Source: Pararhodobacter oceanensis (GTDB lineage: Bacteria; Pseudomonadota; Alphaproteobacteria; Rhodobacterales; Rhodobacteraceae). Taken from it: 64,000 bases of DNA. The position numbers were made by a program, and so were the translations under genes. Position 1 is the first letter of the stretch, and each line of letters begins with the position of its first letter. Location of the stretch: NCBI RefSeq assembly GCF_003076755.1, contig NZ_QDKM01000013.1:1-64000 (forward strand), given 5' to 3'. Positions 1-64,000 of this stretch are shown in pieces. The notes beneath the pieces are model-generated. The model searched no databases. It saw nothing but the letters and a program-made list of their open reading frames with translations, and had not been told where the DNA came from.

Positions 1-72
1 ATGACGCTGGAAACCGTCGCCGCCATTTGCGACACTACCTCCATGGACCCGGCGACAATCGCCGCCCTGTAA
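1..72 (+). CDS. Possible 3' end of a gene starting at or before the window edge
   Basis: Frame 1 is open from the first base to a TAA at 70-72 and would give 23 residues ending DPATIAAL. The window begins exactly at an ATG codon, which may be internal to a longer gene. The fragment is too short to assign to any family. Nothing recognisable lies between it and the IS remnant that begins near 240. It may be the tail of a real gene or chance; the call rests only on the open frame. Confidence 0.25.
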   Translation: MTLETVAAICDTTSMDPATIAAL

Positions 73-239
73 CTGCGGCCAAGCCAAGGCCGAAGAACAA
101 AGTTACACCAGTTCCTGGGACACGATCGAGATTGGCGGTAGGTTGCTGCGAAATGGCAATGTCGTTTGGGGCGGAAGATGGTTGTAGACTGGTCATGGAC
201 GGTCAGGAATTGCTGCGCCTGACATGGGGACTTAAAACA

Positions 240-835
240 GCCCATGATCTTTTCTCGCCGTTTGGTGTGCCGGTGCGACGCCTCGGAGCGATTGTTTAAT
301 CCTTTGTGTGAGCGATGAACTATGCTTTAGCAAAGCCCCCTTACGGCGGCGCGATAGCTGCGCAGTTTGTCGGTCACGAGAACCCGTGGCATGCCCCTTT
401 GCTGCTTCAGTTTTCGGAGAAATCGCTTGGCCGCATGAGTGTTCCTGCGACTTTGGACCAGGATCTCCAGTACGTCGCCGTTCGCGTCGACCGCGCGCCA
501 AAGCCAGTGCTTCTGGCCTCGGGTCGAAATCATGGCCTCGTCGAGGTGCCATTTGTCGGCCGGTGCTGGACGGTCGCGCCGGATTTTGGCGGCAATCTGT
601 GTGCCGAACCGCTGGGACCACACCCGGATGCTTTCATACGAAGTAATCACGTCGCGCTCGGCTAGCAGATCCTCGACATCGCGCAGGCTCAGCGCAAAAC
701 GATGATACGCCCAGACGGCGTAAGCGATGATAGAGCGGGGGAAGCGAAAGCCCCTCATGCGAGATTGTGAAACCTGGCTGATCATGTCCAATGGCAAAGC
801 ATGCAGCTGTCCGCGTCAACAACCTGACAAAGCCC
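240..835 (-). mobile_element. IS6-family insertion sequence remnant, copy 1 (dead transposase)
   Basis: The minus strand from about 797 down encodes an IS6/IS26-type DDE transposase with the usual order: an N-terminal SRMRGFRFPRSIIAYAVW stretch, the first catalytic Asp in KWHLDEA, the second in VLVTDKLRSY, and the region before the catalytic Glu in RREKIMG. A TAA stop at 327-329 follows VRGLC; the copy near 25800-26400 reads through at this codon as CPSIDH. Beyond the stop the frame still looks like transposase as far as IMG at about 240, where similarity ends, so about 70 C-terminal residues are missing. Homology to copy 2 covers about 595 bp and ends near 835. No intact terminal inverted repeats were found. 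The element is inactive and is one of three same-orientation remnants in the window. Confidence 0.85.
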
Positions 836-888
836 GCGCGCATCAGGCGAGTAATTCAACCGAACCGTTTGGAAGAAATACCGCTGTT

Positions 889-1521
889 CTAACGCGACGG
901 CGGAACAGCGCAGCGCGGGTGTTCGAGGAACAGGCGCGCTGTCTCGGTGACGAATTCATGTTGAACGCGGGCGGCGGCAAGTCGTTGGTCCAGATCAAGG
1001 CAACCATTCCGCAGAAATTCACTCATCACGATAACATAGTAATGTTCGGCAATCCGCCGTGCCCGAACCTCATCGAGTCCCATCGCAGAGAAAATCTGGG
1101 TATAGCCCTGAATCCGGTTTTCATCCTCGCTTTGGATGCGCTGCAGCAACTGCGGATCACTCGCCGCTGCCAGACGCAGGAACACCGATTGCGGCCCGCT
1201 CACCATTCGAATGACGTATTCGAAGACGTCCCACAGCCGGTCTGCAGGCGGCTTTTCTGAATCGATCAGGTGATGCACTGCCGTCGTGCGCCCGAGCCGG
1301 TAAATCCACCGGTCAACAACCGCATCAATCAGATCCTGACGATTCTTGAAATGCCAATAGAAACTACCGCGCGTGACTTTCAGGCGCTTGGCAATTGGGT
1401 CTACCTTGACCGTATCCAACGACCCTTCGGACAACGCGCCCCAGGCGGCGTCGATCCAGTCGTCGCGCGTCAAATGCACGCTCTGGCTTTCTCCGGGTTT
1501 TGTTGTCGGTTGCTTTGACAC
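889..1521 (-). CDS. TetR/AcrR-family transcriptional regulator
   Basis: This 210-residue protein has the TetR N-terminal helix-turn-helix at about residues 18-65, with the recognition segment VTRGSFYWHFKNRQDL, and a variable helical ligand-binding domain behind it. It is the last gene of a minus-strand run (hydrolase, TRAP M, Q and P subunits, sulfatase, TetR) and starts only 6 bp after the sulfatase stop, so it is probably co-transcribed and controls that operon. Its likely operator is the group of ATACAC/GTGTAT repeats upstream of the first gene, at 7763-7826. TetR proteins usually repress until a small ligand binds; here the ligand would be the compound imported or hydrolysed by the operon, which is inference. 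Family call secure, target inferred. Confidence 0.88.
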   Translation of the reverse strand: MSKQPTTKPGESQSVHLTRDDWIDAAWGALSEGSLDTVKVDPIAKRLKVTRGSFYWHFKNRQDLIDAVVDRWIYRLGRTTAVHHLIDSEKPPADRLWDVFEYVIRMVSGPQSVFLRLAAASDPQLLQRIQSEDENRIQGYTQIFSAMGLDEVRARRIAEHYYVIVMSEFLRNGCLDLDQRLAAARVQHEFVTETARLFLEHPRCAVPPSR

Positions 1522-1527
1522 AGGTAT

Positions 1528-3105
1528 TCACCACTCTCCGATGCGGACGCCAACAAAATGCTCTTTTGCCGTGCGCTTGTCGACGGCGGCGTCGGCTTCT
1601 GTGGTCCTGTAGCGCCGCCGGGCAATCTTGTCGAACAGTAACGCCTGCAAGGTGTTGCGTTCATTCTGGTGGTTCGGGCAGGTTCCGAGGTCGGTGACTT
1701 CGTCGGGATCTGCCTGCATATCGAAAAGCTGGGGTTGATACCCCAACCAGGCAATATACTTCCAGCGGTCGGTGCGGAGCATGAAACCATGCGCCCCTGT
1801 GGGGCCGAGACCAAGCTCCAGACGGGCGGCGGAATAGCTGTAGTCGGCCTCGGAAAGCACCGCCTGATGCGCGGGCTGGCTGCGCGTCCCGTCCAGATAG
1901 CCGGCCAGCGTTACACCCTCGAGATACTGATCATCTGGCGGCAGCCCCGCCAGATCCAGAAAAGTGGGCAGCAGGTCAATCGACTGCACCAGATCATTCA
2001 CAACGTTGCCGTGTGTCGCCTGCGCCGAGGCGCGCGGATCAGCGATAATGAGCGGCACGCGGGACGAGGCATCGTGGAAGAGTTCCTTGTCGCCCAGCCA
2101 ATGATCGCCCAGATAATCGCCGTGGTCCGAGGTGAACACGACAACCGTATTCTCAAGCTGCCCGCAAGCGGCAAGATGTTCCATCAGCCGGCCGATCTCA
2201 TCGTCGATCTGTGTGATCAGGCCCATATAGGCGGGAATGACAGCCTCGCGCACGGTATCGCGCGAGAACGACGCCGACTGCTGCAGGCCCATGAAGGCCC
2301 CGTAGACCGGGTGCGGTTCCCGGCGCTCGGTCTCGGTGCGCACGGCAGGCGATACGTCATCGGCCGAATAGAGGGCGTGATAGGGGGCCGGCGCGACATA
2401 GGGCCAATGCGGCTTGATGAAACTCAGGTGCAAGAGCCAGGGGTCTTTGCCGGCCTCGTCAATAAATTCGATGGCGCGGTTGGTCATATAGGCGGTTTCG
2501 GAATGCTCGGCGGGAAGTCGGGCGGGGTAAGGGGCCGATTTCATCTCCCAACCCGAAATCACCCTGCCTTCCGGGGTTTCAACCGAATTTGCAAAGTCAT
2601 GCCATGGATTGCTGGAAACGTAACCCAGTGAGCGCAGCCAGCTGTTATACGCCACATCACCCCGCCGCGAGATGAGCTGTTCGGTATGAATTCCGTCATC
2701 GCGGTCAAAGGGCTCGAAGCCACCCGTCATCAGGTGTCGGCCACGCGGCGACCCGGGATCAATCCCAAGGCGGCGCAATTCGGCGGGATCGCGGCGCAGA
2801 TGGGTTTTGCCCACCACCGCCACGCGGTATGCCGCGCAGAGATGATCACCCATGGTCATCTCGTCCGGTGCCAGCGGCACGCCGTTCCAGCTGGCCCCAT
2901 GCGATGATACATAGCGTCCGGTGTAGGTGCAGGCGCGCGAGGGTCCGCAAACGGGTGCCTGAACATAGGCGCGGTCAAACCGCACGCCGCGAGCTGCCAG
3001 GGCATCGATGTTGGGGGTCTGCAATGCTGGATGGCCCGCGCAACCGAGATAATCCCAGCGCAACTGGTCGCACATGATGAACAAGATGTTCGGACGGGGG
3101 GACAT
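1528..3105 (-). CDS. Sulfatase-superfamily hydrolase (aryl/choline-sulfatase or phosphonate monoester hydrolase-like)
   Basis: The 525-residue product belongs to the alkaline phosphatase/sulfatase superfamily. Asp13 with Gln14 near the N-terminus (FIMCDQ) is a metal-ligand position. Cys53 in CGPSR fits the CxPxR signature in which Cys becomes formylglycine, and TYTGR follows. GKTH (100-103) and TSDHGDYLGDH (325-335, metal-binding Asp327/His328) complete the site, with Lys340 nearby. The CGPSRACTYTGRY context and the length of about 520 residues resemble the phosphonate monoester hydrolase/phosphodiesterase branch as much as true sulfatases, so the bond cleaved (S-O or P-O) is open. No signal peptide is seen, so it should act in the cytoplasm on a substrate imported by the upstream TRAP system. 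Activity needs a formylglycine-generating enzyme, not present in this window. Confidence 0.88.
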   Translation of the reverse strand: MSPRPNILFIMCDQLRWDYLGCAGHPALQTPNIDALAARGVRFDRAYVQAPVCGPSRACTYTGRYVSSHGASWNGVPLAPDEMTMGDHLCAAYRVAVVGKTHLRRDPAELRRLGIDPGSPRGRHLMTGGFEPFDRDDGIHTEQLISRRGDVAYNSWLRSLGYVSSNPWHDFANSVETPEGRVISGWEMKSAPYPARLPAEHSETAYMTNRAIEFIDEAGKDPWLLHLSFIKPHWPYVAPAPYHALYSADDVSPAVRTETERREPHPVYGAFMGLQQSASFSRDTVREAVIPAYMGLITQIDDEIGRLMEHLAACGQLENTVVVFTSDHGDYLGDHWLGDKELFHDASSRVPLIIADPRASAQATHGNVVNDLVQSIDLLPTFLDLAGLPPDDQYLEGVTLAGYLDGTRSQPAHQAVLSEADYSYSAARLELGLGPTGAHGFMLRTDRWKYIAWLGYQPQLFDMQADPDEVTDLGTCPNHQNERNTLQALLFDKIARRRYRTTEADAAVDKRTAKEHFVGVRIGEW

Positions 3106-3164
3106 GGGCGGCTCCCTATGATGAATGTGCGCCGCTCCCGTTGGTCGGAGGCGGCGCTGTCGGG

Positions 3165-4193
3165 TTACTCGGCGGCGAGTTCGGCCGAAACATTGGCCAT
3201 CTCGGCCTGCAGGGCTTCGTAGAAATCGCGCGCGGGTCGGCCGGTTGCCTCGACTTCATCGATCAGGCGTTCGATCACCGGTTGCAGGCGTTCGGCCGCC
3301 GCAGCGCGATCTTCCGGCGAGACAACGATGATCTCGTTGCCGCGCTCTTGCGCAGCGGCAATCGCCTGCGCGTCGATCTGCTGGAAACACTCGGCTTCGT
3401 GTCGGGCGACCGCATCACCTGAGAAATGGGTGTCCACCAGTTCCTGCAGATCGGCGGGCAACGAGTCGTAAAACTGGTGGCTCATGCCCATGAAAGTGAG
3501 GCCAACAGCAAGATCGCCTTGGATATGTTGTTGCGCGACCTCGTCCAGATGGAAAGTCGGCACCGCGGTCCATGGCGCGATGGCCCCGTCGATGACGCCG
3601 CGCTGCATGGCTTCATAGACCTCGGGCAGCGGCATCCCCGCCGGAACTCCGCCGAAGGCTTCGGTCAGCGCGGTCAGGCCCGGACCTGAGACCCGCATCC
3701 GGCGGCCTTCAAGTTCGGTAAACTCGTCCAGCGGCGCGGCCATGTGAAACTGGTAAGGGGTGGTCAGAATGATGGCCAGCAAGTGGATATCGGCAAATTC
3801 CTCGGCCAGCCAGGTCTGTGCAAGGCGCGTCATCGCGATCGACCCGGCGACGTTGTCCTCGACCAGCAGCGGCACGGTGGCGAGTTCCGACAGGGCAAAG
3901 CGGCCGGGAACATAGGTCAGCGGCCCCTGCGAGATATCGGTGACGCCGCGCACGACCTGCTCGAATTGCAGCGTCGGGTTCGCAAAGGCGGTGCCGCCGT
4001 GATAGGATTCAAAATCGATCCTGCCGCCCGAGGCCTCGGCGAGGTCCTGCATCATGCTTTGTGCGCCACACACGAACAGCGGTGCCGTCGGCGACCCCAT
4101 GGTGCTGTAACGCAAGGTGAAATCAGCACCATAGGCCAGCGTCGCCAGCGGCGTGAGGGCGGCCGCAAAGGCCAGGCTCTTGATTGCAGTCAT
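3165..4193 (-). CDS. TRAP transporter periplasmic substrate-binding protein (DctP family)
   Basis: The 342-residue protein has a Sec signal peptide (about residues 1-22, cleavage near LAYGA) and the DctP fold. In DctP proteins a conserved arginine, here in the RRMRVSGPG segment near residue 165, usually clamps the substrate carboxylate. The start chosen is the ATG at 4193, preceded by GGGAGG at good spacing; an upstream ATG at 4217 adds eight unlikely residues. It is followed by the sulfatase and preceded by both TRAP membrane subunits, so P, Q and M form a complete set. The ligand is probably an organic anion, since TRAP systems mostly carry carboxylates or sulfonates, but the sequence alone does not identify it. 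Confidence 0.92.
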   Translation of the reverse strand: MTAIKSLAFAAALTPLATLAYGADFTLRYSTMGSPTAPLFVCGAQSMMQDLAEASGGRIDFESYHGGTAFANPTLQFEQVVRGVTDISQGPLTYVPGRFALSELATVPLLVEDNVAGSIAMTRLAQTWLAEEFADIHLLAIILTTPYQFHMAAPLDEFTELEGRRMRVSGPGLTALTEAFGGVPAGMPLPEVYEAMQRGVIDGAIAPWTAVPTFHLDEVAQQHIQGDLAVGLTFMGMSHQFYDSLPADLQELVDTHFSGDAVARHEAECFQQIDAQAIAAAQERGNEIIVVSPEDRAAAAERLQPVIERLIDEVEATGRPARDFYEALQAEMANVSAELAAE

Positions 4194-4216
4194 GTCATTC
4201 CTCCCAGATTGTGACA

Positions 4217-4729
4217 TTAAAGTTCAGTAGAATTCTCGACGGACACCCGCCCCTGGGCGATCCCCAGCGCCCCGTTCAGCGCCGCCAGCAGGGCAACACC
4301 CAAGCCAAAAGCGGCAATGCCGTAAGTGACCAGCGGCTTGATGTGCAGGATCTCGGTCACCTGTCCGGTGCGCTGCAGGTAGATGCCGGTGTCCAGCGCC
4401 ATCCAGCACAAGAACAGCACGCCGCCCGCGCCGACGAGGCTCCAGAACACGTCAAGCCCCCGGCGCAGCGAGGCCGGCGCGGCAGCCGTGGCGACCTCGA
4501 CGTTGAGATGCGTGCGACGATCAAAGGCCGCCGGCAGGCCAAAGAAGCCGACAACCACCATCAACAGCGCGACCAGTTCAATGGCACCATGGATCGAAAA
4601 GCCGGGCGCCAGATGCCGCGCAAGAACATCAAGCACAACGATCGCCACCATCGAAACCAGACCCAACCCGGCCAGCCACGCCATGATCTGCGCGAGGCGC
4701 GAGAGTAGCCTTTGCAACCTATCAACCAT
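4217..4729 (-). CDS. TRAP transporter small permease subunit (DctQ family)
   Basis: This 170-residue integral membrane protein has the four predicted membrane segments of the small TRAP subunit (LAGLGLVSMVAIVVLDVLA near residue 20, then IELVALLMVVVGFFGLP, the VGAGGVLFLCWMAL stretch, and a C-terminal YGIAAFGLGVALLAALNG stretch). DctQ proteins scaffold the large DctM permease and help couple uptake to an ion gradient in the inner membrane. The gene lies between the DctM gene (12 bp upstream) and the DctP gene (23 bp downstream) in one operon. The family is divergent, but the context makes the call secure. Confidence 0.92.
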   Translation of the reverse strand: MVDRLQRLLSRLAQIMAWLAGLGLVSMVAIVVLDVLARHLAPGFSIHGAIELVALLMVVVGFFGLPAAFDRRTHLNVEVATAAAPASLRRGLDVFWSLVGAGGVLFLCWMALDTGIYLQRTGQVTEILHIKPLVTYGIAAFGLGVALLAALNGALGIAQGRVSVENSTEL

Positions 4730-4741
4730 GTCAGGGCCTCC

Positions 4742-6046
4742 TCAGTTGAATAAAAGATTGGGCAGAAATAGCACCAGTCCGGGAAAGACGATGAACAGCG
4801 CGATACGCAAGATATCGGCGACCACGAAGGGCATCACACCCGCGAAGGCATCGATGATCGAGATCTGCGGTGTCACGCGCGACAGCAGGAACACGTTCAT
4901 GCCGATGGGCGGGGTCAGCAGGCCGAACTCGACCACCATCACCATGATGATGCCGAACCAGACCGGATCGAACCCGGCCTGCTGGACCAGCGGGAACACC
5001 ACCGGCGTAAAGATGAACAGGATGGCAATCGAATCGAGCACGCAGCCCATCAGGACAAAGAAAGCCAAAAGCAGCAGGATCAGGCCGGTCGGCGACAGAT
5101 CCATCCAGGTCACGAAATCCACGATGGCGTTGGGAATGCGCGAGGCTTGCAGAAAATACTCGTAAAAGCTGATGCCGATGACGATGAACAGGATCATCGT
5201 TGAGAGCTGCACGGTCTCGGCGATGGCTTCGCGGAACACCCGCATGGAGAGACGGCGGCTGATCACCCCCACCAGCATCGCGCCCGCAGCCCCGATGGCT
5301 GCGCCTTCGGTGGGGGTGAAGAAGCCGACGAAAATGCCGCCCATCACCAGCGTGAACAGTGCCGCGATTCCCCAAATATTGCGGAGCGAGGCGACGCGCC
5401 CGCGCCACGAAACCCGGGTGCCCAGCGGCGCGTAATCGGGGCGGAACCGCAGCCAAACCCAGACCGTCGCCATATAGAACAGCGTGGCGATCAACCCGGG
5501 CAGAAAGCCCGCGGCGAACAGGCGTCCAATCGAGGTTTCGGTGATGATCGCATAGACGATCAGCGGCAGCGACGGCGGGATCAGGATCCCCAGCGTCGCC
5601 CCGGCCGCGACTGATCCACCGGCCAGCCGCGAGTTATAGCCCAGCTTGAGCATTGGCGGCACCGCGATGCGCGCCATGGTGCTGACCGTGGCGACGCTGG
5701 TTCCGCAGACCGCGCCAAAGCCGGCGCAAGACAGGATCGACGCCATCGACAGCCCGCCCGGGCGGTGCCCGACAAAGGTATTGGCCGCTGTGAACATCGC
5801 ATCCGCCATACCGATACGCACCGCCAGCACGCCCATGAACAGGAACATCGGCAAGGTCGATAACGTGTAGTTCGACAGCGCGGAAACCGGCGCTTGCGAC
5901 ACCACAAAGAGCATCGTGTCCCAGCCGTGGATCAGCGTCAGGCCGCCGCCGCCCACGATCATCAGTGCCAGCCCGATCGGCGCGCGCAGCGCGATCAGCG
6001 CCAGCAGCGCGACAAATCCGGCCAGCCCTATGCCTTGAGCGCTCAT
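4742..6046 (-). CDS. TRAP transporter large permease subunit (DctM family)
   Basis: The 434-residue, strongly hydrophobic protein carries DctM signatures, including PMFLFMGVLAVRIGMADAMF, GASVA-like CGTSVATVSTM and the GILIPPSLPLIVYAI segment with its conserved prolines. DctM is the ion-coupled translocation subunit in the inner membrane. The start chosen is the ATG at 6046, whose first bases overlap the TGA of the upstream hydrolase gene (ATGA), indicating translational coupling; a longer open frame to 6166 runs inside the hydrolase gene and is rejected. Together with the DctQ and DctP genes it makes a complete tripartite importer next to two hydrolases, which suggests uptake followed by hydrolysis of the same compound. 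Confidence 0.93.
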   Translation of the reverse strand: MSAQGIGLAGFVALLALIALRAPIGLALMIVGGGGLTLIHGWDTMLFVVSQAPVSALSNYTLSTLPMFLFMGVLAVRIGMADAMFTAANTFVGHRPGGLSMASILSCAGFGAVCGTSVATVSTMARIAVPPMLKLGYNSRLAGGSVAAGATLGILIPPSLPLIVYAIITETSIGRLFAAGFLPGLIATLFYMATVWVWLRFRPDYAPLGTRVSWRGRVASLRNIWGIAALFTLVMGGIFVGFFTPTEGAAIGAAGAMLVGVISRRLSMRVFREAIAETVQLSTMILFIVIGISFYEYFLQASRIPNAIVDFVTWMDLSPTGLILLLLAFFVLMGCVLDSIAILFIFTPVVFPLVQQAGFDPVWFGIIMVMVVEFGLLTPPIGMNVFLLSRVTPQISIIDAFAGVMPFVVADILRIALFIVFPGLVLFLPNLLFN

Positions 6047-7740
6047 GTCAGGCGTCCCCCGGAGACGAAGGTGCCGATCCGGTTGCCAGCGGTCACCGGC
6101 ACCACCAGATGCGACGGGTGCTCGGCGTTGTGATGGATCGTGACCCGTGCCGCTTTGGCGCTCCACAAATGGCCCTGACAGATTGCATCCAGAGCCTGCG
6201 CCGGGGCCTCGTCATCGGCGCATTTGATCCGCAACCCTAGTTGCTCGCCGGGTTTCAGCGCAATGGCATAGGGGCGCACCTCGATGGCGAACTCGGTCAC
6301 CGCGCCCGGCTCAAGCGGCTCACGCTTGTCGTGGGGGTGCCATGGCTGCCAAGGCGTGCTGCGCTCGGGGTCGGTTGCGCGCTGCGAGCCACGCAGCCAG
6401 CCCCGGGTCAGCAGCGTTTCCTTGCCTTCGGCGTCGCGGTGCAGGATCGAGACGAAGAATAGCGCCTCGGTGTCGGTGGTGCTGGCGTGCAGGTTCAGCA
6501 CCATAGGCCCGCAGACCTCGGTTTCTTCAACCATCGGATACGACCAGAACTCGACGTTTTCGCGCTTGTAGGGCGAGTCGGCAAAAGACGTGGCCCCCTC
6601 GCCTGCCGCATACTCGCGCTCGGACATTTCGCCGTTTTCATGCAGGTAAAAGCGGGTAAAGCGTGTCTCGGGCAAGGGCCATTTGGCGGCGCTTTTCCAG
6701 GTGCCGGTGCCGACAACGAATAGGTTGACGTCGGGCTCGTCCATCATCCCGGTATCATTTTCCTTGAGCCAATGATCGAACCAGCGCAGCGCCTCAAGGT
6801 GATACTGATAGAACGGCCGGTCCAGATAGACCGGCGGGCCGATGGTCAGTTTGCGCGGGCCGTTCCAGTTCTGGAAACTGCGCAGCGCCCCCGGCAAATG
6901 CAGCCCATGCACGCCCCAACACGCGCCGAAATACCCCGGCACCGTGCATCCGCGATCATAGTCAACCGACCGAGCCCGGAAATAGGCGTTATCCAGCGGC
7001 ATTTGCAGAATGTCGGCGATCATGCCGTTCTGTCCGGCCAGAGGATCGGTCAGGATCTTGCGCAGGAAATCGACCGACATCAGGTCATCATCGGCGCTGG
7101 CCTCGGCGTTTCCGGCGTCAAAAGCGGTCTGGCCGATCTCGTCGACCAGCAGGCTTTTCAGCCGCGCATTGTCGAGGCTGGGCAGCCACATCTGCATGAA
7201 GCGGTGGCTGAGGATGCCGCCGTGATAATAGCGGTCCCGGTACATGTCGGTATAACCATAGGGCGCAAAGATCGCCTTCAGCGCGGGGGGTGATAGTTGC
7301 GCGACCAGCGGCTGGACGATGGCAAAGAACGAGATACCAAACATGCCCAGATTGCCCGAACACCACGGTTGTTCCGCCAGCCAGCCGATCGCCTCGGCCA
7401 GATCCTTGATCGTGCGCGGACCGAGGTTTTCATAGGTCCCCCCCGATGCCCCTGTCCCGCGCACATTGACCACAACATGCGCATAGCCCCGGCGGGCAAA
7501 GAAATCGGCTGAACCGGCCTCCAGATGTCCGCGATCATGGCTAAACCCGATGGGCCGCATCGGCATGAATTGCTCGTCCGTGCTGTAGGCATGCGCGCTG
7601 ACCACTGCGGGATACTGCCCTGCACCTTGCGGCCGCGTCACCACGGCTGCCAGCGTGATCCCGTCCGACACCGGAATCGTGAGGGTTTCGCGCATAGGGG
7701 TGTGCTGCCGCTTAGACAGCGACCAATCGACCGAAAACAT
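6043..7740 (-). CDS. CocE/NonD-family alpha/beta hydrolase (X-Pro dipeptidyl-peptidase S15-like)
   Basis: This 565-residue enzyme has the S15/CocE alpha/beta-hydrolase domain: RGYAHVVVNVRGTGASGG (about 93-102) followed by the nucleophile elbow GISFFA with the likely catalytic Ser137 (other members have GxSYxx). A C-terminal beta-sandwich-type region contains VLNLHASTTDTEALFFV, as in the jelly-roll domain of CocE proteins. The family hydrolyses esters or amides; the substrate is unknown. The start is the ATG at 7740, behind GGAGGA; an in-frame ATG at 7770 lies within an operator-like repeat. No signal peptide is seen, so it is cytoplasmic. As first gene of the operon it overlaps the DctM gene and probably acts on the compound the TRAP system brings in. 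Confidence 0.88.
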   Translation of the reverse strand: MFSVDWSLSKRQHTPMRETLTIPVSDGITLAAVVTRPQGAGQYPAVVSAHAYSTDEQFMPMRPIGFSHDRGHLEAGSADFFARRGYAHVVVNVRGTGASGGTYENLGPRTIKDLAEAIGWLAEQPWCSGNLGMFGISFFAIVQPLVAQLSPPALKAIFAPYGYTDMYRDRYYHGGILSHRFMQMWLPSLDNARLKSLLVDEIGQTAFDAGNAEASADDDLMSVDFLRKILTDPLAGQNGMIADILQMPLDNAYFRARSVDYDRGCTVPGYFGACWGVHGLHLPGALRSFQNWNGPRKLTIGPPVYLDRPFYQYHLEALRWFDHWLKENDTGMMDEPDVNLFVVGTGTWKSAAKWPLPETRFTRFYLHENGEMSEREYAAGEGATSFADSPYKRENVEFWSYPMVEETEVCGPMVLNLHASTTDTEALFFVSILHRDAEGKETLLTRGWLRGSQRATDPERSTPWQPWHPHDKREPLEPGAVTEFAIEVRPYAIALKPGEQLGLRIKCADDEAPAQALDAICQGHLWSAKAARVTIHHNAEHPSHLVVPVTAGNRIGTFVSGGRLT

Positions 7741-8101
7741 ATAGCTCCTCCCCAGACGCTCTCCATACACATCTGCATGTTGAAGTGTATGGGGCAGATG
7801 CGCGCTGAGTCAATACACTTATGTATGTCGCGGAGTTGATTGATAAGTCGTTGAAAAACAACGCTAAAGACAAGCAGTCACCCCGACACTTATGCCGTCG
7901 CTCGAAAATATATCTGCGGATCGCGAGTGAACTGAGATCGCATTTGGCGGATGGGAAAGAGAACCTGCAGCCCTATGCGGCGCCCGAACCGGCGCGCATT
8001 CGATGGTGCTGCAGATCTTATTAACCCTTCACAATTAGCAAGCCGCGCCGCCCATCGGTTCAGAGTGGCATCCCCTGATCCTGCAGGCGGCGCGGCTATT
8101 G
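7741..8101. other. Intergenic region with promoter of the TRAP-hydrolase operon
   Basis: The gap lies between the hydrolase start and the ferredoxin stop. Both flanking genes are on the minus strand, so the left part holds the promoter of the hydrolase/TRAP operon and the right part the 3' end of the P450 operon. The left part contains the operator-like repeats described separately. A 67-codon open frame at 7821-8024 has no ribosome binding site or recognisable family and is not called. No clear terminator hairpin with a U-tract was found after the ferredoxin gene. Confidence 0.5.
7763..7826. promoter_or_regulatory. Candidate TetR operator cluster (ATACAC repeats)
   Basis: CCATACAC at 7763-7770 is perfectly inverted as GTGTATGG at 7785-7792, 14 bp apart. 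A second imperfect dyad, ATACACTTATGTAT, lies at 7813-7826. The shared ATACAC/GTGTAT half-site occurs three times in 62 bp just upstream of the hydrolase start. This is where a repressor of the operon would bind, and the TetR gene closing the same operon is the obvious candidate. Binding is inferred. Confidence 0.5.
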
Positions 8102-8419
8102 TCACATCTCGTCGGGCACCCGCAGGACAATCCCGTCGAGCGCATCGCTCATGATGATCTGGCACGACAGGCGCGATTGCTCGGTGCGGTCGGTCGCGGT
8201 CATGTCCAGCATCGCATCCTCGTGATCCGAGATCTCCGGCAAGGGGCCGGGCGCATCTTCGACGAAACAATGACAGGTCGCGCAGGCCAGCGAGCCGCCG
8301 CATTCACCCAGAATTGCGGTGAGACCGTTATGAATGGCGGCCTCCATCAGGCTTTGGCCATTGGGAACCGCCAATGTGTTTTTGCTGCCATCGGGAAGGA
8401 TATAGGTGGCCTTGGGCAT
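8102..8419 (-). CDS. [2Fe-2S] ferredoxin (adrenodoxin/putidaredoxin type)
   Basis: The 105-residue protein has the plant/adrenodoxin ferredoxin cluster motif: Cys40, Cys46 and Cys49 (CX5CX2C) and a fourth ligand at Cys86 in RLSCQI. The length and the SDHEDAMLD segment match the vertebrate/putidaredoxin class that supplies electrons to bacterial cytochrome P450s. It starts 10 bp after the P450 stop and is surely co-transcribed with it, so it should be the electron donor to that P450. The matching FAD-dependent ferredoxin reductase is not in this window and would have to come from elsewhere in the genome. Confidence 0.93.
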   Translation of the reverse strand: MPKATYILPDGSKNTLAVPNGQSLMEAAIHNGLTAILGECGGSLACATCHCFVEDAPGPLPEISDHEDAMLDMTATDRTEQSRLSCQIIMSDALDGIVLRVPDEM

Positions 8420-8429
8420 GGGAACTCCG

Positions 8430-9626
8430 TCAGTGAACCGTGACGCGGCAGGATTGCAGGCCGTGCAGGATGTTGTTGTGAAAAATCTGCGCCTCCAGCA
8501 GCTCGAAACGCTCGACCCGCGGGAGCAATTCCGTCAGCAACGCGCGGATTTCGAGTCGCGCAAGGTTCTTGCCGACGCAATTATGCTCGCCATGGCCAAA
8601 GCCCAGATGATCGTTGCTGTCGCGACGCAGGATATCGAATTCGGTCGGATTGTCCCATTTGCGCTCATCACGGTTGGCGGAGCCGTAAGCGATGATCACA
8701 CGACTGCCCGCAGGCAGGGTGACGCCGCCGATCTCGACATCCTTGGCAACATAGCGCGAGAAATTCTGGATAGGACTGTGCAGCCGCACCGCCTCGTTGA
8801 TCGCCGAGGGGATCAGCGCCGGATTGTCGCGCAGTTTTTGCCATTGATCGGGGTGTTTGGCAAAGAGCCAGACCAGCCAGGTGGTGGCAAAGATCGTCGT
8901 ATCCAGAGACGGCCCCATATAGTCATTCATCATGAAGGGCGCGTCCTCGACGCTGACCTCGCCGCGCTCGGCCGCATCCCAGATCATCTGCGCCCAGCCA
9001 TCGGGTTTCAGCTTGCCGGGCACGCATTGGGTAAAGGCGTAATTGACCATTTCACCGACAATCGGCATCGCCGCTTTGGTGCGGTCCGAATTTGCCGGTC
9101 CGAAGCAATCGAAATTCGCCGGCGCCCATGCCAGCATCCGCTCGCGCCCCTTCTCGGGCAGGCCGACCAAATCGGACACGATGGTCACCGGCAAATGCTG
9201 GGCCAATTCGGTTGCCGCGTCAAAGCTGCCCTGCTCGACCAGACGAATGACCAGTTCTTTGGCCTCCTCGGCGACGCGGTTGCGCAACTGGCTCAAGGCT
9301 TTCGGCGTCACCGGCCGTTCGATCACCTTACGCAGGGCATCATGACGTGGCGGGTCCGAGCATAAGAGGCCGCCGCGCAGCTTCTCGTTCATCTCGTCAT
9401 TCATCGTCACGCCACCGGCGGAAGAAAAGCTCTCCCAATCCTCGAGCGCCTGTTTGGTCTCGGCATATCGGGGCAGCATATAAAGCCCGTAAGCCTCAAG
9501 CCAGATCACCGGTCCGGCGTCGCGCAGCTCTTGGTAAAGGGGATAGGGATTGATCAGGTTTTCGGTGTCGAAAAGCCTGGCACTCGACGACACAGCGCCG
9601 CGTGCAGGATTGGTAGGATTTGTCAT
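8430..9626 (-). CDS. Cytochrome P450 monooxygenase
   Basis: This 398-residue soluble P450 has all core signatures: the haem loop FGHGEHNCVG with thiolate ligand Cys350, the K-helix EAVR, and an I-helix with LDTTI. The usual acidic-alcohol oxygen-activation pair is shifted to this DTT. Length and lack of a membrane anchor fit bacterial class I P450s fed by a ferredoxin, and the next gene encodes one. The start chosen is the ATG at 9626, behind CCGAGG; the ATG at 9653 would add nine residues. It follows a periplasmic binding-protein gene across a 66-bp gap with a small hairpin. The likely role is hydroxylation or demethylation of an imported compound; the substrate cannot be read from the sequence. 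Confidence 0.93.
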   Translation of the reverse strand: MTNPTNPARGAVSSSARLFDTENLINPYPLYQELRDAGPVIWLEAYGLYMLPRYAETKQALEDWESFSSAGGVTMNDEMNEKLRGGLLCSDPPRHDALRKVIERPVTPKALSQLRNRVAEEAKELVIRLVEQGSFDAATELAQHLPVTIVSDLVGLPEKGRERMLAWAPANFDCFGPANSDRTKAAMPIVGEMVNYAFTQCVPGKLKPDGWAQMIWDAAERGEVSVEDAPFMMNDYMGPSLDTTIFATTWLVWLFAKHPDQWQKLRDNPALIPSAINEAVRLHSPIQNFSRYVAKDVEIGGVTLPAGSRVIIAYGSANRDERKWDNPTEFDILRRDSNDHLGFGHGEHNCVGKNLARLEIRALLTELLPRVERFELLEAQIFHNNILHGLQSCRVTVH

Positions 9627-9652
9627 CTGAACCTCGGAAGCAATTGAAAGCA

Positions 9653-9676
9653 CCGCCCTGCCGATGGGCAGGACGG
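9653..9676. promoter_or_regulatory. Intercistronic stem-loop between binding protein and P450 genes
   Basis: CCTGCC at 9657-9662 pairs with GGCAGG at 9667-9672 around a 4-nt loop, with further outer CCG/CGG pairing. It has no U-tract, so it is more likely an mRNA-processing or partial-termination element that lets the upstream binding protein be made in excess than a full terminator. Function is inferred from position. Confidence 0.35.
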
Positions 9677-9692
9677 CCCGATGAGGGCGGGA

Positions 9693-11018
9693 TCAGCTCA
9701 GCAGTTCCAGCGATCCGGTCGTTGAAATACCAGGTGCGCGCTGGTTGTTGACGATCTCGAGCTCGTATTTGAACTCACCGTTGCGCAGCTTCCATTGGCC
9801 GCCGACCAAAGGCGTGGTCGAGACATTGCGGATCGGGTTCGTCGGGCCGCCTTGCGACCAGTTCACCGGACCAACGACGGATTGGTAATCAGTCGCTGCA
9901 ATCGCGTCGCGCACTGCGCCCGCATCCATCGGGTTGCCCGAGCGTTTGAGCACATCGACGGCGACTTCCAACAGCGCATGTTTAAAGCCGATGGGCTGCG
10001 TCCATTGCCGTCCGGTGGCCGCGGTAAATGCCCCGGCCAGTTCCGCCGAGGATTGGCCGGTCAGACCCGATGAGAAAGGATGGCTTGGTGACCACCAGAC
10101 CTCGGTGGTGATGCCGTCGCCGGTGTCGCCCAGCGATTCCACCGCTGCAGGAAACAGCATCGCCTTGGCAATGGTGCAGAATTTCAGCCGCTGACGCAGA
10201 CCCTGCTGCGCTGCCTGCGACCAGAAGGTGGCAAAGTCTGGCGGTGTCACGGCCCCGGTCAGGATCTCGATATTCGATGATGCAAAGCTGGAAACGAAAG
10301 CGCTGTGCTCGTCGGACATCGGTGTCGCCAGACCGGGCAGGTCGAGTTCATAGCCCGCCTCGCGGATAAAACGCGGAAAGCCAAGCTCGGCGTCCGACAG
10401 GGCAACGCCCTCGACATCATTGGTAAAGAACGCGCCGACCGAGCGGTTGGTCTCTTGCGTATCCCACATGTCGGTAAAGACCCCCAACATGTCCCCCAAG
10501 CCCCAAAAGAAGTGATAGGTCCAGTCAAAACCAACGGCGGGGTTGCCGCCGCGGCCAAAGAAATGGGCCTCCCAAGGGGTGTCGGTGGTGATGCAGGGCA
10601 CCTCCATGATCTCGGCCTGATCGGCGACCGGATTGGTGGTGTCGCCGGTTGACGAACCCAAGAGCAATTGCACCTCATCGCGCAGGATCAGATCGGCGGT
10701 GACCTCGGCGCAACGGCTGGGGTTGGACTGGCTGTCGCGCGCCAGAATTTCGACGTCATAGCTTGTCCCGTCGATTACCAGCCCCTCGGCCAGCGCGGCG
10801 CGAACGCCTGCGAGGACGAAATCATCCGCCTCGCCAAATGCCGCCAATGGTCCGGTTTGCGGGCTGACAAAGCCGATGCGGATGGTGCCGCCAGTCGACG
10901 CCAGCGCCGGAGCAGCGAGCCCGCCGCTGGCCGCCAGCGTCGTCATCGCCGTGCCGTATTTGAGTATGTCGCGCCGTGTCGGTGCGACCAGTTTGCGCGT
11001 GTCAGTCTGGGTTTTCAT
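9693..11018 (-). CDS. ABC transporter substrate-binding protein, branched-chain amino acid/amide type (Tat signal)
   Basis: The 441-residue protein starts with a twin-arginine leader (PTRRDILKYG, then a hydrophobic stretch to PALAS near residue 41), so it is exported folded to the periplasm. The mature part begins GTIRIGFVSPQTGPLAAFGE, typical of the LivK/amide-urea type-I periplasmic binding family. Such proteins normally deliver ligand to a LivHMGF-type transporter, but no permease or ATPase gene is nearby. It is first in an operon with the P450 and ferredoxin genes and divergent from a TetR gene, so it may share a distant transporter or act as a ligand-sensing protein for the P450 substrate. 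Family call firm; ligand unknown. Confidence 0.9.
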   Translation of the reverse strand: MKTQTDTRKLVAPTRRDILKYGTAMTTLAASGGLAAPALASTGGTIRIGFVSPQTGPLAAFGEADDFVLAGVRAALAEGLVIDGTSYDVEILARDSQSNPSRCAEVTADLILRDEVQLLLGSSTGDTTNPVADQAEIMEVPCITTDTPWEAHFFGRGGNPAVGFDWTYHFFWGLGDMLGVFTDMWDTQETNRSVGAFFTNDVEGVALSDAELGFPRFIREAGYELDLPGLATPMSDEHSAFVSSFASSNIEILTGAVTPPDFATFWSQAAQQGLRQRLKFCTIAKAMLFPAAVESLGDTGDGITTEVWWSPSHPFSSGLTGQSSAELAGAFTAATGRQWTQPIGFKHALLEVAVDVLKRSGNPMDAGAVRDAIAATDYQSVVGPVNWSQGGPTNPIRNVSTTPLVGGQWKLRNGEFKYELEIVNNQRAPGISTTGSLELLS

Positions 11019-11088
11019 GGTCCGGTTCCTCCCGTTGCAGACCCGTCTTCAGGCCGCGCCGTTCCTCCCTGACGCAAAGCTGATGACA

Positions 11089-11102
11089 TATCATTTATGA
11101 TA
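11089..11102. promoter_or_regulatory. Candidate operator between the binding-protein/P450 operon and its divergent TetR gene
   Basis: TATCAT at 11089-11094 is perfectly inverted as ATGATA at 11097-11102 with a 2-bp spacer. It lies in the 174-bp divergent intergenic region between the binding-protein start (11018) and the TetR start (11193), the usual place for an autoregulating TetR operator. Binding by the TetR protein is inferred. Confidence 0.45.
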
Positions 11103-11192
11103 GATGATCGTTTTCGGACTTCTGTCAACTGCTTTGACGCTCGACCGCCTCTGGCATAAGGTCGGCAGGGTGAAACCAGAAAGACAGAGACC

Positions 11193-11855
11193 ATGGGACG
11201 TGTTACCGCGCGAAAGATCCGCACCCGCGCAAAGCTGATCGCAGCGGCCCATAAACTTATGTCGGATCAAGGCGTTGATCGGACGACGATCCAGCAGATC
11301 ACCGATGAGGCCGATATCGGCTTCGGCACATTTTACAGCTACTTCCAATCCAAAGACGAGATCGCCGAAAAAGTGCTCGATTGCGTGATCCACAACCTCG
11401 GGCAGCGCAACAGAATGGCGAATCAGCAAGAGGGCGTCACCGATCCGGTCGCCGTCATCGGCAATTCCGTTCGCCTCACTGCACATGAAATGCTGTCGGA
11501 TCCGATGTGGCACTGGTGGCTGAAACGCACGGATCTTATGGTGCGCCGGATGAATATCGGGTTTCGTTCTTTCGGGCTCGAGGACATGCGCGTGGCCCAT
11601 GACGCCGGACATCTGAACCTGCCGGGCAATGATGTGGCCGCGGGTTGGAGCTATTTGATCTGGCTATTGGCGGGCACTATCACCGATATAACCGACGGCG
11701 TTTCCGCGCCTACGTCGGTCTCGACCATGGCCGAGGCGATCATGCGGGTGCTGGGCGTCGACGCGCAGCACGCTGCCTCCGTCGCAGCCGCCCCCCTGCC
11801 GCAGTTTCCCGCACTGAAGGTCGATTTCAACTTCTCGCTGAATGAGGACGCATAA
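11193..11855 (+). CDS. TetR/AcrR-family transcriptional regulator, divergent to the P450 operon
   Basis: The 220-residue protein has an N-terminal TetR helix-turn-helix (ITDEADIGFGTFYSYFQSKDEI, about residues 36-57) and a helical C-terminal effector domain. The ATG at 11193 is the annotated start. The gene is transcribed away from the binding-protein/P450/ferredoxin operon with a palindrome between them, a classic layout for a repressor controlling itself and its neighbour. The effector would be the P450 substrate or product, which is inference. It is unrelated in detail to the other TetR protein at 889-1521, so the two adjacent catabolic units probably respond to different ligands. Confidence 0.9.
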   Translation: MGRVTARKIRTRAKLIAAAHKLMSDQGVDRTTIQQITDEADIGFGTFYSYFQSKDEIAEKVLDCVIHNLGQRNRMANQQEGVTDPVAVIGNSVRLTAHEMLSDPMWHWWLKRTDLMVRRMNIGFRSFGLEDMRVAHDAGHLNLPGNDVAAGWSYLIWLLAGTITDITDGVSAPTSVSTMAEAIMRVLGVDAQHAASVAAAPLPQFPALKVDFNFSLNEDA

Positions 11856-12312
11856 ACGGGGCCTGTGCCTTATACAGGCACAATATCCACCGGCGGTCGC
11901 TGCCAAAACACGCTGCTCTTCCCAAGCGAATCGCACTGCATGAGGCCGAACGACCCTCATGGCTGCCGAGGCAGGTATGGTTTGTTAGACACTGTTTGAG
12001 CCGGAAAAAGGCGATGATTGGCATATCTCGGCGCAGGCATGTTGCGAGAGGCCCCACTCGTATGTGGAGGAGTTGGTTAAAGTAATACATGAAGATCGAC
12101 CCTTAACACGCTGAAAAAAAACGATTTTCACTGGTTGGCTTTTCTTTTGCACGCGCCTTCCCAGCCTCGCGCAGGTTGTGGCTCAAGCAGGATTAGACAC
12201 AATATATCGAAAAAGACTTGCGCGACTCGCCCGGACAGGCCATTCATTTACGGCAGGAAGCGAATAAACAGCTGAAAACCGTAACAAACGGAAACTCGGC
12301 GAAGGGCAGAGT
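11856..12312. other. Intergenic region upstream of repA
   Basis: This 457-bp stretch separates the TetR gene from repA. It is relatively AT-rich near 12100-12150 (runs of A and of T) and must hold the repABC promoter, since repA starts the operon behind an AAGGG-type ribosome binding site. No copy of the GTTGACAGCTGTCAAC palindrome found three times downstream is present here. Short open frames on both strands have no recognisable family. Confidence 0.45.
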
Positions 12313-13491
12313 ATGAAACGTGAGGACCGCATCGACCATCTGGTCGGCGAGCATGCTGCGCGGCTGTCGGAACGATTGCAAGCGCATCGCGCACAATTGT
12401 TCCCGCCGGATGCACAGCGGGAGCTGCGCAAGTTCACCTCGGGTGAGGTCGCGGATTTATTGGGCGTCAAGGATGCCTATCTGCGCAAATTGCACCTCGA
12501 CGGACGCGGGCCCGAGCCGGAAATCCGCGCTGGCGGCCGACGCTATTACAGCCTCGCGCAGGTGATGGAACTGCGCGTGATGCTCGAAAAAGGCGCCAAA
12601 GCTCCCGGCACTTATTTGCATGGGCGCGGGCCGGATGATCATCTGCAAGTGATCACGGTGATCAATTTTAAGGGTGGATCGGGCAAGACCACGACCGCCG
12701 CGCATCTGGCGCAGAAGATGGCGCTCGACGGCTACCGTGTGCTTGGCATCGATCTCGATCCGCAGGCCAGTTTCAGCGCGTTGCACGGGTTTCAGCCCGA
12801 GTTTGACCTGCTTGACGGGGGCACGCTTTACGACGCGATCCGCTATGAAGACCCCCTGCCCCTGCGCGATGTGATCCGCAAAACCTACATCCACGGGCTC
12901 GATATCATTCCCGGAAATCTCGACCTCATGGAGTTCGAGCATGAGACGCCGCGTGCGCTCGCCGCGCGGTCCGGTCATATGTTCTTTACCAAAGTTGGCG
13001 AGAAACTGGCCGAGGTGGAAGCCGATTACGACGTGGTTGTTATCGACTGCCCGCCGCAGCTGGGGTTCCTGACAATGTCCGCGCTTTCCGCCGCCACCGC
13101 CGTTCTGGTCACCGTGCATCCGCAGATGCTCGATGTGATGTCGATGTGCCAGTTTTTGCTGATGACCTCGAACCTGCTTGGCGTCGTTGCCGATGCTGGC
13201 GGCAATATGCAATACGATTGGTTGCGTTATCTGGTGACCCGCTACGAGCCCGGCGACGGGCCGCAGAACCAGATGGTCAGCTTTATGCGCAATCTCTTCG
13301 GCGATCATGTGCTGAATCATCCAGTGCTGAAATCCACCGCGATTTCGGACGCCGGGATCACCAAGCAAACACTCTACGAAGTCGAGAAATCGCAATTCAC
13401 CCGCGCGACCTATGAGCGCGCGCTGGAAAGCCTGAATTCGGTCAACAGCGAGATTGAAGCCTTGGTTCAATCCGCGTGGGGCCGGGGTTGA
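12313..13491 (+). CDS. repA: RepA, ParA-type partition ATPase of repABC
   Basis: The 392-residue protein has an N-terminal DNA-binding region (EVADLLGVKDAYLRKLHLDG, about 45-64) and a ParA/MinD-type ATPase domain. The deviant Walker A is KGGSGKTT (120-127), LGIDLDPQAS follows, and Walker B-like VVVIDCPPQLG lies near residue 240. RepA partitions the plasmid together with RepB bound at parS and represses the repABC promoter. It is the first gene of the operon; repB follows 10 bp after its stop. The length of about 390 residues is normal for alphaproteobacterial RepA. The cassette marks the window as an autonomously replicating plasmid or chromid. Confidence 0.96.
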   Translation: MKREDRIDHLVGEHAARLSERLQAHRAQLFPPDAQRELRKFTSGEVADLLGVKDAYLRKLHLDGRGPEPEIRAGGRRYYSLAQVMELRVMLEKGAKAPGTYLHGRGPDDHLQVITVINFKGGSGKTTTAAHLAQKMALDGYRVLGIDLDPQASFSALHGFQPEFDLLDGGTLYDAIRYEDPLPLRDVIRKTYIHGLDIIPGNLDLMEFEHETPRALAARSGHMFFTKVGEKLAEVEADYDVVVIDCPPQLGFLTMSALSAATAVLVTVHPQMLDVMSMCQFLLMTSNLLGVVADAGGNMQYDWLRYLVTRYEPGDGPQNQMVSFMRNLFGDHVLNHPVLKSTAISDAGITKQTLYEVEKSQFTRATYERALESLNSVNSEIEALVQSAWGRG

Positions 13492-13501
13492 GGAGAGCAA
13501 A

Positions 13502-14404
13502 ATGGCACGTAAAGATCTCTTGAAAGGGTTGATGAGCGGCGAGGACTCTACGTCTCCGCGCAACTCCGCCCCGCGGATGACCGGCGGCGCGATCGGCGCG
13601 GTCAGCCGCTCGATCGCCGATTTGCGCACCCGCGCTTTGGTCGACGTCCCGGCTGATTTGATTGACGGCGCCGGTCTGCGCGACCGGCTCGAACCCGAAG
13701 CCGACCTCGAAGCGCTGGTCGACTCGATGCGCGAGCATGGGCAACAGGTTCCGGTCATGCTACGGCATTCACCGAACGCCGAGGGTCGTTATGAGGTGGT
13801 CTATGGCCGCCGCCGGATCGCTGCGCTGCGGCGGCTGGATATGCCGGTGCGCGCTTTTGTGCGCGACATCAACGACCGCGATTTGGTTGTCGCGCAGGGA
13901 CAGGAGAATAGCGCGCGCCGCGACCTCTCGTTCATCGAGAAAGCGCTGTTTGCAAAATCGATGATCGAAATGGGCTTTGATCGCAAGATCACTGCCGAGG
14001 CGCTACACGCCGATAAGACAGTTATCAGCCGCATGTTGACCGTGGTCGACGCTTTGCCCGAGCCGCTAATCCAGGCGATTGGCGCGGCACCTTCGGCAGG
14101 TCGTGACCGCTGGCTGACACTCGCCACCCGCGCCAAGGACCGCGATCTCGATACCTTGATTGCGGCGGCGCAAGGCCCGGATTCCGACGCGCGTTTCGTC
14201 GCTGTGTTCAACGACCTTGCTCCTCAACGCAAACCAAAGGCGCCGGATGATTTCCGTGGCTTGTTAGCGCAGGGCGAGCCGATCGGCAGCATCCGCACCG
14301 ATAAGGGCCGCTGCGTGATCGATGTGCCGCAGGAGTTTGGCGAGTGGCTGGCGCAGAATATTAACCAGATTCACCGCGACTGGGAGAACCAGCGCGGAGA
14401 GTAA
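13502..14404 (+). CDS. repB: RepB, ParB-type centromere-binding protein of repABC
   Basis: The 300-residue ParB-family protein has the ParB N-terminal domain with YGRRRIAALRRLDMPVRAFV (about 105-124), the GQENSARRDLSFIEKA motif, and a central helix-turn-helix (AEALHADKTVISRMLTV). ParB proteins bind parS palindromes and, with the ParA partner, segregate the plasmid. The start chosen is the ATG at 13502, preceded by GAGGAG; the frame upstream to 13454 overlaps repA and lacks a ribosome site. Three perfect 16-bp parS-like palindromes downstream (14517, 15994, 16223) are its likely targets. One overlaps the predicted promoter of the counter-transcribed RNA, so RepB binding there could affect copy-number control. 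Confidence 0.95.
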   Translation: MARKDLLKGLMSGEDSTSPRNSAPRMTGGAIGAVSRSIADLRTRALVDVPADLIDGAGLRDRLEPEADLEALVDSMREHGQQVPVMLRHSPNAEGRYEVVYGRRRIAALRRLDMPVRAFVRDINDRDLVVAQGQENSARRDLSFIEKALFAKSMIEMGFDRKITAEALHADKTVISRMLTVVDALPEPLIQAIGAAPSAGRDRWLTLATRAKDRDLDTLIAAAQGPDSDARFVAVFNDLAPQRKPKAPDDFRGLLAQGEPIGSIRTDKGRCVIDVPQEFGEWLAQNINQIHRDWENQRGE

Positions 14405-14439
14405 CCGAGCAGCAACAACAGGAAAGGCACGCAACCGAC

Positions 14440-14495
14440 AAAAGAAAAGACCCCCCGGAACATGACATTCCGAAGGGCCCGTCTTCTTATCTAGC
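14440..14495 (-). ncRNA. Counter-transcribed RNA (incA/RepE-type) between repB and repC
   Basis: All known repABC cassettes encode a small antisense RNA of about 55 nt between repB and repC that lowers RepC synthesis. Here the minus strand has a promoter-like pair: TTGACA at 14531-14526 and, 18 bp on, TATCTT at 14507-14502. About 55 nt downstream is a GC-rich hairpin (14446-14486) followed by a U-rich run on the minus strand (complement of 14440-14449), a good intrinsic terminator. The RNA and its exact ends are predicted, not measured. The -35 box lies inside a parS palindrome. Confidence 0.65.
14446..14486 (-). terminator. Intrinsic terminator of the repB-repC counter-transcribed RNA
   Basis: On the minus strand, AAGACGGGCCC on the 5' side pairs with GGGGGGTCTT on the 3' side around an inner CGGAA/TTCCG stem, with a 7-nt loop, and is followed by TTCTTTT. 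On the plus strand the same hairpin lies in the repC leader, where it can also form the attenuating structure known from repABC regulation. Confidence 0.6.
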
Positions 14496-14516
14496 AATCT
14501 GAAGATACGGCTCAAC

Positions 14517-14532
14517 GTTGACAGCTGTCAAC
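14517..14532. promoter_or_regulatory. parS palindrome 1 (GTTGACAGCTGTCAAC)
   Basis: Perfect 16-bp palindrome between repB and repC. It fits the alphaproteobacterial repABC centromere consensus GTTNNCNGCNGNNAAC (recalled from the literature). It includes the TTGACA that serves as -35 box for the predicted antisense RNA on the minus strand, linking RepB binding to repC control. Confidence 0.85.
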
Positions 14533-14578
14533 AACGTCTTTGGGACGCGGGGCTGATTATTGTCGCGTGACAGTAAAA

Positions 14579-15748
14579 ATGGAACATATTTCCCTGACCC
14601 CCTTCGGGCGCCAGCCGATGACGGCACGGCTGATCCATAGTCAACAGCTCGCGCAGGCCCCTGCCCCGCAAGGCAGCGCCGACAAATGGGCGATCTTGCG
14701 CGACCTTACCGCTGCGCGTGTTGCCTTCTGCGTGAGCGACCGCGCGTTGGCGGTTCTGGCGGCGCTGCTGTCGTTTCATCCCGATGCCGAGCTGCGCGAC
14801 GGCGGGCAATTGGTGGTGCATCCCTCGAACGCCAGCCTCTGCGACCGCGCCCATGGCATGGCCGAGAGCACCCTACGGCGGCATCTGTCGGCTTTGGTGA
14901 AGGCCGGCCTTCTGGCGCGCCGTGACAGCCCCAACGGCAAGCGCTTTGCGGCGCGTGGCAGCAGCGGACAGGTGCAGGCGGTGTTCGGCTTCGATCTGCG
15001 GCCCCTCCTCGTGCGCGCGCCCGAGATCGCTGCAAAGGCCGATGACGCCCGAGCCGCCGCGTTGAAGCTCAAGCGGACGCGGGAAGCCGTGGTAATGCTT
15101 CTGCGTGATGCCAGCAAGCTCGCCGCCTGGGGGCGCGAGGAAATGGGTGGCAATTGGGATGCGCTCGAGGATGCCATCCGGCTGGCACAGCGCTCCACCC
15201 GCCGGCGCCTGCAACTCGCTGAACTTGAAGAGCTGCGCGAGACCTCAGCCGACCTTTTGGGGCAAGTTAAAGCCCGCCTGAAAGTCTTGGAAACACAGAA
15301 TACGCACGGCACTGACGCTCAAAATGAGCGGCACTATCAGAATTCAAAGAAAGACTCTTATGAATCTGAACCTTGCTTAGAAGAGCAAGAGGTTTCGGCC
15401 GTGCGCCCAACTGAGCCTCCCTTGCCCTTGGGGTTGGTGTTGAAGGCCGTTCCAGAGATCGCGCTCTATGCGCCAGACCCATTGCGCAGCTGGCATGATC
15501 TGATCAGAGTCGCGGATATCGTGCGCCCGATGATCGGGATCAGTCCTGATGCCTTCGCCGAAGCGCAGCGGATTATGGGGCCAGAGGTCGCGGCCATTGT
15601 TGTTGCCTATATTTTGCAACGTCTTGACACCATCGCCCGCCCTGGCGGCTACCTGCGCTCTCTAAGCGCCAAAGCGGCCGAGGGGGCATTCTCGCCAGGG
15701 CCGATGGTGATGTCGCTCTTGCGATCCGAAACCTCCAAAGCCGCCTGA
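14579..15748 (+). CDS. repC: RepC replication initiator of repABC
   Basis: The 389-residue protein begins MEHISLTPFGRQPMTA, a typical RepC N-terminus, and has the winged-helix DNA-binding region (SNASLCDRAHGMAESTLRRH and following, about residues 79-98) plus a variable C-terminal domain. RepC initiates replication at an origin that, in studied repABC plasmids, lies within repC itself. The ATG at 14579 is chosen; a TTG at 14540 would add 13 residues and overlap the antisense-RNA control region. The gap from repB (174 bp) contains the antisense RNA and parS site 1. The protein is intact and looks functional. Confidence 0.96.
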   Translation: MEHISLTPFGRQPMTARLIHSQQLAQAPAPQGSADKWAILRDLTAARVAFCVSDRALAVLAALLSFHPDAELRDGGQLVVHPSNASLCDRAHGMAESTLRRHLSALVKAGLLARRDSPNGKRFAARGSSGQVQAVFGFDLRPLLVRAPEIAAKADDARAAALKLKRTREAVVMLLRDASKLAAWGREEMGGNWDALEDAIRLAQRSTRRRLQLAELEELRETSADLLGQVKARLKVLETQNTHGTDAQNERHYQNSKKDSYESEPCLEEQEVSAVRPTEPPLPLGLVLKAVPEIALYAPDPLRSWHDLIRVADIVRPMIGISPDAFAEAQRIMGPEVAAIVVAYILQRLDTIARPGGYLRSLSAKAAEGAFSPGPMVMSLLRSETSKAA

Positions 15749-15991
15749 GCTCAGTGTTTGAAGCGATCTGTGGCTCCCAAGCAAGAAAGGTTCAAAGTTG
15801 ACAGAACCATCGAGCATGTATCTCACTCGGGCTGTTTGGGAGGCTCCTTATTATTTGATGGCACCTAGCCATTCGCTGTCTTGCGGAGTGAGACGCTCCT
15901 GCAACAGATGTTCCGGTCGTGAGCGCTTCTCTCGAGCATTCAGCTGCCGTAGCGTGGTGAATTCTCAAGTTGTGGAAGTTTTCCGTGAGCA

Positions 15992-16011
15992 GAGTTGACA
16001 GCTGTCAACTC
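15992..16011. promoter_or_regulatory. parS palindrome 2 (20-bp perfect dyad)
   Basis: GAGTTGACAGCTGTCAACTC is a perfect 20-bp palindrome that extends the 16-bp core shared with site 1 by 2 bp on each side. It lies 244 bp after repC. RepB is the presumed ligand. Confidence 0.85.
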
Positions 16012-16220
16012 GGTGTGCCGGACGCAGATATAGGGACTAAAGCTGCGGTTAGTGTCTATTTCGAGGAGGGCCACGCGATTGCGCTGACTTGTCTAGGCAG
16101 CGAAACTGCGCAGGAGTGTGGCAAGACCTACCGCAGGATGATGTGACTGAAGACGCAATGCGGAGTTCCGGTCACCATCAATTTGACCTGAAGTCACCAG
16201 AAGCCAGCGCCGAGATCGCG

Positions 16221-16240
16221 AAGTTGACAGCTGTCAACTT
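16221..16240. promoter_or_regulatory. parS palindrome 3 (20-bp perfect dyad)
   Basis: AAGTTGACAGCTGTCAACTT is a perfect 20-bp palindrome with the same 16-bp core, 229 bp from site 2 and just outside the recombinase gene. Together with sites 1 and 2 it forms a likely centromere cluster for RepB. Confidence 0.85.
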
Positions 16241-16297
16241 CTCTGCCGTCAATCGCGGGGATGAAAGTGATTTTGCTGAGCAGAATTGCGACCGAGA

Positions 16298-17185
16298 TCA
16301 ACGCGTCATCAAACCCAGTCGTCGTGCTTGCTCCAAAAGCATCCGCACCGACGAGGGTTGCCAGTGACTGCGGCCGCGGGGGGTGCGTTCGCGCATCGCT
16401 TCGAGACGGTCGCAGATCGCTTGCAAAGTGATCTCGGGATCGGCCGTTTTGAGTGCCGCAACAATGGCGGGCAGGCGGTCGTCAATGTCGCGGCGGGTGG
16501 TGCGCTCGAGCACGGTGTCGGGCAGGAACCCGTTGCGCACATAGGCTTTGACGGCGCGCAGCAGGCGACTTTGTGTCCAGTGTTGCTCGGGTGGCAGTGG
16601 GGCGTTGATGATCCGCACAACGTCTTCCCAAGCGTGAAGGGGGCGCAGGCGCCGGACAGGCGGCACCCAATCGGGCGCGGTCTTAGACAGGCGTTGCAGA
16701 TAGCCCTCCTGCCGCGCCAGCTGGATCTTGCGCAGGGCGGCGGGGTCTTTGTCGCGCAGCCCCGGATTGCCGCCGATGCGCCCGTTGTTGCGGGCGCTGG
16801 CTAGCCCAGCTTTGGTGCGCTCGCGGATCAAGGCGCGTTCGAACTCTGCCGCAGCGCCGAGCACTTGCAATGTGAACTTTCCTTGCGGGGAGGCGGTGTC
16901 AATCGGGTCTTGCAGCGAGCGAAAGAACGCCCCTCGAGCCTCGAGACGGTCAATCACTTGCAAGAGGTGCGAGAGGGACCGGGCTAGGCGGTCGATCCGC
17001 ACAACCAATAACGTGTCGCCTTTGCCAATCCGCTCGAGCACACGCGCGAGGACCGGACGTGTGCGATCTCCGCCCGAGGCGTGTTCCTCATGGATCTCAA
17101 CACAACCCGCCGACTTCAGCGCCTGCGACTGGGGCAGGGGGGTCTGATCGTCGGTCGAAACGCGGGCATAGCCGATAAGACACAT
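16298..17185 (-). CDS. Serine recombinase (resolvase/invertase family)
   Basis: The 295-residue protein starts MCLIGYARVSTDDQ, with catalytic Ser10. It contains the resolvase signatures VVRIDRLARSLSHLL and AAAEFERALIRERTKAGL, then an RIGG motif (NNGRIGGNPGL) and a long C-terminal DNA-binding region. Such enzymes resolve plasmid multimers or transposon cointegrates, or invert DNA. The ATG at 17185 is used because family homology begins there; the open frame extends upstream to 17410 without family similarity. Its place beside the parS cluster suggests multimer resolution or an old transposon. It is convergent with repC. Confidence 0.92.
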   Translation of the reverse strand: MCLIGYARVSTDDQTPLPQSQALKSAGCVEIHEEHASGGDRTRPVLARVLERIGKGDTLLVVRIDRLARSLSHLLQVIDRLEARGAFFRSLQDPIDTASPQGKFTLQVLGAAAEFERALIRERTKAGLASARNNGRIGGNPGLRDKDPAALRKIQLARQEGYLQRLSKTAPDWVPPVRRLRPLHAWEDVVRIINAPLPPEQHWTQSRLLRAVKAYVRNGFLPDTVLERTTRRDIDDRLPAIVAALKTADPEITLQAICDRLEAMRERTPRGRSHWQPSSVRMLLEQARRLGLMTR

Positions 17186-17221
17186 GAGAAGAGGCGCTTT
17201 GCAATTTAAGGTGTCATAACT

Positions 17222-17233
17222 AAACGATCGTTT
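17222..17233. promoter_or_regulatory. AAACGATCGTTT palindrome upstream of the recombinase gene
   Basis: This perfect 12-bp palindrome sits 37 bp upstream of the recombinase start. It could be an operator or part of a res/crossover site for the serine recombinase. Position is the only support. Confidence 0.35.
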
Positions 17234-17421
17234 GTAAACGAATGCAAGCGCGTGCTCTGTGGCTGTGCTCGTTGGAAATCCCTTGGTTTCCTTACGCTGG
17301 ACATGATCACAGAGCGGGTTAGGCGGATCGCATCGTCTTGTTTGCGCCTTTGATTGCGGCACCCAGAATGCATGTTTTGAAAACACTTGGGTAATGAGCA
17401 TTATGGGCATATTATGCGCAT

Positions 17422-18480
17422 ATGAAGTCCAAGCGCACTGACTTTACGAATGAATGTCTGGAGTATACCGCCCCGGCTCAAGCCGGCGCGGAGGATGATT
17501 TGTGGTTCCTGCCCGGGCCTCCTGGGGACGACACCGATGATCTGACTCCTAGTTCTCGGGCTGACGTGGGCGAGGCCGCATTGCTTGCGGAGTGGCTAGA
17601 CGCCGAGGCGGGCTTGGCGGCGCCATTGGCGCGGGTCGCAGGCCGGTTCGGTGCGCTGAATGACCGACTGTTAAGAGGGCCTGAGGGCTGGAGACATCGC
17701 CTCGCGCTGATCGAAACCGCCGAGCTGAGCTGGAGTATCGGTGACCGGATCACCGCGGTCCGGCTGGCACAATGGCTCGCACTGCGGCTGTCATCGGCGC
17801 AGGAAGACACCGGCGCCTTGCTTCGCGCGGGCTGGGCCGCGCGCCGATTGACAGCTGGGCCGGGGCCGATGAGCAATTTCGCCGCTTTCCTCGGCCGTCA
17901 TGATCCCGAACACCCGAAGGACGGCTCGGATCTATTCATTCACCGCGCGGAAAGCTGGATTGCGCTGATGGAGACGGGTGCCGATCTGCATCCGATCAGC
18001 CGCGCCTGTATGTGCTATCACCTCTGGAGCCTCGTCGGTTTGCGCCCCCATAGTGAAACGCCGGAAGCCGCTGTAACAGCCGCGCGTATCGCTGCCGAGG
18101 AGGCCACGGGCGCGATCTTCGTGCCGCTCGCGATGGGCGGGGCAGGGGGGCTGCGTGGTGGCGGATCACCTGCGGAAAGATTGGCGCGGTGGCTCGATGG
18201 AATGGACCGTGCGATCCTCAGCGCGATGCGCCATCTTGATGACATTGAGGCGTGGGCGCAGCGAGCTGAGGTGCGTATGGCAACACTGTCCGGCCGCACG
18301 CCAGAAGCGCTGCGCAAATTGCTGTCTGAGTGGCCGCTGATCTCTGCCCCGATGGCAGAAGAGTTGACCGGCATAAGCCGCGCCGCTGTGCAGAGAAATC
18401 TGAACTGGATGCATGCAAATGGCTTGATTCACGAAGTCACCGGGCAGGGCCGGTTCCGAATGTGGCGCGCAGCTATCTGA
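17422..18480 (+). CDS. Uncharacterised plasmid protein with C-terminal helix-turn-helix
   Basis: I do not recognise this 352-residue protein with certainty. The N-terminal third is acidic and Pro/Asp-rich, the middle is Ala/Leu-rich and helical (ALIETAELSWSIGDRITAVR, near residues 95-114). The last 60 residues contain a likely helix-turn-helix (APMAEELTGISRAAVQRNLN, near residue 315) followed by a wing-like HANGLIHEVTGQGRFRMW. That end resembles the DNA-binding tail of Fic and ArsR-like regulators. It is divergent from the serine recombinase and close to repABC, so a plasmid maintenance or regulatory role is plausible. Codon use and length suggest a real gene. Start at the ATG at 17422; an ATTATGCGCAT-rich region lies just upstream. 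Confidence 0.75.
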   Translation: MKSKRTDFTNECLEYTAPAQAGAEDDLWFLPGPPGDDTDDLTPSSRADVGEAALLAEWLDAEAGLAAPLARVAGRFGALNDRLLRGPEGWRHRLALIETAELSWSIGDRITAVRLAQWLALRLSSAQEDTGALLRAGWAARRLTAGPGPMSNFAAFLGRHDPEHPKDGSDLFIHRAESWIALMETGADLHPISRACMCYHLWSLVGLRPHSETPEAAVTAARIAAEEATGAIFVPLAMGGAGGLRGGGSPAERLARWLDGMDRAILSAMRHLDDIEAWAQRAEVRMATLSGRTPEALRKLLSEWPLISAPMAEELTGISRAAVQRNLNWMHANGLIHEVTGQGRFRMWRAAI

Positions 18481-18506
18481 GTGGGTGCTTTATTGTTGGT
18501 GTATCT

Positions 18507-18680
18507 ATGTCTGTTCTCGTGATTGCTGACCTACACCTTGATTTTTGGCTCAGCGACGGTCGTGATCCGTTTGCGGCCCTCGATCCGGAGCTCCTGGCGT
18601 CTCTCGACGCGTTGATCCTTGCGGGTGATATCACCAACAAACCCAAGGTGCGCTGGCGCAGGGCGATCAGGGCTTGGTGG
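18507..18680 (+). pseudogene. Truncated metallophosphoesterase (N-terminal fragment)
   Basis: From the ATG at 18507 the frame reads MSVLVIADLHLDFW and later LDALILAGDITNKPKVRW. These are the first two metal-binding motifs of calcineurin-like phosphoesterases (D-x-H and GD). After about 55 residues the family similarity stops, and the frame continues to a stop at 18914 with unrelated sequence. The His and Asn/His ligands of the later motifs are absent. The gene therefore appears cut off, and an IS5-family fragment lies about 120 bp downstream. It starts 26 bp after the upstream gene and was probably co-transcribed with it. Confidence 0.7.
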
Positions 18681-18799
18681 AGCTATTGCCTACCAATACC
18701 GGCTAAAACAGCCTCTCAATCGCACCAAACTGAGGTTTTGCAGAGTTTGATCCGTCTAATCGGTCGAGTTCAGTCAAAAAAAGGCCGGCGGAACTACGC

Positions 18800-18940
18800 G
18801 TCCTTTTTGCATTGTGGAGACCGGGGCTGCTGTCATGCGGCGCGAGCCAGATCATCCCCTTGTCCAGCCAGATCAGTAGCGACCCGCGCTTGCGAAGCGA
18901 CGCCGTGTAGCTAGACCAGTTCGTTGTGCGGTAGCGGGCG
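18800..18940 (-). mobile_element. IS5-family transposase N-terminal fragment
   Basis: Read on the minus strand, this segment gives RYRTTNWSSYTASLRKRGSL followed by LIWLDKGMIWLAPHDSSPG. This is the conserved N-terminus of IS5-family transposases (K/R-YRTTNW..Y...L..RGSL.IW.D). Only about 45 residues remain, with no start context and no DDE domain. It is debris from an old insertion that probably also ended the neighbouring phosphoesterase gene. Confidence 0.7.
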
Positions 18941-19095
18941 GGTGCAGGTCAGCAACATGACCGGTTGCGCTTTTATTCTGAGATCCAACATGCCGTGCAG
19001 ATGTTCGATGCGCGAACAGCGGCGGAGGAGGGCTAGAGTGCATCCGAAGCATCTTGGATGTCGCTGCTGCTTGTCGCCCTATCTGGCGACGCCGC

Positions 19096-20298
19096 TCACT
19101 CGGGCAAGTCACCATCGGCGAAGAGGTTGGGGAACAATCGCTCGCGATAATCCAACGGAAACGCCAAACGCACCGGCGTTTTCGGCGACGCCGATGACAG
19201 GTAACCCGCCGCCGTGAGCTTGCTGAGCGTGTTGCGCGCCGTGCGTTCGGAGGTCTTAAGCACGATCTGTGCATCGCCACGCTCGAGCGCACCATGCCGG
19301 AGAACCGCTGAAATGAGATCGGGCGCGCGCTTGTCATCGATGGTGTCTTGCACCAAGCGCCGGTAACGCTTTTCCAGACCGCCGAGATCAAAGAGTTTGC
19401 TCGAAAAAGTGACCTGATCAAGCGCAACTTTCAGAAACCATTCGCAATATGTTTTCAATGCTGCGGCAGACAGGTTTCCGCGCCCATCGCGATCACCGCG
19501 CCGCGGGCTAACTGCCAGATCCATCATCCGCTTGTACTCACTGCGGTCGCTCAACCCGCGTGCAAGGCCGCGCGACACCGACCAGAGCCCATGGCCACCG
19601 ATGCCCGCTTCAAGCGCCATCGCATGCGACATCAGGCGGCTGACCCGCCCATTCCCGTCGGGAAATGGATGGATGTAATTCAGCCGGTGATGCGCCGAGG
19701 CAATTGCGATGATCCGACCACTCGCAGACCGTGCCGCAATCTGGAAACGCTTGTCGAAATGATCCAAAAAAGCGGGAACCCTACCCGACGAGGGCGGCAG
19801 GTGGCGGCCAACAGCAACCTCAGGGTCTCCCTCTTGCCGGATGCGACCGGGAACGATGGGCTCGGTGCTGCCGTCAGGATGTTCGATGCTGCGGAATTCC
19901 TCGGGCATCTCATCGTAGAAGGATTTGTGGACCCAAGTCAGGAATTCCACGGAAGTCGGGCGCGGCAAGGCGCCGTCCCGGTGCATCTTGTCGATGGACC
20001 GCTGGACAATGACATGCGCGCGCGCCTCGAGTGCCAGTGGCCGTGTTTCGGCTTCGAGCTCGGCCCCGGCGAGCGCCCGTTCGATATCGCGCGGCCGCGT
20101 GTTGTGCCCCTCGATCAGATTCGAGTAGTAGCAATTCATCACCCGCACCAAATCGGCCAATTCGGCAGCGCTGTCGGGATGAAGATCCCGCCCGAGCTGG
20201 GATGCCTCCCGCTGGATGTCGACCGATAGGTCTGCCAAACTCGCCGGTATATGCTCTTCGAAGAAGCAAGGCTCTATTCTGCCGGGTGTTTCTAGCAT
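19096..20298 (-). CDS. Fic-domain protein (class II, self-inhibited AMP transferase)
   Basis: The 400-residue protein carries the Fic active-site motif HPFPDGNGR (His210 to Arg218) that transfers AMP from ATP to target protein hydroxyls. Upstream, S59-NLI-E63-G64 matches the (S/T)xxxE(G/N) inhibitory helix, so it is a class II Fic protein whose activity is blocked in cis. A C-terminal winged helix (SERTARNTLSKLTAAGYLSS) may bind DNA. It stands alone with debris on both sides and no partner antitoxin gene, as expected for class II. On plasmids such genes may act in stress control; the target is unknown. It appears complete and well conserved. Confidence 0.92.
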   Translation of the reverse strand: MLETPGRIEPCFFEEHIPASLADLSVDIQREASQLGRDLHPDSAAELADLVRVMNCYYSNLIEGHNTRPRDIERALAGAELEAETRPLALEARAHVIVQRSIDKMHRDGALPRPTSVEFLTWVHKSFYDEMPEEFRSIEHPDGSTEPIVPGRIRQEGDPEVAVGRHLPPSSGRVPAFLDHFDKRFQIAARSASGRIIAIASAHHRLNYIHPFPDGNGRVSRLMSHAMALEAGIGGHGLWSVSRGLARGLSDRSEYKRMMDLAVSPRRGDRDGRGNLSAAALKTYCEWFLKVALDQVTFSSKLFDLGGLEKRYRRLVQDTIDDKRAPDLISAVLRHGALERGDAQIVLKTSERTARNTLSKLTAAGYLSSASPKTPVRLAFPLDYRERLFPNLFADGDLPE

Positions 20299-20506
20299 AT
20301 CTTGCCGATGTCCTGTTCGCGCAATCCTATTGATTCAATAGCATTTACACGCATGATGGTAAAGTTCTTGCCGATGTTGGTTGCCGATCATTTCTGCCGT
20401 TGTCACGCATTTAGGTGCATCACATCCAAGGCAGCGGAAGGCAAAGTTTGCCGCGCACCCCAACATTCGTGGGTGCTGTAGAAATGAACCCAAAGGCAGC
20501 ATCGCG

Positions 20507-20540
20507 GGCTCTCCCGCACCCTTACGGGTGCGGGAGAGCC
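20507..20540. terminator. Strong 15-bp hairpin downstream of the small gene at 20563
   Basis: GGCTCTCCCGCACCC (20507-20521) pairs perfectly with GGGTGCGGGAGAGCC (20526-20540) around TTAC. It lies 22 bp after the stop of the minus-strand 76-residue gene, where a terminator is expected, but neither strand has a clear U-tract, so it may instead stabilise the mRNA end. Confidence 0.55.
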
Positions 20541-20562
20541 GTATTACGTCGTGCAATGCACT

Positions 20563-20793
20563 TCATTTTGCAAAGAAACCATCAACCACGCTGCGAATCT
20601 TTTTCTGCACTGCGGGCATGTTTGCGGCAACATGTTCCAATGCCGGCTCACCGGTCTCCACCCAGATCGCGTGCTCGATGAAAGCCGGGCAACCCGGGAA
20701 AACTTCGGCTTCGATCTCGATATCTCCGTTCTTGGAGCCAAAGCGGGCTTTGATAAAGCAATCATCAATGAGGGTGTACTTCTTAAGGTCCAT
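20563..20793 (-). CDS. Small uncharacterised protein, 76 residues
   Basis: This short frame begins MDLKKYTLIDDCFIKARFGS behind AGGAG at proper spacing and ends before a perfect 15-bp hairpin, so it looks like a complete small transcription unit. The product is soluble, mildly acidic and without a signal peptide or membrane segment; a central PGCPAFIEHAIWVETGEPA and a helical tail (AVQKKIRSVVDGFF) are visible. I do not recognise the family. It lies in AT-richer sequence among degraded DNA, suggesting a separate acquisition. A longer frame upstream to 20967 lacks a ribosome binding site. Confidence 0.6.
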   Translation of the reverse strand: MDLKKYTLIDDCFIKARFGSKNGDIEIEAEVFPGCPAFIEHAIWVETGEPALEHVAANMPAVQKKIRSVVDGFFAK

Positions 20794-22016
20794 TGCGGAT
20801 CTCCTGATGCTCGCACAAAATGTGCTACGGTTAATGTAAGAGCGGCCGCGCCGCTCAGAGAAGACATGTTGATGAAGGCAGAGAGACAGAAGAAAAAAGT
20901 GAAGATTTTTCCACATTTGTTGTAGTTCTTTGAAATCAAATAGAATTATATTCATTAGCGATGCCAATTCGCTGGCATCAATCGCTTACAGGATGGGAGC
21001 CTGCTGGACGACACAATGTGGTTGTGAAGGGTCTTCTGGGAAAGCGCTGTGCGCTTTCGGGCGTTCCTGCACCGGACGACGACGGATCAGGTAAGTCTTG
21101 GCACCCAGTGCACAGACAAGTTCGACTTCGGCGGGCAGATCTGGCGCCGAGCGATCCGAACGCAGCGAACATGTTTCCCGATCGGTCTTGGTTCACGCCC
21201 CGAAAAGCGCGAACGACATCGCCGAAAACAGCGTCTACTTACCCGCTCCCCCGTGCGGCCGAAAACTCCGAGCAGCCCTGTTTCCAGCGCGTAGCGGATA
21301 TCCACGACCTCGGTAGCCGGGCGAGTTGCCGTTTCCGAAGACTGGGAGTGGGGGACCGCAGGCAAACCTCCCGCTGAGCGTGCGCGCCATACCGATGATG
21401 CCGCCGTCGACCGGGCCAAGTGGACCTGAGGATGTTGTGCATGGCACACCTGCGGATGCTGACAGTCTACCGTCTGGGCAACCCGAAGGCGCGCCAAAGA
21501 AAACCGCGCCTGTCGTTCAAGCTGTTATCGCAGCATGTCGGCCCTGTGGATGCGGCCTATGACAGAGGCAGTCGGGCTAGAGAAGAATTTTTGCCACCCC
21601 CGGTGCCGGTAGCGTTGAATGTTTGTGCGCGTTCTTCCCAACTTCTGTCGGTATTCGATACCGCCGGACGGTCACCGTTTCACTTTGCTTGAGCGCGCTT
21701 CAATCTCTGAGATCGCCTTCGTTTGTCGTCGAAGGTTCGTGACGATCATCTGGGCAAGCTCGAGCTGAGCAGGGTTCAGATCTCCGTGAGCATCTAAGAG
21801 ACGGCGAAAGATGTGGCGTCTCAACGGGTTTACTCCGTGGTGTACACGGAAGAATGTTGGCCTTTTTATTCGAAAGCGAAGCGCGCCAACACGATATGCG
21901 GACACCCCCTCTTTTTGCTGGCAAAACAGTCTTATACAGGCGATTGCCCACACAATGGCTTTGATCTAGTCTTCGCCGGCACAATCGCGGCAAGGTGCCG
22001 TTTCGGGAGGCAATAT
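20794..22016. other. Degraded region with no confident gene
   Basis: About 1.2 kb without a supportable gene. Open frames exist on both strands (for example minus 21087-21497 and plus 21420-21692), but none has a ribosome site or a family I recognise. Minus 21690-21820 gives a helical peptide with AHGDLNPAQLELAQMIVTNL that may be a fragment of a lost gene. The last 60 bp contain the promoter and GGGAGG ribosome site of the ferric-type binding protein. Confidence 0.5.
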
Positions 22017-23012
22017 ATGAATAAGTTCGTTCGTTCACTCGCAGTTGCTGCGTCGCTGGCGCTGCTTGGTGGAACCGCTGTGCAGGCACTGACGGTTTAT
22101 TCCAGCGTCGATGAGGAAAACTCGGCCAGCATTCTGCGGGCGTTCACCGAGGCCACCGGCGTTCAAGTGGATATGGTGTTCCTGTCGTCGGGTCCGGCCC
22201 TGTCGCGGATTGAGGCCGAGCAGAACAACCCGCAAGCCGATGTCTGGTTCGGCGCACCCAGCGAGAACCACATTCTTGCCCATGAGCGCGGCCTAACGCA
22301 GGGGTATATCTCGGCCAATGCCGACGGGTTGCAGGATCAGTTCAGGGATGCCGACGGGTTCTGGCATGCAATTTACACCAACCCGCTGGCGTTTGGCGTT
22401 CGCACCGACATTCTGGCAGAGCGCGGCGCGCCTGCGCCCACGTCATGGGCTGACCTGACCAATTCCGCCTATAGCGGGTTGATCCAAATGCCATCGCCGC
22501 AGTCTTCGGGCACGGCGTATGCAGTGGTTTTGACCCTGCGCGAGATCATGGGCGAGGATGCTGCCTTTGAGTTCATGAGGGAATTGAACCCCAACATTCA
22601 GACCTATACGCAAAGCGGCACCGCACCTTCTGGCGCGCTCAGCGTCGGAGAGACTCCGATTGCGATCCAGTTCTCGCCGGGGTTCCTGAAGTTGAAAGAC
22701 GAAGGTTTTCCGGTTGACGTGGTCTTCCCGACGGAAGGTGTTGGCTATGAAGTCGCGGCGATGTCGATCCTGAACGGCGCGCAAAACCTCGAAGACGCCG
22801 GAACGCTGGTGGACTGGATGACCTCGGCCGAGGGCCAGCAGGCGCTGGTTGATGCCAAGACATACTTCCTGCCGGTGCGAGGCGATGTGAATGCTGGTGA
22901 AGGCGTGCCGTCGCTCGATGAGATCGAGCTGATCGCGTATGATCCCGCCTATGCGTCCGAGAACCGCCAAAGACTGGTGGATCGCTGGGCTGACGACGTT
23001 CTGGGCCAGTAG
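22017..23012 (+). CDS. Ferric iron-type ABC transporter periplasmic binding protein (FbpA/AfuA-like)
   Basis: The 331-residue protein has a Sec signal (about 1-24, ending AVQA) and a mature start LTVYSSVDEENSASILRAFT, characteristic of the FbpA/AfuA group of class-II binding proteins. Downstream ADVWFGAPSENHILAHERG and EGVGYEVAAMSILNGAQN match the AfuA-type branch. The Tyr-Tyr iron ligand pair of classical FbpA is not evident, so the ligand may be Fe(III) or, as in some AfuA and PhnS relatives, a phosphorylated organic compound. The start at 22017 follows GGGAGGCAATAT. It is first in a binding protein, permease, ATPase operon. Confidence 0.88.
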   Translation: MNKFVRSLAVAASLALLGGTAVQALTVYSSVDEENSASILRAFTEATGVQVDMVFLSSGPALSRIEAEQNNPQADVWFGAPSENHILAHERGLTQGYISANADGLQDQFRDADGFWHAIYTNPLAFGVRTDILAERGAPAPTSWADLTNSAYSGLIQMPSPQSSGTAYAVVLTLREIMGEDAAFEFMRELNPNIQTYTQSGTAPSGALSVGETPIAIQFSPGFLKLKDEGFPVDVVFPTEGVGYEVAAMSILNGAQNLEDAGTLVDWMTSAEGQQALVDAKTYFLPVRGDVNAGEGVPSLDEIELIAYDPAYASENRQRLVDRWADDVLGQ

Positions 23013-23020
23013 TCCGACCC

Positions 23021-24700
23021 ATGGTGAAGGTGAACAAAGCAGCGCGCCAGCTAAAGGTGCTGGCGCGCGATCCGGTATTGGTTGCGCTGATCGTGGTGAT
23101 TTTCTCTGCGGTGGCGATCTTTGTCGTTTATCCGTTGGTCAAGGTTCTGATCGCCAGCCTCCAAGTCCGCGGGGTCTGGACACTCGAAACCTTCGGCCAG
23201 CTTGGTGAACGCCGCCTCTACCGTAGCGCGATCGTCAACAGCCTGAGCGTTAGCACTCTGGTCGGGCTGCTGGGCGTTGTGATCGGCTATATCGCCGCCT
23301 TTGTGCTGACCCGGCTGGATGTGCCGGGACGGCGTGTGCTGCATTATCTGACCATGCTGCCGATCATCTCACCCCCCTTTGTTTCGGCAGTCTCGATCCT
23401 GTTTCTGTTCGGCTTGAATGGCGTGGTGACGAAACAGATATTGGGCCTACAGGACTTCAGTATCTATGGCTTCCATGGTGTCGTCGCCAGTCAGGTCTTT
23501 ACCTTTGCGCCAATCGCATATCTCGCGCTTCGCGGCGTGCTCGCATCCATTAATCCGGTTCTGGAAGACGCGGCACTGAATGTCGGCGCCACGGGGTGGC
23601 AGACCTTCTGGAAAGTTACATTTCCGCTGTCACTGCCCGGTATCGCCAGCGCCTTCCTTATCGTCTTTATCGAATCCTTGTCGGACTTCGGCAATCCGCT
23701 GGTGCTTGCCGGAGCCGCATTCCCCATGCTGGCACCGCAGGCCTATCTGGAAATCACCGGCTCGTTCAACCTGTCACGGGGCGCGATGCTTGCAGTGGTG
23801 CTGTTGATCCCCTCGCTCACCGCTTTCGCGATCCAGCGCTATTATCTTGGCAAACGGCAATATGTCACCGTTACCGGCAAGCCATCGGCTTCAGCCTCGC
23901 GGATTGTCAGCCCGCCGGTCAAATGGGCGCTCTATTCTATCGTCGTGCTCTTCGCGGCGATCGTCACGCTGTTCTACGGGGTGATCGTGATCGGTGCCTT
24001 TACCCGCGTTTGGGGCTTTGATTACACGCCGACGCTGGCGCATTTTGCATATGTCTTTGACGTCGGTTTCAACGCGGTGACCGATACGCTGATCATCGCG
24101 CTTATCACGACACCGCTGAGCGGCCTATTGGGCATGATCGTGGCCTTCCTGATCGTGCGGCAGAAGTTTCCCGGCCACGGAGCGCTCGAATTCGGCTCGA
24201 TCCTTAGTTATGCGGTGCCAGGGACAGTGGTTGGCATCGGTTATATCCTTGCCTTCAACAGCCCGCCTTTCGTCATGACCGGAACGCTGGCGATTCTGGT
24301 CCTGTGTTTTCTGTTTCGCTATGTGCCGGTCGGCATCCAGTCCGGCGTGGCGGTCTTGCGCCAGATTGATCCGTCGATCGAAGAGGCCGCGCGGAATCTG
24401 GGCGCGGGCACGTTGACCACGTTTCGTAAGGTGACGCTGCCGCTGATTGCGCCTGCGTTCTTTACTGGCCTCGTCTACGCCTTCGTGCGGGCGATGACCG
24501 CGATCAGCGCGGCGATTTTTCTGGTATCGGCGAATTGGAACCTGATGACGGTGCAGATCCTCAATCAGGTTGGCTCGGGACGGCTCGGGGTGGCCGCTGC
24601 CTACTCACTTGTGGTGATTGGCATCGTTCTTGTCGCCATCGTCATTATTCAGGCGGGAGTCACACGGATGACCCGCCATTCGGCTTCGGTAAAGGTGTGA
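23021..24700 (+). CDS. ABC transporter permease, two fused domains (FbpB/AfuB-like)
   Basis: The 559-residue membrane protein contains two copies of the binding-protein-dependent permease domain, as in FbpB/ThiP. Each has an EAA loop: EDAALNVGATGWQTFWKVTF in the N-terminal half (about 183-202) and EEAARNLGAGTLTTFRKVTL in the C-terminal half (about 455-474). About twelve hydrophobic segments are visible. One polypeptide thus supplies both halves of the channel. It starts 8 bp after the binding-protein gene and ends 1 bp before the ATPase start, so the three are co-expressed. Substrate as for the binding protein: ferric iron or a related ligand. Confidence 0.92.
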   Translation: MVKVNKAARQLKVLARDPVLVALIVVIFSAVAIFVVYPLVKVLIASLQVRGVWTLETFGQLGERRLYRSAIVNSLSVSTLVGLLGVVIGYIAAFVLTRLDVPGRRVLHYLTMLPIISPPFVSAVSILFLFGLNGVVTKQILGLQDFSIYGFHGVVASQVFTFAPIAYLALRGVLASINPVLEDAALNVGATGWQTFWKVTFPLSLPGIASAFLIVFIESLSDFGNPLVLAGAAFPMLAPQAYLEITGSFNLSRGAMLAVVLLIPSLTAFAIQRYYLGKRQYVTVTGKPSASASRIVSPPVKWALYSIVVLFAAIVTLFYGVIVIGAFTRVWGFDYTPTLAHFAYVFDVGFNAVTDTLIIALITTPLSGLLGMIVAFLIVRQKFPGHGALEFGSILSYAVPGTVVGIGYILAFNSPPFVMTGTLAILVLCFLFRYVPVGIQSGVAVLRQIDPSIEEAARNLGAGTLTTFRKVTLPLIAPAFFTGLVYAFVRAMTAISAAIFLVSANWNLMTVQILNQVGSGRLGVAAAYSLVVIGIVLVAIVIIQAGVTRMTRHSASVKV

Positions 24701-24701
24701 C

Positions 24702-25769
24702 ATGACAGAACCGGTTCGTATCCAGGGCCTCTGTAAAGCATTTGATAATCTCGACGATCCAGCCAAACCGGTGTTGGCGGTCAATCAGGTGAATCTTGAT
24801 ATCAACGAAGGCGAGTTGGTCACTTTGCTTGGCCCGTCGGGTTGCGGCAAGACCACGCTGCTGCGCATGGTCGCTGGTTTCGAAGAGCCGACAGAGGGCG
24901 ATATCTTCTTCGGCGACCGGCGGATGAACAACGTGCCGCCAAATCGACGCGATGCGACGATGGTGTTCCAGTCTTATGCGATTTTCCCGCATCTCAGCAT
25001 TTTTGAGAACGTTGCATTCGGCCTGCGCCTAAAATCACAAAGCCGAAAGAAGATCGAAAAGCATGTGACCGAAGTGCTGGCGATGACCGGATTGTCTGGA
25101 ATGGCCAATCGCTCGCCGACCCAGCTTTCGGGGGGGCAGCAGCAGCGTGTGGCTCTGGCGAGGGCCATCGTGATGGAGCCGAGAGTTCTGCTGTTCGACG
25201 AGCCGCTGTCAAACCTTGATGCCAAATTGCGCGACCAGATGCGGATTGAAATCCGTGAATTGCAGCAGCGTCTGGGCATCACCAGCCTGTATGTGACCCA
25301 CGATCAAGTCGAAGCGATGAGCATTTCAGATCGGATCGTTGTCATGCGGGGCGGGGTGGTTGAGCAAGTCGGCACGCCTCGCGAAATCTATAGCCAGCCG
25401 GCCAATCGTTTTGTTGCCGAGTTCATTGGCCGCGCGAACTTCATCACTGCAAAGGTGGGCGAGGCGAATACCGTTGATCTTGCGGGCGCGCGTATCGCAC
25501 TTGATGCTCCGATCGCGGCTAGCCCGGGCGATAGCGTCACTCTGCTGGTGCGGCCCGAGGTTGTCACGCTCTCACCTACGGAAGGCATCATTAACGGCAC
25601 CGTGCGGCGGGTGATGTTTTTGGGCAATCTCACCGAGTATCTGATCGAGGTTCCGGGGACCGACCCTTGGCTGGTGGAATTGAGCGGACCGGAAGCCCCG
25701 ACATTTACCGCTGGTGACACCGTGCGCCTGTCCTTGCCGCCCTCGTCGATCCACGTCTTGGCAGAATAG
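24702..25769 (+). CDS. ABC transporter ATPase (FbpC/AfuC-like)
   Basis: The 355-residue ATPase has Walker A GPSGCGKTT (44-52), a Q-loop in FQSYAIFPH, signature LSGGQQQR, Walker B VLLFDEPLSNLDA and the switch His in THDQ. A C-terminal TOBE-type domain follows (from about 240), common in the Fbp/potassium-spermidine/maltose ATPases and possibly used for regulation. It energises the two-domain permease encoded upstream. The stop at 25769 is only about 35 bp before the second IS6 remnant, so the insertion has removed anything that once followed. Confidence 0.94.
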   Translation: MTEPVRIQGLCKAFDNLDDPAKPVLAVNQVNLDINEGELVTLLGPSGCGKTTLLRMVAGFEEPTEGDIFFGDRRMNNVPPNRRDATMVFQSYAIFPHLSIFENVAFGLRLKSQSRKKIEKHVTEVLAMTGLSGMANRSPTQLSGGQQQRVALARAIVMEPRVLLFDEPLSNLDAKLRDQMRIEIRELQQRLGITSLYVTHDQVEAMSISDRIVVMRGGVVEQVGTPREIYSQPANRFVAEFIGRANFITAKVGEANTVDLAGARIALDAPIAASPGDSVTLLVRPEVVTLSPTEGIINGTVRRVMFLGNLTEYLIEVPGTDPWLVELSGPEAPTFTAGDTVRLSLPPSSIHVLAE

Positions 25770-25804
25770 CCCAATCACTTAAGCGTAGCATGCTCCGCTC
25801 CAGA

Positions 25805-26400
25805 CGGCCCATGATCTTTTCTCGCCGTCTGGTGTGCCGGTGCGACGCCTCGGAGCGATTGTTTAATCCTTTGTGTGAGCGATGATCTATGCTTGGACAA
25901 AGCCCCCTTACGGCGGCGCGATAGCTGCGCAGCTTGTCGGTCACGAGAACCCGTGGCACACCCCGTTGCTGCATCAGATTTTGGAGAAATCGCTTGGCCT
26001 CATGGGTGTCCCTGCGACTTTGGACCAGGATCTCCAACACGTCGCCGTTCGCGTCAACCGCGCGCCGAAGCCAGTGCTTCTGGCCTCGGGTCGAAATCAC
26101 GACCTCGTCGAGGTGCCATTTGTCGACTGGTGCTGAACGGTCGCGCCGGATTTAGGCGGCAGTCTGTGAACCGAACCGCTGGCACCACACCCGGATGCTT
26201 TCATACGGAACAATCACGCCGCGCTCGGCCAGCAGATCCTCGACTTCGCGCAGCCTCAGCGCAAAATGATAATACGCCCAGATGGCGTAAGCGATGATAG
26301 AGCGTGGGAAGAGAAAGCCCCTCATGCGAGATTGTGAAACCTGGCTGATCATGTCCAGTGGCTAAGCATGCAGCTGGCTCGCGTCAAAAACTGACAAAGC
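25805..26400 (-). mobile_element. IS6-family insertion sequence remnant, copy 2 (dead transposase)
   Basis: This minus-strand copy matches copy 1 (240-835) over its whole length. The N-terminal part (26152-26352) reads MISQVSQSRMRGF and the catalytic region (25805-26100) ISTRGQKHWLRRAVDANGD and VLVTDKLRSYRAAV. A TAA interrupts the frame at about 26150 where copy 1 has Lys, so the two copies are inactivated by different stop codons. Like copy 1, it lacks the C-terminus after IMGR. It directly follows the ferric-type ABC operon and precedes the zinc genes. Confidence 0.85.
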
Positions 26401-26582
26401 GAGGCCGCTTTATCCCAAGCAATCGGCATGGATGCTCTTACCCCCGATCTGGCAAGGCGCAGGTGGTGAAAGAGCTGTCGGAACCGCTGAGTTTTGATGC
26501 CCCGTTGAACCTTGGAGTGCCAAGCCAGCGGGCAGGCGGGGGAGGTAATGGCAGGGGCGGCCAGCCACCCCGTCGTGCCGCA

Positions 26583-27464
26583 TTAGAAGAGATGTGGCAG
26601 CAGCATGCCGAAGCTGAGGAGTGCGATGGTCAGGCCGCCGATCACATGCAGCGCCGCCGAAAGCGCCTGCACGCCCTGGCTGTCACCTGCGCCGAGCGAT
26701 GCCAGACGGCGGGCGGCGACGCCGGATCCGGCCACCATCAGGTTGAACGCCGCGGTTCCCAAGCCCATGGTGACGACCGCCAATGCGCCGATCCAAAAGA
26801 CCTCGAACCGTGCCGCGATGACCAGAACAAAGAGCGCGCCGGTGCAGGGTCTGATCGCGATACTGGCAATCAACGCCACAGCATCGCGATTTGAGTTCAG
26901 GGTGCTTACCTCATCAATGCTGGGCCCATGAGCATGACCGCAACCGCAGGTCCCGGAATGCTGGTGCCTGCCCATGCGCAGCCATGAGCGCAGACCGCGA
27001 AAGACCAGAACCGCGCCGATCGCGGCAATTGCGAGATAGCTGAACGGGGCAAGATAGGCTTCGGTGAGATCGACCAGATCCCGCGATCCCAAGCGCAGCA
27101 AAAAGGCGAGGCTTCCGACCAGCAGGATCGCGGTGCCCGCCTGCGCAAGGCTTGACAGAAGCGTCAGAATGCCAAGCCGTCGCATGCTCGCCTTACTGGC
27201 CAACGCGGCGCCGCCGATCAGCACCTTGCCATGTCCCGGCCCGAGCGCATGCACGAACCCATAGGCCGCAGTGGCCGCGCAAAGGGCCCAGATCGCCAAA
27301 GGCTCACCGGCCTGAATCCCGCGCAGCGCCGTGGCCATGGCGTTTTGAAATCCGCGCTGTTCGGCCAGCGCCCATTGCTGGATGGCGCCCCAAGGCAGGG
27401 CAAACCAGAGCATGGCAAGCGCGGCCAGCAGGGCGCCAAGGGGCAGAAGCAGTCTCATTCGCAT
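26583..27464 (-). CDS. zevB: NicO/RcnA-like transporter, ZevB-type zinc uptake partner
   Basis: The 293-residue membrane protein has six or more hydrophobic segments and the NicO-family motif HALGPGHGKVLIGG (His72 to Gly84) that coordinates metal in Ni/Co transporters. A short His/Cys-rich loop, GRHQHSGTCGCGHAHG, lies near residue 165. It overlaps the end of the DUF1007 gene by 10 bp and follows znuA in the same operon. This pairing of a DUF1007 protein with a NicO-like permease matches ZevAB of Haemophilus, needed for zinc acquisition. Here it would help zinc enter under Zur control. Nickel or cobalt cannot be excluded from the family alone; the neighbourhood favours zinc. Confidence 0.82.
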   Translation of the reverse strand: MRMRLLLPLGALLAALAMLWFALPWGAIQQWALAEQRGFQNAMATALRGIQAGEPLAIWALCAATAAYGFVHALGPGHGKVLIGGAALASKASMRRLGILTLLSSLAQAGTAILLVGSLAFLLRLGSRDLVDLTEAYLAPFSYLAIAAIGAVLVFRGLRSWLRMGRHQHSGTCGCGHAHGPSIDEVSTLNSNRDAVALIASIAIRPCTGALFVLVIAARFEVFWIGALAVVTMGLGTAAFNLMVAGSGVAARRLASLGAGDSQGVQALSAALHVIGGLTIALLSFGMLLPHLF

Positions 27465-28120
27465 GTCAATCTGACCTGATCGGAAAACAGGCGGCCGACA
27501 TCCTCTTGTTCCGGCGTTTCTTCGCGGGACAGGGCCGCCAGCTTGGCCTGTAGCGCGGCCGAGGCGGAGTCGGGTTCAAAGGGGATAACGGCGGCTTCGC
27601 AGGCGCGCGGAAGATCCTGCAGCAGCGTGTCATCGGGCAGGATTTGATAGGCGTAGTAATAGACCGGATCATAAAGCCGCAAAACCGCGGGGTTGCCGTC
27701 CAGCGTTTCCGGCTCGGCCAGAGGCAGGTCGAAGACGATGGTGATCTGATCCCCCTCCATTCCCGCCACCGCGTTTTCGGGGCGGGTCAGGACGCGCGGC
27801 TGTCCGGCAACCTCCAGATAGACATCGCCGTTGTAATCCGGCGGCCAGTCGGTTTCTCCGGCGACAATTGCCGCGCGGTCCTCGTCATTCAGCTGGCCGT
27901 CGCCGTCCCGGTCGAGATCCAGCGCATCGATCAAAAACAGCGTGGTGAACGCATCATAGGTCCATGAAATCCTCAGGGCCCGGAGTTTCCCCTGCCCGGT
28001 GAACAAAAAACCGGCTTTGGCATCCACGAACACATGCGGATGTGCCCCGGCGCTCTGGCCGAGGCACATTGCCGATAAGAGGGCGATACCCCTGATCACT
28101 TGTCGGGATTTACCGATCAC
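27455..28120 (-). CDS. zevA: DUF1007 periplasmic protein, ZevA-like
   Basis: The 221-residue protein has a Sec signal peptide ending near SAGA, directly followed by the DUF1007 hallmark HPHVFVDA (about 27-34), a probable metal site. An EF-hand-like loop, DLDRDGDGQLNDED (about 68-81), may bind calcium. Cys residues near the C-terminus (RACEAA and RLTCE) could pair. DUF1007 proteins work with a NicO-like permease, encoded by the next, overlapping gene. In Haemophilus the pair (ZevAB) supports zinc uptake, and here it lies 36 bp after znuA and faces zur, which supports the same role. Confidence 0.84.
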   Translation of the reverse strand: MIGKSRQVIRGIALLSAMCLGQSAGAHPHVFVDAKAGFLFTGQGKLRALRISWTYDAFTTLFLIDALDLDRDGDGQLNDEDRAAIVAGETDWPPDYNGDVYLEVAGQPRVLTRPENAVAGMEGDQITIVFDLPLAEPETLDGNPAVLRLYDPVYYYAYQILPDDTLLQDLPRACEAAVIPFEPDSASAALQAKLAALSREETPEQEDVGRLFSDQVRLTCE

Positions 28121-28156
28121 CGGATTTCAACATGGTCAATTGCTTCCGCGGTTTGG

Positions 28157-29242
28157 TTACAGGCAGTCCGCCAGGGTTGCCGCCAGATTACGGATGAGTT
28201 GCGGATAGAGCAACGGACCGGGGGTCAGATCGGAGCCCAGCGGATCGAGAACCGCGGTATCTGCCTCCGCACCGTCAAGCACGGTGGCGACGAGGCCGGG
28301 GTTGAACTGGGGTTCCGACATTACGCAGTTGATGCCCTCATCGGCGATCCGACCCTGAATTTCGGCGATCCGCGCCGGGCTCGGGTCTGAGGCGTGGCTG
28401 ATCGAGATCGCACCGGAGGCCGGAAAGTCGAAAGCTCTCTCGAAATACTGGTAAGCGTCATGAAAAGCGATGAAACGGCCGCCGCGCACGGGGTCCAGCA
28501 CCGCGCTGACTTCAACGGTCAATGCCTCAAGCTCCGCCCGTCCGGCAGCGGCATTGGCGAAATAGACACCGGCGTTATCCGGGTCAGCCGCCGAAAGCTG
28601 CGCCGCAATCACGTTGAGCCATGTCGCGGCGTTCTGGGGGGACAGCCAGGCGTGGGGATCGGATTCGTGATGATGGGCGTCGTGATCGTGCCCCTCATGA
28701 TCATCGTGATTGTCATGGCCCTCGTGATCGCTGTGATCATCGTGGTCGTCGTGACCGGCATGGTCGTCATGGTCGTGGTGATCATCATGATCACCGTCAT
28801 GCGCATGCTCATCGTGATCATGCCCATCGTGATCATGTCCGTCATGTCCATGCTCTTCGTGATCGCCATGCACATGAGCTTCGAACAGCGCGCCTTCCCT
28901 AAAGTCATATTTGATCGTTCCATCGGTTTCCAGTAATTCGGTCACCGTGGCATTGCCTGCCAATGTCTCGATTGCGCCCGCCAGCCATGGGGTCAATTCG
29001 GGGCTAACCCAAAACACCAGATCCGCCTCTTGCAGCGCCGCCGCTTCGGAGGGGCGCAGCGCGTATTCATGCGGGCTGGCGCCGGGCTGGACGATCAGGC
29101 TCGGGGTTCCGACGCCGTCCATGACCTGTGCGACCAGCGAATGGACCGGTGCGATATCTGTGGCGACACGCGGCACCTCGGCGATTGCGGTGCCGCCCAT
29201 CAAAGCGGCGGTGAGGGAAAGCGGCAGGAGCATTCTGGACAT
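28157..29242 (-). CDS. znuA: ZnuA zinc-binding periplasmic protein with His/Asp-rich loop
   Basis: The 361-residue cluster-A-I binding protein has a signal peptide (1-22, ending AIA) and the zinc ligands His58 (SPHEY) and His197 (DPHAW). Between them (about 123-192) is an exceptionally long acidic loop rich in HD pairs, with 28 His in about 70 residues; ZnuA proteins use a shorter loop as a zinc reservoir or sensor. The start used is the ATG at 29242 behind GGAGG; the ATG at 29254 is possible. It is first in a znuA-zevA-zevB operon divergent from zur. A candidate Zur box lies over the start region at 29252-29270. Confidence 0.93.
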   Translation of the reverse strand: MSRMLLPLSLTAALMGGTAIAEVPRVATDIAPVHSLVAQVMDGVGTPSLIVQPGASPHEYALRPSEAAALQEADLVFWVSPELTPWLAGAIETLAGNATVTELLETDGTIKYDFREGALFEAHVHGDHEEHGHDGHDHDGHDHDEHAHDGDHDDHHDHDDHAGHDDHDDHSDHEGHDNHDDHEGHDHDAHHHESDPHAWLSPQNAATWLNVIAAQLSAADPDNAGVYFANAAAGRAELEALTVEVSAVLDPVRGGRFIAFHDAYQYFERAFDFPASGAISISHASDPSPARIAEIQGRIADEGINCVMSEPQFNPGLVATVLDGAEADTAVLDPLGSDLTPGPLLYPQLIRNLAATLADCL

Positions 29243-29251
29243 CTTGTCCTC

Positions 29252-29270
29252 CATGTGATCTTATAACGTT
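29252..29270. promoter_or_regulatory. Candidate Zur operator between znuA and zur
   Basis: The minus strand of 29252-29270 begins AACGTTATAAGATCACAT. It agrees at 15 of 19 positions with the palindromic Zur consensus AATGTTATAATATAACATT as I recall it for proteobacteria. A second partial match, ACGTGATAACATGAC, lies at 29289-29303 and overlaps the zur start. The position between divergent zinc genes supports the call. Binding was not tested and the consensus is from memory. Confidence 0.6.
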
Positions 29271-29298
29271 TCAAAGGCTCTAATGGATACGTGATAAC

Positions 29299-29859
29299 AT
29301 GACAAGTGGTTCTCCGATGAAATTGGACGCGGTGACCAAACCGGTAGGTTTTGCCTGCGATGACCATGCCTCTTGCGTGGTCGATGGGCTGTCGGCGGCC
29401 GAGGCCCGCTGCGCTAGCAATGGTCTGCGTTTCACGCCGGTGCGCCGCAAGGTTCTGGAGATCTTACTGCAGGAGCACCGCGCGCTCGGGGCCTATGTCA
29501 TTCTCGACCGGCTGCGCGATGAAGGCTTTGGCTCGCAGCCGCCGGTCGCCTACCGCGCGCTTGATTTTCTGGTGCGCAATGGGCTCGCGCATAAGATCGA
29601 ACGGCTCAATGCCTTCATCGCCTGCGCCCATCCGGGGGAAAACCACGCCCCGGCCTTCATGATCTGCCGCCTGTGCGACTCTGTTGCCGAAGCGCAATCG
29701 GCACCGGCGCAGGGGGCTCTGGGCGCCGCCGCCCGCGCCACCGGATTCAAGATCGAACGCACGGTGGTCGAGGCCGAAGGCGTCTGCCCGAGTTGTTCGG
29801 ACACCGCAGCCTCAGAGGCCACCGACTCGGGGTCCGCAACCTCGGAGGCCCGCGGATGA
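29299..29859 (+). CDS. zur: Zur, Fur-family zinc uptake regulator
   Basis: The 186-residue Fur-family protein has the winged helix (LRFTPVRRKVLEILLQE, about 34-50) and two CxxC structural zinc sites: CRLC (about 125-128) and CPSC (about 166-169). It is longer than most Zur proteins because of N-terminal DHASC and Ser/Thr/Glu-rich C-terminal extensions. Zur represses zinc import when zinc is ample. The gene is divergent from znuA and overlaps znuC by 4 bp (ATGA), so regulator, ATPase and permease are one operon. Context separates it from Fur, Mur and PerR. Confidence 0.92.
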   Translation: MTSGSPMKLDAVTKPVGFACDDHASCVVDGLSAAEARCASNGLRFTPVRRKVLEILLQEHRALGAYVILDRLRDEGFGSQPPVAYRALDFLVRNGLAHKIERLNAFIACAHPGENHAPAFMICRLCDSVAEAQSAPAQGALGAAARATGFKIERTVVEAEGVCPSCSDTAASEATDSGSATSEARG

Positions 29860-30626
29860 GTCTGGTCAGCATCGAGAATTTGAGCATCAGCTACGGCGCC
29901 AAAACCGTGTTATCCAAGGTCACCCTGACCATCGAGCCCGGCGAGATCGTGACCATTGTCGGCCCCAATGGCTCGGGCAAGACCAGCCTTCTGCGGTCGA
30001 TCATCGGTGCGGTGAAACCGTCGCGGGGGCGGGTGACGCAGCGCGCCGACCTGCGGATCGGTTATGTGCCGCAGCGGTTGCATATCGACCGCACGCTGCC
30101 GATGACCGTGGCGCGGTTCCTGCGCCTGCCGACACGGGTTGCGCCTGAGGTGATCGACGACGCGCTCGCGCAGGCCGGTGTGCCGGATCTGGCGGCGGCG
30201 CAGATGTCGCAGCTCTCCGGTGGCCAGTTCCAGCGCGTCTTGCTGGCGCGGGCGCTGATCGGCAAGCCGCATCTGCTGTTGCTTGACGAGGCGACGCAGG
30301 GGCTCGACCAGCCCGGCTCGGCCGCGTTTTATCAACAGATCGAGAAGGTGCGCCGCAACACCGGCTGCACTGTGCTGATGATCAGCCACGAATTGCATGT
30401 GGTGATGAGCGCCTCGGACCGCGTCATCTGCCTGAATGGTCATGTCTGCTGCGAAGGCACGCCCGAGGTGGTCGCCTCGGCGCCGGAATACCGCGCGCTG
30501 TTCGGGTCGGGCACGATGGGCGCGCTGGCACTTTATCGCCACGACCATGATCATTCGCACGACCATGACCACGGGCACGACCACGATCACGACCATCAAC
30601 ACGAGCACACGGAAGCGGCCGAATGA
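29856..30626 (+). CDS. znuC: ZnuC zinc ABC transporter ATPase with His-rich tail
   Basis: The 256-residue ATPase shows Walker A GPNGSGKTS, signature LSGGQFQRV, Walker B LLLLDEATQGLD and the switch His in SHELHV. The last 30 residues after ALYR are a HD-repeat tail with 12 His, seen in many ZnuC proteins and thought to bind zinc. The start at 29856 overlaps the zur stop (ATGA); an open frame upstream to 29673 is antisense-like sequence inside zur and is rejected. It drives ZnuB, encoded next with another ATGA overlap. Confidence 0.94.
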   Translation: MSLVSIENLSISYGAKTVLSKVTLTIEPGEIVTIVGPNGSGKTSLLRSIIGAVKPSRGRVTQRADLRIGYVPQRLHIDRTLPMTVARFLRLPTRVAPEVIDDALAQAGVPDLAAAQMSQLSGGQFQRVLLARALIGKPHLLLLDEATQGLDQPGSAAFYQQIEKVRRNTGCTVLMISHELHVVMSASDRVICLNGHVCCEGTPEVVASAPEYRALFGSGTMGALALYRHDHDHSHDHDHGHDHDHDHQHEHTEAAE

Positions 30627-31423
30627 TTCTGGATGATTTCATGATGCGGGCAACACTGGCCGGAATCGGTGTCGCGCTGGCAACCGCGCCTTTGGGCTGC
30701 TTTGTCGTCTGGCGGCGCATGGCCTATTTCGGCGATGCCACCGCCCATGCCGCGATCCTCGGTATCGCCCTGTCGCTGGCGCTGTCGATCTCGGTTTTCG
30801 CCGGCGCTCTGGTGATCGCGCTTTTAATGGCGCTGACCGTCAGCCTGTTGACCGGACGCGGCTATGCGATGGACACGCTTTTGGGGGTGCTGGCGCATTC
30901 CGCGCTCGCCTTCGGGCTGGTCGCGGTGTCCTTTCTCTCGGGCATCCGCATCGACCTGATGGCCTATCTCTTTGGCGATATTCTGGCCGTGTCGCGCGTC
31001 GATCTGGCGGTGATCTGGGGTGGCGCGGCTCTGGTCGTGCTGCTGATTGGCTGGCGCTGGTCGGCGCTTTTGACCGCGACGCTGAACGACGATCTGGCCT
31101 ATGCCAGCGGGATCGACCCCAAGCGCGAGCAATTGATCCTAACGTTGGCGCTGGCGATCACCGTTGCCGTGGCGATCAAGGTCGTCGGCGTGTTGTTGAT
31201 CGCCGCCATGCTGATCATCCCCGCCGCCGCCGCCCGCCCCTTCAGCCGCACGCCCGAAGGCATGGCTTTGGTTGCGGCAGGCATCGGCAGCGCCTCGGCG
31301 CTGATCGGGTTGCGGGCGGCCTATATCTTTGACACGCCGGCGGGGCCCTCGATTGTCTGCGTCGCGGCGCTGATTTTCGCGGCCTCCAGCATTCTGGGGA
31401 GCATTCGCGCGTCGCTTCAATGA
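30623..31423 (+). CDS. znuB: ZnuB zinc ABC transporter permease
   Basis: This 266-residue ABC-3 family permease has about seven to eight hydrophobic segments. Family signatures include RRMAYFGDATAHAAILGIAL near the N-terminus and AAMLIIPAAAARPFSRTPEG near residue 195. It forms the channel for zinc delivered by ZnuA. The start overlaps the znuC stop by 4 bp. It is the last gene of the zur-znuC-znuB operon and is followed by a hairpin shared with the convergent manganese-type operon. Confidence 0.95.
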   Translation: MILDDFMMRATLAGIGVALATAPLGCFVVWRRMAYFGDATAHAAILGIALSLALSISVFAGALVIALLMALTVSLLTGRGYAMDTLLGVLAHSALAFGLVAVSFLSGIRIDLMAYLFGDILAVSRVDLAVIWGGAALVVLLIGWRWSALLTATLNDDLAYASGIDPKREQLILTLALAITVAVAIKVVGVLLIAAMLIIPAAAARPFSRTPEGMALVAAGIGSASALIGLRAAYIFDTPAGPSIVCVAALIFAASSILGSIRASLQ

Positions 31424-31464
31424 TGCGCCCGACATGCGGTTGACACTGATCGCGAGCACTTGAA

Positions 31465-31493
31465 CGGCTCCGGCGCCATACGCACCGGAGCCG
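31465..31493. terminator. Bidirectional hairpin between znuB and the manganese-type permease gene
   Basis: CGGCTCCGG (31465-31473) pairs perfectly with CCGGAGCCG (31485-31493) around an 11-nt loop in the 76-bp gap between two convergent stops (31423 and 31500). Neither side has a long U-run, so termination may be weak or Rho-assisted. Confidence 0.55.
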
Positions 31494-31499
31494 CAACAG

Positions 31500-32435
31500 T
31501 TACACAGCGTCGTCTTGCGCCTTCATCCCGACGCGCGAACGGTGCGGGCCGAAGAGGCAGGTCAGCACCAGAAACACCCCCGAGACCGTCGCCATCATCC
31601 CCGCCGCGCTCACCGCGTTGCGCGCGCTGAACCACATCGGCCCGTAGCCGGCAAAGACATAGCCGAATATGGCCGAAGCGGTGGCGAAGATGATCGACCA
31701 GATCACCTGATGTTCAAGCCGGTTGGTCATCAACCGCGCCGCGGCGGGCGGGCAGATGAACATCGCGATCACCACGATCGAGCCGACCGCATCAAAGGCG
31801 GCCACCGCCGCAATCGCCGCCGCGATCACCAGCCCGAAGCCGATCGCCGAGGCCGGAATTCCCAGCGCTTGCGCAAAGCCTTCGTCAAAAGTGGCGATCT
31901 TGAGCCAGCGCCAGAACACCAGCATGGCGGCGAAAATCATTGCGCAGACAATCGCCATCCGCGCAAGCTCGTCGGGCAATGACGCCAGTTTGGCGGGATC
32001 GAGCAGCGACTGCCAGCCCTCGGCGCGAAACCAGATCAGCGATTCCAGATTGCCCATCAAGGCGTGCTGCACATCGATATGCACATTGCTGGTGTCGGTC
32101 TGTTCCAGCACCAGCACACCGGCGGCGAACATCGAGGTGAACACCACCCCCATGGCAGCGCCGGGCTCGATATTGCCCAGCCGTTTGATCGCCTCGATCA
32201 GGATCACCGCGACCACCGCCGCCCCCGCCGCCCCGAGCAACATCGGAATCGTTGCGATCACGCCGGTCAGCAGGAAAGCCACGACAATGCCCGGCAGCAC
32301 CACATGGCTGATCGCATCGCTGATCATCGCCTGCCGGCGCAGGATCAGGAAATTACCGGGCAACGCGCAGGCAATCGCCGAAAAGATCCCGATCAGGATC
32401 GGAGTGAGGGAAAATTGAACAAATTCCGTGCCCAT
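31500..32435 (-). CDS. Metal ABC transporter permease (MntD/SitD/TroD-like)
   Basis: The 311-residue ABC-3 permease has RRQAMISDAISHVVLPGIVV near residue 35 and AMFICPPAAARLMTNRLEHQ near residue 230, both family hallmarks. It is the second of two permeases in a four-gene manganese/iron/zinc-type transporter (binding protein, ATPase, permease, permease), as in TroABCD and SitABCD. The start at 32435 overlaps the other permease's stop. Manganese is the favoured substrate, since zinc already has its own system next door, but this is inference. Confidence 0.92.
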   Translation of the reverse strand: MGTEFVQFSLTPILIGIFSAIACALPGNFLILRRQAMISDAISHVVLPGIVVAFLLTGVIATIPMLLGAAGAAVVAVILIEAIKRLGNIEPGAAMGVVFTSMFAAGVLVLEQTDTSNVHIDVQHALMGNLESLIWFRAEGWQSLLDPAKLASLPDELARMAIVCAMIFAAMLVFWRWLKIATFDEGFAQALGIPASAIGFGLVIAAAIAAVAAFDAVGSIVVIAMFICPPAAARLMTNRLEHQVIWSIIFATASAIFGYVFAGYGPMWFSARNAVSAAGMMATVSGVFLVLTCLFGPHRSRVGMKAQDDAV

Positions 32436-33649
32436 TATACGGCTCCAACAGGTGTGGGTGGTCCGAGTCGTCGGTCGAACTCGCCGATCTCATCAGCGGT
32501 AAAGACCTCTTCAATCGGGGTCAGCCCGTCATAGCGACCGGTCAGCCCGGCGTCTTGATGCACCTCGCGGGCGATATCCCAGCGGCGCTCGTCACGGGCG
32601 ATCTTGGCGGCTTGAGCGCGACCGGACTCGGTCGGCTCGCCATCGGGCCGCACCAGCCCCTCGCGCGCCAGCAGCCGCAGGGTATAGCCCTCGCGGATCG
32701 GATGCGCCGCTGCCAGCGCCAACAGTCCCTGACGGCGATGCACCCGCGCCTGAAACCGGCGGTGGCGGATGACCGCAGCCAGCACCCCGCGCACCGGCGC
32801 AAAGAGCATCGAGATCACAAAGATCGCCGCCGCGGTCAGCACGATGATCGGACCGGTCGGCAATCCCGCCGCCGAAGCCGAAAGCGCCGCGCCGATATAG
32901 GCCGAGGCGCCGCCAATCGCGCCCGAAATCCAGATCACCCGCGACGCGCGTTCGGTCCAGAACCGTGCCGCCACCGGCGGGATGATCAGCATGGCGACGA
33001 TCAACACCAGTCCGACCAGCTTCAGACCGGTGACGGTGATCGCCAGCACCAGCCCCATGATCAACAGGTCAACGCGGCGCACGTCATAGCCCATCGCGGC
33101 GGCGTAATCGGAATCGAACGCCACCAGCGTCATCGGCCGGCGCAACAGCCAGGTCACGAATACCGCCAGCGAGCCGCCGATGGCGATCACCACCGCGTCC
33201 TGAAACAGCATCCCCGCCGTCGAGCCGAGCAGGAAGCTCTCCAGCCCTGCCTGACGTCCGGCGCTCATCGTCTGGATCACCGTTAACAACACGATCCCGA
33301 TGCCAAAAAACACGCCCAGCACCGCGCCAATCGCGGCGTCTTCGGCCAGACGGGTGCGGCGCACCACCCATTCGATGATCAGCACCCCGAGCCATGCGCT
33401 GACCGCCGATCCCAGCAGCAGCCCCGCCAGATTGCGCCCGTCACCACCCAAGGCAACCATGATGATAAAGGCCAGACCGACGCCGGGCAGCGTGGCATGG
33501 GCAACCGCATCCGAGACCAGTGCGCGTTTGCGCAAGAACATGAAGGTGCCCGAGGCGCCCGCCGCAAAGCCCAAAAGCCCCGCGCCAATCGCAACCAGCG
33601 CGGCGTTATAGCCAGCCTGTAACAGTAAGGCATCAATGAAAGGGGTCAC
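32435..33649 (-). CDS. Metal ABC transporter permease fused to a C-terminal regulator-like domain (MntC/TroC-like)
   Basis: The first 285 residues are an ABC-3 permease (RKRALVSDAVAHATLPGVGL near residue 40; VAMLIIPPVAARFWTERASR near residue 218). The last 115 residues, from RHRRFQARVHRRQGLL onward, are soluble and contain a winged-helix-like segment (GYTLRLLAREGLVRPDGEPT) similar to DtxR/MntR proteins. This extension is known in TroC-type permeases of several phyla. It may sense metal or dock to the ATPase; its role is not established. It overlaps the ATPase gene and the next permease gene by 4 and 1 bp. Confidence 0.92.
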   Translation of the reverse strand: MTPFIDALLLQAGYNAALVAIGAGLLGFAAGASGTFMFLRKRALVSDAVAHATLPGVGLAFIIMVALGGDGRNLAGLLLGSAVSAWLGVLIIEWVVRRTRLAEDAAIGAVLGVFFGIGIVLLTVIQTMSAGRQAGLESFLLGSTAGMLFQDAVVIAIGGSLAVFVTWLLRRPMTLVAFDSDYAAAMGYDVRRVDLLIMGLVLAITVTGLKLVGLVLIVAMLIIPPVAARFWTERASRVIWISGAIGGASAYIGAALSASAAGLPTGPIIVLTAAAIFVISMLFAPVRGVLAAVIRHRRFQARVHRRQGLLALAAAHPIREGYTLRLLAREGLVRPDGEPTESGRAQAAKIARDERRWDIAREVHQDAGLTGRYDGLTPIEEVFTADEIGEFDRRLGPPTPVGAV

Positions 33650-34488
33650 GCCAAACCACCCACAACCGAAAGCTCGTCCAGATGGGTCGCCGCAAGACGC
33701 CCGCCATAGGTCGCCTGCAGGTTCTCGGTGGTGAAGGCCACGTCGACCGGCCCCTCGGCCATGCGGCGGACATTGATTAAGAACACATGGTCGAAATAGC
33801 TGCGCACCGTCGACAGGTCATGATGCACTGCGACCACCGATTTGCCCTCGTCCTTCAGCAGTTTGAGCACATCAATGATCGCCCGTTCGGTGGCCGCATC
33901 GACACCGGCAAAGGGCTCGTCGAGCAGGTACAGCTCGGCATCTTGCGCCAGCGCCCGCGCCAGAAACACCCGCTGTTGCTGGCCGCCGGAGAGTTGTCCG
34001 ATCTGGCGATGGGCGAAATCAGCCATGCCGACACGGTCAAGACAGTCGCGCGCAACCCCCGCGAGGCGCCCCGAAAGACGCCCGAGCAGCCCGACCTTGC
34101 GGTAAAGCCCCATCTGCACCACATCCATGACGGTGGTCGGGAAATCCCAGTCGACACTGGCGCGCTGCGGCACATAGGCGATGCGGGCGCGGGCTTTTTC
34201 AATCGGCTCGCCAAACACATAGACCTCGCCAGACAGACGCGGGATCACCCCGAGCGCGGCTTTCAACAGCGTTGATTTACCCGCGCCATTGGGGCCGATG
34301 ATTGCCGACATCGACTCGGCGGGAAAACTCGCATCGACCGAGAACACCGCCGGTTTCTCGCCGTAGGACACGGTCAACCCGCGCACAGCAAGCGGCGCGG
34401 TGGCCGGAATGAGGGCCGCACCAGCGGTCCGGCCGTTTTCTGCGGCAATAGTTGGTTGTTGCCTTCGCATAAGTTCCAAACCCGTCAA
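33646..34488 (-). CDS. Metal ABC transporter ATPase (MntB/TroB-like)
   Basis: The 280-residue ATPase has Walker A GPNGAGKST (about 65-73), signature LSGGQQQR, Walker B LYLLDEPFAGVDA and the switch His in HHDLS. The first 34 residues before LAVRGLTVSY are a non-conserved extension; the ATG at 34488 overlaps the binding-protein stop, and an internal ATG at 34467 is an alternative start. It powers the two adjacent permeases. TroB/SitB-like ATPases serve Mn(II), Zn(II) or Fe(II) importers. Confidence 0.93.
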   Translation of the reverse strand: MTGLELMRRQQPTIAAENGRTAGAALIPATAPLAVRGLTVSYGEKPAVFSVDASFPAESMSAIIGPNGAGKSTLLKAALGVIPRLSGEVYVFGEPIEKARARIAYVPQRASVDWDFPTTVMDVVQMGLYRKVGLLGRLSGRLAGVARDCLDRVGMADFAHRQIGQLSGGQQQRVFLARALAQDAELYLLDEPFAGVDAATERAIIDVLKLLKDEGKSVVAVHHDLSTVRSYFDHVFLINVRRMAEGPVDVAFTTENLQATYGGRLAATHLDELSVVGGLA

Positions 34489-35444
34489 TTGAGCAAACCC
34501 TGCATGCCCTGCGCCGGGGTCTGACCGCCGAGCGCCGCTGCAATCGTGGTGGCATTCGAGTCGATCATGCCGATGTAAGTGCCTTCATAGGTGCCGGGCT
34601 CGCCCATCGCGTCGGAATAGAGCTCGCCGCCGATCACGACGTCATGCCCCGCTGCGCGCGCGCCTTCGGCCAGAGCGCGGATATTGCGGTCCGAGACCGT
34701 GGTCTCGACAAAGACCGCGCGAATATCCCGCTCGATCAGCAGGTTAACCAGTTCCGCGATGCGCTGGAGACCGGCTTCGGATTCGGTCGAGATACCTTGA
34801 ATACCGACAACCTCGAAACCGTAGGCATTACCGAAATAGTTGAACGCGTCATGCGAGGTCAGCAGAATGCGGCTCTCGGCGGGCACCGAGGACAGCACAT
34901 TCGCGGTATAGCTGGCGAGCCCGTTCAGCTCTTCGAGATAGGCCTCGGCATTGGCGCGAAACACCGCCTCGCCCTCGGGCTCGGCGTCGATCATCGCGTT
35001 GCGGATATTGAGCACCACCCGCGACCAGAGGTTCGGGTTCATCCAGACGTGGGGATCGAACTGGCCCTCATAATCCTCGGAGCCGATCAGCAGGTTTTCG
35101 GGCAATACCTCGGCCACCGGCACGACGTGATGATCCTGCGCGAGATCGAGCAGGAAACCCTCCATCTGCGCCTCAAGATAGAGACCGTTCCACAGCACCA
35201 GATCGGCGTTGGTGGTGGCGACAATATCGGTGCGGGTCTGGCGATAGGCATGCGGATCGACCCCCGCCCCCATCAGCGCGCGGACCTCGACCAGATCACC
35301 ACCAACATTGCGCGCCGCATCGGCGATCATGCCAGTGGTGGCGACGACATTCAGCCGGGTCTCGGCGGCGGCCAGTCCCGCCGGTAACGCAGTGGCCAAG
35401 GCCAGCGCGGCGGCGATGAAGCTGCGTTTGCTCAGGTTGATCAT
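34485..35444 (-). CDS. Metal-binding periplasmic protein of a manganese/zinc ABC transporter (cluster A-I)
   Basis: This 319-residue protein has a Sec signal (MINLSKRSFIAAALALATAL, ending AAAE) and a mature start LNVVATTGMIADAARNVGGD, as in TroA/SitA/MntA. Ligands visible in order are His in DPHAYRQT (about 65), His in DPHVWMNP (about 130), Glu/Asp in the SEAGLQRIAEL region and a late Asp in SDAMGEPG. The His-rich loop of ZnuA is missing, which favours manganese over zinc. The start at 35444 follows AGGGGAG; a frame to 35492 is rejected. Two similar dyads upstream may be regulator sites. Confidence 0.92.
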   Translation of the reverse strand: MINLSKRSFIAAALALATALPAGLAAAETRLNVVATTGMIADAARNVGGDLVEVRALMGAGVDPHAYRQTRTDIVATTNADLVLWNGLYLEAQMEGFLLDLAQDHHVVPVAEVLPENLLIGSEDYEGQFDPHVWMNPNLWSRVVLNIRNAMIDAEPEGEAVFRANAEAYLEELNGLASYTANVLSSVPAESRILLTSHDAFNYFGNAYGFEVVGIQGISTESEAGLQRIAELVNLLIERDIRAVFVETTVSDRNIRALAEGARAAGHDVVIGGELYSDAMGEPGTYEGTYIGMIDSNATTIAAALGGQTPAQGMQGLLN

Positions 35445-35498
35445 GAAGTGGCTCCCCTTACGGTTTGAGTGATGCACGTTTAAGGCGTGCAATTGCTA

Positions 35499-35544
35499 TT
35501 GCGACGCATTCGCAACTCATTGCACAGTTGCGAATGACTTGCAA
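35499..35544. promoter_or_regulatory. Paired 17-bp dyads upstream of the manganese-type operon (candidate Mur/MntR sites)
   Basis: Two related dyads lie 55-100 bp before the binding-protein start: TTGCGACGCATTCGCAA (35499-35515; six outer base pairs match) and TTGCGAATGACTTGCAA (35528-35544; six of eight pairs match). They overlap a larger inverted repeat, CATTCGCAACT (35507-35517) with AGTTGCGAATG (35526-35536). The TTGCnnnn...GCAA form resembles sites reported for the manganese regulator Mur in alphaproteobacteria, recalled only in outline. No regulator gene for them is in this window. Confidence 0.45.
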
Positions 35545-35651
35545 CTAGCGCGTTCACTGGATCTGCCACAAGAAACAGGGGTAAGGCGGAGTTATGCTGG
35601 CTGCGGAGTGCATGCCGGTGCTTTGATAGGACTGTCGCGGTGAAAACCGGT

Positions 35652-35667
35652 GATTTGTCATCAAATC
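35652..35667. promoter_or_regulatory. Candidate ArsR operator upstream of the arsenic genes
   Basis: GATTTG (35652-35657) is inverted as CAAATC (35662-35667) with a 4-bp spacer, 40 bp upstream of the ArsR-fusion start. ArsR repressors commonly bind short AT-rich dyads at this distance. The call rests on position and symmetry. Confidence 0.45.
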
Positions 35668-35707
35668 TTCACTTTGCTCCGCCCTATTATTCAGTTATCC
35701 ATGAATC

Positions 35708-36544
35708 ATGGAAGCATTGATTCCCCACCGCCTCTCGACGCTTGGCCATCCGCAACGGCTGGCGGTTTTCCGGCTGCTCATGCGGCGCTATCCCGACCGT
35801 GTGCCGGCCACCGAACTGGCGCAGGCGCTGGGTCTCAAGCCGAATACATTGTCGACCTACGTAAGTGCGTTGATGCAGGCGGGATTGATCAGCCAGCAAC
35901 GCCACGGCACCTCGCTGCGCTATGCAATCGACATGGACGCCGCCCGCGACACCATCGGCTATCTGCTGCATGATTGTTGTCGCGGACGCCCCGAGATTTG
36001 CGCGCCCGAGGCCACTCCCGCGCCCGCGCAGACGGGCGGCAAATACAATGTTCTCTTTGTCTGCGCCGGCAATTCCGCGCGCTCGATCCTTGCCGAAGCC
36101 GTGCTGCGCGATATCGCCGGAGACCGCTTTGCCACCTATTCCGCCGGCACCAACCCCCGCGCGACCCTGCACCCTGCGGCGCGCGCGCTGCTCGAGCAAT
36201 CGGGGCATGATATCTCGGGGCTGCGCTCCAAGCCTATCGCCGAGTTCCAGCAGCCGGACGCGCCGGAGTTCGATTTCGTCTTTACCGTCTGCAATCAGGC
36301 CGCCAATGAGGACTGCCCGACATGGTCCGGCCGGCCGGTGACGGCGCATTGGGGGCTGGCTGATCCCGCCGCAGCGGCAGGGTCCGACGCGCAGATGAGC
36401 CGCGCTTTTGCCCAAACCTATGCCACGCTTCATCAGCGTCTGAGCGCTTTTGCCGCGCTGCCCATCGCCGAACTTGCGCCACTGCCCCTGCAACAGGCGC
36501 TCGATACCATCGGCCAATCCCATCACGAAGGACCAAAGCAATGA
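35708..36544 (+). CDS. ArsR-type repressor fused to a low-molecular-weight phosphatase-type arsenate reductase
   Basis: Residues 1-100 form an ArsR winged helix ([16 protein letters not shown], then [20 protein letters not shown]). Its tail holds Cys90, Cys91 and Cys98 (CCRGRPEIC), spaced like the C-terminal arsenite-binding cysteines of Acidithiobacillus-type ArsR. Residues 112-278 are an LMW-phosphatase domain with the P-loop Cys119-AGNSA-Arg125 and a later pair Cys195/Cys203, as in thioredoxin-coupled ArsC. One protein may therefore sense arsenite and reduce arsenate. It starts an operon with a GAPDH-like gene and arsJ (4-bp overlap). The fusion could also be a repressor with a phosphatase lacking reductase activity. 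Confidence 0.88.
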
Positions 36545-37539
36545 CCGTCTACGCCATCAACGGCCTTGGCCGCATCGGCAAACTTGCCCTCAAACCGCTG
36601 CTGGAGCGAGGGGCCAAAATCGCCTGGATCAATGATGCGGTCGGCACGCCCGAGATGCATGCCCATCTACTGGAGTTCGACACTGTTCATGGCCGCTGGC
36701 AGGCCGATTTCACCCATGATGCCGATAGCGTCACCATCGACGGCACCCGCCTGCCCTTTATCGGCACCCGCAATCTTACCGATCTGCCGCTGGCGGGGGT
36801 GGATGTGGTGATCGATTGCACCGGCGCGTTCAAAACCGCGGAAAAACTCCCGCCCTATTTCGATGCAGGGGTAAAGAAACTGGTGGTCTCGGCGCCGGTC
36901 AAAGACGGTGAGGCGGCGAATATCGTCTACGGCGTCAACCATGATACCTACGCGCCCGAGCACCACCGCATCATCACCGCCGCCAGTTGCACGACCAATT
37001 GCCTCGCGCCGGTGGTCAAGGTGATCCATGAGGCGCTGACCATCAAACACGGGTCGATCACCACGATTCATGATGTGACCAACACCCAGACCATCGTCGA
37101 TCGTCCGGCCAAAGACCTGCGCCGCGCGCGGTCGGCGCTGAATTCGCTGATCCCGACCACCACCGGCAGCGCCACCGCGATCACGCTGATTTACCCCGAG
37201 CTGACCGGCCGCCTCAACGGTCATGCGGTGCGCGTGCCGCTGCTCAATGCCTCGCTCACCGATTGCGTGTTCGAGGTCGAGCGCGCGACCACCGCCGAAG
37301 AGGTCAACGCCCTGTTCAAAGCCGCCGCCGAAGGGCCGCTGAAGGGTATCCTCGGCTATGAAGAGCGGCCGCTGGTCTCGGCGGATTACACCAATGATCC
37401 GCGTTCCAGTATCATCGACGCGCCTTCGACGATGGTGATCAATGGCACGCAGGTGAAAATCTACGCCTGGTATGACAATGAAATGGGCTATGCGCAGCGG
37501 TTGGTCGATGTCGCCTTAATGGTCGGTGACAGCCTGTGA
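36541..37539 (+). CDS. Glyceraldehyde-3-phosphate dehydrogenase-like enzyme of the ArsJ pathway
   Basis: The 332-residue enzyme is a full GAPDH: NAD-binding NGLGRIG (7-13), catalytic Cys150 in ASCTTNC, and the following HDVTNTQ with the paired His near residue 177. In ars clusters with arsJ it is known to form 1-arseno-3-phosphoglycerate from glyceraldehyde-3-phosphate and arsenate, which ArsJ then exports. The gene overlaps both the regulator/reductase gene (ATGA) and arsJ (GTGA), so the three are made together. A second role in glycolysis is possible but unlikely given the tight linkage. Confidence 0.93.
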
Positions 37540-38822
37540 GCGAAACCCGCGATCCTAAAGCACGGCCCGAGGGGCTCTCGGCCTATATCGCGGTGACCGC
37601 GGCCTATTGGGCGTTCATGCTCACCGATGGCGCCCTGCGGATGCTGGTGCTGCTGCATTTCCACACGCTCGGTTTCTCGCCGGTGCAGCTGGCCTATCTG
37701 TTCGTGCTCTATGAGATCGCGGGCGTGATCACCAATCTTTGCGCCGGCTGGATTGCCGCGCGCTTTGGCCTGACCTCGACGCTCTATGCCGGTCTCGGGT
37801 TGCAGGTGCTGGCGCTGCTGGCTTTGACGCAGCTTGATCCGGCATGGGGGCTCGCGCTGTCGGTGACATTTGTGATGCTGGTGCAGGGCGTCAGCGGCGT
37901 TGCCAAAGACCTTGCCAAAATGTCCTCGAAGTCAGCGGTGAAACTGCTTGCCCCGACCACAGAGGGCGGCTTGTTCCGCTGGGTGGCCCTGCTGACCGGC
38001 TCGAAGAATATGGTGAAAGGCTTGGGCTTTTTGCTGGGCGCGGCGCTTTTGGCGCTGCTCGGTTTCCACTGGGCGGTGCTGGGTATGGCGGCAGTGCTGG
38101 CGGTGATCCTGCTGGCGGTGCTTTTTGCGATGCCGCCGGGATTGCCCAAGGGCCGCAAGAGCGCAAGGTTTTCCGAAGTCTTCTCGCGATCGGCCAATGT
38201 AAACTGGCTGAGCGCCGCCCGCGTGTTCCTGTTCGGCGCCCGCGATGTCTGGTTCGTGGTCGGCATCCCGATCTATTTCTACGCGGTGCTCTCGGACGGC
38301 AGCGCAGAGGACAACCGCAGCGCTTTCTTCCTGATCGGCAGCTTCATGGCGGCATGGATCATCCTATACGGCATGGTGCAGACCAATGCGCCGCGGCTGT
38401 TGCGGGCAAAATCACGGCCCGAGCGCGAGCTGATCTCCGCGGCGCGTGGCTGGGCCTGGGCGCTGGCTCTGGTGCCCGCGGTTTTGACACTGGCGGCGGC
38501 GCTCTCGGCCGGGCCGCACACATGGCTGACCGTGACCCTCGTTGCTGGTCTCTTGGCCTTCGGGGCGGTCTTTGCGGTGAATTCCTCGCTGCATTCCTAT
38601 CTGATCCTCGCCTTCACCAAGGCCGAGCGGGTCACGATGGACGTGGGGTTCTACTATATGGCCAATGCCGCCGGACGACTGCTCGGCACGCTATTGTCCG
38701 GCCTGACCTATCAAGCTGGCGGGCTGTCCCTGATGCTGGGCGTGGCCAGCGTGATGGTGGGCCTGTCCGCGATCACCGTGGGTTTCCTCAAGCCGCAACA
38801 GACTGAACCGGCGGCGGATTAA
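37536..38822 (+). CDS. arsJ: ArsJ, major-facilitator exporter of 1-arseno-3-phosphoglycerate
   Basis: The 428-residue major facilitator protein has about twelve hydrophobic segments. Near its middle it has [20 protein letters not shown] (about 113-132) and the segment [20 protein letters not shown], features of ArsJ. It expels the unstable arsenate ester made by the GAPDH-like enzyme, giving arsenate resistance without reduction. It uses a GTG start overlapping the upstream TGA. The presence of a reductase fusion in the same operon is notable, since no arsenite pump (ArsB/Acr3) is encoded here. Confidence 0.9.
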
Positions 38823-38937
38823 ACCCGCTCGCGCCTGCTACCTGCCGACGCGGCGGGGAGGTCAGAGGTGAGTGCCAACCCCCTGATGCAAGACGCAGGC
38901 GGGGGCTGGTGTCACTGCCAATCGGCCGAACACCCGT

Positions 38938-40161
38938 TCAGCCGCTGCCCATGGTCTCGGGGTCGATCAGGTCGCGCCATGTATCGATCAGCCAGAGCAG
39001 ATATCCCGCCGCCCAGAACAGGCTGGCCAGCAGGTAATCCGGTCCCGGCGGCCATGGCATCAAGCCCATCTCCGGCAAAGTGCGCAGCAACACGCCCGCC
39101 GCCACGCTCAGACAGGCCAATCGCGTCAACGGGCCTTGCCCCAGCTTCTGGCCGGTGTGGAATTTGCCGACAATCGCAAAGACCGAGATCACCCCCATGC
39201 CGATCCCGCCCATCACCGCCAGATGCAGCGCCGGCACCTCGGACCATGGCGCACCCAGCCGCGACGCGCCAAGCGCGATCAGCCCCAGACCGGCGAAACC
39301 GGCGCTGGCCATCAGGCTTAGCACTTCGGTGCGAAAGCTGGCGCGGCCCAGAAACCCCTCGCCGACGCGGTCCATAAACGCCGCCCCCGCCGCGATCCAG
39401 AGCCAGCCGGTGACCGCCGTGCTCAGCCCCGACAGCTCCCCTGCCAGCGCCAAGGCGACCAGCCCCGGCGCAAGGTTCATCCGCCCCGGATGCGGGCGAA
39501 AGGGCACGGTTTCCTCGCTGGGGTCCAGCACATGATTGGCCACCGGCACCGCGATTCGACTGATCGCAAGCCCCAGAATGCCCATGAAAATCAATCCGGC
39601 AAGCACCAAAGCGCGCTGCGCAAGCTCGACCTGCCCGCTGGCCATGCCAAATCGCACTACTGCCGCCCCCGCGATCAGCGCCGCAATCCAGCCGATGAAG
39701 GGCAACAGCCGGTCGGTGCGCCTTTGCACGGTGAGGCGCAGCAGATAGCCCAGCAGCAGCAGCATCCAGCCCAGATCGGCCAGCAGCGACAGCCAGAGCA
39801 TCGGCTCGATGCCCAAGAGCCCGGCCAGCCGCGCCACCCCCCAAAGCGCCGCCAATCGCCAGAGCGCCCGCCCCTGCAAACGCTTGGTGTCGGTCCATTC
39901 CGGCGCAGCGGTGGTCATGAAGCCGATCAACACCGCGCCCCATGCGCCGAGGATCATCTCGGACCCGTGCCAGAGGCCCTGCGGCAGTGCCACCGCGAAG
40001 GGCAAGCGCAGCGACCAAAGGGCCACCCAGAGAAACGGCCAGAGCGCGATATGCAGTGCCGCCAAGGGAAAGAACAGCCGGAATCCCTCGTCGCTGAGCA
40101 CCGGCAGAATCGGCGCGGCGGGCGGATCTGTTAGGCGCTTGGCTAGGCTGCGATCACTCAT
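38938..40161 (-). CDS. nnrS: NnrS family membrane protein
   Basis: This 407-residue, about 12-helix protein matches NnrS: GFRLFFPLAALHIALWPFLW near the N-terminus, LWHGSEMILGAWGAVLIGFM near residue 62 and HLAVMGGIGMGVISVFAIVG near residue 310. NnrS is a haem- and copper-containing inner membrane protein that protects against nitric oxide-linked stress in denitrifiers. Here it is the last gene of an operon with a nitrate/sulfonate-type ABC transporter, overlapping the ATPase gene by 4 bp. No nitrate- or nitrite-reductase gene is present. Its link to this transporter is not explained by known function. Confidence 0.92.
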   Translation of the reverse strand: MSDRSLAKRLTDPPAAPILPVLSDEGFRLFFPLAALHIALWPFLWVALWSLRLPFAVALPQGLWHGSEMILGAWGAVLIGFMTTAAPEWTDTKRLQGRALWRLAALWGVARLAGLLGIEPMLWLSLLADLGWMLLLLGYLLRLTVQRRTDRLLPFIGWIAALIAGAAVVRFGMASGQVELAQRALVLAGLIFMGILGLAISRIAVPVANHVLDPSEETVPFRPHPGRMNLAPGLVALALAGELSGLSTAVTGWLWIAAGAAFMDRVGEGFLGRASFRTEVLSLMASAGFAGLGLIALGASRLGAPWSEVPALHLAVMGGIGMGVISVFAIVGKFHTGQKLGQGPLTRLACLSVAAGVLLRTLPEMGLMPWPPGPDYLLASLFWAAGYLLWLIDTWRDLIDPETMGSG

Positions 40162-40910
40162 GGGCGGCGCCTTTCGTCAACGTCGTGGATATGGCGAAAC
40201 AGCGGGTCTTCAGTGAGGAACCGCTGGCGCAGGGCAAAGGTCGTCGCCTCATCGCGCGCGCCGGGGTCGCCGGGCAGGATGCGCAGACCGGCGATGCCGC
40301 GCCCGCGCAGGTCCAGAACCGCGATCCGATGGGCAATGCGCAGCGCCTCGACCAGATCGTGGGTAATGAACAGCGCAGCAAACTGCGCCTCTTCGGCGGC
40401 GGCAATCACCAGATCCTGCATCCGGCGTTTGAGCGCCACATCCAGCGCGGTGAAAGGCTCGTCGAAAAAGATGAAATCGGGCCGCACCGCCAAAGCGCGG
40501 GCAATCGCCACCCGCTGCCGCATCCCGCCCGACAGCTCAACCGGATATTTCGCCAGATCCTGAGGCTCCAATTCGGCCAGCCGCGCCGCCTCGGCGACCC
40601 GCGCGGGGCGCAGGCGGCGGGGCAATTTGGCGCGGCGCAGGGCAAAGCCGATATTCTGCGCCGCCGTCGCCCAAGGCAGCAGGCGCGGCTCTTGAAAGAT
40701 CATCGCATGGCGCGCGTAGCCCGGCGTCACCCGCCCCTCGCGCGGCTCGACCAGACCGGCGGCGATATGGGCCAGCGTGGATTTGCCCGAGCCCGAGGGA
40801 CCGACCAGCGCCACCACCTCGCCCGGCGCGATCTGCAGGTCGATACTGTTGAGAACGCTTTGCCCGAAATAGGCGTGGCCGATGCGGTGCAATTCCAGCG
40901 CGGCGCTCAT
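40158..40910 (-). CDS. ABC transporter ATPase, nitrate/sulfonate/taurine type
   Basis: The 250-residue ATPase contains Walker A GPSGSGKST (about 37-45), signature LSGGMRQRV, Walker B FIFFDEPFTALD and the switch His in THDLVEALRIA. These features are typical of the SsuB/TauB/NrtD group. It pairs with the permease gene upstream (overlap ATGA) and the binding protein before that. NnrS follows in the same operon. The cargo is unknown. Confidence 0.93.
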   Translation of the reverse strand: MSAALELHRIGHAYFGQSVLNSIDLQIAPGEVVALVGPSGSGKSTLAHIAAGLVEPREGRVTPGYARHAMIFQEPRLLPWATAAQNIGFALRRAKLPRRLRPARVAEAARLAELEPQDLAKYPVELSGGMRQRVAIARALAVRPDFIFFDEPFTALDVALKRRMQDLVIAAAEEAQFAALFITHDLVEALRIAHRIAVLDLRGRGIAGLRILPGDPGARDEATTFALRQRFLTEDPLFRHIHDVDERRRP

Positions 40911-41719
40911 TTCTTAACCCCCCAGGGCTGCGCGGCACGGCGCCAGCCTTCGATTTCCGCCTGCATCGGGCGGATCAGCCCGTATTCGACCACCACCAGC
41001 GCGATCACCGCCAGCACCACCCAGGCCAGCGCTTGCGGCACGTCCAGCATCGCCCGCGCCCGCGCCAATGCGCCACCGACGCCGCCTGCATTGGCCAGCA
41101 TCTCGGCCATCACCGCGACCTTGAACGAGGTGCCAAGCGCCAGTGCCAGCGCCGGAAACAAGGGCGCCGCCGCCTGCCGCAGGTCAATGAACCAAAAGCG
41201 GCCCAAGGCGCCATAGCGAAAGACCTCGGCCATCGTGCCCAACCCGCGATCGCGGCTGGCGATGCCCTCGGCGGCGGCGACAAAGACCACCGGCGTCGCC
41301 GAAATCAGGATCGTCGCCGCCACCGTCGCGCCCGAGGTGCCGAACCACATCATCGTCAACACGATCCAGGCAATCGGCGGCACCCCCAGCACCACCGTCA
41401 GCAAGGGTCGCGCCAGACGCATCACCGCTGGCGCGTAACCGGCGATGATGCCGATAACCGCGCCGCTGAATGCGGCCAGCGTAAACCCGGCCAAGGCGCG
41501 TTGGGCGGTGAGCAGCAGCAAGCCGCGGCTCTCGCTCGAGATCGCCAGCGACCATGTCGCACCAAGCGTGGCCAGAGGGTCGGGCAGGATGAAATCGCCC
41601 CATGTCTCATGCCCCGCCTGCCAGCAGGCGAAGAGCAGCGCCAACGCCGCCAGTCCGGCCCAGCCCGACCACAGGAAATCCAGCAGGCGCGCCGCCCGAT
41701 CTGCGAGGATACGTGTCAT
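40907..41719 (-). CDS. ABC transporter permease, nitrate/sulfonate/taurine type
   Basis: The 270-residue permease has about six hydrophobic segments and the binding-protein-dependent loop in the YGALGRFWFIDLRQAAAPLF region (near residue 185). It also has the segment VVLGVPPIAWIVLTMMWFGT near residue 105, typical of SsuC/TauC-like proteins. It starts 45 bp after the binding-protein gene. It forms the channel for whatever the binding protein delivers. Confidence 0.92.
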   Translation of the reverse strand: MTRILADRAARLLDFLWSGWAGLAALALLFACWQAGHETWGDFILPDPLATLGATWSLAISSESRGLLLLTAQRALAGFTLAAFSGAVIGIIAGYAPAVMRLARPLLTVVLGVPPIAWIVLTMMWFGTSGATVAATILISATPVVFVAAAEGIASRDRGLGTMAEVFRYGALGRFWFIDLRQAAAPLFPALALALGTSFKVAVMAEMLANAGGVGGALARARAMLDVPQALAWVVLAVIALVVVEYGLIRPMQAEIEGWRRAAQPWGVKK

Positions 41720-41764
41720 AGACTCCCGTTCATCGGTTGCGGCTCATCGGTTTCGCCTCATGGA

Positions 41765-42757
41765 TTACAGCGCATAAAAACCGTCATCCGGCAGCTGCCC
41801 GCCCAGAATCGCCGGATCTTGCGTGGCCATCAGGGTGAACATCGCCTCCAGCGTCGGACGCGCCACGCTGGCCGGTGTCGCGGTGAGATTGGCAAAGGGG
41901 ATCGAGGCCGCCAATAGGGGCGCGGGCAGCCCCAAGGCCTCGGCAGCCTGCGCGGCGGCGGTTTGCGGATCGGCGAGCACGGCGGCGGTCGCCTGTTCCA
42001 ATGCCGCATGCAGGGGCGCGATCAACCCGCCATGCGCCTGCGAGAACCCTTGGGTCACCGCCAGACCGGCTTGCGGCACCACCGGCCCCAGACCGGTCAC
42101 GCCGCCCCATTCCGCTTGCAAATCCACCGCACGGGTCAGGCTCACCCCCGCCTCGCGTCCGCGCAGGATCGCGGCGCTGGCGACCGGCTCGCTTAGCACC
42201 GCCGCGTCGATCCGTCCGGCGAGCAGCATCTGCGCCGCCTCCATCGGTGATCCGGTCGCGGCCAGCGTCACCTCGCCCGCGATCCCGTGCTCGGCGAGCA
42301 GGGCGCGGGTGATGAAATCCGGCGTGTCATTGGGGAATGGCACCGCCAGAACCTTGCCCGCCAGCGCTGCGATATCGGGCAATTCTCCGTCGCGCGCCAG
42401 AATATACAACAGGCCGTTGGTCATCACATTGACCAGCCGCAGCCCCATGCCGCGCGTGTAAAGATTGGCTGCCGCCTGGGTCGGCACCACCGAGACGTCA
42501 ATCGCCCCCGAGGTCAGCCCGGCGCGCAGCTCATCCGGCGTACGCCAGACCGTCAGGCTGACCTCGCCGGCGAGTTCTGCCAGCGCCTGACTGGCCACCG
42601 CATGGGCCAGCGTGATCGTCGGACCGGCGGGCGGGCCATAGACCGCCAAACGCGGTGCGGTCTGCGCTGACAGGATCGCGGGCGCGGCAAGGGTCATGGC
42701 CCCGGCGCCAAATCCGATGAGAACCGTGCGGCGATTGTGGCGTGTATTGGTGAACAT
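41765..42757 (-). CDS. ABC transporter periplasmic binding protein, NMT1/THI5/SsuA-like
   Basis: The 330-residue protein has a Tat-like leader (NRRTVLIGFGAGAMT, cleaved near LSAQ) and the NMT1/SsuA fold with LRAGLTSGAIDVSVVPTQAA (about 98-117) and MEAAQMLLAGRIDAAVLSEP (about 178-197). The family binds nitrate, sulfonates, thiamine precursors and other small anions. It is the first gene of the transporter/NnrS operon. The pairing with NnrS suggests a nitrogen-oxide or metal/cofactor-related cargo, but the ligand cannot be deduced. Confidence 0.9.
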   Translation of the reverse strand: MFTNTRHNRRTVLIGFGAGAMTLAAPAILSAQTAPRLAVYGPPAGPTITLAHAVASQALAELAGEVSLTVWRTPDELRAGLTSGAIDVSVVPTQAAANLYTRGMGLRLVNVMTNGLLYILARDGELPDIAALAGKVLAVPFPNDTPDFITRALLAEHGIAGEVTLAATGSPMEAAQMLLAGRIDAAVLSEPVASAAILRGREAGVSLTRAVDLQAEWGGVTGLGPVVPQAGLAVTQGFSQAHGGLIAPLHAALEQATAAVLADPQTAAAQAAEALGLPAPLLAASIPFANLTATPASVARPTLEAMFTLMATQDPAILGGQLPDDGFYAL

Positions 42758-42950
42758 CTGCTATCCCTTTCAAAGCGCGAAGGCTGTGAAACTCGGCTTG
42801 GCTGGGATGCGTGCGGCTTAGCCTGAGTAAATCTGTCAAGTTAATGAAAAACACCTAACGCGCGGCGAAAAACCTGTCAATTCTTCGATGCCCCGCACGG
42901 CTTCGCCGGACGATTTGCCGCATCGCGGCGCGCGCCAGCGGCCTGCCGGC

Positions 42951-44030
42951 TCAGCCAATCGCGATCAGATGGTTGTCCCATGCGACACCCGCAAGCCGGG
43001 TCACCGTGAGCGGCTCATCAGCAAGCTGCGCGACATGGCCCAATCCGGTGGTCACCAGAAAACCCTGCGCCGTCGCTGCCAACCCGCAGACATCCTCCAT
43101 CGCGGTGGCGCTGAGGAAGTCACCAGTTGCGGCGTCAAAACGGTGCAGCTGCCCGCCCCGCGGCGAGGTGATCGCCAAGAACTGCCCGTCGCGCGAAAAT
43201 CCGACGCTGCCGGCATAGTTGCGCATCCGCCGCTGCTCGCCCTCTGGTGCGCCGAGCAAACGCGGCGCATCGCCGAGCCGATGGGTCAGCAGCAGCGGCG
43301 GGAACCGGCCCGCACTCCCCTCCCATTGCATCGCCGCAGCGACCAGCCCGTCGGCGCGCAGACTCAGATGCCGGATGGAGTTCTGACGCAAGCCGATATC
43401 AAGTTCGACACGCTCGACCAGCGCCCCATCCGCCGAGATATAGGCCAGATTGCCCCGCATGCTCGCCGAATTCAGCGGCATGCGGCCACTGTCGGGATGG
43501 GTGGCGATACCGCCATTGGCAATGACCAGCAGATCGCTATCGGGCAGGCGCGCGATATCATGCGGTCCGATCCCGCCCGAAGGAATATCGCCAATCCGCG
43601 CATAGCCATTGGCCGCGTCCCAGATGCCGATACGCCCCTCCAGCGTCTCGAGGTCATTCTCGGTGGTGAAAAGCAGCGCGCCATCGCGCGAAAACACCCC
43701 ATGCCCGTAAAAATGCCGCCCGCTCGGCGCATCCAGTTGCGCCAGCACCCGACCATCGCGGCAGTCAATCACCAGCGCGAAAAAGCCCGGACGCCGCGCG
43801 AAAGCCACCGCCTCGGCGCGGTGCGGATGGGCGGCGGCGGCATGGCCACGCGCGGGCAGCGGCAGGGAAAACCGGACCTCCCCGCCTGCGGATAACCCAT
43901 AGAGCGCATAGGCGCCGCTGGCCTGCCGCGCCGCTGAAAGAAACGCCGGATCGCCGACCTCGGCCCAGCCTGCGACCGGCAGGGATAGGGCGGCGGTGGC
44001 TCCGGCGAGGAAGGCGCGACGCGTGGTCAA
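42951..44030 (-). CDS. DUF1513 periplasmic protein of the imelysin iron operon
   Basis: The 359-residue protein has a twin-arginine leader (TTRRAFLAGATAALSLPVAG) and repeated beta-propeller-like segments, for example GRHFYGHGVFSRDGALLFTT (near residue 120) and GGIGPHDIARLPDSDLLVIA (near residue 160). DUF1513 proteins regularly accompany imelysin and DUF1111 genes in bacterial iron-regulated operons, but their role is not known. The start is taken as TTG at 44030, because no ATG or GTG fits and homology starts there; the longer frame to 44252 lies inside the preceding gene. It closes the six-gene iron operon. Confidence 0.86.
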   Translation of the reverse strand: MTTRRAFLAGATAALSLPVAGWAEVGDPAFLSAARQASGAYALYGLSAGGEVRFSLPLPARGHAAAAHPHRAEAVAFARRPGFFALVIDCRDGRVLAQLDAPSGRHFYGHGVFSRDGALLFTTENDLETLEGRIGIWDAANGYARIGDIPSGGIGPHDIARLPDSDLLVIANGGIATHPDSGRMPLNSASMRGNLAYISADGALVERVELDIGLRQNSIRHLSLRADGLVAAAMQWEGSAGRFPPLLLTHRLGDAPRLLGAPEGEQRRMRNYAGSVGFSRDGQFLAITSPRGGQLHRFDAATGDFLSATAMEDVCGLAATAQGFLVTTGLGHVAQLADEPLTVTRLAGVAWDNHLIAIG

Positions 44031-44034
44031 AACC

Positions 44035-45054
44035 TCAATCCCCGTCCATCGCGTTGAACCCCGCCGCAACCCCGAGCGCCGGCGCCAGAACCGCTTGCAC
44101 CGCGGCATCCGCACCCCGCACGCGGCGTTGCAAATCCTCGATGCGCAGACGGCCCTGCGGCTCGCTGACACCGGCAAACACCGGATCATCCAGCGCCTGC
44201 GCGCGTTGGATGGCGGCGTTGAACTGGGGCATGATCCTCGCGCCAATACCATCCCGTGCGGGCGTGATCAGCGCCGCCATCTCGGCCAGGCTTTGCAAGG
44301 CAAGCTGCACATGGCGCAGGGACCGGCCCGAGCGCCGCGCCTCGGCGCGCAACGGGCGCGGCGCGTCAAATGTGCCCAAGGGACGCCCCAGCCGCAGATC
44401 GGCGGTATATTCCAGCCCGTGACCCAGCGCGCCCAACAGCGCCCGCAGCGCCTCGGCATCGCTGCGAAACCGCTCGTTTTGTCCGGCGCTGCGCATCAGA
44501 TCGGCGAAGTCCCCAAGCCATGCGGCGTTGATCTGCGCGGCGGTGCGGTGGATATCCGCGGTCACCGCCTGCACCAGCGCGCAGCGATAGGCGTCGGATC
44601 CCGCCGTCATCACCTGCGCGTCATAGAGCAGGAACTCCAGCGCATAAAAGCCGCGCGCCGCGATCGAGACCGTGGCAAACCCTTCGGCGCTGTCGATCAC
44701 CGGATCTTCCTCTTCGATCAGACGCAGCAGGCTGCGCGGGGTCATGCCGCGTTGGTCGGGCCAGAAACTGAGCGAGAACAGCCGGTTCTCCTCCTCAGCC
44801 GGACCGAACGCCAGATGGCTGACGCGAATCCATGCGTCGAATGCCGTGCCATAGGCGACGCGCAGGTCTGGCGAGAGGGCGCGGCAGTCCTCCTGCGCCA
44901 GCGCGGCCAAAGCGCCGGTCTCACGCTCGAGCGCCGCATAGCCGGGCAGGATATGCTGATCGACAACCCGCGCGACGCTGAGCTGCGCTTCGGTCTGTGC
45001 GATTGCGGCCAGCGGCAGGATGCAAAGACCAAGGGCAAGAAAGAGGCGGCGCAT
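44035..45054 (-). CDS. Imelysin-like (M75) periplasmic protein lacking the canonical His
   Basis: The 339-residue protein has a Sec signal (MRRLFLALGLCILPLAAIAQ) and the imelysin fold. Where imelysins carry GxHxxE, the proposed metal site, it has GFYALE (135-140): the His is Tyr137 while the Glu remains. The other imelysin encoded in this operon has the complete motif, so the two have probably diverged in function. The ATG overlaps the last base of the TAA of the DUF1111 gene. Imelysins (IrpA, EfeO relatives) take part in periplasmic iron handling; peptidase activity is doubtful. Confidence 0.87.
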   Translation of the reverse strand: MRRLFLALGLCILPLAAIAQTEAQLSVARVVDQHILPGYAALERETGALAALAQEDCRALSPDLRVAYGTAFDAWIRVSHLAFGPAEEENRLFSLSFWPDQRGMTPRSLLRLIEEEDPVIDSAEGFATVSIAARGFYALEFLLYDAQVMTAGSDAYRCALVQAVTADIHRTAAQINAAWLGDFADLMRSAGQNERFRSDAEALRALLGALGHGLEYTADLRLGRPLGTFDAPRPLRAEARRSGRSLRHVQLALQSLAEMAALITPARDGIGARIMPQFNAAIQRAQALDDPVFAGVSEPQGRLRIEDLQRRVRGADAAVQAVLAPALGVAAGFNAMDGD

Positions 45055-46610
45055 TATAGGCTCTCCAGAAAGGCGATCAGGGCGGCGCGGTCTTCGGGCG
45101 CCATGGTGATCACCGCATCGCGCTGAGACTCTGCCTCGCCGCCATGCCAGAGCACCGCTTCGAGCAGCGAGCGCGCGCGGCCATCATGCAGGAAATAGCT
45201 GTGACCGGACACGGTTTGCGTCAGGCCGATCCCCCAGAGCGGCGGCGTGCGCCATTCGCGCCCCGTGGCGCGGCCTTCGGGGCGGTGATCGGCCAGACCC
45301 TCGCCCATATCGTGCAACAGTAGATCGGAATAGGGCCAGATCAGTTGAAAACTCTGCGCGCCGCCATCCTGCAGCCGGTGGGTGACATAATTCGCCCGGT
45401 GACAGGCGGCGCAGCCGGTCTGGTAGAACACCTCCCGACCATGCAACACCTGCGGATCGTCAACATTGCGCCGCGCCGGAACCGCCAGATTGCGGCTGTA
45501 GAAAGCCACCAGATCAAGCCCGGTCTGGTCGATCTCGAGACCGCCATGCTCGGGATCGCCGCCGTCCACCTGTTCGCGGCACAGGGTCTGCGCCGCCGTG
45601 CATTCGCCCCAACCCTCGGGGTGCAGCGGGGTCGACATCCCCATGTCACCGGCAAAAGCCGCCGCAGATTGCGCGCGCACCGTCGCCTCACCGGCTTTCA
45701 GCCCGAACCGCCCCAGCATCGGCGCACCGAATTCCGCCGACCAGACCACATTCGGACGGCCCGAGATCCCGTCGCCATCCGCATCCTCGGGGTCGGCATA
45801 GGCCAGAATATCCGCTGTCGGAATCGCTTCGAGCAGACCCAGCCCGATCATCTGCGGCGCCACCCGCGGGCTGAGCATCGCCCCTTCGGCCAAAGGCCCA
45901 TAGCCCAGATCGGCGGCCTCATAGACCGGCTGGCGCAGGCTGGCGACCTCACCGCCGGACAGGCGCAGCTCAAGGGGTTCATAGCGGACCGACAGGCGGT
46001 ATTCCGGCGCATGACCCGGCAGGCTGAAATCCTGCAATTGCGCGCCATAGACCGGATCTGGCGCGGTGTGATGGGTGCCGGCGATATAGGTTTCCAGCGC
46101 CTCGAGATCGGGCGTTTCTGCCTCGGTCACCGGAATCGACACGCGCAGGAACATCGACACCGCGCTGTCGTCGGGCCCCTCGGGCGGGTGCCCGCGCCCG
46201 TCTTTCAGATGGCAGCGCTGGCAGGAACGCGCATTGAACAGCGGCCCGAGCCCGTCAGAGGCCAGCGTCGAGGCCGGAGCCGAGACCCAGACCCGCCGGA
46301 ACAACCCGTTGCCGACCCTGAATTGCAGCTCTTCCTCAAAGCTCAGATTGGCCGAAGGCAGCGAAAACGCATCCGCCATCGCCCGCGCCCGCACCGTCGC
46401 TGCGCCGCCGCCGTTTTCCTCAAACGCGCGCGGCGCGGAAAAATCAGTTGGCGGCGCGGTCACCGCAGCAATCCGCGCCGCCTCTTCTGCTGTGCGTGGG
46501 ACGATCGACAGGTGCAAATCCTGCAGATGCGACCAGTCTTCCGGTGGCATAATCTGTGCTGACAATGCTGTCGGAATCAGCAGCGCCGCCAGAGTATACC
46601 ACCCGCGCAT
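45054..46610 (-). CDS. Di-haem c-type protein, DUF1111 (thiol oxidoreductase-like)
   Basis: The 518-residue protein has a signal peptide (about 1-19) and two haem c sites: CQRCH (about 130-134) and CAACH (about 400-404). Around them are DUF1111 features such as DGLGPLFNARSC and GREVFYQTGCAACH. The family is related to MauG/cytochrome c peroxidases and typically neighbours imelysin genes. It may oxidise Fe(II) or a thiol in the periplasm during iron uptake; this is a proposal. The ATG at 46610 starts 1 bp after the bacterioferritin stop. The longer frame to 46640 lies within bfr. Confidence 0.9.
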   Translation of the reverse strand: MRGWYTLAALLIPTALSAQIMPPEDWSHLQDLHLSIVPRTAEEAARIAAVTAPPTDFSAPRAFEENGGGAATVRARAMADAFSLPSANLSFEEELQFRVGNGLFRRVWVSAPASTLASDGLGPLFNARSCQRCHLKDGRGHPPEGPDDSAVSMFLRVSIPVTEAETPDLEALETYIAGTHHTAPDPVYGAQLQDFSLPGHAPEYRLSVRYEPLELRLSGGEVASLRQPVYEAADLGYGPLAEGAMLSPRVAPQMIGLGLLEAIPTADILAYADPEDADGDGISGRPNVVWSAEFGAPMLGRFGLKAGEATVRAQSAAAFAGDMGMSTPLHPEGWGECTAAQTLCREQVDGGDPEHGGLEIDQTGLDLVAFYSRNLAVPARRNVDDPQVLHGREVFYQTGCAACHRANYVTHRLQDGGAQSFQLIWPYSDLLLHDMGEGLADHRPEGRATGREWRTPPLWGIGLTQTVSGHSYFLHDGRARSLLEAVLWHGGEAESQRDAVITMAPEDRAALIAFLESL

Positions 46611-46611
46611 A

Positions 46612-47097
46612 TTACTCGGCCTCGTCCATCGTGGTTGCATTCAGCAAGGCGTATTTCTCGGCGCCGACACGCTCGAACAGGTCGATCTGGGTTTCCAGAA
46701 AGTCGATATGCCCCTCTTCATCGGCCATCAGCGCCTCGAACAGCGCCATCGACACGTAATCGCCCGCCGCATGGCAGCATTCACGCGCTTCTTTATACAG
46801 GGCGCGGGCCTCAACTTCGGCGGCCAGATCGCAATCCAGCGTTTCACGCGGAGTCTGGCCGATGCGCAACGGGTTCAGCTTTTGCAGGTTGGGATGCCCG
46901 CCAAGAAAAAGGATGCGCGCGATCAGCTTATCGGCATGCTCCATTTCCTCGATCGATTCCTCGCGGCTTTTCTTGGCCATCTTGCCAAGGCCCCAATCGT
47001 CTTGCAGACGGTAATGCAGCCAATACTGGCTGACCGCAGTCAACTCATGGCGCAGGGCCTTGTTGAGATACTCGATAACCTTTTCGTCGCCCTTCAT
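46612..47097 (-). CDS. bfr: Bacterioferritin
   Basis: The 161-residue four-helix protein has every ferroxidase ligand at the standard position: Glu18, Glu51, His54, Glu94, Glu127 and His130. It also has Met52, the axial haem ligand between subunits. It should form the 24-subunit cytoplasmic iron-storage shell. It overlaps bfd by 4 bp (ATGA) and is 1 bp before the DUF1111 gene, so iron storage is embedded in an operon for periplasmic iron proteins. Length is normal. Confidence 0.96.
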
Positions 47098-47339
47098 CTG
47101 GCTTCTCCTTTTTGGCGTGAGGGGTTCAGCCCCTGTAGTATAGCAGGAACCGTCAAGTTTACGTTAGCTTGCATCGTCGACAGAAACAGCGGCATACATC
47201 CGCCGCAATCCGCCGACTTCCCCAGGGCACGATAGATTTTTCCCGGCGTCACCAATGTGTCCGCATCCGCCGCCCGCATCCAGTCGATAGCGGCCGAGAT
47301 ATCGCGGTCCGAAATATGCGCACAATGGCAAACAATCAT
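47094..47339 (-). CDS. bfd: Bacterioferritin-associated ferredoxin
   Basis: The 81-residue [2Fe-2S] protein begins [10 protein letters not shown] and has the Bfd cluster ligands Cys4, Cys6, Cys45 and Cys48 (CHC ... CGGC). Bfd binds bacterioferritin and gives electrons to its haem to release stored iron. It is longer than the usual about 65 residues at both the middle and the C-terminal end. The ATG at 47339 is chosen because the CHC motif must be near the N-terminus; frame upstream to 47486 overlaps the imelysin gene. It is joined to bfr by an ATGA overlap. Confidence 0.93.
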
Positions 47340-47376
47340 CCGGTGTCTCCAAAAAAGCAGAATTTCGTTGGGAAAT

Positions 47377-47402
47377 GGCCGGAGCGTGAGCGCGCTCCGG
47401 CC
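47377..47402. terminator. Hairpin between irpA-like gene and bfd
   Basis: GGCCGGAGCG (47377-47386) pairs perfectly with CGCTCCGGCC (47393-47402) around a 6-nt loop, directly after the imelysin stop at 47410. On the minus strand it is followed by ATTTCC, a weak U-run. It may be a partial terminator that keeps the imelysin more highly expressed than the five genes behind it. Confidence 0.5.
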
Positions 47403-47409
47403 GAAGGGC

Positions 47410-48672
47410 TTACTGGAACACCGCCGATGGATCATCCAGACTGTCAGAGCCTTCAAAGGCGATCCCGTCCAGCCCCAGAGCCACAACCACCCGTTCGATG
47501 GATTGGGTCTGGGCGATCAACCCGTTCACTCCCGCCATGATCAGCGCCTCGCCGCCCGCGTTGCCGCGCTCGAGCATCTGGTCATAGGCGAAACCGGCCT
47601 CGGCGGCGGTTTTGATCTGGCCAAGCGCATGCATGGTTTCATAGAGCCGCAGGCGCATTTCCGCATCCAGCGCCGGTTCCGCTGCGCTCACCAGATCCGA
47701 GAGCGAGGCACCACTGACGCTTGTGCCATCAATCCGCGTATAGCTGCCCAGATAGGCCGACTGCACACCGAGCCCGTCGTAGTAATGGCTGTTATGAGTG
47801 TTGTCCGAGAAGCAATCATGCTCTTCTTCGGGATCGTTCAGCATCAGGCCAAGGCGCATGCGCTCACCGGCCTGCTCGCCATATGACAGCGACCCCATGC
47901 CGGTGAGGATCGCCGAGAGACCGGCGGTTTCATCGGCCATCAGGGCGACGCGCGCGGCGCCATCCTCGGCCCATTGCGCCGCCATCCAGTCCAGATCCGA
48001 CACCAAAAGCGAGGTCGCCGCGCTCAGATACGCGCCGCGCCGGTCGCAGTTGTCATTGGTGCAGTCTTCGCCCTGCGCATAATCGGTCCATGGCCGCTCG
48101 CCCGCACCCGCATCATGGCCGTTGTTATCCTGGCCCCAGAGCAGAAACTCGATCGCGTGATAACCGGTCGCGACATTCGCCTCGATACCATCGGCCTCAT
48201 GCAGCTGGTCTTGCAGCAATTCAGGAGTGATCTGGCTGGCGTCAACCTCTTGCCCCGACAGGGTAAATTGCGGGTTCGCGATCACATTCAGCGCGGCAAG
48301 CTGGTTCTCATCGCTCGGCCCGCCGTAGGATGTGCCGACATAGTCGATCAGCCCCTCATCCAGCGGCCACGCATTCACCCGGCCTTCCCAATCATCAACG
48401 ATGGCATTGCCAAAGCGGTATACCTCGGACTGCTGATAGGGCACGCGGGCGGCGATCCAAGCGGCACGGGCGGCCTGCAGCGCCTCGGCGGAGGGGTTGG
48501 CAATCAATTCATCCACGGCAGCCTGCAGACGCCGCGCCGCGATCAGACTGTCTTCATATTTCGCTTCGGCAATATCGGCATAGGTATCCAGCACATCCTG
48601 TGCGCTTTGGGCATCAGCCACGCTGGAAAAAGCAGCGACAAGAGCCGTGCTGGCGAGAAGAGATCTGAACAT
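47410..48672 (-). CDS. irpA: Imelysin-family iron-regulated protein (IrpA-like)
   Basis: The 420-residue protein has a Sec signal (cleavage near ADAQ) and the complete imelysin motif GYHAIE (about 170-175) in TGYHAIEFLLWG, plus GLGVQSAYLGSY and QSEVYRFGNAIVDDWEGRVN, typical of IrpA. IrpA-like proteins are induced under iron limitation and lie in the periplasm or outer envelope. The start is the ATG at 48672, spaced properly from AAGGA; the ATG at 48681 sits right after it. It is the first gene of the six-gene operon, whose other members are bfd, bfr, the DUF1111 protein, a second imelysin and the DUF1513 protein. Confidence 0.91.
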   Translation of the reverse strand: MFRSLLASTALVAAFSSVADAQSAQDVLDTYADIAEAKYEDSLIAARRLQAAVDELIANPSAEALQAARAAWIAARVPYQQSEVYRFGNAIVDDWEGRVNAWPLDEGLIDYVGTSYGGPSDENQLAALNVIANPQFTLSGQEVDASQITPELLQDQLHEADGIEANVATGYHAIEFLLWGQDNNGHDAGAGERPWTDYAQGEDCTNDNCDRRGAYLSAATSLLVSDLDWMAAQWAEDGAARVALMADETAGLSAILTGMGSLSYGEQAGERMRLGLMLNDPEEEHDCFSDNTHNSHYYDGLGVQSAYLGSYTRIDGTSVSGASLSDLVSAAEPALDAEMRLRLYETMHALGQIKTAAEAGFAYDQMLERGNAGGEALIMAGVNGLIAQTQSIERVVVALGLDGIAFEGSDSLDDPSAVFQ

Positions 48673-49092
48673 CGCGGTCATCCTTAGGTTTTCTCAAATG
48701 TTGCCCTTGGCTGGCGACGTCCGGTGCGGCCGACGTGCGTGGCTTGGCGCGGTAAAGCGATTCGCTATGGGCGCAGTATTGAGGAACGCGCCGCGTCAAT
48801 TCAATACCTGATTGTTTCACTTGGATATAGAAATCACCTTAAACCAAACGCCCCAATGCGCGCATGACCCCGCAGCGCCTGCGACTCCGTGCGCCCAACT
48901 CGGTGCTAGTCTTTTGAAAATCCGGTCAAAACTCCCGCGCGCAGGGCAAATCCACGCCACCAACGGCATGCCGAGGCCCTGCGCCCGAATCACCTCGGGT
49001 CACTCATATCTGACCGATCAAATCCACCAGCAGGCAGGTCTCTTGCCGCGCGAAATGCGTGATCTTGGCGGCAAGGCCCCGCTAACCCGCCC
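48673..49092. other. Promoter region of the iron operon
   Basis: About 420 bp between the imelysin start and the stop of the amidohydrolase gene, which is on the same strand. It must contain the iron-operon promoter; a TTGACG hexamer on the minus strand near 48797-48802 is a possible -35 box. I could not identify a convincing Fur, RirA or Irr box by eye. A plus-strand frame (48812-49096) has no family. Confidence 0.4.
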
Positions 49093-49968
49093 CTAAGCGG
49101 CGATGCCCAGCAGCCGCATGGCGTTTTCTTTCAGAATAAGCGGGCGCACATCGTCACGGAAATCGGCCTGATCAAAGGCATCGAGCCATTTCTCGGGCGC
49201 AATCATCGGCCAATCCGATCCGAACAGCATCTTATGCTTCAGCATCCGGTTCGCATATTGGATGAGGATTTTGGGGAAATACTTCGGCGACCACCCCGAG
49301 AGGTCGATATAGACATTCGGCTTATGCTGCGCGACCGAGAGTGCCTCTTCCTGCCAGGGAAAGGAGGGATGCGCGAGGATGATCGGCATATCTGGGAAAT
49401 CCACCGCCAGATCGTCCATATACATCGGGTTCGAATACTTCAGCCGCATCCCGTTGCCGCCGCGCATGCCCGAGCCGACGCCGGTCTGGCCGGTGTGGAA
49501 CAGGGCCGGTTTGCCCGACTCGGCAATCGCTTCATAGAGCACATAGGCCGAGCGATCATTGGGATAAAAACCCTGCATCGTCGGATGAAACTTGAACCCC
49601 TGAACCCCGTGGTTCTCGACCAGATCACGGGCCTCGCGCGCGCCCAGCTTGCCCTTGGCGGGATCAATCGAGGCGAAGGGGATCAGGATGTCACTATTCT
49701 TGGCGCAGGCGTCCGCCACCTCGTAATTGTCATACCGCCGGTAGCCGGTCTCGCGCTCTGAATCGACGGGGAAGATCACCGCCGCGATGTTCTTGTCGCG
49801 GTAATGCGCGGCGGTTTCATCAATCGTCGGCGGATGCTGCCACGGGGCGCCGAAATATTTTGCCATCGTGCTTTGCAATTCGTCATAGCCGTCATCGGCA
49901 TGGCATCCGCAGGCTTCCTCGGCATGGGTATGAAAATCAATGGCGCGTATGTTCTTGAAATCTATCAT
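49093..49968 (-). CDS. Amidohydrolase-family protein of the hydroxycinnamate operon
   Basis: The 291-residue metal-dependent amidohydrolase (ACMSD/amidohydrolase-2 group) has the metal ligands DFHTHAEE (about 11-18), KFHPTMQGF (about 125), HPSFPW with a metal or base His (about 200) and the catalytic Asp in LFGSDWPMI (about 250). Members act as hydrolases or decarboxylases on aromatic acids. It lies downstream of the ligase gene by 10 bp and ends the operon. It may cleave the acyl-CoA product or an aromatic intermediate of hydroxycinnamate breakdown; the precise reaction is unknown. Confidence 0.86.
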   Translation of the reverse strand: MIDFKNIRAIDFHTHAEEACGCHADDGYDELQSTMAKYFGAPWQHPPTIDETAAHYRDKNIAAVIFPVDSERETGYRRYDNYEVADACAKNSDILIPFASIDPAKGKLGAREARDLVENHGVQGFKFHPTMQGFYPNDRSAYVLYEAIAESGKPALFHTGQTGVGSGMRGGNGMRLKYSNPMYMDDLAVDFPDMPIILAHPSFPWQEEALSVAQHKPNVYIDLSGWSPKYFPKILIQYANRMLKHKMLFGSDWPMIAPEKWLDAFDQADFRDDVRPLILKENAMRLLGIAA

Positions 49969-49978
49969 GATGTGCTCC

Positions 49979-51793
49979 TCAAACCCGGATTAATGCGGGG
50001 TCTTCATTGTCATAAAGCCGGTCCAGCAGGTCGGCCCGCCGGATCATGATCTTGCGCGGATTGAGCGAGCCTTTATCGGTGATCTCGCTGTCCTTGAGCG
50101 ATGGCGGCTCGGCCAGAATTATCGCCCGCGATATCCGTCTGGCCGAGCCGGAGGCCGCTTTCGCCATCGCGCTGAGACGGGTCTCGATCTGCGATTGCAG
50201 ATGCGGATCAAACACCGCTCCCGCCGAAGTGTTGTCGCCTTGCACCTGTTCGGGGCGGGGAAAGATGAACAGGCCGATAGCGTCGCGATCATGGCCGCAG
50301 ATCATCACGTCCTGCACCAGCCCCCGCAACGCCTCAAGCGCGTCCAGCCGCAGCCTGCCGGCCTGCACCCAAGTGCCGGTCGAGAGTTTGAAATCCTCGG
50401 ACACCCGCCCGTCAAACACCAGCCCCCGGTTCGGGTCTTCTGGATCGACAAACCGCAGCGCATCGCCGGTGATCAGATAGCCGTCGCGGTCAAAGGCCTC
50501 GGCGCTCTTGGCCTGATCCTCGAAATAGCCGGTCATCACATTCGGCCCCTTCACCCGCAATTCGCAGCGCATCTCGTCATCCGGCCTGAGTTTGATCTGC
50601 GTGGCAGGCAAGGGCACACCGACCACACCCGAGCGGCCGATGGGTTCATGCACCATCAACGTTGCTGGCGCAGTTTCGGTCATGCCCCAGCTAGAGATCA
50701 TCAACGGCAGGCGCCCGCGCACCTCCATCGCCATCTGCTCAAGCCGCGTCCAGACATCCTGCGGCAGCGACGCACCGGCGTAAAAGATCAGGTCCAGATC
50801 GCCAAAATACGCCTCGCGCAGCGCCAGATTGCTTTCCATTTCCTGCACCAGCATGGAAAAGCCGACCGGCACGTTAAATGACAGGGTTCCGGGGCGCTCG
50901 ATGATATTGCGCACGCTGCGCGCGAACAGATCCTTAGTGGGTTTGCCGTCGTCGATAACCAGCGTGCCACCATGGGCCAGCATCATATTCGTATTATGCG
51001 ACCCGCCGAATACATGGTTCCACGGCAGCCAGTCACAGATCCGCGGCGCGCGGTCTCTCAGAAAAGGCAGAACCGAGGCCATCTGGCTTTGGTTGACGCA
51101 CATCATCCGCTGGGTGGTCAAAACCCCTTTGGGATCCGAAGACGAGCCCGAGGTGAACAGGATCTTGGCCACCGTATCCGGCCCCGTCGCCGCCAGAATG
51201 GCATCCGCGTCTTGACCATCGTCTCCCGCGAGCAGGCTTGAAAAGGGCGTCACCTTGCATGGGGCGCCATCAGTTTGCGTGGCGACAATCTCGACCCCGC
51301 GAAGCTGCGGCAGGGCCAAAGCCGAGGCATAGGCCGCGGCACCCTCCACATAGGCCATTGTCGGGCGCACCTTATCCAGAACATAAGTCAAACGGCCATG
51401 TGCGTCGGTGATCAGCGCGTACTGCTCGGCCAGCGGAACCGTCGGCACCCCCGCGTATTGGGCGCCGTATGACAAGAGCGCATGATTGACCGAATTGCCC
51501 GAGAGGATCACGATCGGCGTCTCTGGCCCCATATTCCGCGCGCGCAGCGAGGTTGCGATGGCGCGCACCGCCGCCAGCGCCTGTTTGAACGTCACCTCCC
51601 GCCAGCCGGTCTCTGAGCGTTCGGCTAAAAACACCTGATCGGGGGTTTTTTGCGCCCAATGATGCAACCAATCCGCCGTTCGATCCACGACCGGAGCGAG
51701 CGGGGTCTTTGACGTCAGGATAAACGCCTCCCCCTGCCGCGACAGGTCGACAGAATGCGGCACGAGGTTCAGGCCGGTCTGCTGGTCGGTCAT
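49979..51793 (-). CDS. fcs: Feruloyl-CoA synthetase (hydroxycinnamate-CoA ligase)
   Basis: The 604-residue adenylate-forming enzyme (ANL superfamily) has the AMP-binding loop TSGSSSDPKGV (214-224), the segment ISSWGMTETAPATL and the later LVFDGRVSEDFKL hinge. Length and the FDGRVSEDFKLSTGTWV variant are typical of Fcs-type ligases that activate ferulate, coumarate or caffeate with CoA and ATP. The ATG at 51793 overlaps the MarR stop (ATGA); the longer frame to 51931 lies inside the MarR gene. With the crotonase encoded upstream it would shorten hydroxycinnamates to aromatic aldehydes and acetyl-CoA. Confidence 0.9.
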   Translation of the reverse strand: MTDQQTGLNLVPHSVDLSRQGEAFILTSKTPLAPVVDRTADWLHHWAQKTPDQVFLAERSETGWREVTFKQALAAVRAIATSLRARNMGPETPIVILSGNSVNHALLSYGAQYAGVPTVPLAEQYALITDAHGRLTYVLDKVRPTMAYVEGAAAYASALALPQLRGVEIVATQTDGAPCKVTPFSSLLAGDDGQDADAILAATGPDTVAKILFTSGSSSDPKGVLTTQRMMCVNQSQMASVLPFLRDRAPRICDWLPWNHVFGGSHNTNMMLAHGGTLVIDDGKPTKDLFARSVRNIIERPGTLSFNVPVGFSMLVQEMESNLALREAYFGDLDLIFYAGASLPQDVWTRLEQMAMEVRGRLPLMISSWGMTETAPATLMVHEPIGRSGVVGVPLPATQIKLRPDDEMRCELRVKGPNVMTGYFEDQAKSAEAFDRDGYLITGDALRFVDPEDPNRGLVFDGRVSEDFKLSTGTWVQAGRLRLDALEALRGLVQDVMICGHDRDAIGLFIFPRPEQVQGDNTSAGAVFDPHLQSQIETRLSAMAKAASGSARRISRAIILAEPPSLKDSEITDKGSLNPRKIMIRRADLLDRLYDNEDPALIRV

Positions 51794-52290
51794 TGTCTGT
51801 GCTCCGCATCTGTCTTTGGCCCCTTGCGCACCCGACCCAGCAATTCGCGCAGCTGGGTGATCTCCTCTGGCGTCAGTCCGGCAAACAGCGCCGCCTCGTG
51901 CGCCCGCACCTCTGCCTCCACTTTCTGCCAAAGCCGCCGACCTGCCGCCGTCACCGTCAGGGCATTTGTCCTGCGGTCGCCCTTCACGGGCTTGCGTTTC
52001 AACACTCCGGCGCTCTCCAGCTCATCGACCACCACAACCACCCCCGAGCGCTTGATATCGAGCACTTCGGAAAGGTCGTTTTGCGAGATACCGGGGCTGG
52101 CGATGACCACCGCCAAAGCGGAAAACGTGCCAGTGCGCAGGCCAAAAGGGGCCAGTGTTTCGGCCATATCGTCCTGAATCAACAGATAGGCCCGTTTCAT
52201 CCGGTAGCCGACAAACTGGCGCAACAGCACATCGCTCGCCCGCTGATCCGCGGTTGTGTCGATCGGGTCCGAGGGGGTCGCAAAGGGCAT
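51790..52290 (-). CDS. MarR-family regulator of hydroxycinnamate catabolism (FerR/CouR-like)
   Basis: The 166-residue protein carries a MarR winged helix: SQNDLSEVLDIKRSGVVVVV as helix-turn-helix (about 69-88) and VKGDRRTNALTVTAAGRRLW as the wing (about 102-121). MarR proteins in ferulate/coumarate operons (FerR, CouR) are released from DNA by the acyl-CoA thioester. The gene sits between the crotonase gene (141 bp) and fcs (4-bp overlap). A 17-bp perfect dyad at 53402-53418, upstream of the crotonase gene, is a good operator candidate. Confidence 0.9.
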   Translation of the reverse strand: MPFATPSDPIDTTADQRASDVLLRQFVGYRMKRAYLLIQDDMAETLAPFGLRTGTFSALAVVIASPGISQNDLSEVLDIKRSGVVVVVDELESAGVLKRKPVKGDRRTNALTVTAAGRRLWQKVEAEVRAHEAALFAGLTPEEITQLRELLGRVRKGPKTDAEHRQ

Positions 52291-52431
52291 AGCATTTCCT
52301 CATTTCTGCGCCGGATCACCCCGCCAATAGCGCACGGCGGAAAAGCAGATCGGCGTCTCGCTTGGCTTGATCAGGGCGCCTGTTCAAAGACGGCGCAGCA
52401 TCCGCCAGAATGCGAGAGCCGCGGCGCGCCC

Positions 52432-53214
52432 TTACCGAAACACAGGCTTGCGCTTTTCCAAGAACGCCTTGAGCCCTTCTTCGGCATCCGCGCTGGTCTG
52501 CGAGACCGCGGCCGCAAGGCTTTCGGTGAACAACCCGTCGCTGCGCGACATATCCGAAATCCGGCTGATCGCCTGAATCATCATATAGTTCGACAGGGTC
52601 GCGTTATAGGCGATGCCCCTGGCCAGTTTGCGCGCCAGCGGCATCGCCTCCCCCTCGCCAACCGCGTAATGGGTCAGCCCCAGCGCCAGACCTTCCTCGG
52701 TGCCGAATTTGCGTCCGGTCAGCATCATCTCGCACATGCGGTCCGCCCCCAGAATACGGCCAACGCGCACCGTCGCCCCGCCGCCGACAAAAATACCCCG
52801 TCGGCCCTCGGGCAGTTGAAAGATGCACGAGGGCTCGGCAATCCGCACATGGGTCGATGCCGCAAGCTCAAGCCCGCCGCCAATCACCGCACCGAACATC
52901 GCCGACACGACCGGCAGACCCGACAGCTGGATTATATCCATCACCCGATGCCAATTGCGCGAGTGGCGCATGGTGCCTTCGGCGTCGCGCGCGACATGTT
53001 CCGACAGATCAAGCCCCGAGCAATAATGGCCGGCGGTTCCGGTCAGGATCACCACACGCACCCCCTCGGGCGGCTTGGAGAAAAACGCGTCGATTGCGTC
53101 GAGCAACTCATCGCACATGGCGTTGCGTTTGGCCGGACGGTTCATCGTCAACGTCGCCACATGATCCTCGATTTCGATCAGCAGGACGTCGTTTTCGGGT
53201 TTGGTCTTGGTCAC
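52432..53214 (-). CDS. Enoyl-CoA hydratase/aldolase (feruloyl-CoA hydratase-lyase-like)
   Basis: The 260-residue crotonase-family enzyme has the oxyanion-hole segment GHYCSGLDLSEH (about 62-73) and the active-site segment GGGLELAASTHVRIAEP followed by a Glu in LPEGRRG (about 133-139). In Ech/HCHL enzymes these carry out hydration and retro-aldol cleavage of feruloyl-CoA to vanillin and acetyl-CoA. It uses a GTG start, with AAGGA at proper spacing. It is the first gene of the operon with the MarR, fcs and amidohydrolase genes, the usual hydroxycinnamate set. A plain fatty-acid hydratase is less likely in this context. Confidence 0.88.
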   Translation of the reverse strand: MTKTKPENDVLLIEIEDHVATLTMNRPAKRNAMCDELLDAIDAFFSKPPEGVRVVILTGTAGHYCSGLDLSEHVARDAEGTMRHSRNWHRVMDIIQLSGLPVVSAMFGAVIGGGLELAASTHVRIAEPSCIFQLPEGRRGIFVGGGATVRVGRILGADRMCEMMLTGRKFGTEEGLALGLTHYAVGEGEAMPLARKLARGIAYNATLSNYMMIQAISRISDMSRSDGLFTESLAAAVSQTSADAEEGLKAFLEKRKPVFR

Positions 53215-53685
53215 GTCAGGATCCTTATTTGAGCGGCATCGTAGCCGGGAGCCACATCTTCCAGCCGCGGCGCCTCATCCCTGCTTGCCGCAAGATAAGG
53301 CAGCACCATCGCTTCCCCATCAAACGCGGATCGAAAGCAGCCTTGAGGGTCTCATCACAGATGTCGCGGTAAGTTTCATTCCGGCCCTCCCTGCAGCAGA
53401 TAATTCAACAATTGAATTGTTCAGTCAATGAACATTAATTATTGTTTATTATCATATTCTTCAGGCAACTCCCGTGCATTCCTCCCAACTGAACACACCC
53501 TCACCCGACTCGCCACCCACTCAAAGAAACCCGCGTTTCGGGCACCGGCCGGAATGCTGAAAAGCATATTCAGCTTGCCCAATCCCGACGTGACAAACAC
53601 CGCGACCACCCCGCGCAATCCTTCACCATGATATAGAGCCTGCCCCACCTGTGCTCTGCCCCCGGAAAACTGGACCCGCGTCAAC
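53215..53685. other. Promoter region of the hydroxycinnamate operon
   Basis: About 470 bp with no gene. It contains the candidate MarR operator (53402-53418) and a second short dyad, GTTCA/TGAAC, at 53419-53433, in AT-rich sequence. From about 53600 it passes into transposon debris. A frame at 53428-53631 has no family. Confidence 0.45.
53402..53418. promoter_or_regulatory. Candidate MarR operator upstream of the crotonase gene
   Basis: AATTCAA (53402-53408) is perfectly inverted as TTGAATT (53412-53418) with a CAA spacer, a typical MarR-type site, followed at once by GTTCA(N5)TGAAC (53419-53433). It lies 188 bp upstream of the first gene of the operon that encodes a MarR protein. Confidence 0.5.
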
Positions 53686-53915
53686 GGCGGAGTAAAAACC
53701 GGCCACGTGGCGGCGCAAAACCAGGCCAGTGGTGATCGAGGATGGGGCGGTACCGTTCCGCACGGCGTGGCCTCCACCTACGCCGCTGGCCTCGCCGGTG
53801 AAAACGCAGAACGGGTCCTGCAAGGCTTTGACGGCACCCTGCCGATCAATAGCTATCAGGGCCACAACCGCCTGACGTGTCCCTCCCGCAAGCGCGGCGA
53901 CCATTGTCTTTAGCT
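53686..53915 (+). mobile_element. IS66-family TnpC transposase fragment
   Basis: The plus strand reads VKTGHVAAQNQASGDRGWGG, then STYAAGLAGENAERVLQGFD and GTLPINSYQGHNRL. This matches the IS66 transposase core (KTGYFWA..RDDRPWGG..PP.V..TYAPGR.GEHA...L.GF.G.LQVDGY..YN.L). Only about 75 residues remain, with many key residues changed, so it is non-functional. Confidence 0.72.
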
Positions 53916-53939
53916 TGCCGTCACAGTCTGCCATCTTGG

Positions 53940-54243
53940 CCTGATAAGTATCCTAACGTGCCAGCGATGCGCTACCGATCCAACGGTTACTCGGTGCCGG
54001 TGGCCTATGCGCATCATGACTTCCAAGTCTTTGTATATGCCCATGTGGACATGATCGGTTGCGGTCTCGAGGTGATCGCGCTGCACAAGCGGCCCTATAA
54101 CAAGGCGGAGATGATCTACGATCCTATACATTTCCTGCCCTTGCGGGACCGAAAAGCAAGTGCTTTGGATCAGGCGGCGCCTCTCCAGGGGTGGAGCCTG
54201 CCGGATGCCTTTGCCATGCTGCACCGTTTGCTTGTGCTGGCTT
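53940..54243 (+). mobile_element. IS21-family IstA transposase C-terminal fragment
   Basis: The plus strand reads MRYRSNGYSVPVAYAHHDFQ, then MIYDPIHFLPLRDRKASALD and QAAPLQGWSLPDAFAMLHRL. These match the C-terminal part of IS21 IstA (VRYRTNDYSVP...YDPIHYLPLLE.K.GALDQAAPLQGW.LP.AF..LRRL). The N-terminus, the DDE core and istB are absent. It abuts the IS66 fragment and stops just before the alpha/beta hydrolase gene, forming an IS graveyard. Confidence 0.82.
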
Positions 54244-54246
54244 CCA

Positions 54247-55116
54247 TTATTCCACTGCCGTCGCGATACGGTTCGCGATCATGGGGGCCAGCCAATCGGC
54301 GCGGGACATAATTGACATATGCGTGGTGTCGGGCAGAACCGCGAGCTGTGCCCCGATCTTCGCCGCCATCTGCCTGGCGTGATCGACCGGCGTGAAATCG
54401 TTGTCACCTAGTAACAGCAGCGTAGGCACTTCCATCGCCACCAGTTCTTCATCACTCCAGCCCCAATCACCGACGATCAGTGTATGAAGCTGTTGCATTG
54501 TCCGCTCGAATTGCTCGGGGCCGTCCGGGTTGTCGGCATATGCCGCCTGCATCCCTGCAAAGTCCTCTTGTGTCGGCATAAGTTCCAGTGCCTCGGGTGA
54601 TGGCGTCGCGCCGGGGTCACGGTTCATTTCGACAATGGCGGGGTGCATGCCGTCTTGGTTCTGGCTGGCTGAAATCGCGGAAAGCGTTTCAAGCCGCTCT
54701 GGCGCGGTCACGCCAAGTTCCAGCGCCAACATGCCGCCCATAGAATAACCGACCACATGCACGCGCTGGACCCCTAACGCGTCAAGCACGGCCAGCGTGT
54801 CGTTGCACATGACTTCCAGTGTTACCTGCACATCGCGACCGCCGGTGTGGCCGTGGCCCTGTTGTTCGACACCGATGACTGGGCGTTGTTCGGCCAGAAC
54901 GGGCAGCAAATCGCCAAAGTCGCCGCTGATCGTCCCCATGCCGCCATGCAGGACAAGAAAGGGCGTAACGCCTGATGTGATATCGCCATGAACCTCGTAA
55001 TAGATACCAAGATCGCCGGACATGACACGACCCGTCGCCTCCTGCGCGGCAGCGGGCAGCGCAAGTGCAGAGCAAAGCGCGGTGGCGGCCAAAAGTGAGT
55101 TGGGGAGAATGATCAT
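54247..55116 (-). CDS. Secreted alpha/beta hydrolase
   Basis: The 289-residue protein has a Sec signal (MIILPNSLLAATALCSALAL, ending AAAQ) and an alpha/beta-hydrolase fold: oxyanion HGGMG (about 57-61), nucleophile Ser125 in GYSMGG, acid Asp in LLGDNDFTPVDHA (about 236) and a His in DTTHMSIM (about 260). It acts in the periplasm on an unknown ester, lactone or peroxide. The ATG at 55116 follows GGAAAGAAG; 55131 is an alternative. It sits behind a GST gene and a DUF1428 gene with short gaps, in one operon divergent from an HxlR regulator. Confidence 0.88.
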   Translation of the reverse strand: MIILPNSLLAATALCSALALPAAAQEATGRVMSGDLGIYYEVHGDITSGVTPFLVLHGGMGTISGDFGDLLPVLAEQRPVIGVEQQGHGHTGGRDVQVTLEVMCNDTLAVLDALGVQRVHVVGYSMGGMLALELGVTAPERLETLSAISASQNQDGMHPAIVEMNRDPGATPSPEALELMPTQEDFAGMQAAYADNPDGPEQFERTMQQLHTLIVGDWGWSDEELVAMEVPTLLLLGDNDFTPVDHARQMAAKIGAQLAVLPDTTHMSIMSRADWLAPMIANRIATAVE

Positions 55117-55137
55117 ATCGCTTCTTTCCAAGAGATT

Positions 55138-55797
55138 TCACATTTCATCGGCCCGGGCCGCGTCTGCTGCGGCGAAATGGGCCATTTGGTCAGCGTGAGC
55201 CTTTTCAAAGGCGGGTCGCGCACAGATCCGCGCCACATAGCTATCCGTTGCCGGATAGCTGCCAAGGTCGCGGACCCAAGGCAAACGCAGAACGTCCGCC
55301 ATGATCAGATCGGCAGCTGTGAAACGCTCGCCGACCAGCCAGTCACGCGCGGCAAACACACCCTCCAGCACGTCAAGACGCGAGCGGAGCCAGCCTTCCA
55401 GCGGATTCTCGGGCGGGTTTGACAAGCCAACGAACCACCAGGGTAGGCTGACCATCTCGACCGAGTTCAACGCCGAAATCAACCAAGATAGCGTGCCGGC
55501 TTTCTCCGCTACGTCCTGGGGCATCAGGACCTCACTTTTCTCGGCAATATGCAGCAGGCACGCGCCGCTTTCAAAAAGCCGCAAGTCGCCATCCGTCAAA
55601 AACGGCACCTGCCCAAATGGCTGCTGGACCAAGTGATCCTCGCCGCGACCCTCGAAAGGCACGGAAAGAACCTGATAATCCAATCCCGCCTCTTCGCAGG
55701 CCCACCTCAATCGCAGGTCCCGCACAAAGCCGCGCGGGCCATCGGGCACCCAGTCGAAGGTCCAGATGGTGAGTTCTGATTGGTTGCCCGATTCCAT
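55138..55797 (-). CDS. Glutathione S-transferase family protein
   Basis: The 219-residue protein has an N-terminal thioredoxin-like GST domain with the cis-Pro segment FGQVPFLTDGDLRLFESGAC (about 61-80), where glutathione binds, and an all-helical C-terminal domain with FTAADLIMADVLR (about 158-170). The fold suits glutathione conjugation or reduction of electrophiles. It lies between the DUF1428 gene (3-bp gap) and the secreted hydrolase gene. Its targets are unknown; the neighbouring HxlR regulator suggests response to reactive carbonyl or quinone-type compounds. Confidence 0.88.
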   Translation of the reverse strand: MESGNQSELTIWTFDWVPDGPRGFVRDLRLRWACEEAGLDYQVLSVPFEGRGEDHLVQQPFGQVPFLTDGDLRLFESGACLLHIAEKSEVLMPQDVAEKAGTLSWLISALNSVEMVSLPWWFVGLSNPPENPLEGWLRSRLDVLEGVFAARDWLVGERFTAADLIMADVLRLPWVRDLGSYPATDSYVARICARPAFEKAHADQMAHFAAADAARADEM

Positions 55798-55800
55798 GGT

Positions 55801-56154
55801 TTAAGCCTTTTCCTCAACGATCGGGGTAAAGCCACCCCACATCATCCGCTTGCCATCAAAGGGCATATCCATATCCTGCCAGCGCGGATCGGTCTGCATA
55901 CTGGCGCCGCATTTGTCATGGGCTTCCTTGTCGGGCCAAATAATCCATGAAAAACAGACGGTTTCGCCATCTTTAAGTGCCACAGCGCTTTTGAAATCGG
56001 TATGTTCGCCTTCGGGGATAAAATCGCCCCAGGCTTCCACCATCTGCAACGCACCGTAATCCTTGAACAGAGGCCAGGCCTTGCGGACGCTTGCGATATA
56101 GGCCTTTTTGTTTTCATTCGGGACGGGGGTCAGGATCCCAGCAACATAGGTCAT
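55801..56154 (-). CDS. DUF1428 family protein (YbaA-like)
   Basis: The 117-residue protein reads MTYVAGILTPVPNENKKAYI and later FSWIIWPDKEAHDKCGASMQ and MPFDGKRMMWGGFTPIV, the hallmarks of DUF1428 (dimeric alpha-beta barrel, YbaA of E. coli). Function is unknown; members often neighbour stress or detoxification genes. The start is the ATG at 56154 behind GAGGAG; a frame to 56193 is rejected. It is the first gene of the three-gene operon divergent from the HxlR regulator. Confidence 0.9.
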   Translation of the reverse strand: MTYVAGILTPVPNENKKAYIASVRKAWPLFKDYGALQMVEAWGDFIPEGEHTDFKSAVALKDGETVCFSWIIWPDKEAHDKCGASMQTDPRWQDMDMPFDGKRMMWGGFTPIVEEKA

Positions 56155-56345
56155 CAATTGTCTCCTCTTTGCGTCTTGGCATGCGCCAATCATTGATCAC
56201 GACTGGGCGGCATGACGTCTTTGACTATGACTCCTCAGCACCACCATTTACGAACTTGCAAATTGCATGTGCTGTGACATGGCATTTTTGCGATTCGCAT
56301 GGCCGATATGGACACGCTATCGGAAACGGGTTACTTAAGGCAACT

Positions 56346-57032
56346 ATGAAGTTACAAAAAGATACCAAGTTGGCAGAATCCCCCCATGGGCGCTGGTACG
56401 CAGATGCCTGCGGCACGGCCTTTGGGTTGGAGTTGCTGGGCGAACGCTGGTCTATGCTGATCGTGCGCGAGCTGATGTTCGGGCCGCGCCGTTTCAGTGA
56501 TATCCGCACCAGCCTTCCCGGATTAAGCGCCAAAGTGTTGACCGAGCGGCTCGCTGGGCTTGAGGGACATGGCGTGATTGTGCGGTCCATTGCGCCGGAC
56601 CCCGCGCCAGCGCAGCTATATGGCTTGACGAACTGGGGATATGCGGCTGAGCCGATCATGAGCGAGCTCGGACGCTGGGCCGCCGCTTCGCCGCTGCATG
56701 ATCCGACTTTGCCCTTGTCGCCGGTGTCTTTCATGCTGTCACTGAGAACGATGCTCAAAACCGGCGCCGCGCGGGGTGTTACGACTGTGGCTCAGTTCTC
56801 GATCGGCACGGCACAATTCACCGCCCGCCTTGAAAACGGTGCGATGCCTGTGACACGCGGGGAAACGGATGCCCCCAACCTGCATTTCACGGCGCCCGCC
56901 GCTCCGCCGCTAGCTGCGGTGTTCTACGGCAACGTGGCCCCCGAAACGGTTGGCGTTGTGATTACTGGTGATGCGGGCCTGTGCCAAAGGTTCGTCGACC
57001 TGTTCGAGCTGCCTACGCAATGCACGACATAG
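56346..57032 (+). CDS. HxlR-family transcriptional regulator with C-terminal sterol-carrier-like domain
   Basis: The 228-residue protein begins with an HxlR winged helix: LELLGERWSMLIVRELMFGP (about 28-47), RRFSDIRTSLPGLSAKVLTE and RLAGLEGHGVIVRS. The C-terminal 110 residues (from about 118) look like an SCP2-like ligand domain, as in longer HxlR proteins. HxlR regulators respond to reactive carbonyls, quinones and disulfide stress. It is divergent from the DUF1428/GST/hydrolase operon and probably controls it. The start at 56346 is where homology begins; the frame is open upstream to 56091. Confidence 0.9.
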   Translation: MKLQKDTKLAESPHGRWYADACGTAFGLELLGERWSMLIVRELMFGPRRFSDIRTSLPGLSAKVLTERLAGLEGHGVIVRSIAPDPAPAQLYGLTNWGYAAEPIMSELGRWAAASPLHDPTLPLSPVSFMLSLRTMLKTGAARGVTTVAQFSIGTAQFTARLENGAMPVTRGETDAPNLHFTAPAAPPLAAVFYGNVAPETVGVVITGDAGLCQRFVDLFELPTQCTT

Positions 57033-57039
57033 CGCCGCT

Positions 57040-57427
57040 TTTTGGCCCCTTGCCCTAGCCTCACCATCACATCCGCAGTCTCCTGATCAGCAGGAAAAAC
57101 GTCTCGATTATGACTTCGGGCAGGGTGACATCCACCACCGTGCCGAACACTGTCAGCAGTGCTGATAAAAGGTCGTGGTCCTGCATTGCTTATTAGGTGC
57201 AGCGGGACGGCAATATTCTGCGCTTGGCGCGCAGCACGGCGCGTTGGTGCTCTGCTGGGAAGTGCAGTTAGTTCGAGCGCCGCTGGCCTGGTGTCTGTTG
57301 TCACCTCGACCTCATGATCGAGCCGCGAGGCGATATGTCCTCGCCATTCGCCGAGGTTAAGAATGCGCGGCGCGAGTCCTTCTGGATGAAGGCTTAGCCG
57401 AAGGACGTTCACCTCACCCTCCTGCAG
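57040..57427 (-). pseudogene. XRE/MmyB-type regulator C-terminal fragment, frameshifted
   Basis: Reading down from 57427 the minus strand gives NVLRLSLHPEGLAPRILNLG, EWRGHIASRLDHEVEVTTD and IAVPLHLIS. These match the ligand-binding C-terminal domain of MmyB-type XRE regulators. The family sequence then moves to another frame (LLTVFGTVVDVTLPEVIIET) and back (FPADQETADVM), so two frameshifts break the gene. Its N-terminal helix-turn-helix is gone; the third IS6 fragment starts right where the gene is cut. Non-functional. Confidence 0.72.
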
Positions 57428-57520
57428 ATGCGGCGCGATAGCTGCGCAGCGTATCGGTCACGAGAACCCGTGGTATGCCCCATTGCTGCATCAGTTTACG
57501 GAGAAATCTCTTGGCCGCAC
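57428..57520 (-). mobile_element. IS6-family insertion sequence remnant, copy 3 (short fragment)
   Basis: About 93 bp match the internal part of copies 1 and 2 (around 350-440 and 25915-26010): the plus strand shares CGGCGCGATAGCTGCGCAGC and TCGGTCACGAGAACCCGTGG with them. It corresponds to the VLVTDKLRSY region of the transposase, in the same minus orientation. Both ends are lost. It truncates the XRE/MmyB pseudogene and lies next to the DUF3008 gene. Confidence 0.8.
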
Positions 57521-57529
57521 GGGCCACGC

Positions 57530-57715
57530 TCAATCATCCTTATACTCTGGCTTGCCCTTGCGCGGAGTCGAAGCCATCTCGTCCAACTCGCTTTCCGACA
57601 TTGTTTCGTACATCTCAAGCGCCGCTCCCTGAAGCTCGCTCTTCTCGGTCTCTCCGCGCTTCGCCGACAGGGCCATCCCCGCCGCTTTCTGCTGTGCCTT
57701 TGACTTCGCTGGCAT
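57530..57715 (-). CDS. DUF3008 family small protein
   Basis: The 61-residue basic/acidic protein starts MPAKSKAQQKAAGMALSAKR and continues with ELQGAALEMYETMSESELDE, the full DUF3008 pattern. Such proteins are small, charged and of unknown function, common in alphaproteobacteria and often near stress genes. The ATG at 57715 follows AAAGGA; a frame to 57742 adds nine residues. It is intact despite the IS remnant on its 3' side. Confidence 0.88.
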   Translation of the reverse strand: MPAKSKAQQKAAGMALSAKRGETEKSELQGAALEMYETMSESELDEMASTPRKGKPEYKDD

Positions 57716-58031
57716 ATCACTATCCTTTCCAAAAACGTGCAATCGACAGTAATGTTATTGGAATAGCAACAACGCATGCTGGTGATGCGTTCCATATACA
57801 GACCGGCGTTTCGATCAAATCTATCTACACGCACATATTTAACGAAAGTAGGCGGGCGAATTGTTCTGCAAAGCTCTTGATGGTTTGAGGTGCGGCGGCT
57901 AATTCAATTCTCGCACGGATGTGGAGCCATGGCTCAGTGGCGGATTCCTGTCAAAATACAGCGGATTGACGTGCACGTAATCGCGCTTAGGGGTTTTGCC
58001 GAATGCTAGAGGCATGCCATTGGGCTGTCGC
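57716..58031. other. Intergenic region between DUF3008 and MgtC-like genes
   Basis: About 316 bp, AT-rich from 57740 to 57900. It should hold the promoter of the DUF3008 gene on its left. No gene, terminator or repeat could be supported. Confidence 0.4.
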
Positions 58032-58496
58032 CTAGCCCTCGCGGTCACGGCGCAGCGATTGAAACACCCCTTGCACCAGCCCGTGCAGATTGAGCACCGC
58101 GAAGATCAGCACGCTGATAAAGGCCGCTTCTTTCAGATAGCCCAGCCCGCAGGCGACACCAATCGTGCCGGCGCCCCAGATCGCCGCGCCGCTGGCGACA
58201 CCGCGCAGCCGCCCACTTTCATCACTAGTCATGATTGCGCCGGCGCCCAGAAATCCGATGCCTCCGACGATCCCCTGTATCAGCCGCGTCGGGTCCATCA
58301 CCAGATCCGAATCATTCCCCGGCGCGCCCGCCGCGAATTTCAGCGTCACCACCATTAGTGCCGCCGAGGCCATGGCGACCAGCAAGTAAGACTGCGCGCC
58401 CAAGGGTTTGTTCTTGATCTCGCGGTCAATGCCGATCAGCAATCCGCAGCTTCCGGCGAATAGGGTGCGTAAAATGAACTCCGGAAACTCAATCAT
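58032..58496 (-). CDS. MgtC/SapB-family membrane protein
   Basis: The 154-residue protein has about four to five hydrophobic helices and the MgtC family signatures GLLIGIDREIKNKPLGAQSY (about 18-37) and GIVGGIGFLGAGAIM (about 72-86). It lacks the soluble C-terminal domain of Salmonella MgtC. Family members modulate Mg limitation, acid survival and ATP synthase in some bacteria; function here is unknown. The ATG at 58496 overlaps the BON gene stop by 8 bp, so the two are translationally coupled. Confidence 0.9.
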   Translation of the reverse strand: MIEFPEFILRTLFAGSCGLLIGIDREIKNKPLGAQSYLLVAMASAALMVVTLKFAAGAPGNDSDLVMDPTRLIQGIVGGIGFLGAGAIMTSDESGRLRGVASGAAIWGAGTIGVACGLGYLKEAAFISVLIFAVLNLHGLVQGVFQSLRRDREG

Positions 58497-58899
58497 CGCG
58501 CTGGGTGGGGTTTGACCGGCCGACCTGCAAATTGTCCTGCACCTGCTCGACGCCTGCGACCTCGCCCGCACGCTTAGCCGCGAGGCGCTTCGCCTCTGCC
58601 GAGGCCACCGTCCCGCCAAGGATCACATGCCGATCCGAGACCGAGACCTTGATATGGGCGGCGTCAATCTGCGTCTCCTGCGCCAAGGCGCGATGGACCT
58701 CTTGCACGATCCGGTCGCTCAGGGCGTCCCCCTTAGCGGGCAGATCGGCGCGCTCCCAATAGCCGCCGCGCGCGCCTTGATGCGCAGGGTCACGCTGGTA
58801 AGAGCCGGGTTTGAGGCCCGGATCTCGGCGGCGCGGGTCGATCTCCGGCTCAGGCGTGTCGGGATCAACTGCGCTGCGGTGTGGCGGTGGAGTGGTCAT
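58489..58899 (-). CDS. BON-domain protein
   Basis: The 136-residue protein has a Pro/Asp/Arg-rich N-terminal half and a single BON domain in the last 75 residues: LSDRIVQEVHRALAQET (about 60-76), then IKVSVSDRHVILGGTVASAE and the terminal VEQVQDNLQV. BON domains bind phospholipid or act in osmotic and envelope stress. No signal peptide is evident. Start at 58899 behind GGAGGA; longer frame rejected. Co-transcribed with the MgtC-like gene and divergent from an SDR gene often linked to general stress. Confidence 0.88.
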   Translation of the reverse strand: MTTPPPHRSAVDPDTPEPEIDPRRRDPGLKPGSYQRDPAHQGARGGYWERADLPAKGDALSDRIVQEVHRALAQETQIDAAHIKVSVSDRHVILGGTVASAEAKRLAAKRAGEVAGVEQVQDNLQVGRSNPTQRDD

Positions 58900-59180
58900 C
58901 GTCGGTCCTCCTGTTGCAGGCCGGGTCTTGCGCACAGACGGGATGTCACCAATCCGCCGCGCAGCAAGCGGCAAGGCGCAAAGCGGCAATAGGCAAACCC
59001 GCATCCCCCCAAAGCGGTTCCCTCCGCCGCCACCGCTCTCGCCAAATCGTGAGCACCGCCCCTCGAGTATGCAGGCCCCCAACCTCGGAACCAATACCCC
59101 GGGCTTCGGTTCTTATCCGTGAAACAGGTGCCGAAAGCCCCGTGTTCGCGGCGCCTCCAGATGCAACCCAAGAGGCCGCT

Positions 59181-60032
59181 ATGACACAGGATTTTCATCC
59201 CATGCAAAGCCCGCAGCGCCAGCCGGGGATCGAGAGCAAAATAGACCCCGCGCCCGAGTATATGCCCCGCTACCAAGGCTCCGGGCGGCTCAAAGGCAAG
59301 GTCGCGCTGATCACCGGTGGAGATTCCGGGATTGGCCGCGCCACCGCGATCCTCTACGCCCGTGAGGGCGCGAATGTCGCGATAGTCTATAAGGACGAGG
59401 AGGGAGACGCGGAAAAGACCAAGGATCTGATCGAAGAGGAAGGCGCTCAGGTCCTGCTGATCCCTGGCGATATCGGCGAGAAATCCTTTTGCAAATCGGC
59501 GGTCAAACAGACTATCGACGCCTTCGGGCAACTCGATATATTGGTGAACAACGCCGGCGAGCAACACGCGCAGGATACCCCTGAAGACATCGAGGAAGCG
59601 CAGATCGAGCGCACCTTCCGCACCAACATTTTCGGCACGATTTTCATGACACAGGAAGCGCTGCCGCATCTTAAAACGGGCTCGCGGATCATCTGTCTGA
59701 CCTCGATCACCGCCTATAAAGGGCAGGATCTGCTGATTGATTACGCCTCCACCAAAGGCGCAATACTGGCCTTCCTGCGCGCGATGGCCAGCAAATTGGC
59801 GCCCGAGGGCATTCTGGTGAACGGCGTTGCCCCCGGCCCGATCTGGACGCCGCTGATCCCCGCCTCCTTCCCGAAAGACGCCGTCGAGGACTTCGGGCAA
59901 GATTCTCCCCTTGGCCGCCCGGGCCAGCCGAATGAGGTCGCCCCCGCCCTGTTGTTTCTGGCCTGTGAGGACTCCTCCTATATGACCGGTCAGGTCCTGC
60001 ACCCCAACGGCGGCACATTGGTCGGCGGCTGA
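59181..60032 (+). CDS. Short-chain dehydrogenase/reductase (general-stress YhdF/YghA-like)
   Basis: The 283-residue SDR has an N-terminal extension with PRYQGSGRLKGK, then the NAD(P) motif TGGDSGIG (45-52), NNAG (about 123-126) and the catalytic Ser175, Tyr188 and Lys192 (YASTK). This longer subgroup (YhdF/YdaD/YghA) reduces aldehydes and is tied to the general stress response in several bacteria. The ATG at 59181 is used because homology begins there; the frame is open to 58881. Divergent from the BON/MgtC-like pair and 26 bp before the DUF305 gene. Confidence 0.92.
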   Translation: MTQDFHPMQSPQRQPGIESKIDPAPEYMPRYQGSGRLKGKVALITGGDSGIGRATAILYAREGANVAIVYKDEEGDAEKTKDLIEEEGAQVLLIPGDIGEKSFCKSAVKQTIDAFGQLDILVNNAGEQHAQDTPEDIEEAQIERTFRTNIFGTIFMTQEALPHLKTGSRIICLTSITAYKGQDLLIDYASTKGAILAFLRAMASKLAPEGILVNGVAPGPIWTPLIPASFPKDAVEDFGQDSPLGRPGQPNEVAPALLFLACEDSSYMTGQVLHPNGGTLVGG

Positions 60033-60058
60033 TCCCCCAAAGCCAACCCGAGGTTCAC

Positions 60059-60907
60059 ATGACCTACACACGCTTCTTCCTGATGATCGCCAGTTCGACG
60101 CTGGTGATGTTCGGCCTGATGTATCTCAACACCTATCTGCTCAGCCATGTGTTCTGGTCCGAAACCCGCGCCTATATGGCGCTGGTGATGGGCGCGGCGA
60201 TGGCGATTGTGATGCTGGGCTTCATGTTCAAAATGTATCCCAGCCCCTCGGCGAATATCGCGATTCTGGCAGCCTCTGCGGTGATATTCGGCGGCGCGCT
60301 CTGGCTCGTGCGCGCGCAGGTGACGGTCGAGGACCGCTCGTATTTGCGCGCGATGATCCCGCATCATTCGATTGCCATCATGACCTCGACCCGCGCCAAT
60401 CTATCCGACCCCCGCGTGCGCGATCTGGCCGATGCGATCATCTATGCGCAGGACCGCGAGATTGCCGAAATGCGCTATCTGATTGACCGCGTACAGCCCG
60501 CGCCCGCACCGCAACCCGCCCCTGAGGCCGCGCAGGTGGAGTCGCTGCAAGAGGCCATCTCGACGCCCCAACTCTCGACCCTCGCCCCGCAATTCATCAC
60601 CGGCGCCGACCTGCAACAGGCCTTCCCGCAAAGCGCGACCTGCGGCTTTCACTACACGCCGGACAGCGATCCGGTGCTGGCGATCGGCACCGAGACGGGC
60701 GAGACCTCGGCGATCGTCAAGCTCAGCGGCGATCTGGTGCGGTTGCAGGCCGAAAACCCGATGCGCTTTACCACCGATGGCGCCGAAATCGCCCTCACCG
60801 CGCGCGACGATGGCCCGCTGGAAAGCGCAGGCGAAGCGGTGCTGACGATGAATCTGGATGGCGGCGGGCGCCGTGGCTACAGCGGCTTTTATCGCTGTGC
60901 GGGCTGA
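60059..60907 (+). CDS. DUF305 membrane protein
   Basis: The 282-residue protein has three N-terminal membrane helices (FFLMIASSTLVMFGLMYLNT, then ALVMGAAMAIVMLGFMF and IAILAASAVIFGGALWLV). A periplasmic DUF305 domain follows with the metal-binding-like MIPHHSIAIM (about 100-109) and YAQDREIAEMRYLI (about 128-141). After a Pro/Ala linker comes an unassigned C-terminal domain with paired Cys (TCGFHY and FYRCAG). The HH and acidic residues may bind copper or another metal. It probably follows the SDR gene in one transcript. Confidence 0.88.
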   Translation: MTYTRFFLMIASSTLVMFGLMYLNTYLLSHVFWSETRAYMALVMGAAMAIVMLGFMFKMYPSPSANIAILAASAVIFGGALWLVRAQVTVEDRSYLRAMIPHHSIAIMTSTRANLSDPRVRDLADAIIYAQDREIAEMRYLIDRVQPAPAPQPAPEAAQVESLQEAISTPQLSTLAPQFITGADLQQAFPQSATCGFHYTPDSDPVLAIGTETGETSAIVKLSGDLVRLQAENPMRFTTDGAEIALTARDDGPLESAGEAVLTMNLDGGGRRGYSGFYRCAG

Positions 60908-60931
60908 GCTTTGTCGACGCGCCCGTTGCTG

Positions 60932-60954
60932 ATCACCGGCGTATCGCTGGTGAT
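60932..60954. terminator. Hairpin after the DUF305 gene
   Basis: ATCACCGGCG (60932-60941) pairs with CGCTGGTGAT (60945-60954) around a 3-nt loop with one mismatch, 25 bp after the DUF305 stop. It has no U-run, so it is at best a partial terminator. Confidence 0.4.
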
Positions 60955-61141
60955 TCGACGCAGAATTGCTAACAGGAATAGCGCCGGTTAAGCCTGCGAC
61001 GGGCGGCTAATCTGAAACCTATGCCAATGCTGGCGATAGGTATGCTGTTCGCTATGGATCATCCCTGCTTCGAGACAAATCGCTAATATTCTGTGTGAAC
61101 GCCCAGGCGAATCGAGCATTCCATGCATCGGCTTCAGGCAT

Positions 61142-61474
61142 CTATCTCAGGATTGCCGCAAGAACGAACGCAGCGAGTGCCACCACCACCAAGACAGCGA
61201 TCACGATCGGAATTCCGCGCGTCCGTTGCGCAGATGCAGTCGGGTTTGACGCTTCCGGCGCAGCGACACCCGCCGGCGGGGTTGGTCGCTCGATGACCTC
61301 GCGGTGGAAGGCTGTGCGAATCTCGTCACCTGTCGGAGGGGCTCCGGCAGCTTCGGCGTCGGTCCCGAGTGGAGCTGCAGCTGGATCGGGGAAAGCGACC
61401 TTGTCGCCAGCATTCCCGTGATCGATCTCCTCACGTAGCTGCGCTGTGGTTTTGGCTGTTGGTTTATCATTCAT
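61142..61474 (-). CDS. Small membrane-anchored protein, unknown function
   Basis: The 110-residue protein has a soluble N-terminal part rich in Ala, Pro and Asp (with GDEIRTAFHREVIERPTPPA, about 48-67) and a single C-terminal membrane helix (GIPIVIAVLVVVALAAFVLA, about 87-106), so it is tail-anchored or type II. I do not recognise the family. The start at 61474 (MNDKPTAKTT) is preceded by GAGCGAGA; the frame extends to 61549. No neighbour suggests a function; codon use is normal for the window. Confidence 0.55.
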   Translation of the reverse strand: MNDKPTAKTTAQLREEIDHGNAGDKVAFPDPAAAPLGTDAEAAGAPPTGDEIRTAFHREVIERPTPPAGVAAPEASNPTASAQRTRGIPIVIAVLVVVALAAFVLAAILR

Positions 61475-61779
61475 GACATATCTCGCTCTTCCAAACCGGC
61501 TTGAGACCGGCGCGCCGACACTCCCACAATAATTACCATAGGGAGGCACCTGCGCTGGTGAGCGAAAGCGCCTCGGCTGGCACGGTGTTTTCTAAGAAAC
61601 AACACAGAAGCCCCGCCATAGTTCCGCCGCCACCGACATTCAGACGACCTGCGATCGGCTCCCTCAGAAACGCTGGCTTGGTAAAAACGATGCATCCGCA
61701 GCTAGCGACGCGTTGCAGATGGAGATTTTTTGGAACCACGGCCGCTCTCTTACGTTTTAGTCATACGGAGGTTGAAACC
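61475..61779. other. Intergenic region before the molybdopterin subunit gene
   Basis: About 305 bp separating divergent genes. It should contain promoters for both. A CGGAGG ribosome site (about 61766-61771) precedes the ATG at 61780. No operator-like repeat was recognised. Confidence 0.4.
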
Positions 61780-64000
61780 ATGTTAAAGTTTTCCCGCCGA
61801 GACTTTCTTCGGACGGCGGCATCCACAGCGGTCGCGATTCACGTCATCCCATTGCGCGACGCTCTGGCAGATTTGCAAACTGCGCCCCAAAACCAGCCGC
61901 CGAACTGGATACGCGACGGGCGGATTAGGTTTCGCCAAGATGGTATCCCCAAGGTCACCGGGAACAAAGTTTTCGCCATCGACATCCGCGCACGCGACAT
62001 GCCCGGATGGCCGGACCGCCAGTCGCATGCGCTGATGCTGCGCGCCGACCGCATCGACCGACGCTTTGAAGGCGTCAATGACACTCTTTTGCCCGGCGAT
62101 TTGCGCGCGGATGTAATTGTGCGCGACTCCGATGTGCAGCGCGACGGCGTCAGCATGACAGAAGAGGATTTCTACGGACGTCTCCTGCTGCCAACCGGCG
62201 AAGCTCCGCGCTATCTAGGTCAGCCGGTGGCGCTGTTGATTTATCATGACTACGCCCGCTTCCGGCGTGCCAAACGCCTACTGCAATTCAACCCCGACGC
62301 GCTGTCTTGGGGCGAGCCAGTGACACCGCCAGCTCTCGACCCTTACGGCGGCGCGCGTTTCGTGCGGGTCGGCGGTGAAACGCCCGACGCTCCCGACCGC
62401 TTCTCGCCCCTGGCCGATACGCTGGTGTTTGCCGACTTCGAAAATGGGAGCCCCTGGCCCGCTCCTGACGCACAGGGCGATGCAAGCGCACAAGCTATGG
62501 CTCATGCCGCCATCTTGCGCGCGGAACTGGACGCGCCTCCCGACGGCTGGGCCGTCTATCACGGGCGCTATGCCTCGCAGTTCGTCGATCCCGCCGCGCT
62601 GGAGCCAGACAATGGCAATGCTTGGTATGATGCCGATAGTGGCGCCCTGCACGTGGTCGTGGGCACGCAATCGCCCTTCACCAATGCCGACCACATCGAG
62701 AAAATGGTCGAGAGCAGCCGCTTTGCGCTGAGCGAATTGCACCTGCATCCCGGTTATACGGTGGGCTACGGCCAGAAAGAGCATCACGTTCTGCCCTATT
62801 ATGTCGCGCTCGCCGCGCTCTATGGCGAGGGTCGGCCGGTACGCCTTGCGCTCGACCGCTACGCGCATTTTCAGGGTGCGCTCAAACGCCATCCCATCGA
62901 CACCGAGATGGCGCTGGCAGTGGATCGCGAGACGGGGCTCTTTCAGTCTTTCGCCGCTGACCTGCGGGCGAACGGCGGCGGGGTGAAGAACTTCAGTCCC
63001 TCGGTGGGACAGGTCGCGGCAAGCGCCTTACAGGGCATTCACTATTTCCCCAAATCCGACATCACGGTGCAGGTCGAGGCCTCACGCGCCCCTACCGCTG
63101 GATCCATGCGCGGCTATGGAACTCTGCAATCCATGGTTGCCTTTGAACTCCTCGTCGATGAGGTGGCGCATGATCTGCAGCTCGATCCGATCGAGTTGCG
63201 GCGCCGCAACCTGATGCACAGCGGCATGAAGAACACCCAAGGTGCGATCCCAGCAGGCACCATGCGCGCGGGGGAACTGCTTGATGCCGCCGCGCGCGAT
63301 CTTCTGTGGACCGGACGCATCGAGCGCAAGCAGCAGTTCGAGGCCGAGAACGCAGGATATCGCTACGGCGTCGGCGTGTCCTGCGTGCAAAAGGACTACG
63401 GCACTGGCGCCGAAGCGGCTCTGGTCCAACTTGAAATCACCCCCGAGGGCGAGTTGCACATGCGCCATGTTGCTTCGGAAATCGGCTGCGGCTCCACCAC
63501 CTCGCAAATGCTGATGACCAAGCGCCATCTCGGGCGTTACTGCGACCACGTGAACTTCGCGGTGACGGATTGGCCCAGCCTGCCCCTAACCAGCAATGAT
63601 GAACCCTATACGATGTCGCAAGACGAGCAGGACGAGGCCTTGCAGGATCCGCATTGGGTGCCACGCATCACCTCGCCGCGCAGCGCATCCAATTCTGCAT
63701 ATTATTTCAGTCATGCCACCGAAGAGGCCGCGCGGCTGCTGTTCGATCTGGGCCTCTGGCAGGCCGCGCTCAGCATCTGGCAAGAGGGCATCGGTGGCGG
63801 TCAAGCCGGACCATTGGCGGTGCGCCGCGATCAGGCAGAATGGCGTGAGGGATATCTCGCCGCCGGTTCGCTGCAGCCACTCAGCTTTGTCGACCTTGCC
63901 CGCCGCGCCCATGAGCGCGGGCTGATCACTGGCGTCACGGTCCATACCTTCAATCGCTGGGCTTGGGCGACCGCAGAATTCGACGTCGAGGGCACGCCCG
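61780..64000 (+). CDS. Molybdopterin-binding subunit of a xanthine dehydrogenase-family enzyme, Tat-exported (partial)
   Basis: The frame is open from the ATG at 61780 to the window end (740 codons). It starts with a twin-arginine signal, SRRDFLRTAAST, so the enzyme is periplasmic. The remainder resembles the large subunit of aldehyde/isoquinoline-type molybdenum hydroxylases: KVTGNKVFAIDIRARDMPGW after the signal, SPFTNADHIEKMVESS, GYGQKEHHVLPYYVALAALY, and PTAGSMRGYGTLQSMVAFEL with the substrate-channel Arg. The C-terminal active-site Glu region is beyond the window. The CGG ribosome site is good. Its FAD/Fe-S partners are not in view; the substrate may be an aldehyde or an aromatic N-heterocycle. 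Confidence 0.87.
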   Translation, partial: MLKFSRRDFLRTAASTAVAIHVIPLRDALADLQTAPQNQPPNWIRDGRIRFRQDGIPKVTGNKVFAIDIRARDMPGWPDRQSHALMLRADRIDRRFEGVNDTLLPGDLRADVIVRDSDVQRDGVSMTEEDFYGRLLLPTGEAPRYLGQPVALLIYHDYARFRRAKRLLQFNPDALSWGEPVTPPALDPYGGARFVRVGGETPDAPDRFSPLADTLVFADFENGSPWPAPDAQGDASAQAMAHAAILRAELDAPPDGWAVYHGRYASQFVDPAALEPDNGNAWYDADSGALHVVVGTQSPFTNADHIEKMVESSRFALSELHLHPGYTVGYGQKEHHVLPYYVALAALYGEGRPVRLALDRYAHFQGALKRHPIDTEMALAVDRETGLFQSFAADLRANGGGVKNFSPSVGQVAASALQGIHYFPKSDITVQVEASRAPTAGSMRGYGTLQSMVAFELLVDEVAHDLQLDPIELRRRNLMHSGMKNTQGAIPAGTMRAGELLDAAARDLLWTGRIERKQQFEAENAGYRYGVGVSCVQKDYGTGAEAALVQLEITPEGELHMRHVASEIGCGSTTSQMLMTKRHLGRYCDHVNFAVTDWPSLPLTSNDEPYTMSQDEQDEALQDPHWVPRITSPRSASNSAYYFSHATEEAARLLFDLGLWQAALSIWQEGIGGGQAGPLAVRRDQAEWREGYLAAGSLQPLSFVDLARRAHERGLITGVTVHTFNRWAWATAEFDVEGTP

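Follow-up and report, generated by a model that had tools for sequence, protein, structure and literature searches.

Genes at the locus

A 64,000-nucleotide stretch of Pararhodobacter oceanensis DNA (contig NZ_QDKM01000013.1), hereafter the window, was analysed. Its minus strand carries six genes between 48681 and 42951, in the order irpA, bfd, bfr, DHOR, imelysin 2 and DUF1513. After a further 193 bp they are followed on that strand by an ABC transporter-NnrS operon, which the first-pass annotation had overlooked (Table 1).

Table 1. Coordinates of the genes and candidate iron boxes, with the basis of each assignment
Feature	Position	Strand	Basis
Candidate Iron-Rhodo (IscR) box before irpA	48805..48827	-	15.1 bits, second best of window
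Imelysin 1 (IrpA, ICMP class)	47410..48681	-	Pfam PF09375 Peptidase_M75, 288 bits
Bfd, bacterioferritin-associated ferredoxin	47094..47339	-	Pfam PF04324 Fer2_BFD, 30.3 bits (cut-off 26)
Bfr, bacterioferritin	46612..47097	-	Ferritin, 116 bits; TIGR00754 bfr, 180 (cut-off 125.6)
Di-haem oxidoreductase DHOR (DUF1111)	45054..46610	-	Pfam PF06537, 314 bits
Imelysin 2 (GxxxxE class, like IPPA/PA4372)	44035..45054	-	Pfam PF09375 Peptidase_M75, 175 bits
DUF1513 protein	42951..44030	-	Pfam PF07433, 395 bits
Candidate Iron-Rhodo (IscR) box before ABC-NnrS operon	42820..42842	-	19.2 bits, best of window
SsuA/NMT1-type ABC substrate-binding protein	41765..42757	-	Pfam NMT1_2 above cut-off; NCBIfam SsuA_fam below cut-off
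ABC permease	40907..41719	-	Pfam profile search
ABC ATPase	40158..40910	-	Pfam profile search
NnrS	38938..40161	-	Pfam PF05940, 231 bits

Imelysin 1 matched PDB entry 7xrx (E=5e-115) and was assigned to the ICMP class by its GYHAIE motif (GxHxxE) at residue 173; a Sec signal was recognised by eye, and an alternative ATG is present at 48672. Imelysin 2, which matched 3pf0 (E=8e-11), reads GFYALE and was placed in the GxxxxE class by the missing His. DHOR contains two CxxCH haem sites, which together with two further Cys were invariant among 30 aligned sequences; the haem sites and the PF06537 profile identify it as a DUF1111-type protein. The DUF1513 gene starts with TTG at 44030; its product had no sequence match in the PDB, and its N-terminus, TTRRAFLAG, looks twin-arginine-like by eye.

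The bfd gene begins with ATG at 47339 and encodes four cysteines (CxC...CxxC) with the Fer2_BFD domain, which identifies the product as Bfd; the only other PF04324 match in the genome lies inside a 505-aa frame. Proteins of the Bfd family serve the release of iron from bacterioferritin. Bfr matched PDB entry 1jgc (E=7e-75) and was the sole match in the genome at E 1e-20; one further gene of the Ferritin family is located on contig C4. Besides its TIGR00754 score, Bfr carries, as read by position, E18, E51, H54, E94, E127 and H130, the residues generally assigned to the ferroxidase site, and M52, the haem ligand.

Operon structure and conservation

The first-pass annotation had described these genes as a six-gene iron operon with junctions of 4 bp, 1 bp or near zero. 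The gene set and its order were confirmed, all six families scoring above their Pfam cut-offs and the key residues being present. The tight spacing holds for four junctions (bfd-bfr, -4 bp; bfr-DHOR, +1; DHOR-imelysin 2, -1; imelysin 2-DUF1513, +4) but not for irpA-bfd, which are 70 bp apart (47340-47409). The interval 42700-48950 yielded no sigma-70-like promoter, and the number of terminator-like sites did not exceed chance level (6 vs 4.7).

A survey of genomes for bfr and bfd within imelysin-DUF1111 operons had also been proposed, and the linkage was found: of 140 surveyed loci, 44 had the bfd-bfr pair at exactly this site, flanked by DHOR on one side and by irpA or a porin-like gene on the other (45 of 141 counting the window). 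The locus survey covered the 145 genomes with DUF1513 apart from G029, G279, G183 and G216, whose matches were weak or broken. A whole-genome count of Bfr within 7 kb (46/145, among them G255 with Bfr downstream of DUF1513) agreed with the locus count. In a second sample, chosen by similarity to the DUF1513 protein of the window, 44 of 80 loci had bfd-bfr; 16 of the 80 coincide with members of the 140, as judged by identical DUF1513.

In Rhodobacter sphaeroides, RNA-seq suggests cotranscription of hemP-irpA-bfd-bfr-RSP_1545-RSP_1544-RSP_1543 (PMC4618611), which as far as the annotations in that paper tell agrees with the window in all six genes and in their order. That operon is led by hemP, as in 25 of the 44 relatives with bfd-bfr, whereas in the genome of the window hemP was located only on contig C8. 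Recurrence of this order at 44 of the 140 other loci takes the arrangement beyond chance, and with the probable cotranscription in R. sphaeroides it bears out the earlier proposal of coupled expression. The six genes, in order on one strand and with cotranscription predicted, are one operon of the same kind as the R. sphaeroides operon already in print, and it is therefore ordinary rather than new.

Regulation

In R. sphaeroides, induction by iron limitation was reported for irpA, bfd and bfr (PMC3413700) and, for irpA and bfd, also in PMC4176601. There, IscR represses the operon through Iron-Rhodo boxes, and in the iscR mutant log2 rises of 2.53 for irpA, 2.30 for bfd, 1.50 for bfr, 0.92 for RSP_1544 and 0.72 for RSP_1543 were given, the 0.59 of RSP_1545 falling below the authors' filter (PMC4618611). 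IscR is not the whole story, because the same regulator, as RSP_0443, was predicted to be an activator of RSP_1547-1548 (PMC4344238) and OxyR is likewise required for irpA and bfd to be induced in the presence of oxygen (PMC4176601). The latter source describes an oxygen-independent iron response of an unspecified bfr and a stronger response of irpA and bfd with oxygen; bfr may thus be partly uncoupled from irpA and bfd.

In the window, putative control by IscR is represented by candidate box matches. The match before irpA has a degenerate right arm (TTGG for TCAG), and its score was reached somewhere in 3 of 100 simulated 64-kb windows; that of the match before the ABC-NnrS operon was reached in none of the 100. 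Elsewhere in the genome, a 22.6-bit match is found at hemP, and an Rrf2 gene encodes the PCPAV motif described for IscR (PMC4618611), followed by genes for an aminotransferase class-V protein and SufB. The aminotransferase was read as IscS, and both IscS and SufB were named by eye. The genome's own iscR has just a 2.4-bit match upstream.

Among the relatives, a leading promoter box of at least 13 bits was present in 27 of the 43 loci that have bfd-bfr and in 53 of the 86 that lack it, against 0 of 133 in the control. These counts are partly circular, many of the promoters having served to train the matrix. An internal box before DHOR was present in 16 of 133 relatives and is reported before RSP_1545 in R. 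sphaeroides (PMC4618611), whereas none was seen in the bfd-bfr region of the window (best, -7.3 bits). A census of the genome by exact pattern returned 23 places and was discarded as unspecific, a 19.5-bit match lying inside an alpha-amylase-family gene.

Comparison with known systems

The Bfd-BfrB pair of Pseudomonas aeruginosa is not known to lie in an imelysin operon. It likewise joins Bfd to a haem bacterioferritin in the release of stored iron (PMC7760384). The PA4370-PA4373 operon of the same species also encodes a DUF1111-type protein and a pair of imelysins of which one has the His of GxHxxE and the other lacks it, and it too is iron-regulated; its regulator is Fur as opposed to IscR, and the word "bacterioferritin" is absent from the main text of the paper describing it (PMC3143127). 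EfeUOB/M ferrous uptake resembles the locus in its iron-binding periplasmic M75 proteins with a haem-protein partner (PMC9174327, PMC3143127). By Pfam, in contrast, the operon in the window lacks a cupredoxin domain, and no EfeU permease was found among the ten minus-strand genes at 38938-48681, so that the locus was not classed as EfeUOB. The kinship of EfeB and DUF1111 is disputed, EfeB being of the DyP type. EfeB has been called a DUF1111 relative (PMC3143127).

Interpretation

The reading that we favour, at a probability of roughly three in four, is that of a Rhodobacterales iron-starvation operon under IscR in which periplasmic scavenging and the release of stored iron run in parallel. 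When iron is plentiful, IscR with its Fe-S cluster would occupy the box upstream of irpA, and as iron falls it would leave and all six genes would be transcribed, as described for R. sphaeroides. In the periplasm, the imelysins would bind iron and the di-haem DHOR would alter its redox state, enabling uptake by an inner-membrane transporter. In the cytoplasm, judging from the Bfd and Bfr families, Bfd would reduce the bacterioferritin core and free stored iron, and Bfr would recapture the surplus once iron returns. The two arms would have a promoter in common and no pipeline between them. The rise of bfr itself in starvation fits release poorly.

A rather unlikely alternative is that bfd and bfr are passengers placed behind irpA, reusing an iron-regulated promoter, their tie to the imelysin-DHOR set being the iron response alone. 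The pair is scattered over the operon tree (FastTree; 45 of 131 inner branches open; 134 of 141 rows with both DHOR and DUF1513), at least 36 changes being required, and clusters no better than shuffled labels (mean, 37.6 changes), although a few rows scored without bfd-bfr are cut by contig ends (e.g. L142, L176, L209). This favours reuse of the promoter, as do weak distance correlations, r 0.05-0.13 between Bfd and each of the four periplasmic proteins and r 0.15 between Bfr and DHOR. Against it stand the identical position in 44 of the 140 loci and the correlations, r 0.36-0.45, that link Bfr distances to those of IrpA, imelysin 2 and DUF1513; these correlations suit long co-inheritance with many losses.

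The first-pass annotation had instead proposed one coupled pathway: Fe(II) captured by the imelysins would be oxidised by DHOR, brought in through an unlinked permease and stored in Bfr. The operon is common to 45 of 141 loci, and Bfr co-occurs with DUF1513 across 295 genomes (70/145 vs 26/150; odds ratio 4.5, uncorrected for kinship), both of which speak for such a pathway. However, iron limitation induces irpA, bfd and bfr in R. sphaeroides, at a time when the cell has the least need of storage, and Bfr is accompanied by Bfd, a release factor. The two halves also separate freely in evolution: a close Bfr is absent from 75 of the 145 genomes with DUF1513, a count confined to close Bfr rows, with those of roughly 36-46% identity and the partial ones of G048 and G220 set aside, and eight of the 75 (G007, G144, G183, G189, G213, G226, G246 and G253) have a distant Bfr. 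The periplasmic genes persist in relatives without Bfr, in a further 24 of the 145 the close Bfr lies only elsewhere, and Bfr occurs without DUF1513 in 26 genomes. The coupled pathway is consequently unsupported on grounds of both regulation and co-occurrence, and we consider it improbable.

The adjacent ABC-NnrS operon

The six genes encode no inner membrane permease, as had been stated, yet an ABC permease operon that has an iron-box match of its own follows 193 bp after them. The ABC system previously put forward as a ferric-type transporter (at 22017-25769; taken here as 21813-25769) was rejected as the iron permease: its nearest NCBIfam models are 2-aminoethylphosphonate transporters, all below cut-off, and it holds none of the 15 best iron-box matches of the window. 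The ABC-NnrS operon is the nearer candidate permease in this genome, though the system does not generally include it. That the imelysin system here actually uses it as its permease has little likelihood: its position, strand and box match, the strongest of the window, speak for it, but its binding protein was present in none of 220 other loci (8 of which end within 1 kb of DUF1513), a close relative of that protein occurs in only 4 of the 145 DUF1513 genomes, the window's included (with seven candidates at most scored per genome), and elsewhere the module adjoins denitrification genes. Its absence from those 220 loci also led us to reject the module as a constant member of the operon.

In the literature, NnrS is ascribed a role in protecting the metal pool from nitric oxide. 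Elsewhere, some copies of the ABC-NnrS module adjoin TonB receptors or denitrification genes, and a leading box of at least 13 bits was present in 5 of 17 module loci. No FNR-like TTGN8CAA site precedes the ABC operon of the window; such sites were found in four of seven plasmid modules (Cereibacter, Agrobacterium, Azospirillum and Rhizobium), and control by nitric oxide or oxygen may therefore weigh more there. In Paracoccus denitrificans, nnrS sits in the nar locus (PMC9409073). Tentatively, and at clearly less than even odds, the SsuABC-type ABC-NnrS module could be an undescribed iron-controlled importer that serves denitrifying alphaproteobacteria and that several genera combine with a TonB receptor. 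Its ligand would be an iron complex or another TonB-dependent substrate, NnrS would guard the imported metal pool from nitric oxide, and here the module would belong to the IscR regulon of irpA-bfd-bfr.

Significance

In about one third of the loci surveyed, a common operon ties imelysin-DHOR-DUF1513 sets to the release of stored iron. The connection is loose, with bfd-bfr gained or lost at one site, and the natural pairs of loci with and without bfd-bfr can be used to probe the role of the unexplained periplasmic set. A fresher lead than the six-gene operon is the neighbouring transporter operon, which seems to be under a common iron switch; with iron-box matches in several genera, the ABC-NnrS module is a candidate for connecting the supply of iron with nitric oxide metabolism.

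Operon composition and published relatives

The first-pass annotation had described a six-gene iron operon, an observation that stands in gene order and in that each of the six proteins passed its Pfam cut-off. The junctions, in order from irpA to DUF1513, measure 70, -4, +1, -1, and +4 bp. One imelysin has GxHxxE and one lacks the histidine, and they fall into the same two classes that the available part of PMC3143127 describes together for Pseudomonas. The Bfr has the residues expected for a haem bacterioferritin and is the sole match to itself in the genome at E 1e-20; the Ferritin family has one further gene there, and the only Fer2_BFD match besides Bfd falls in a 505-residue frame.

This is a known kind of operon. 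For Rhodobacter sphaeroides, the accessible text of PMC4618611 gives RSP_1548 as irpA, RSP_1547 as bfd, RSP_1546 as bfr, RSP_1545 as a thiol oxidoreductase with two haem sites, and RSP_1544 and RSP_1543 as hypothetical proteins. The order is like that of the window when the last two are matched by place and annotation, by which they would be the second imelysin and DUF1513. In the same text, cotranscription of RSP_1545-1543 with hemP-irpA-bfd-bfr was strongly suggested by differential RNA-seq, and the operon is repressed by IscR; boxes are present both at hemP and internally. Iron limitation induces irpA, bfd, and bfr (PMC3413700), and irpA and bfd in the presence of oxygen, with OxyR contributing (PMC4176601); an earlier prediction had IscR acting on RSP_1547 and RSP_1548, though in the role of an activator (PMC4344238). 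The order of the genes, their coupling, and their response to iron had thus all been published before.

Features of the window and of surveyed loci (L-numbers, with positions in the locus)
Feature	Location	Strand	Description
Iron operon	48681-42951	minus	ICMP-type imelysin (irpA), Bfd, Bfr, DHOR (DUF1111) di-haem protein, second imelysin, DUF1513 protein
ABC-NnrS operon	42757-38938	minus	SsuA/NMT1-type binding protein, permease, ATPase, NnrS, by profile matches; next operon after DUF1513
Box match	42820-42842		19.2 bits
Box match	48805-48827		15.1 bits
ABC transporter	21813-25769		for each of the three parts the closest model is of a putative 2-aminoethylphosphonate transporter; none reaches its cut-off
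Porin-like gene	L043:5504-6526		between irpA and bfd; Porin_4 27.7 bits (cut-off 27)
Dps-type and DUF1289 genes	L114:4351-6143		Tateyamaria omphalii plasmid pDOK1-4-2; between imelysin and DHOR, the bfd-bfr place of other loci; Dps-type gene on opposite strand
Haem-use genes, two TonB receptors, ABC-NnrS module, FeoA	L322:618-14316		together on conjugative plasmid pORIO2 (Cereibacter azotoformans)
Box match	L301:4843-4865		genome G255; 13.5 bits, between NnrS and following TonB receptor gene

Distribution of bfd-bfr

A survey of 295 genomes from this family recorded DUF1513 in 145, and gene surroundings were obtained for 140 of these. bfd and bfr lie directly 5' of DHOR in 44 of the 140 loci, with hemP as the first gene in 25. 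In eight of the 44, as counted by a model built from the L043 gene, irpA and bfd are separated by a porin-like gene, which would give the operon an outer-membrane part. At the same place, locus L058 has a gene that matched no Pfam family. One further locus has bfd without bfr, and the commonest other state (70/140) lacks bfd-bfr and consists of irpA-DHOR-imelysin-DUF1513, to which hemP may or may not be added. Among loci without bfd, the irpA-DHOR spacing was measurable in 81 and stayed below 450 bp in 67 of these. A second, named sample of 80 loci, 16 of them duplicating loci of the first, had bfd-bfr in 44, and a close Bfr and DUF1513 lie within 7 kb in 46 of the 70 genomes having both.

On the operon-protein tree, the bfd-bfr state requires at least 36 changes, 28 of them forced by starred branches; shuffled labels on the same tree gave a mean of 37.6, that is, as many as observed. 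Bfr distances gave r 0.15 against DHOR, and Bfd distances r 0.05-0.13 against the four periplasmic proteins. Given the constant site of bfd-bfr and the moderate correlation of Bfr distances with those of irpA, imelysin 2, and DUF1513 (r 0.36-0.45), the simplest reading is that an old six-gene operon would have lost bfd-bfr repeatedly. Repeated gain or exchange may also have produced the scatter.

Iron boxes and regulation

Upstream of hemP or irpA, the dyad CTGA-N9-TCAG was found in 53 of 197 loci, against 0.7 expected from shuffled sequence, and CCGA-N9-TCGG in 39, against 1.0; among 184 distinct upstream stretches the counts were 49 and 36. Compared by description only, both agree with the Iron-Rhodo box as characterized in the available text of PMC4618611, a palindrome of 19 bp that is similar to the RirA box. 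Candidate boxes were scored with a matrix built from the CTGA sites. Two matches stand out in the 64-kb window, the third-best reaching only 3.8 bits; 100 windows simulated to match its dinucleotide composition included three in which 15.1 bits was reached and none in which 19.2 was. The hemP of this genome has a 22.6-bit site at the gene start. An Rrf2 gene with a PCPAV motif is read as a candidate iscR; it comes first in a locus that also includes IscS and SufB, two names assigned by eye, and its own promoter scored only 2.4 bits. A box of at least 13 bits was present within 350 bp before bfd in seven of the 44 bfd-bfr loci and before bfr in five, so that in most loci bfd-bfr would depend on the leading promoter.

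Neighbouring ABC-NnrS operon

The strongest box of the window belongs to the ABC-NnrS operon. Its binding protein was matched at E 0.001 in 27 of 295 family genomes; with at most seven candidates per genome scored, close matches (E 1e-66 or better) lie in at least nine other places in eight genomes, that of the window excluded. The gene set including NnrS is complete in seven of these nine and in all seven plasmid loci covered, out of 54 records; the module was seen in 16 loci besides the window, 14 of them with NnrS. A TonB receptor adjoins the module, or lies inside it or at most three genes away, in at least five of the 17 loci; the neighbours in three others are denitrification or NnrU genes, and haem-use genes and FeoA are nearby in Cereibacter azotoformans.

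A box of at least 13 bits heads the module in five of the 17 loci (the window, both copies in genome G035, Cereibacter, and Rhizobium sp. SSA_523), the G035 boxes preceding the operon-leading gene; in the tested copy this is a DUF454 gene, and by eye its counterpart in the second copy looks the same. At a threshold of 8 bits the count is seven, with no such box at the module head in the remaining 10. Other DNA had at most 36 13-bit sites in 1.48 Mb, and five boxes in 17 promoters would therefore not be expected by chance.

The binding protein was absent from the 220 other loci surveyed, eight of which end within 1 kb of DUF1513. As this genome alone among them has the module beside the irpA operon, the module was rejected as the operon's general permease; at most, it would be a fellow member of the regulon. 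The ferric-type assignment proposed for the other ABC transporter was not borne out by its best models.

Proposed mechanism

According to PMC9174327, EfeM, a relative that has M75 alone, can bind copper as well as iron and zinc. The pathway first proposed, in which the imelysins capture periplasmic Fe(II), the di-haem protein oxidizes it, and Bfr stores it, is unsupported, and we infer from the induction by iron limitation, and from the free separation of the periplasmic and cytoplasmic arms in evolution, that the two arms do not form a single pipeline. We read the operon as a single starvation response with two arms: the imelysins, DHOR, and DUF1513 would handle incoming iron in the periplasm, and Bfd and Bfr would release stored iron in the cytoplasm.
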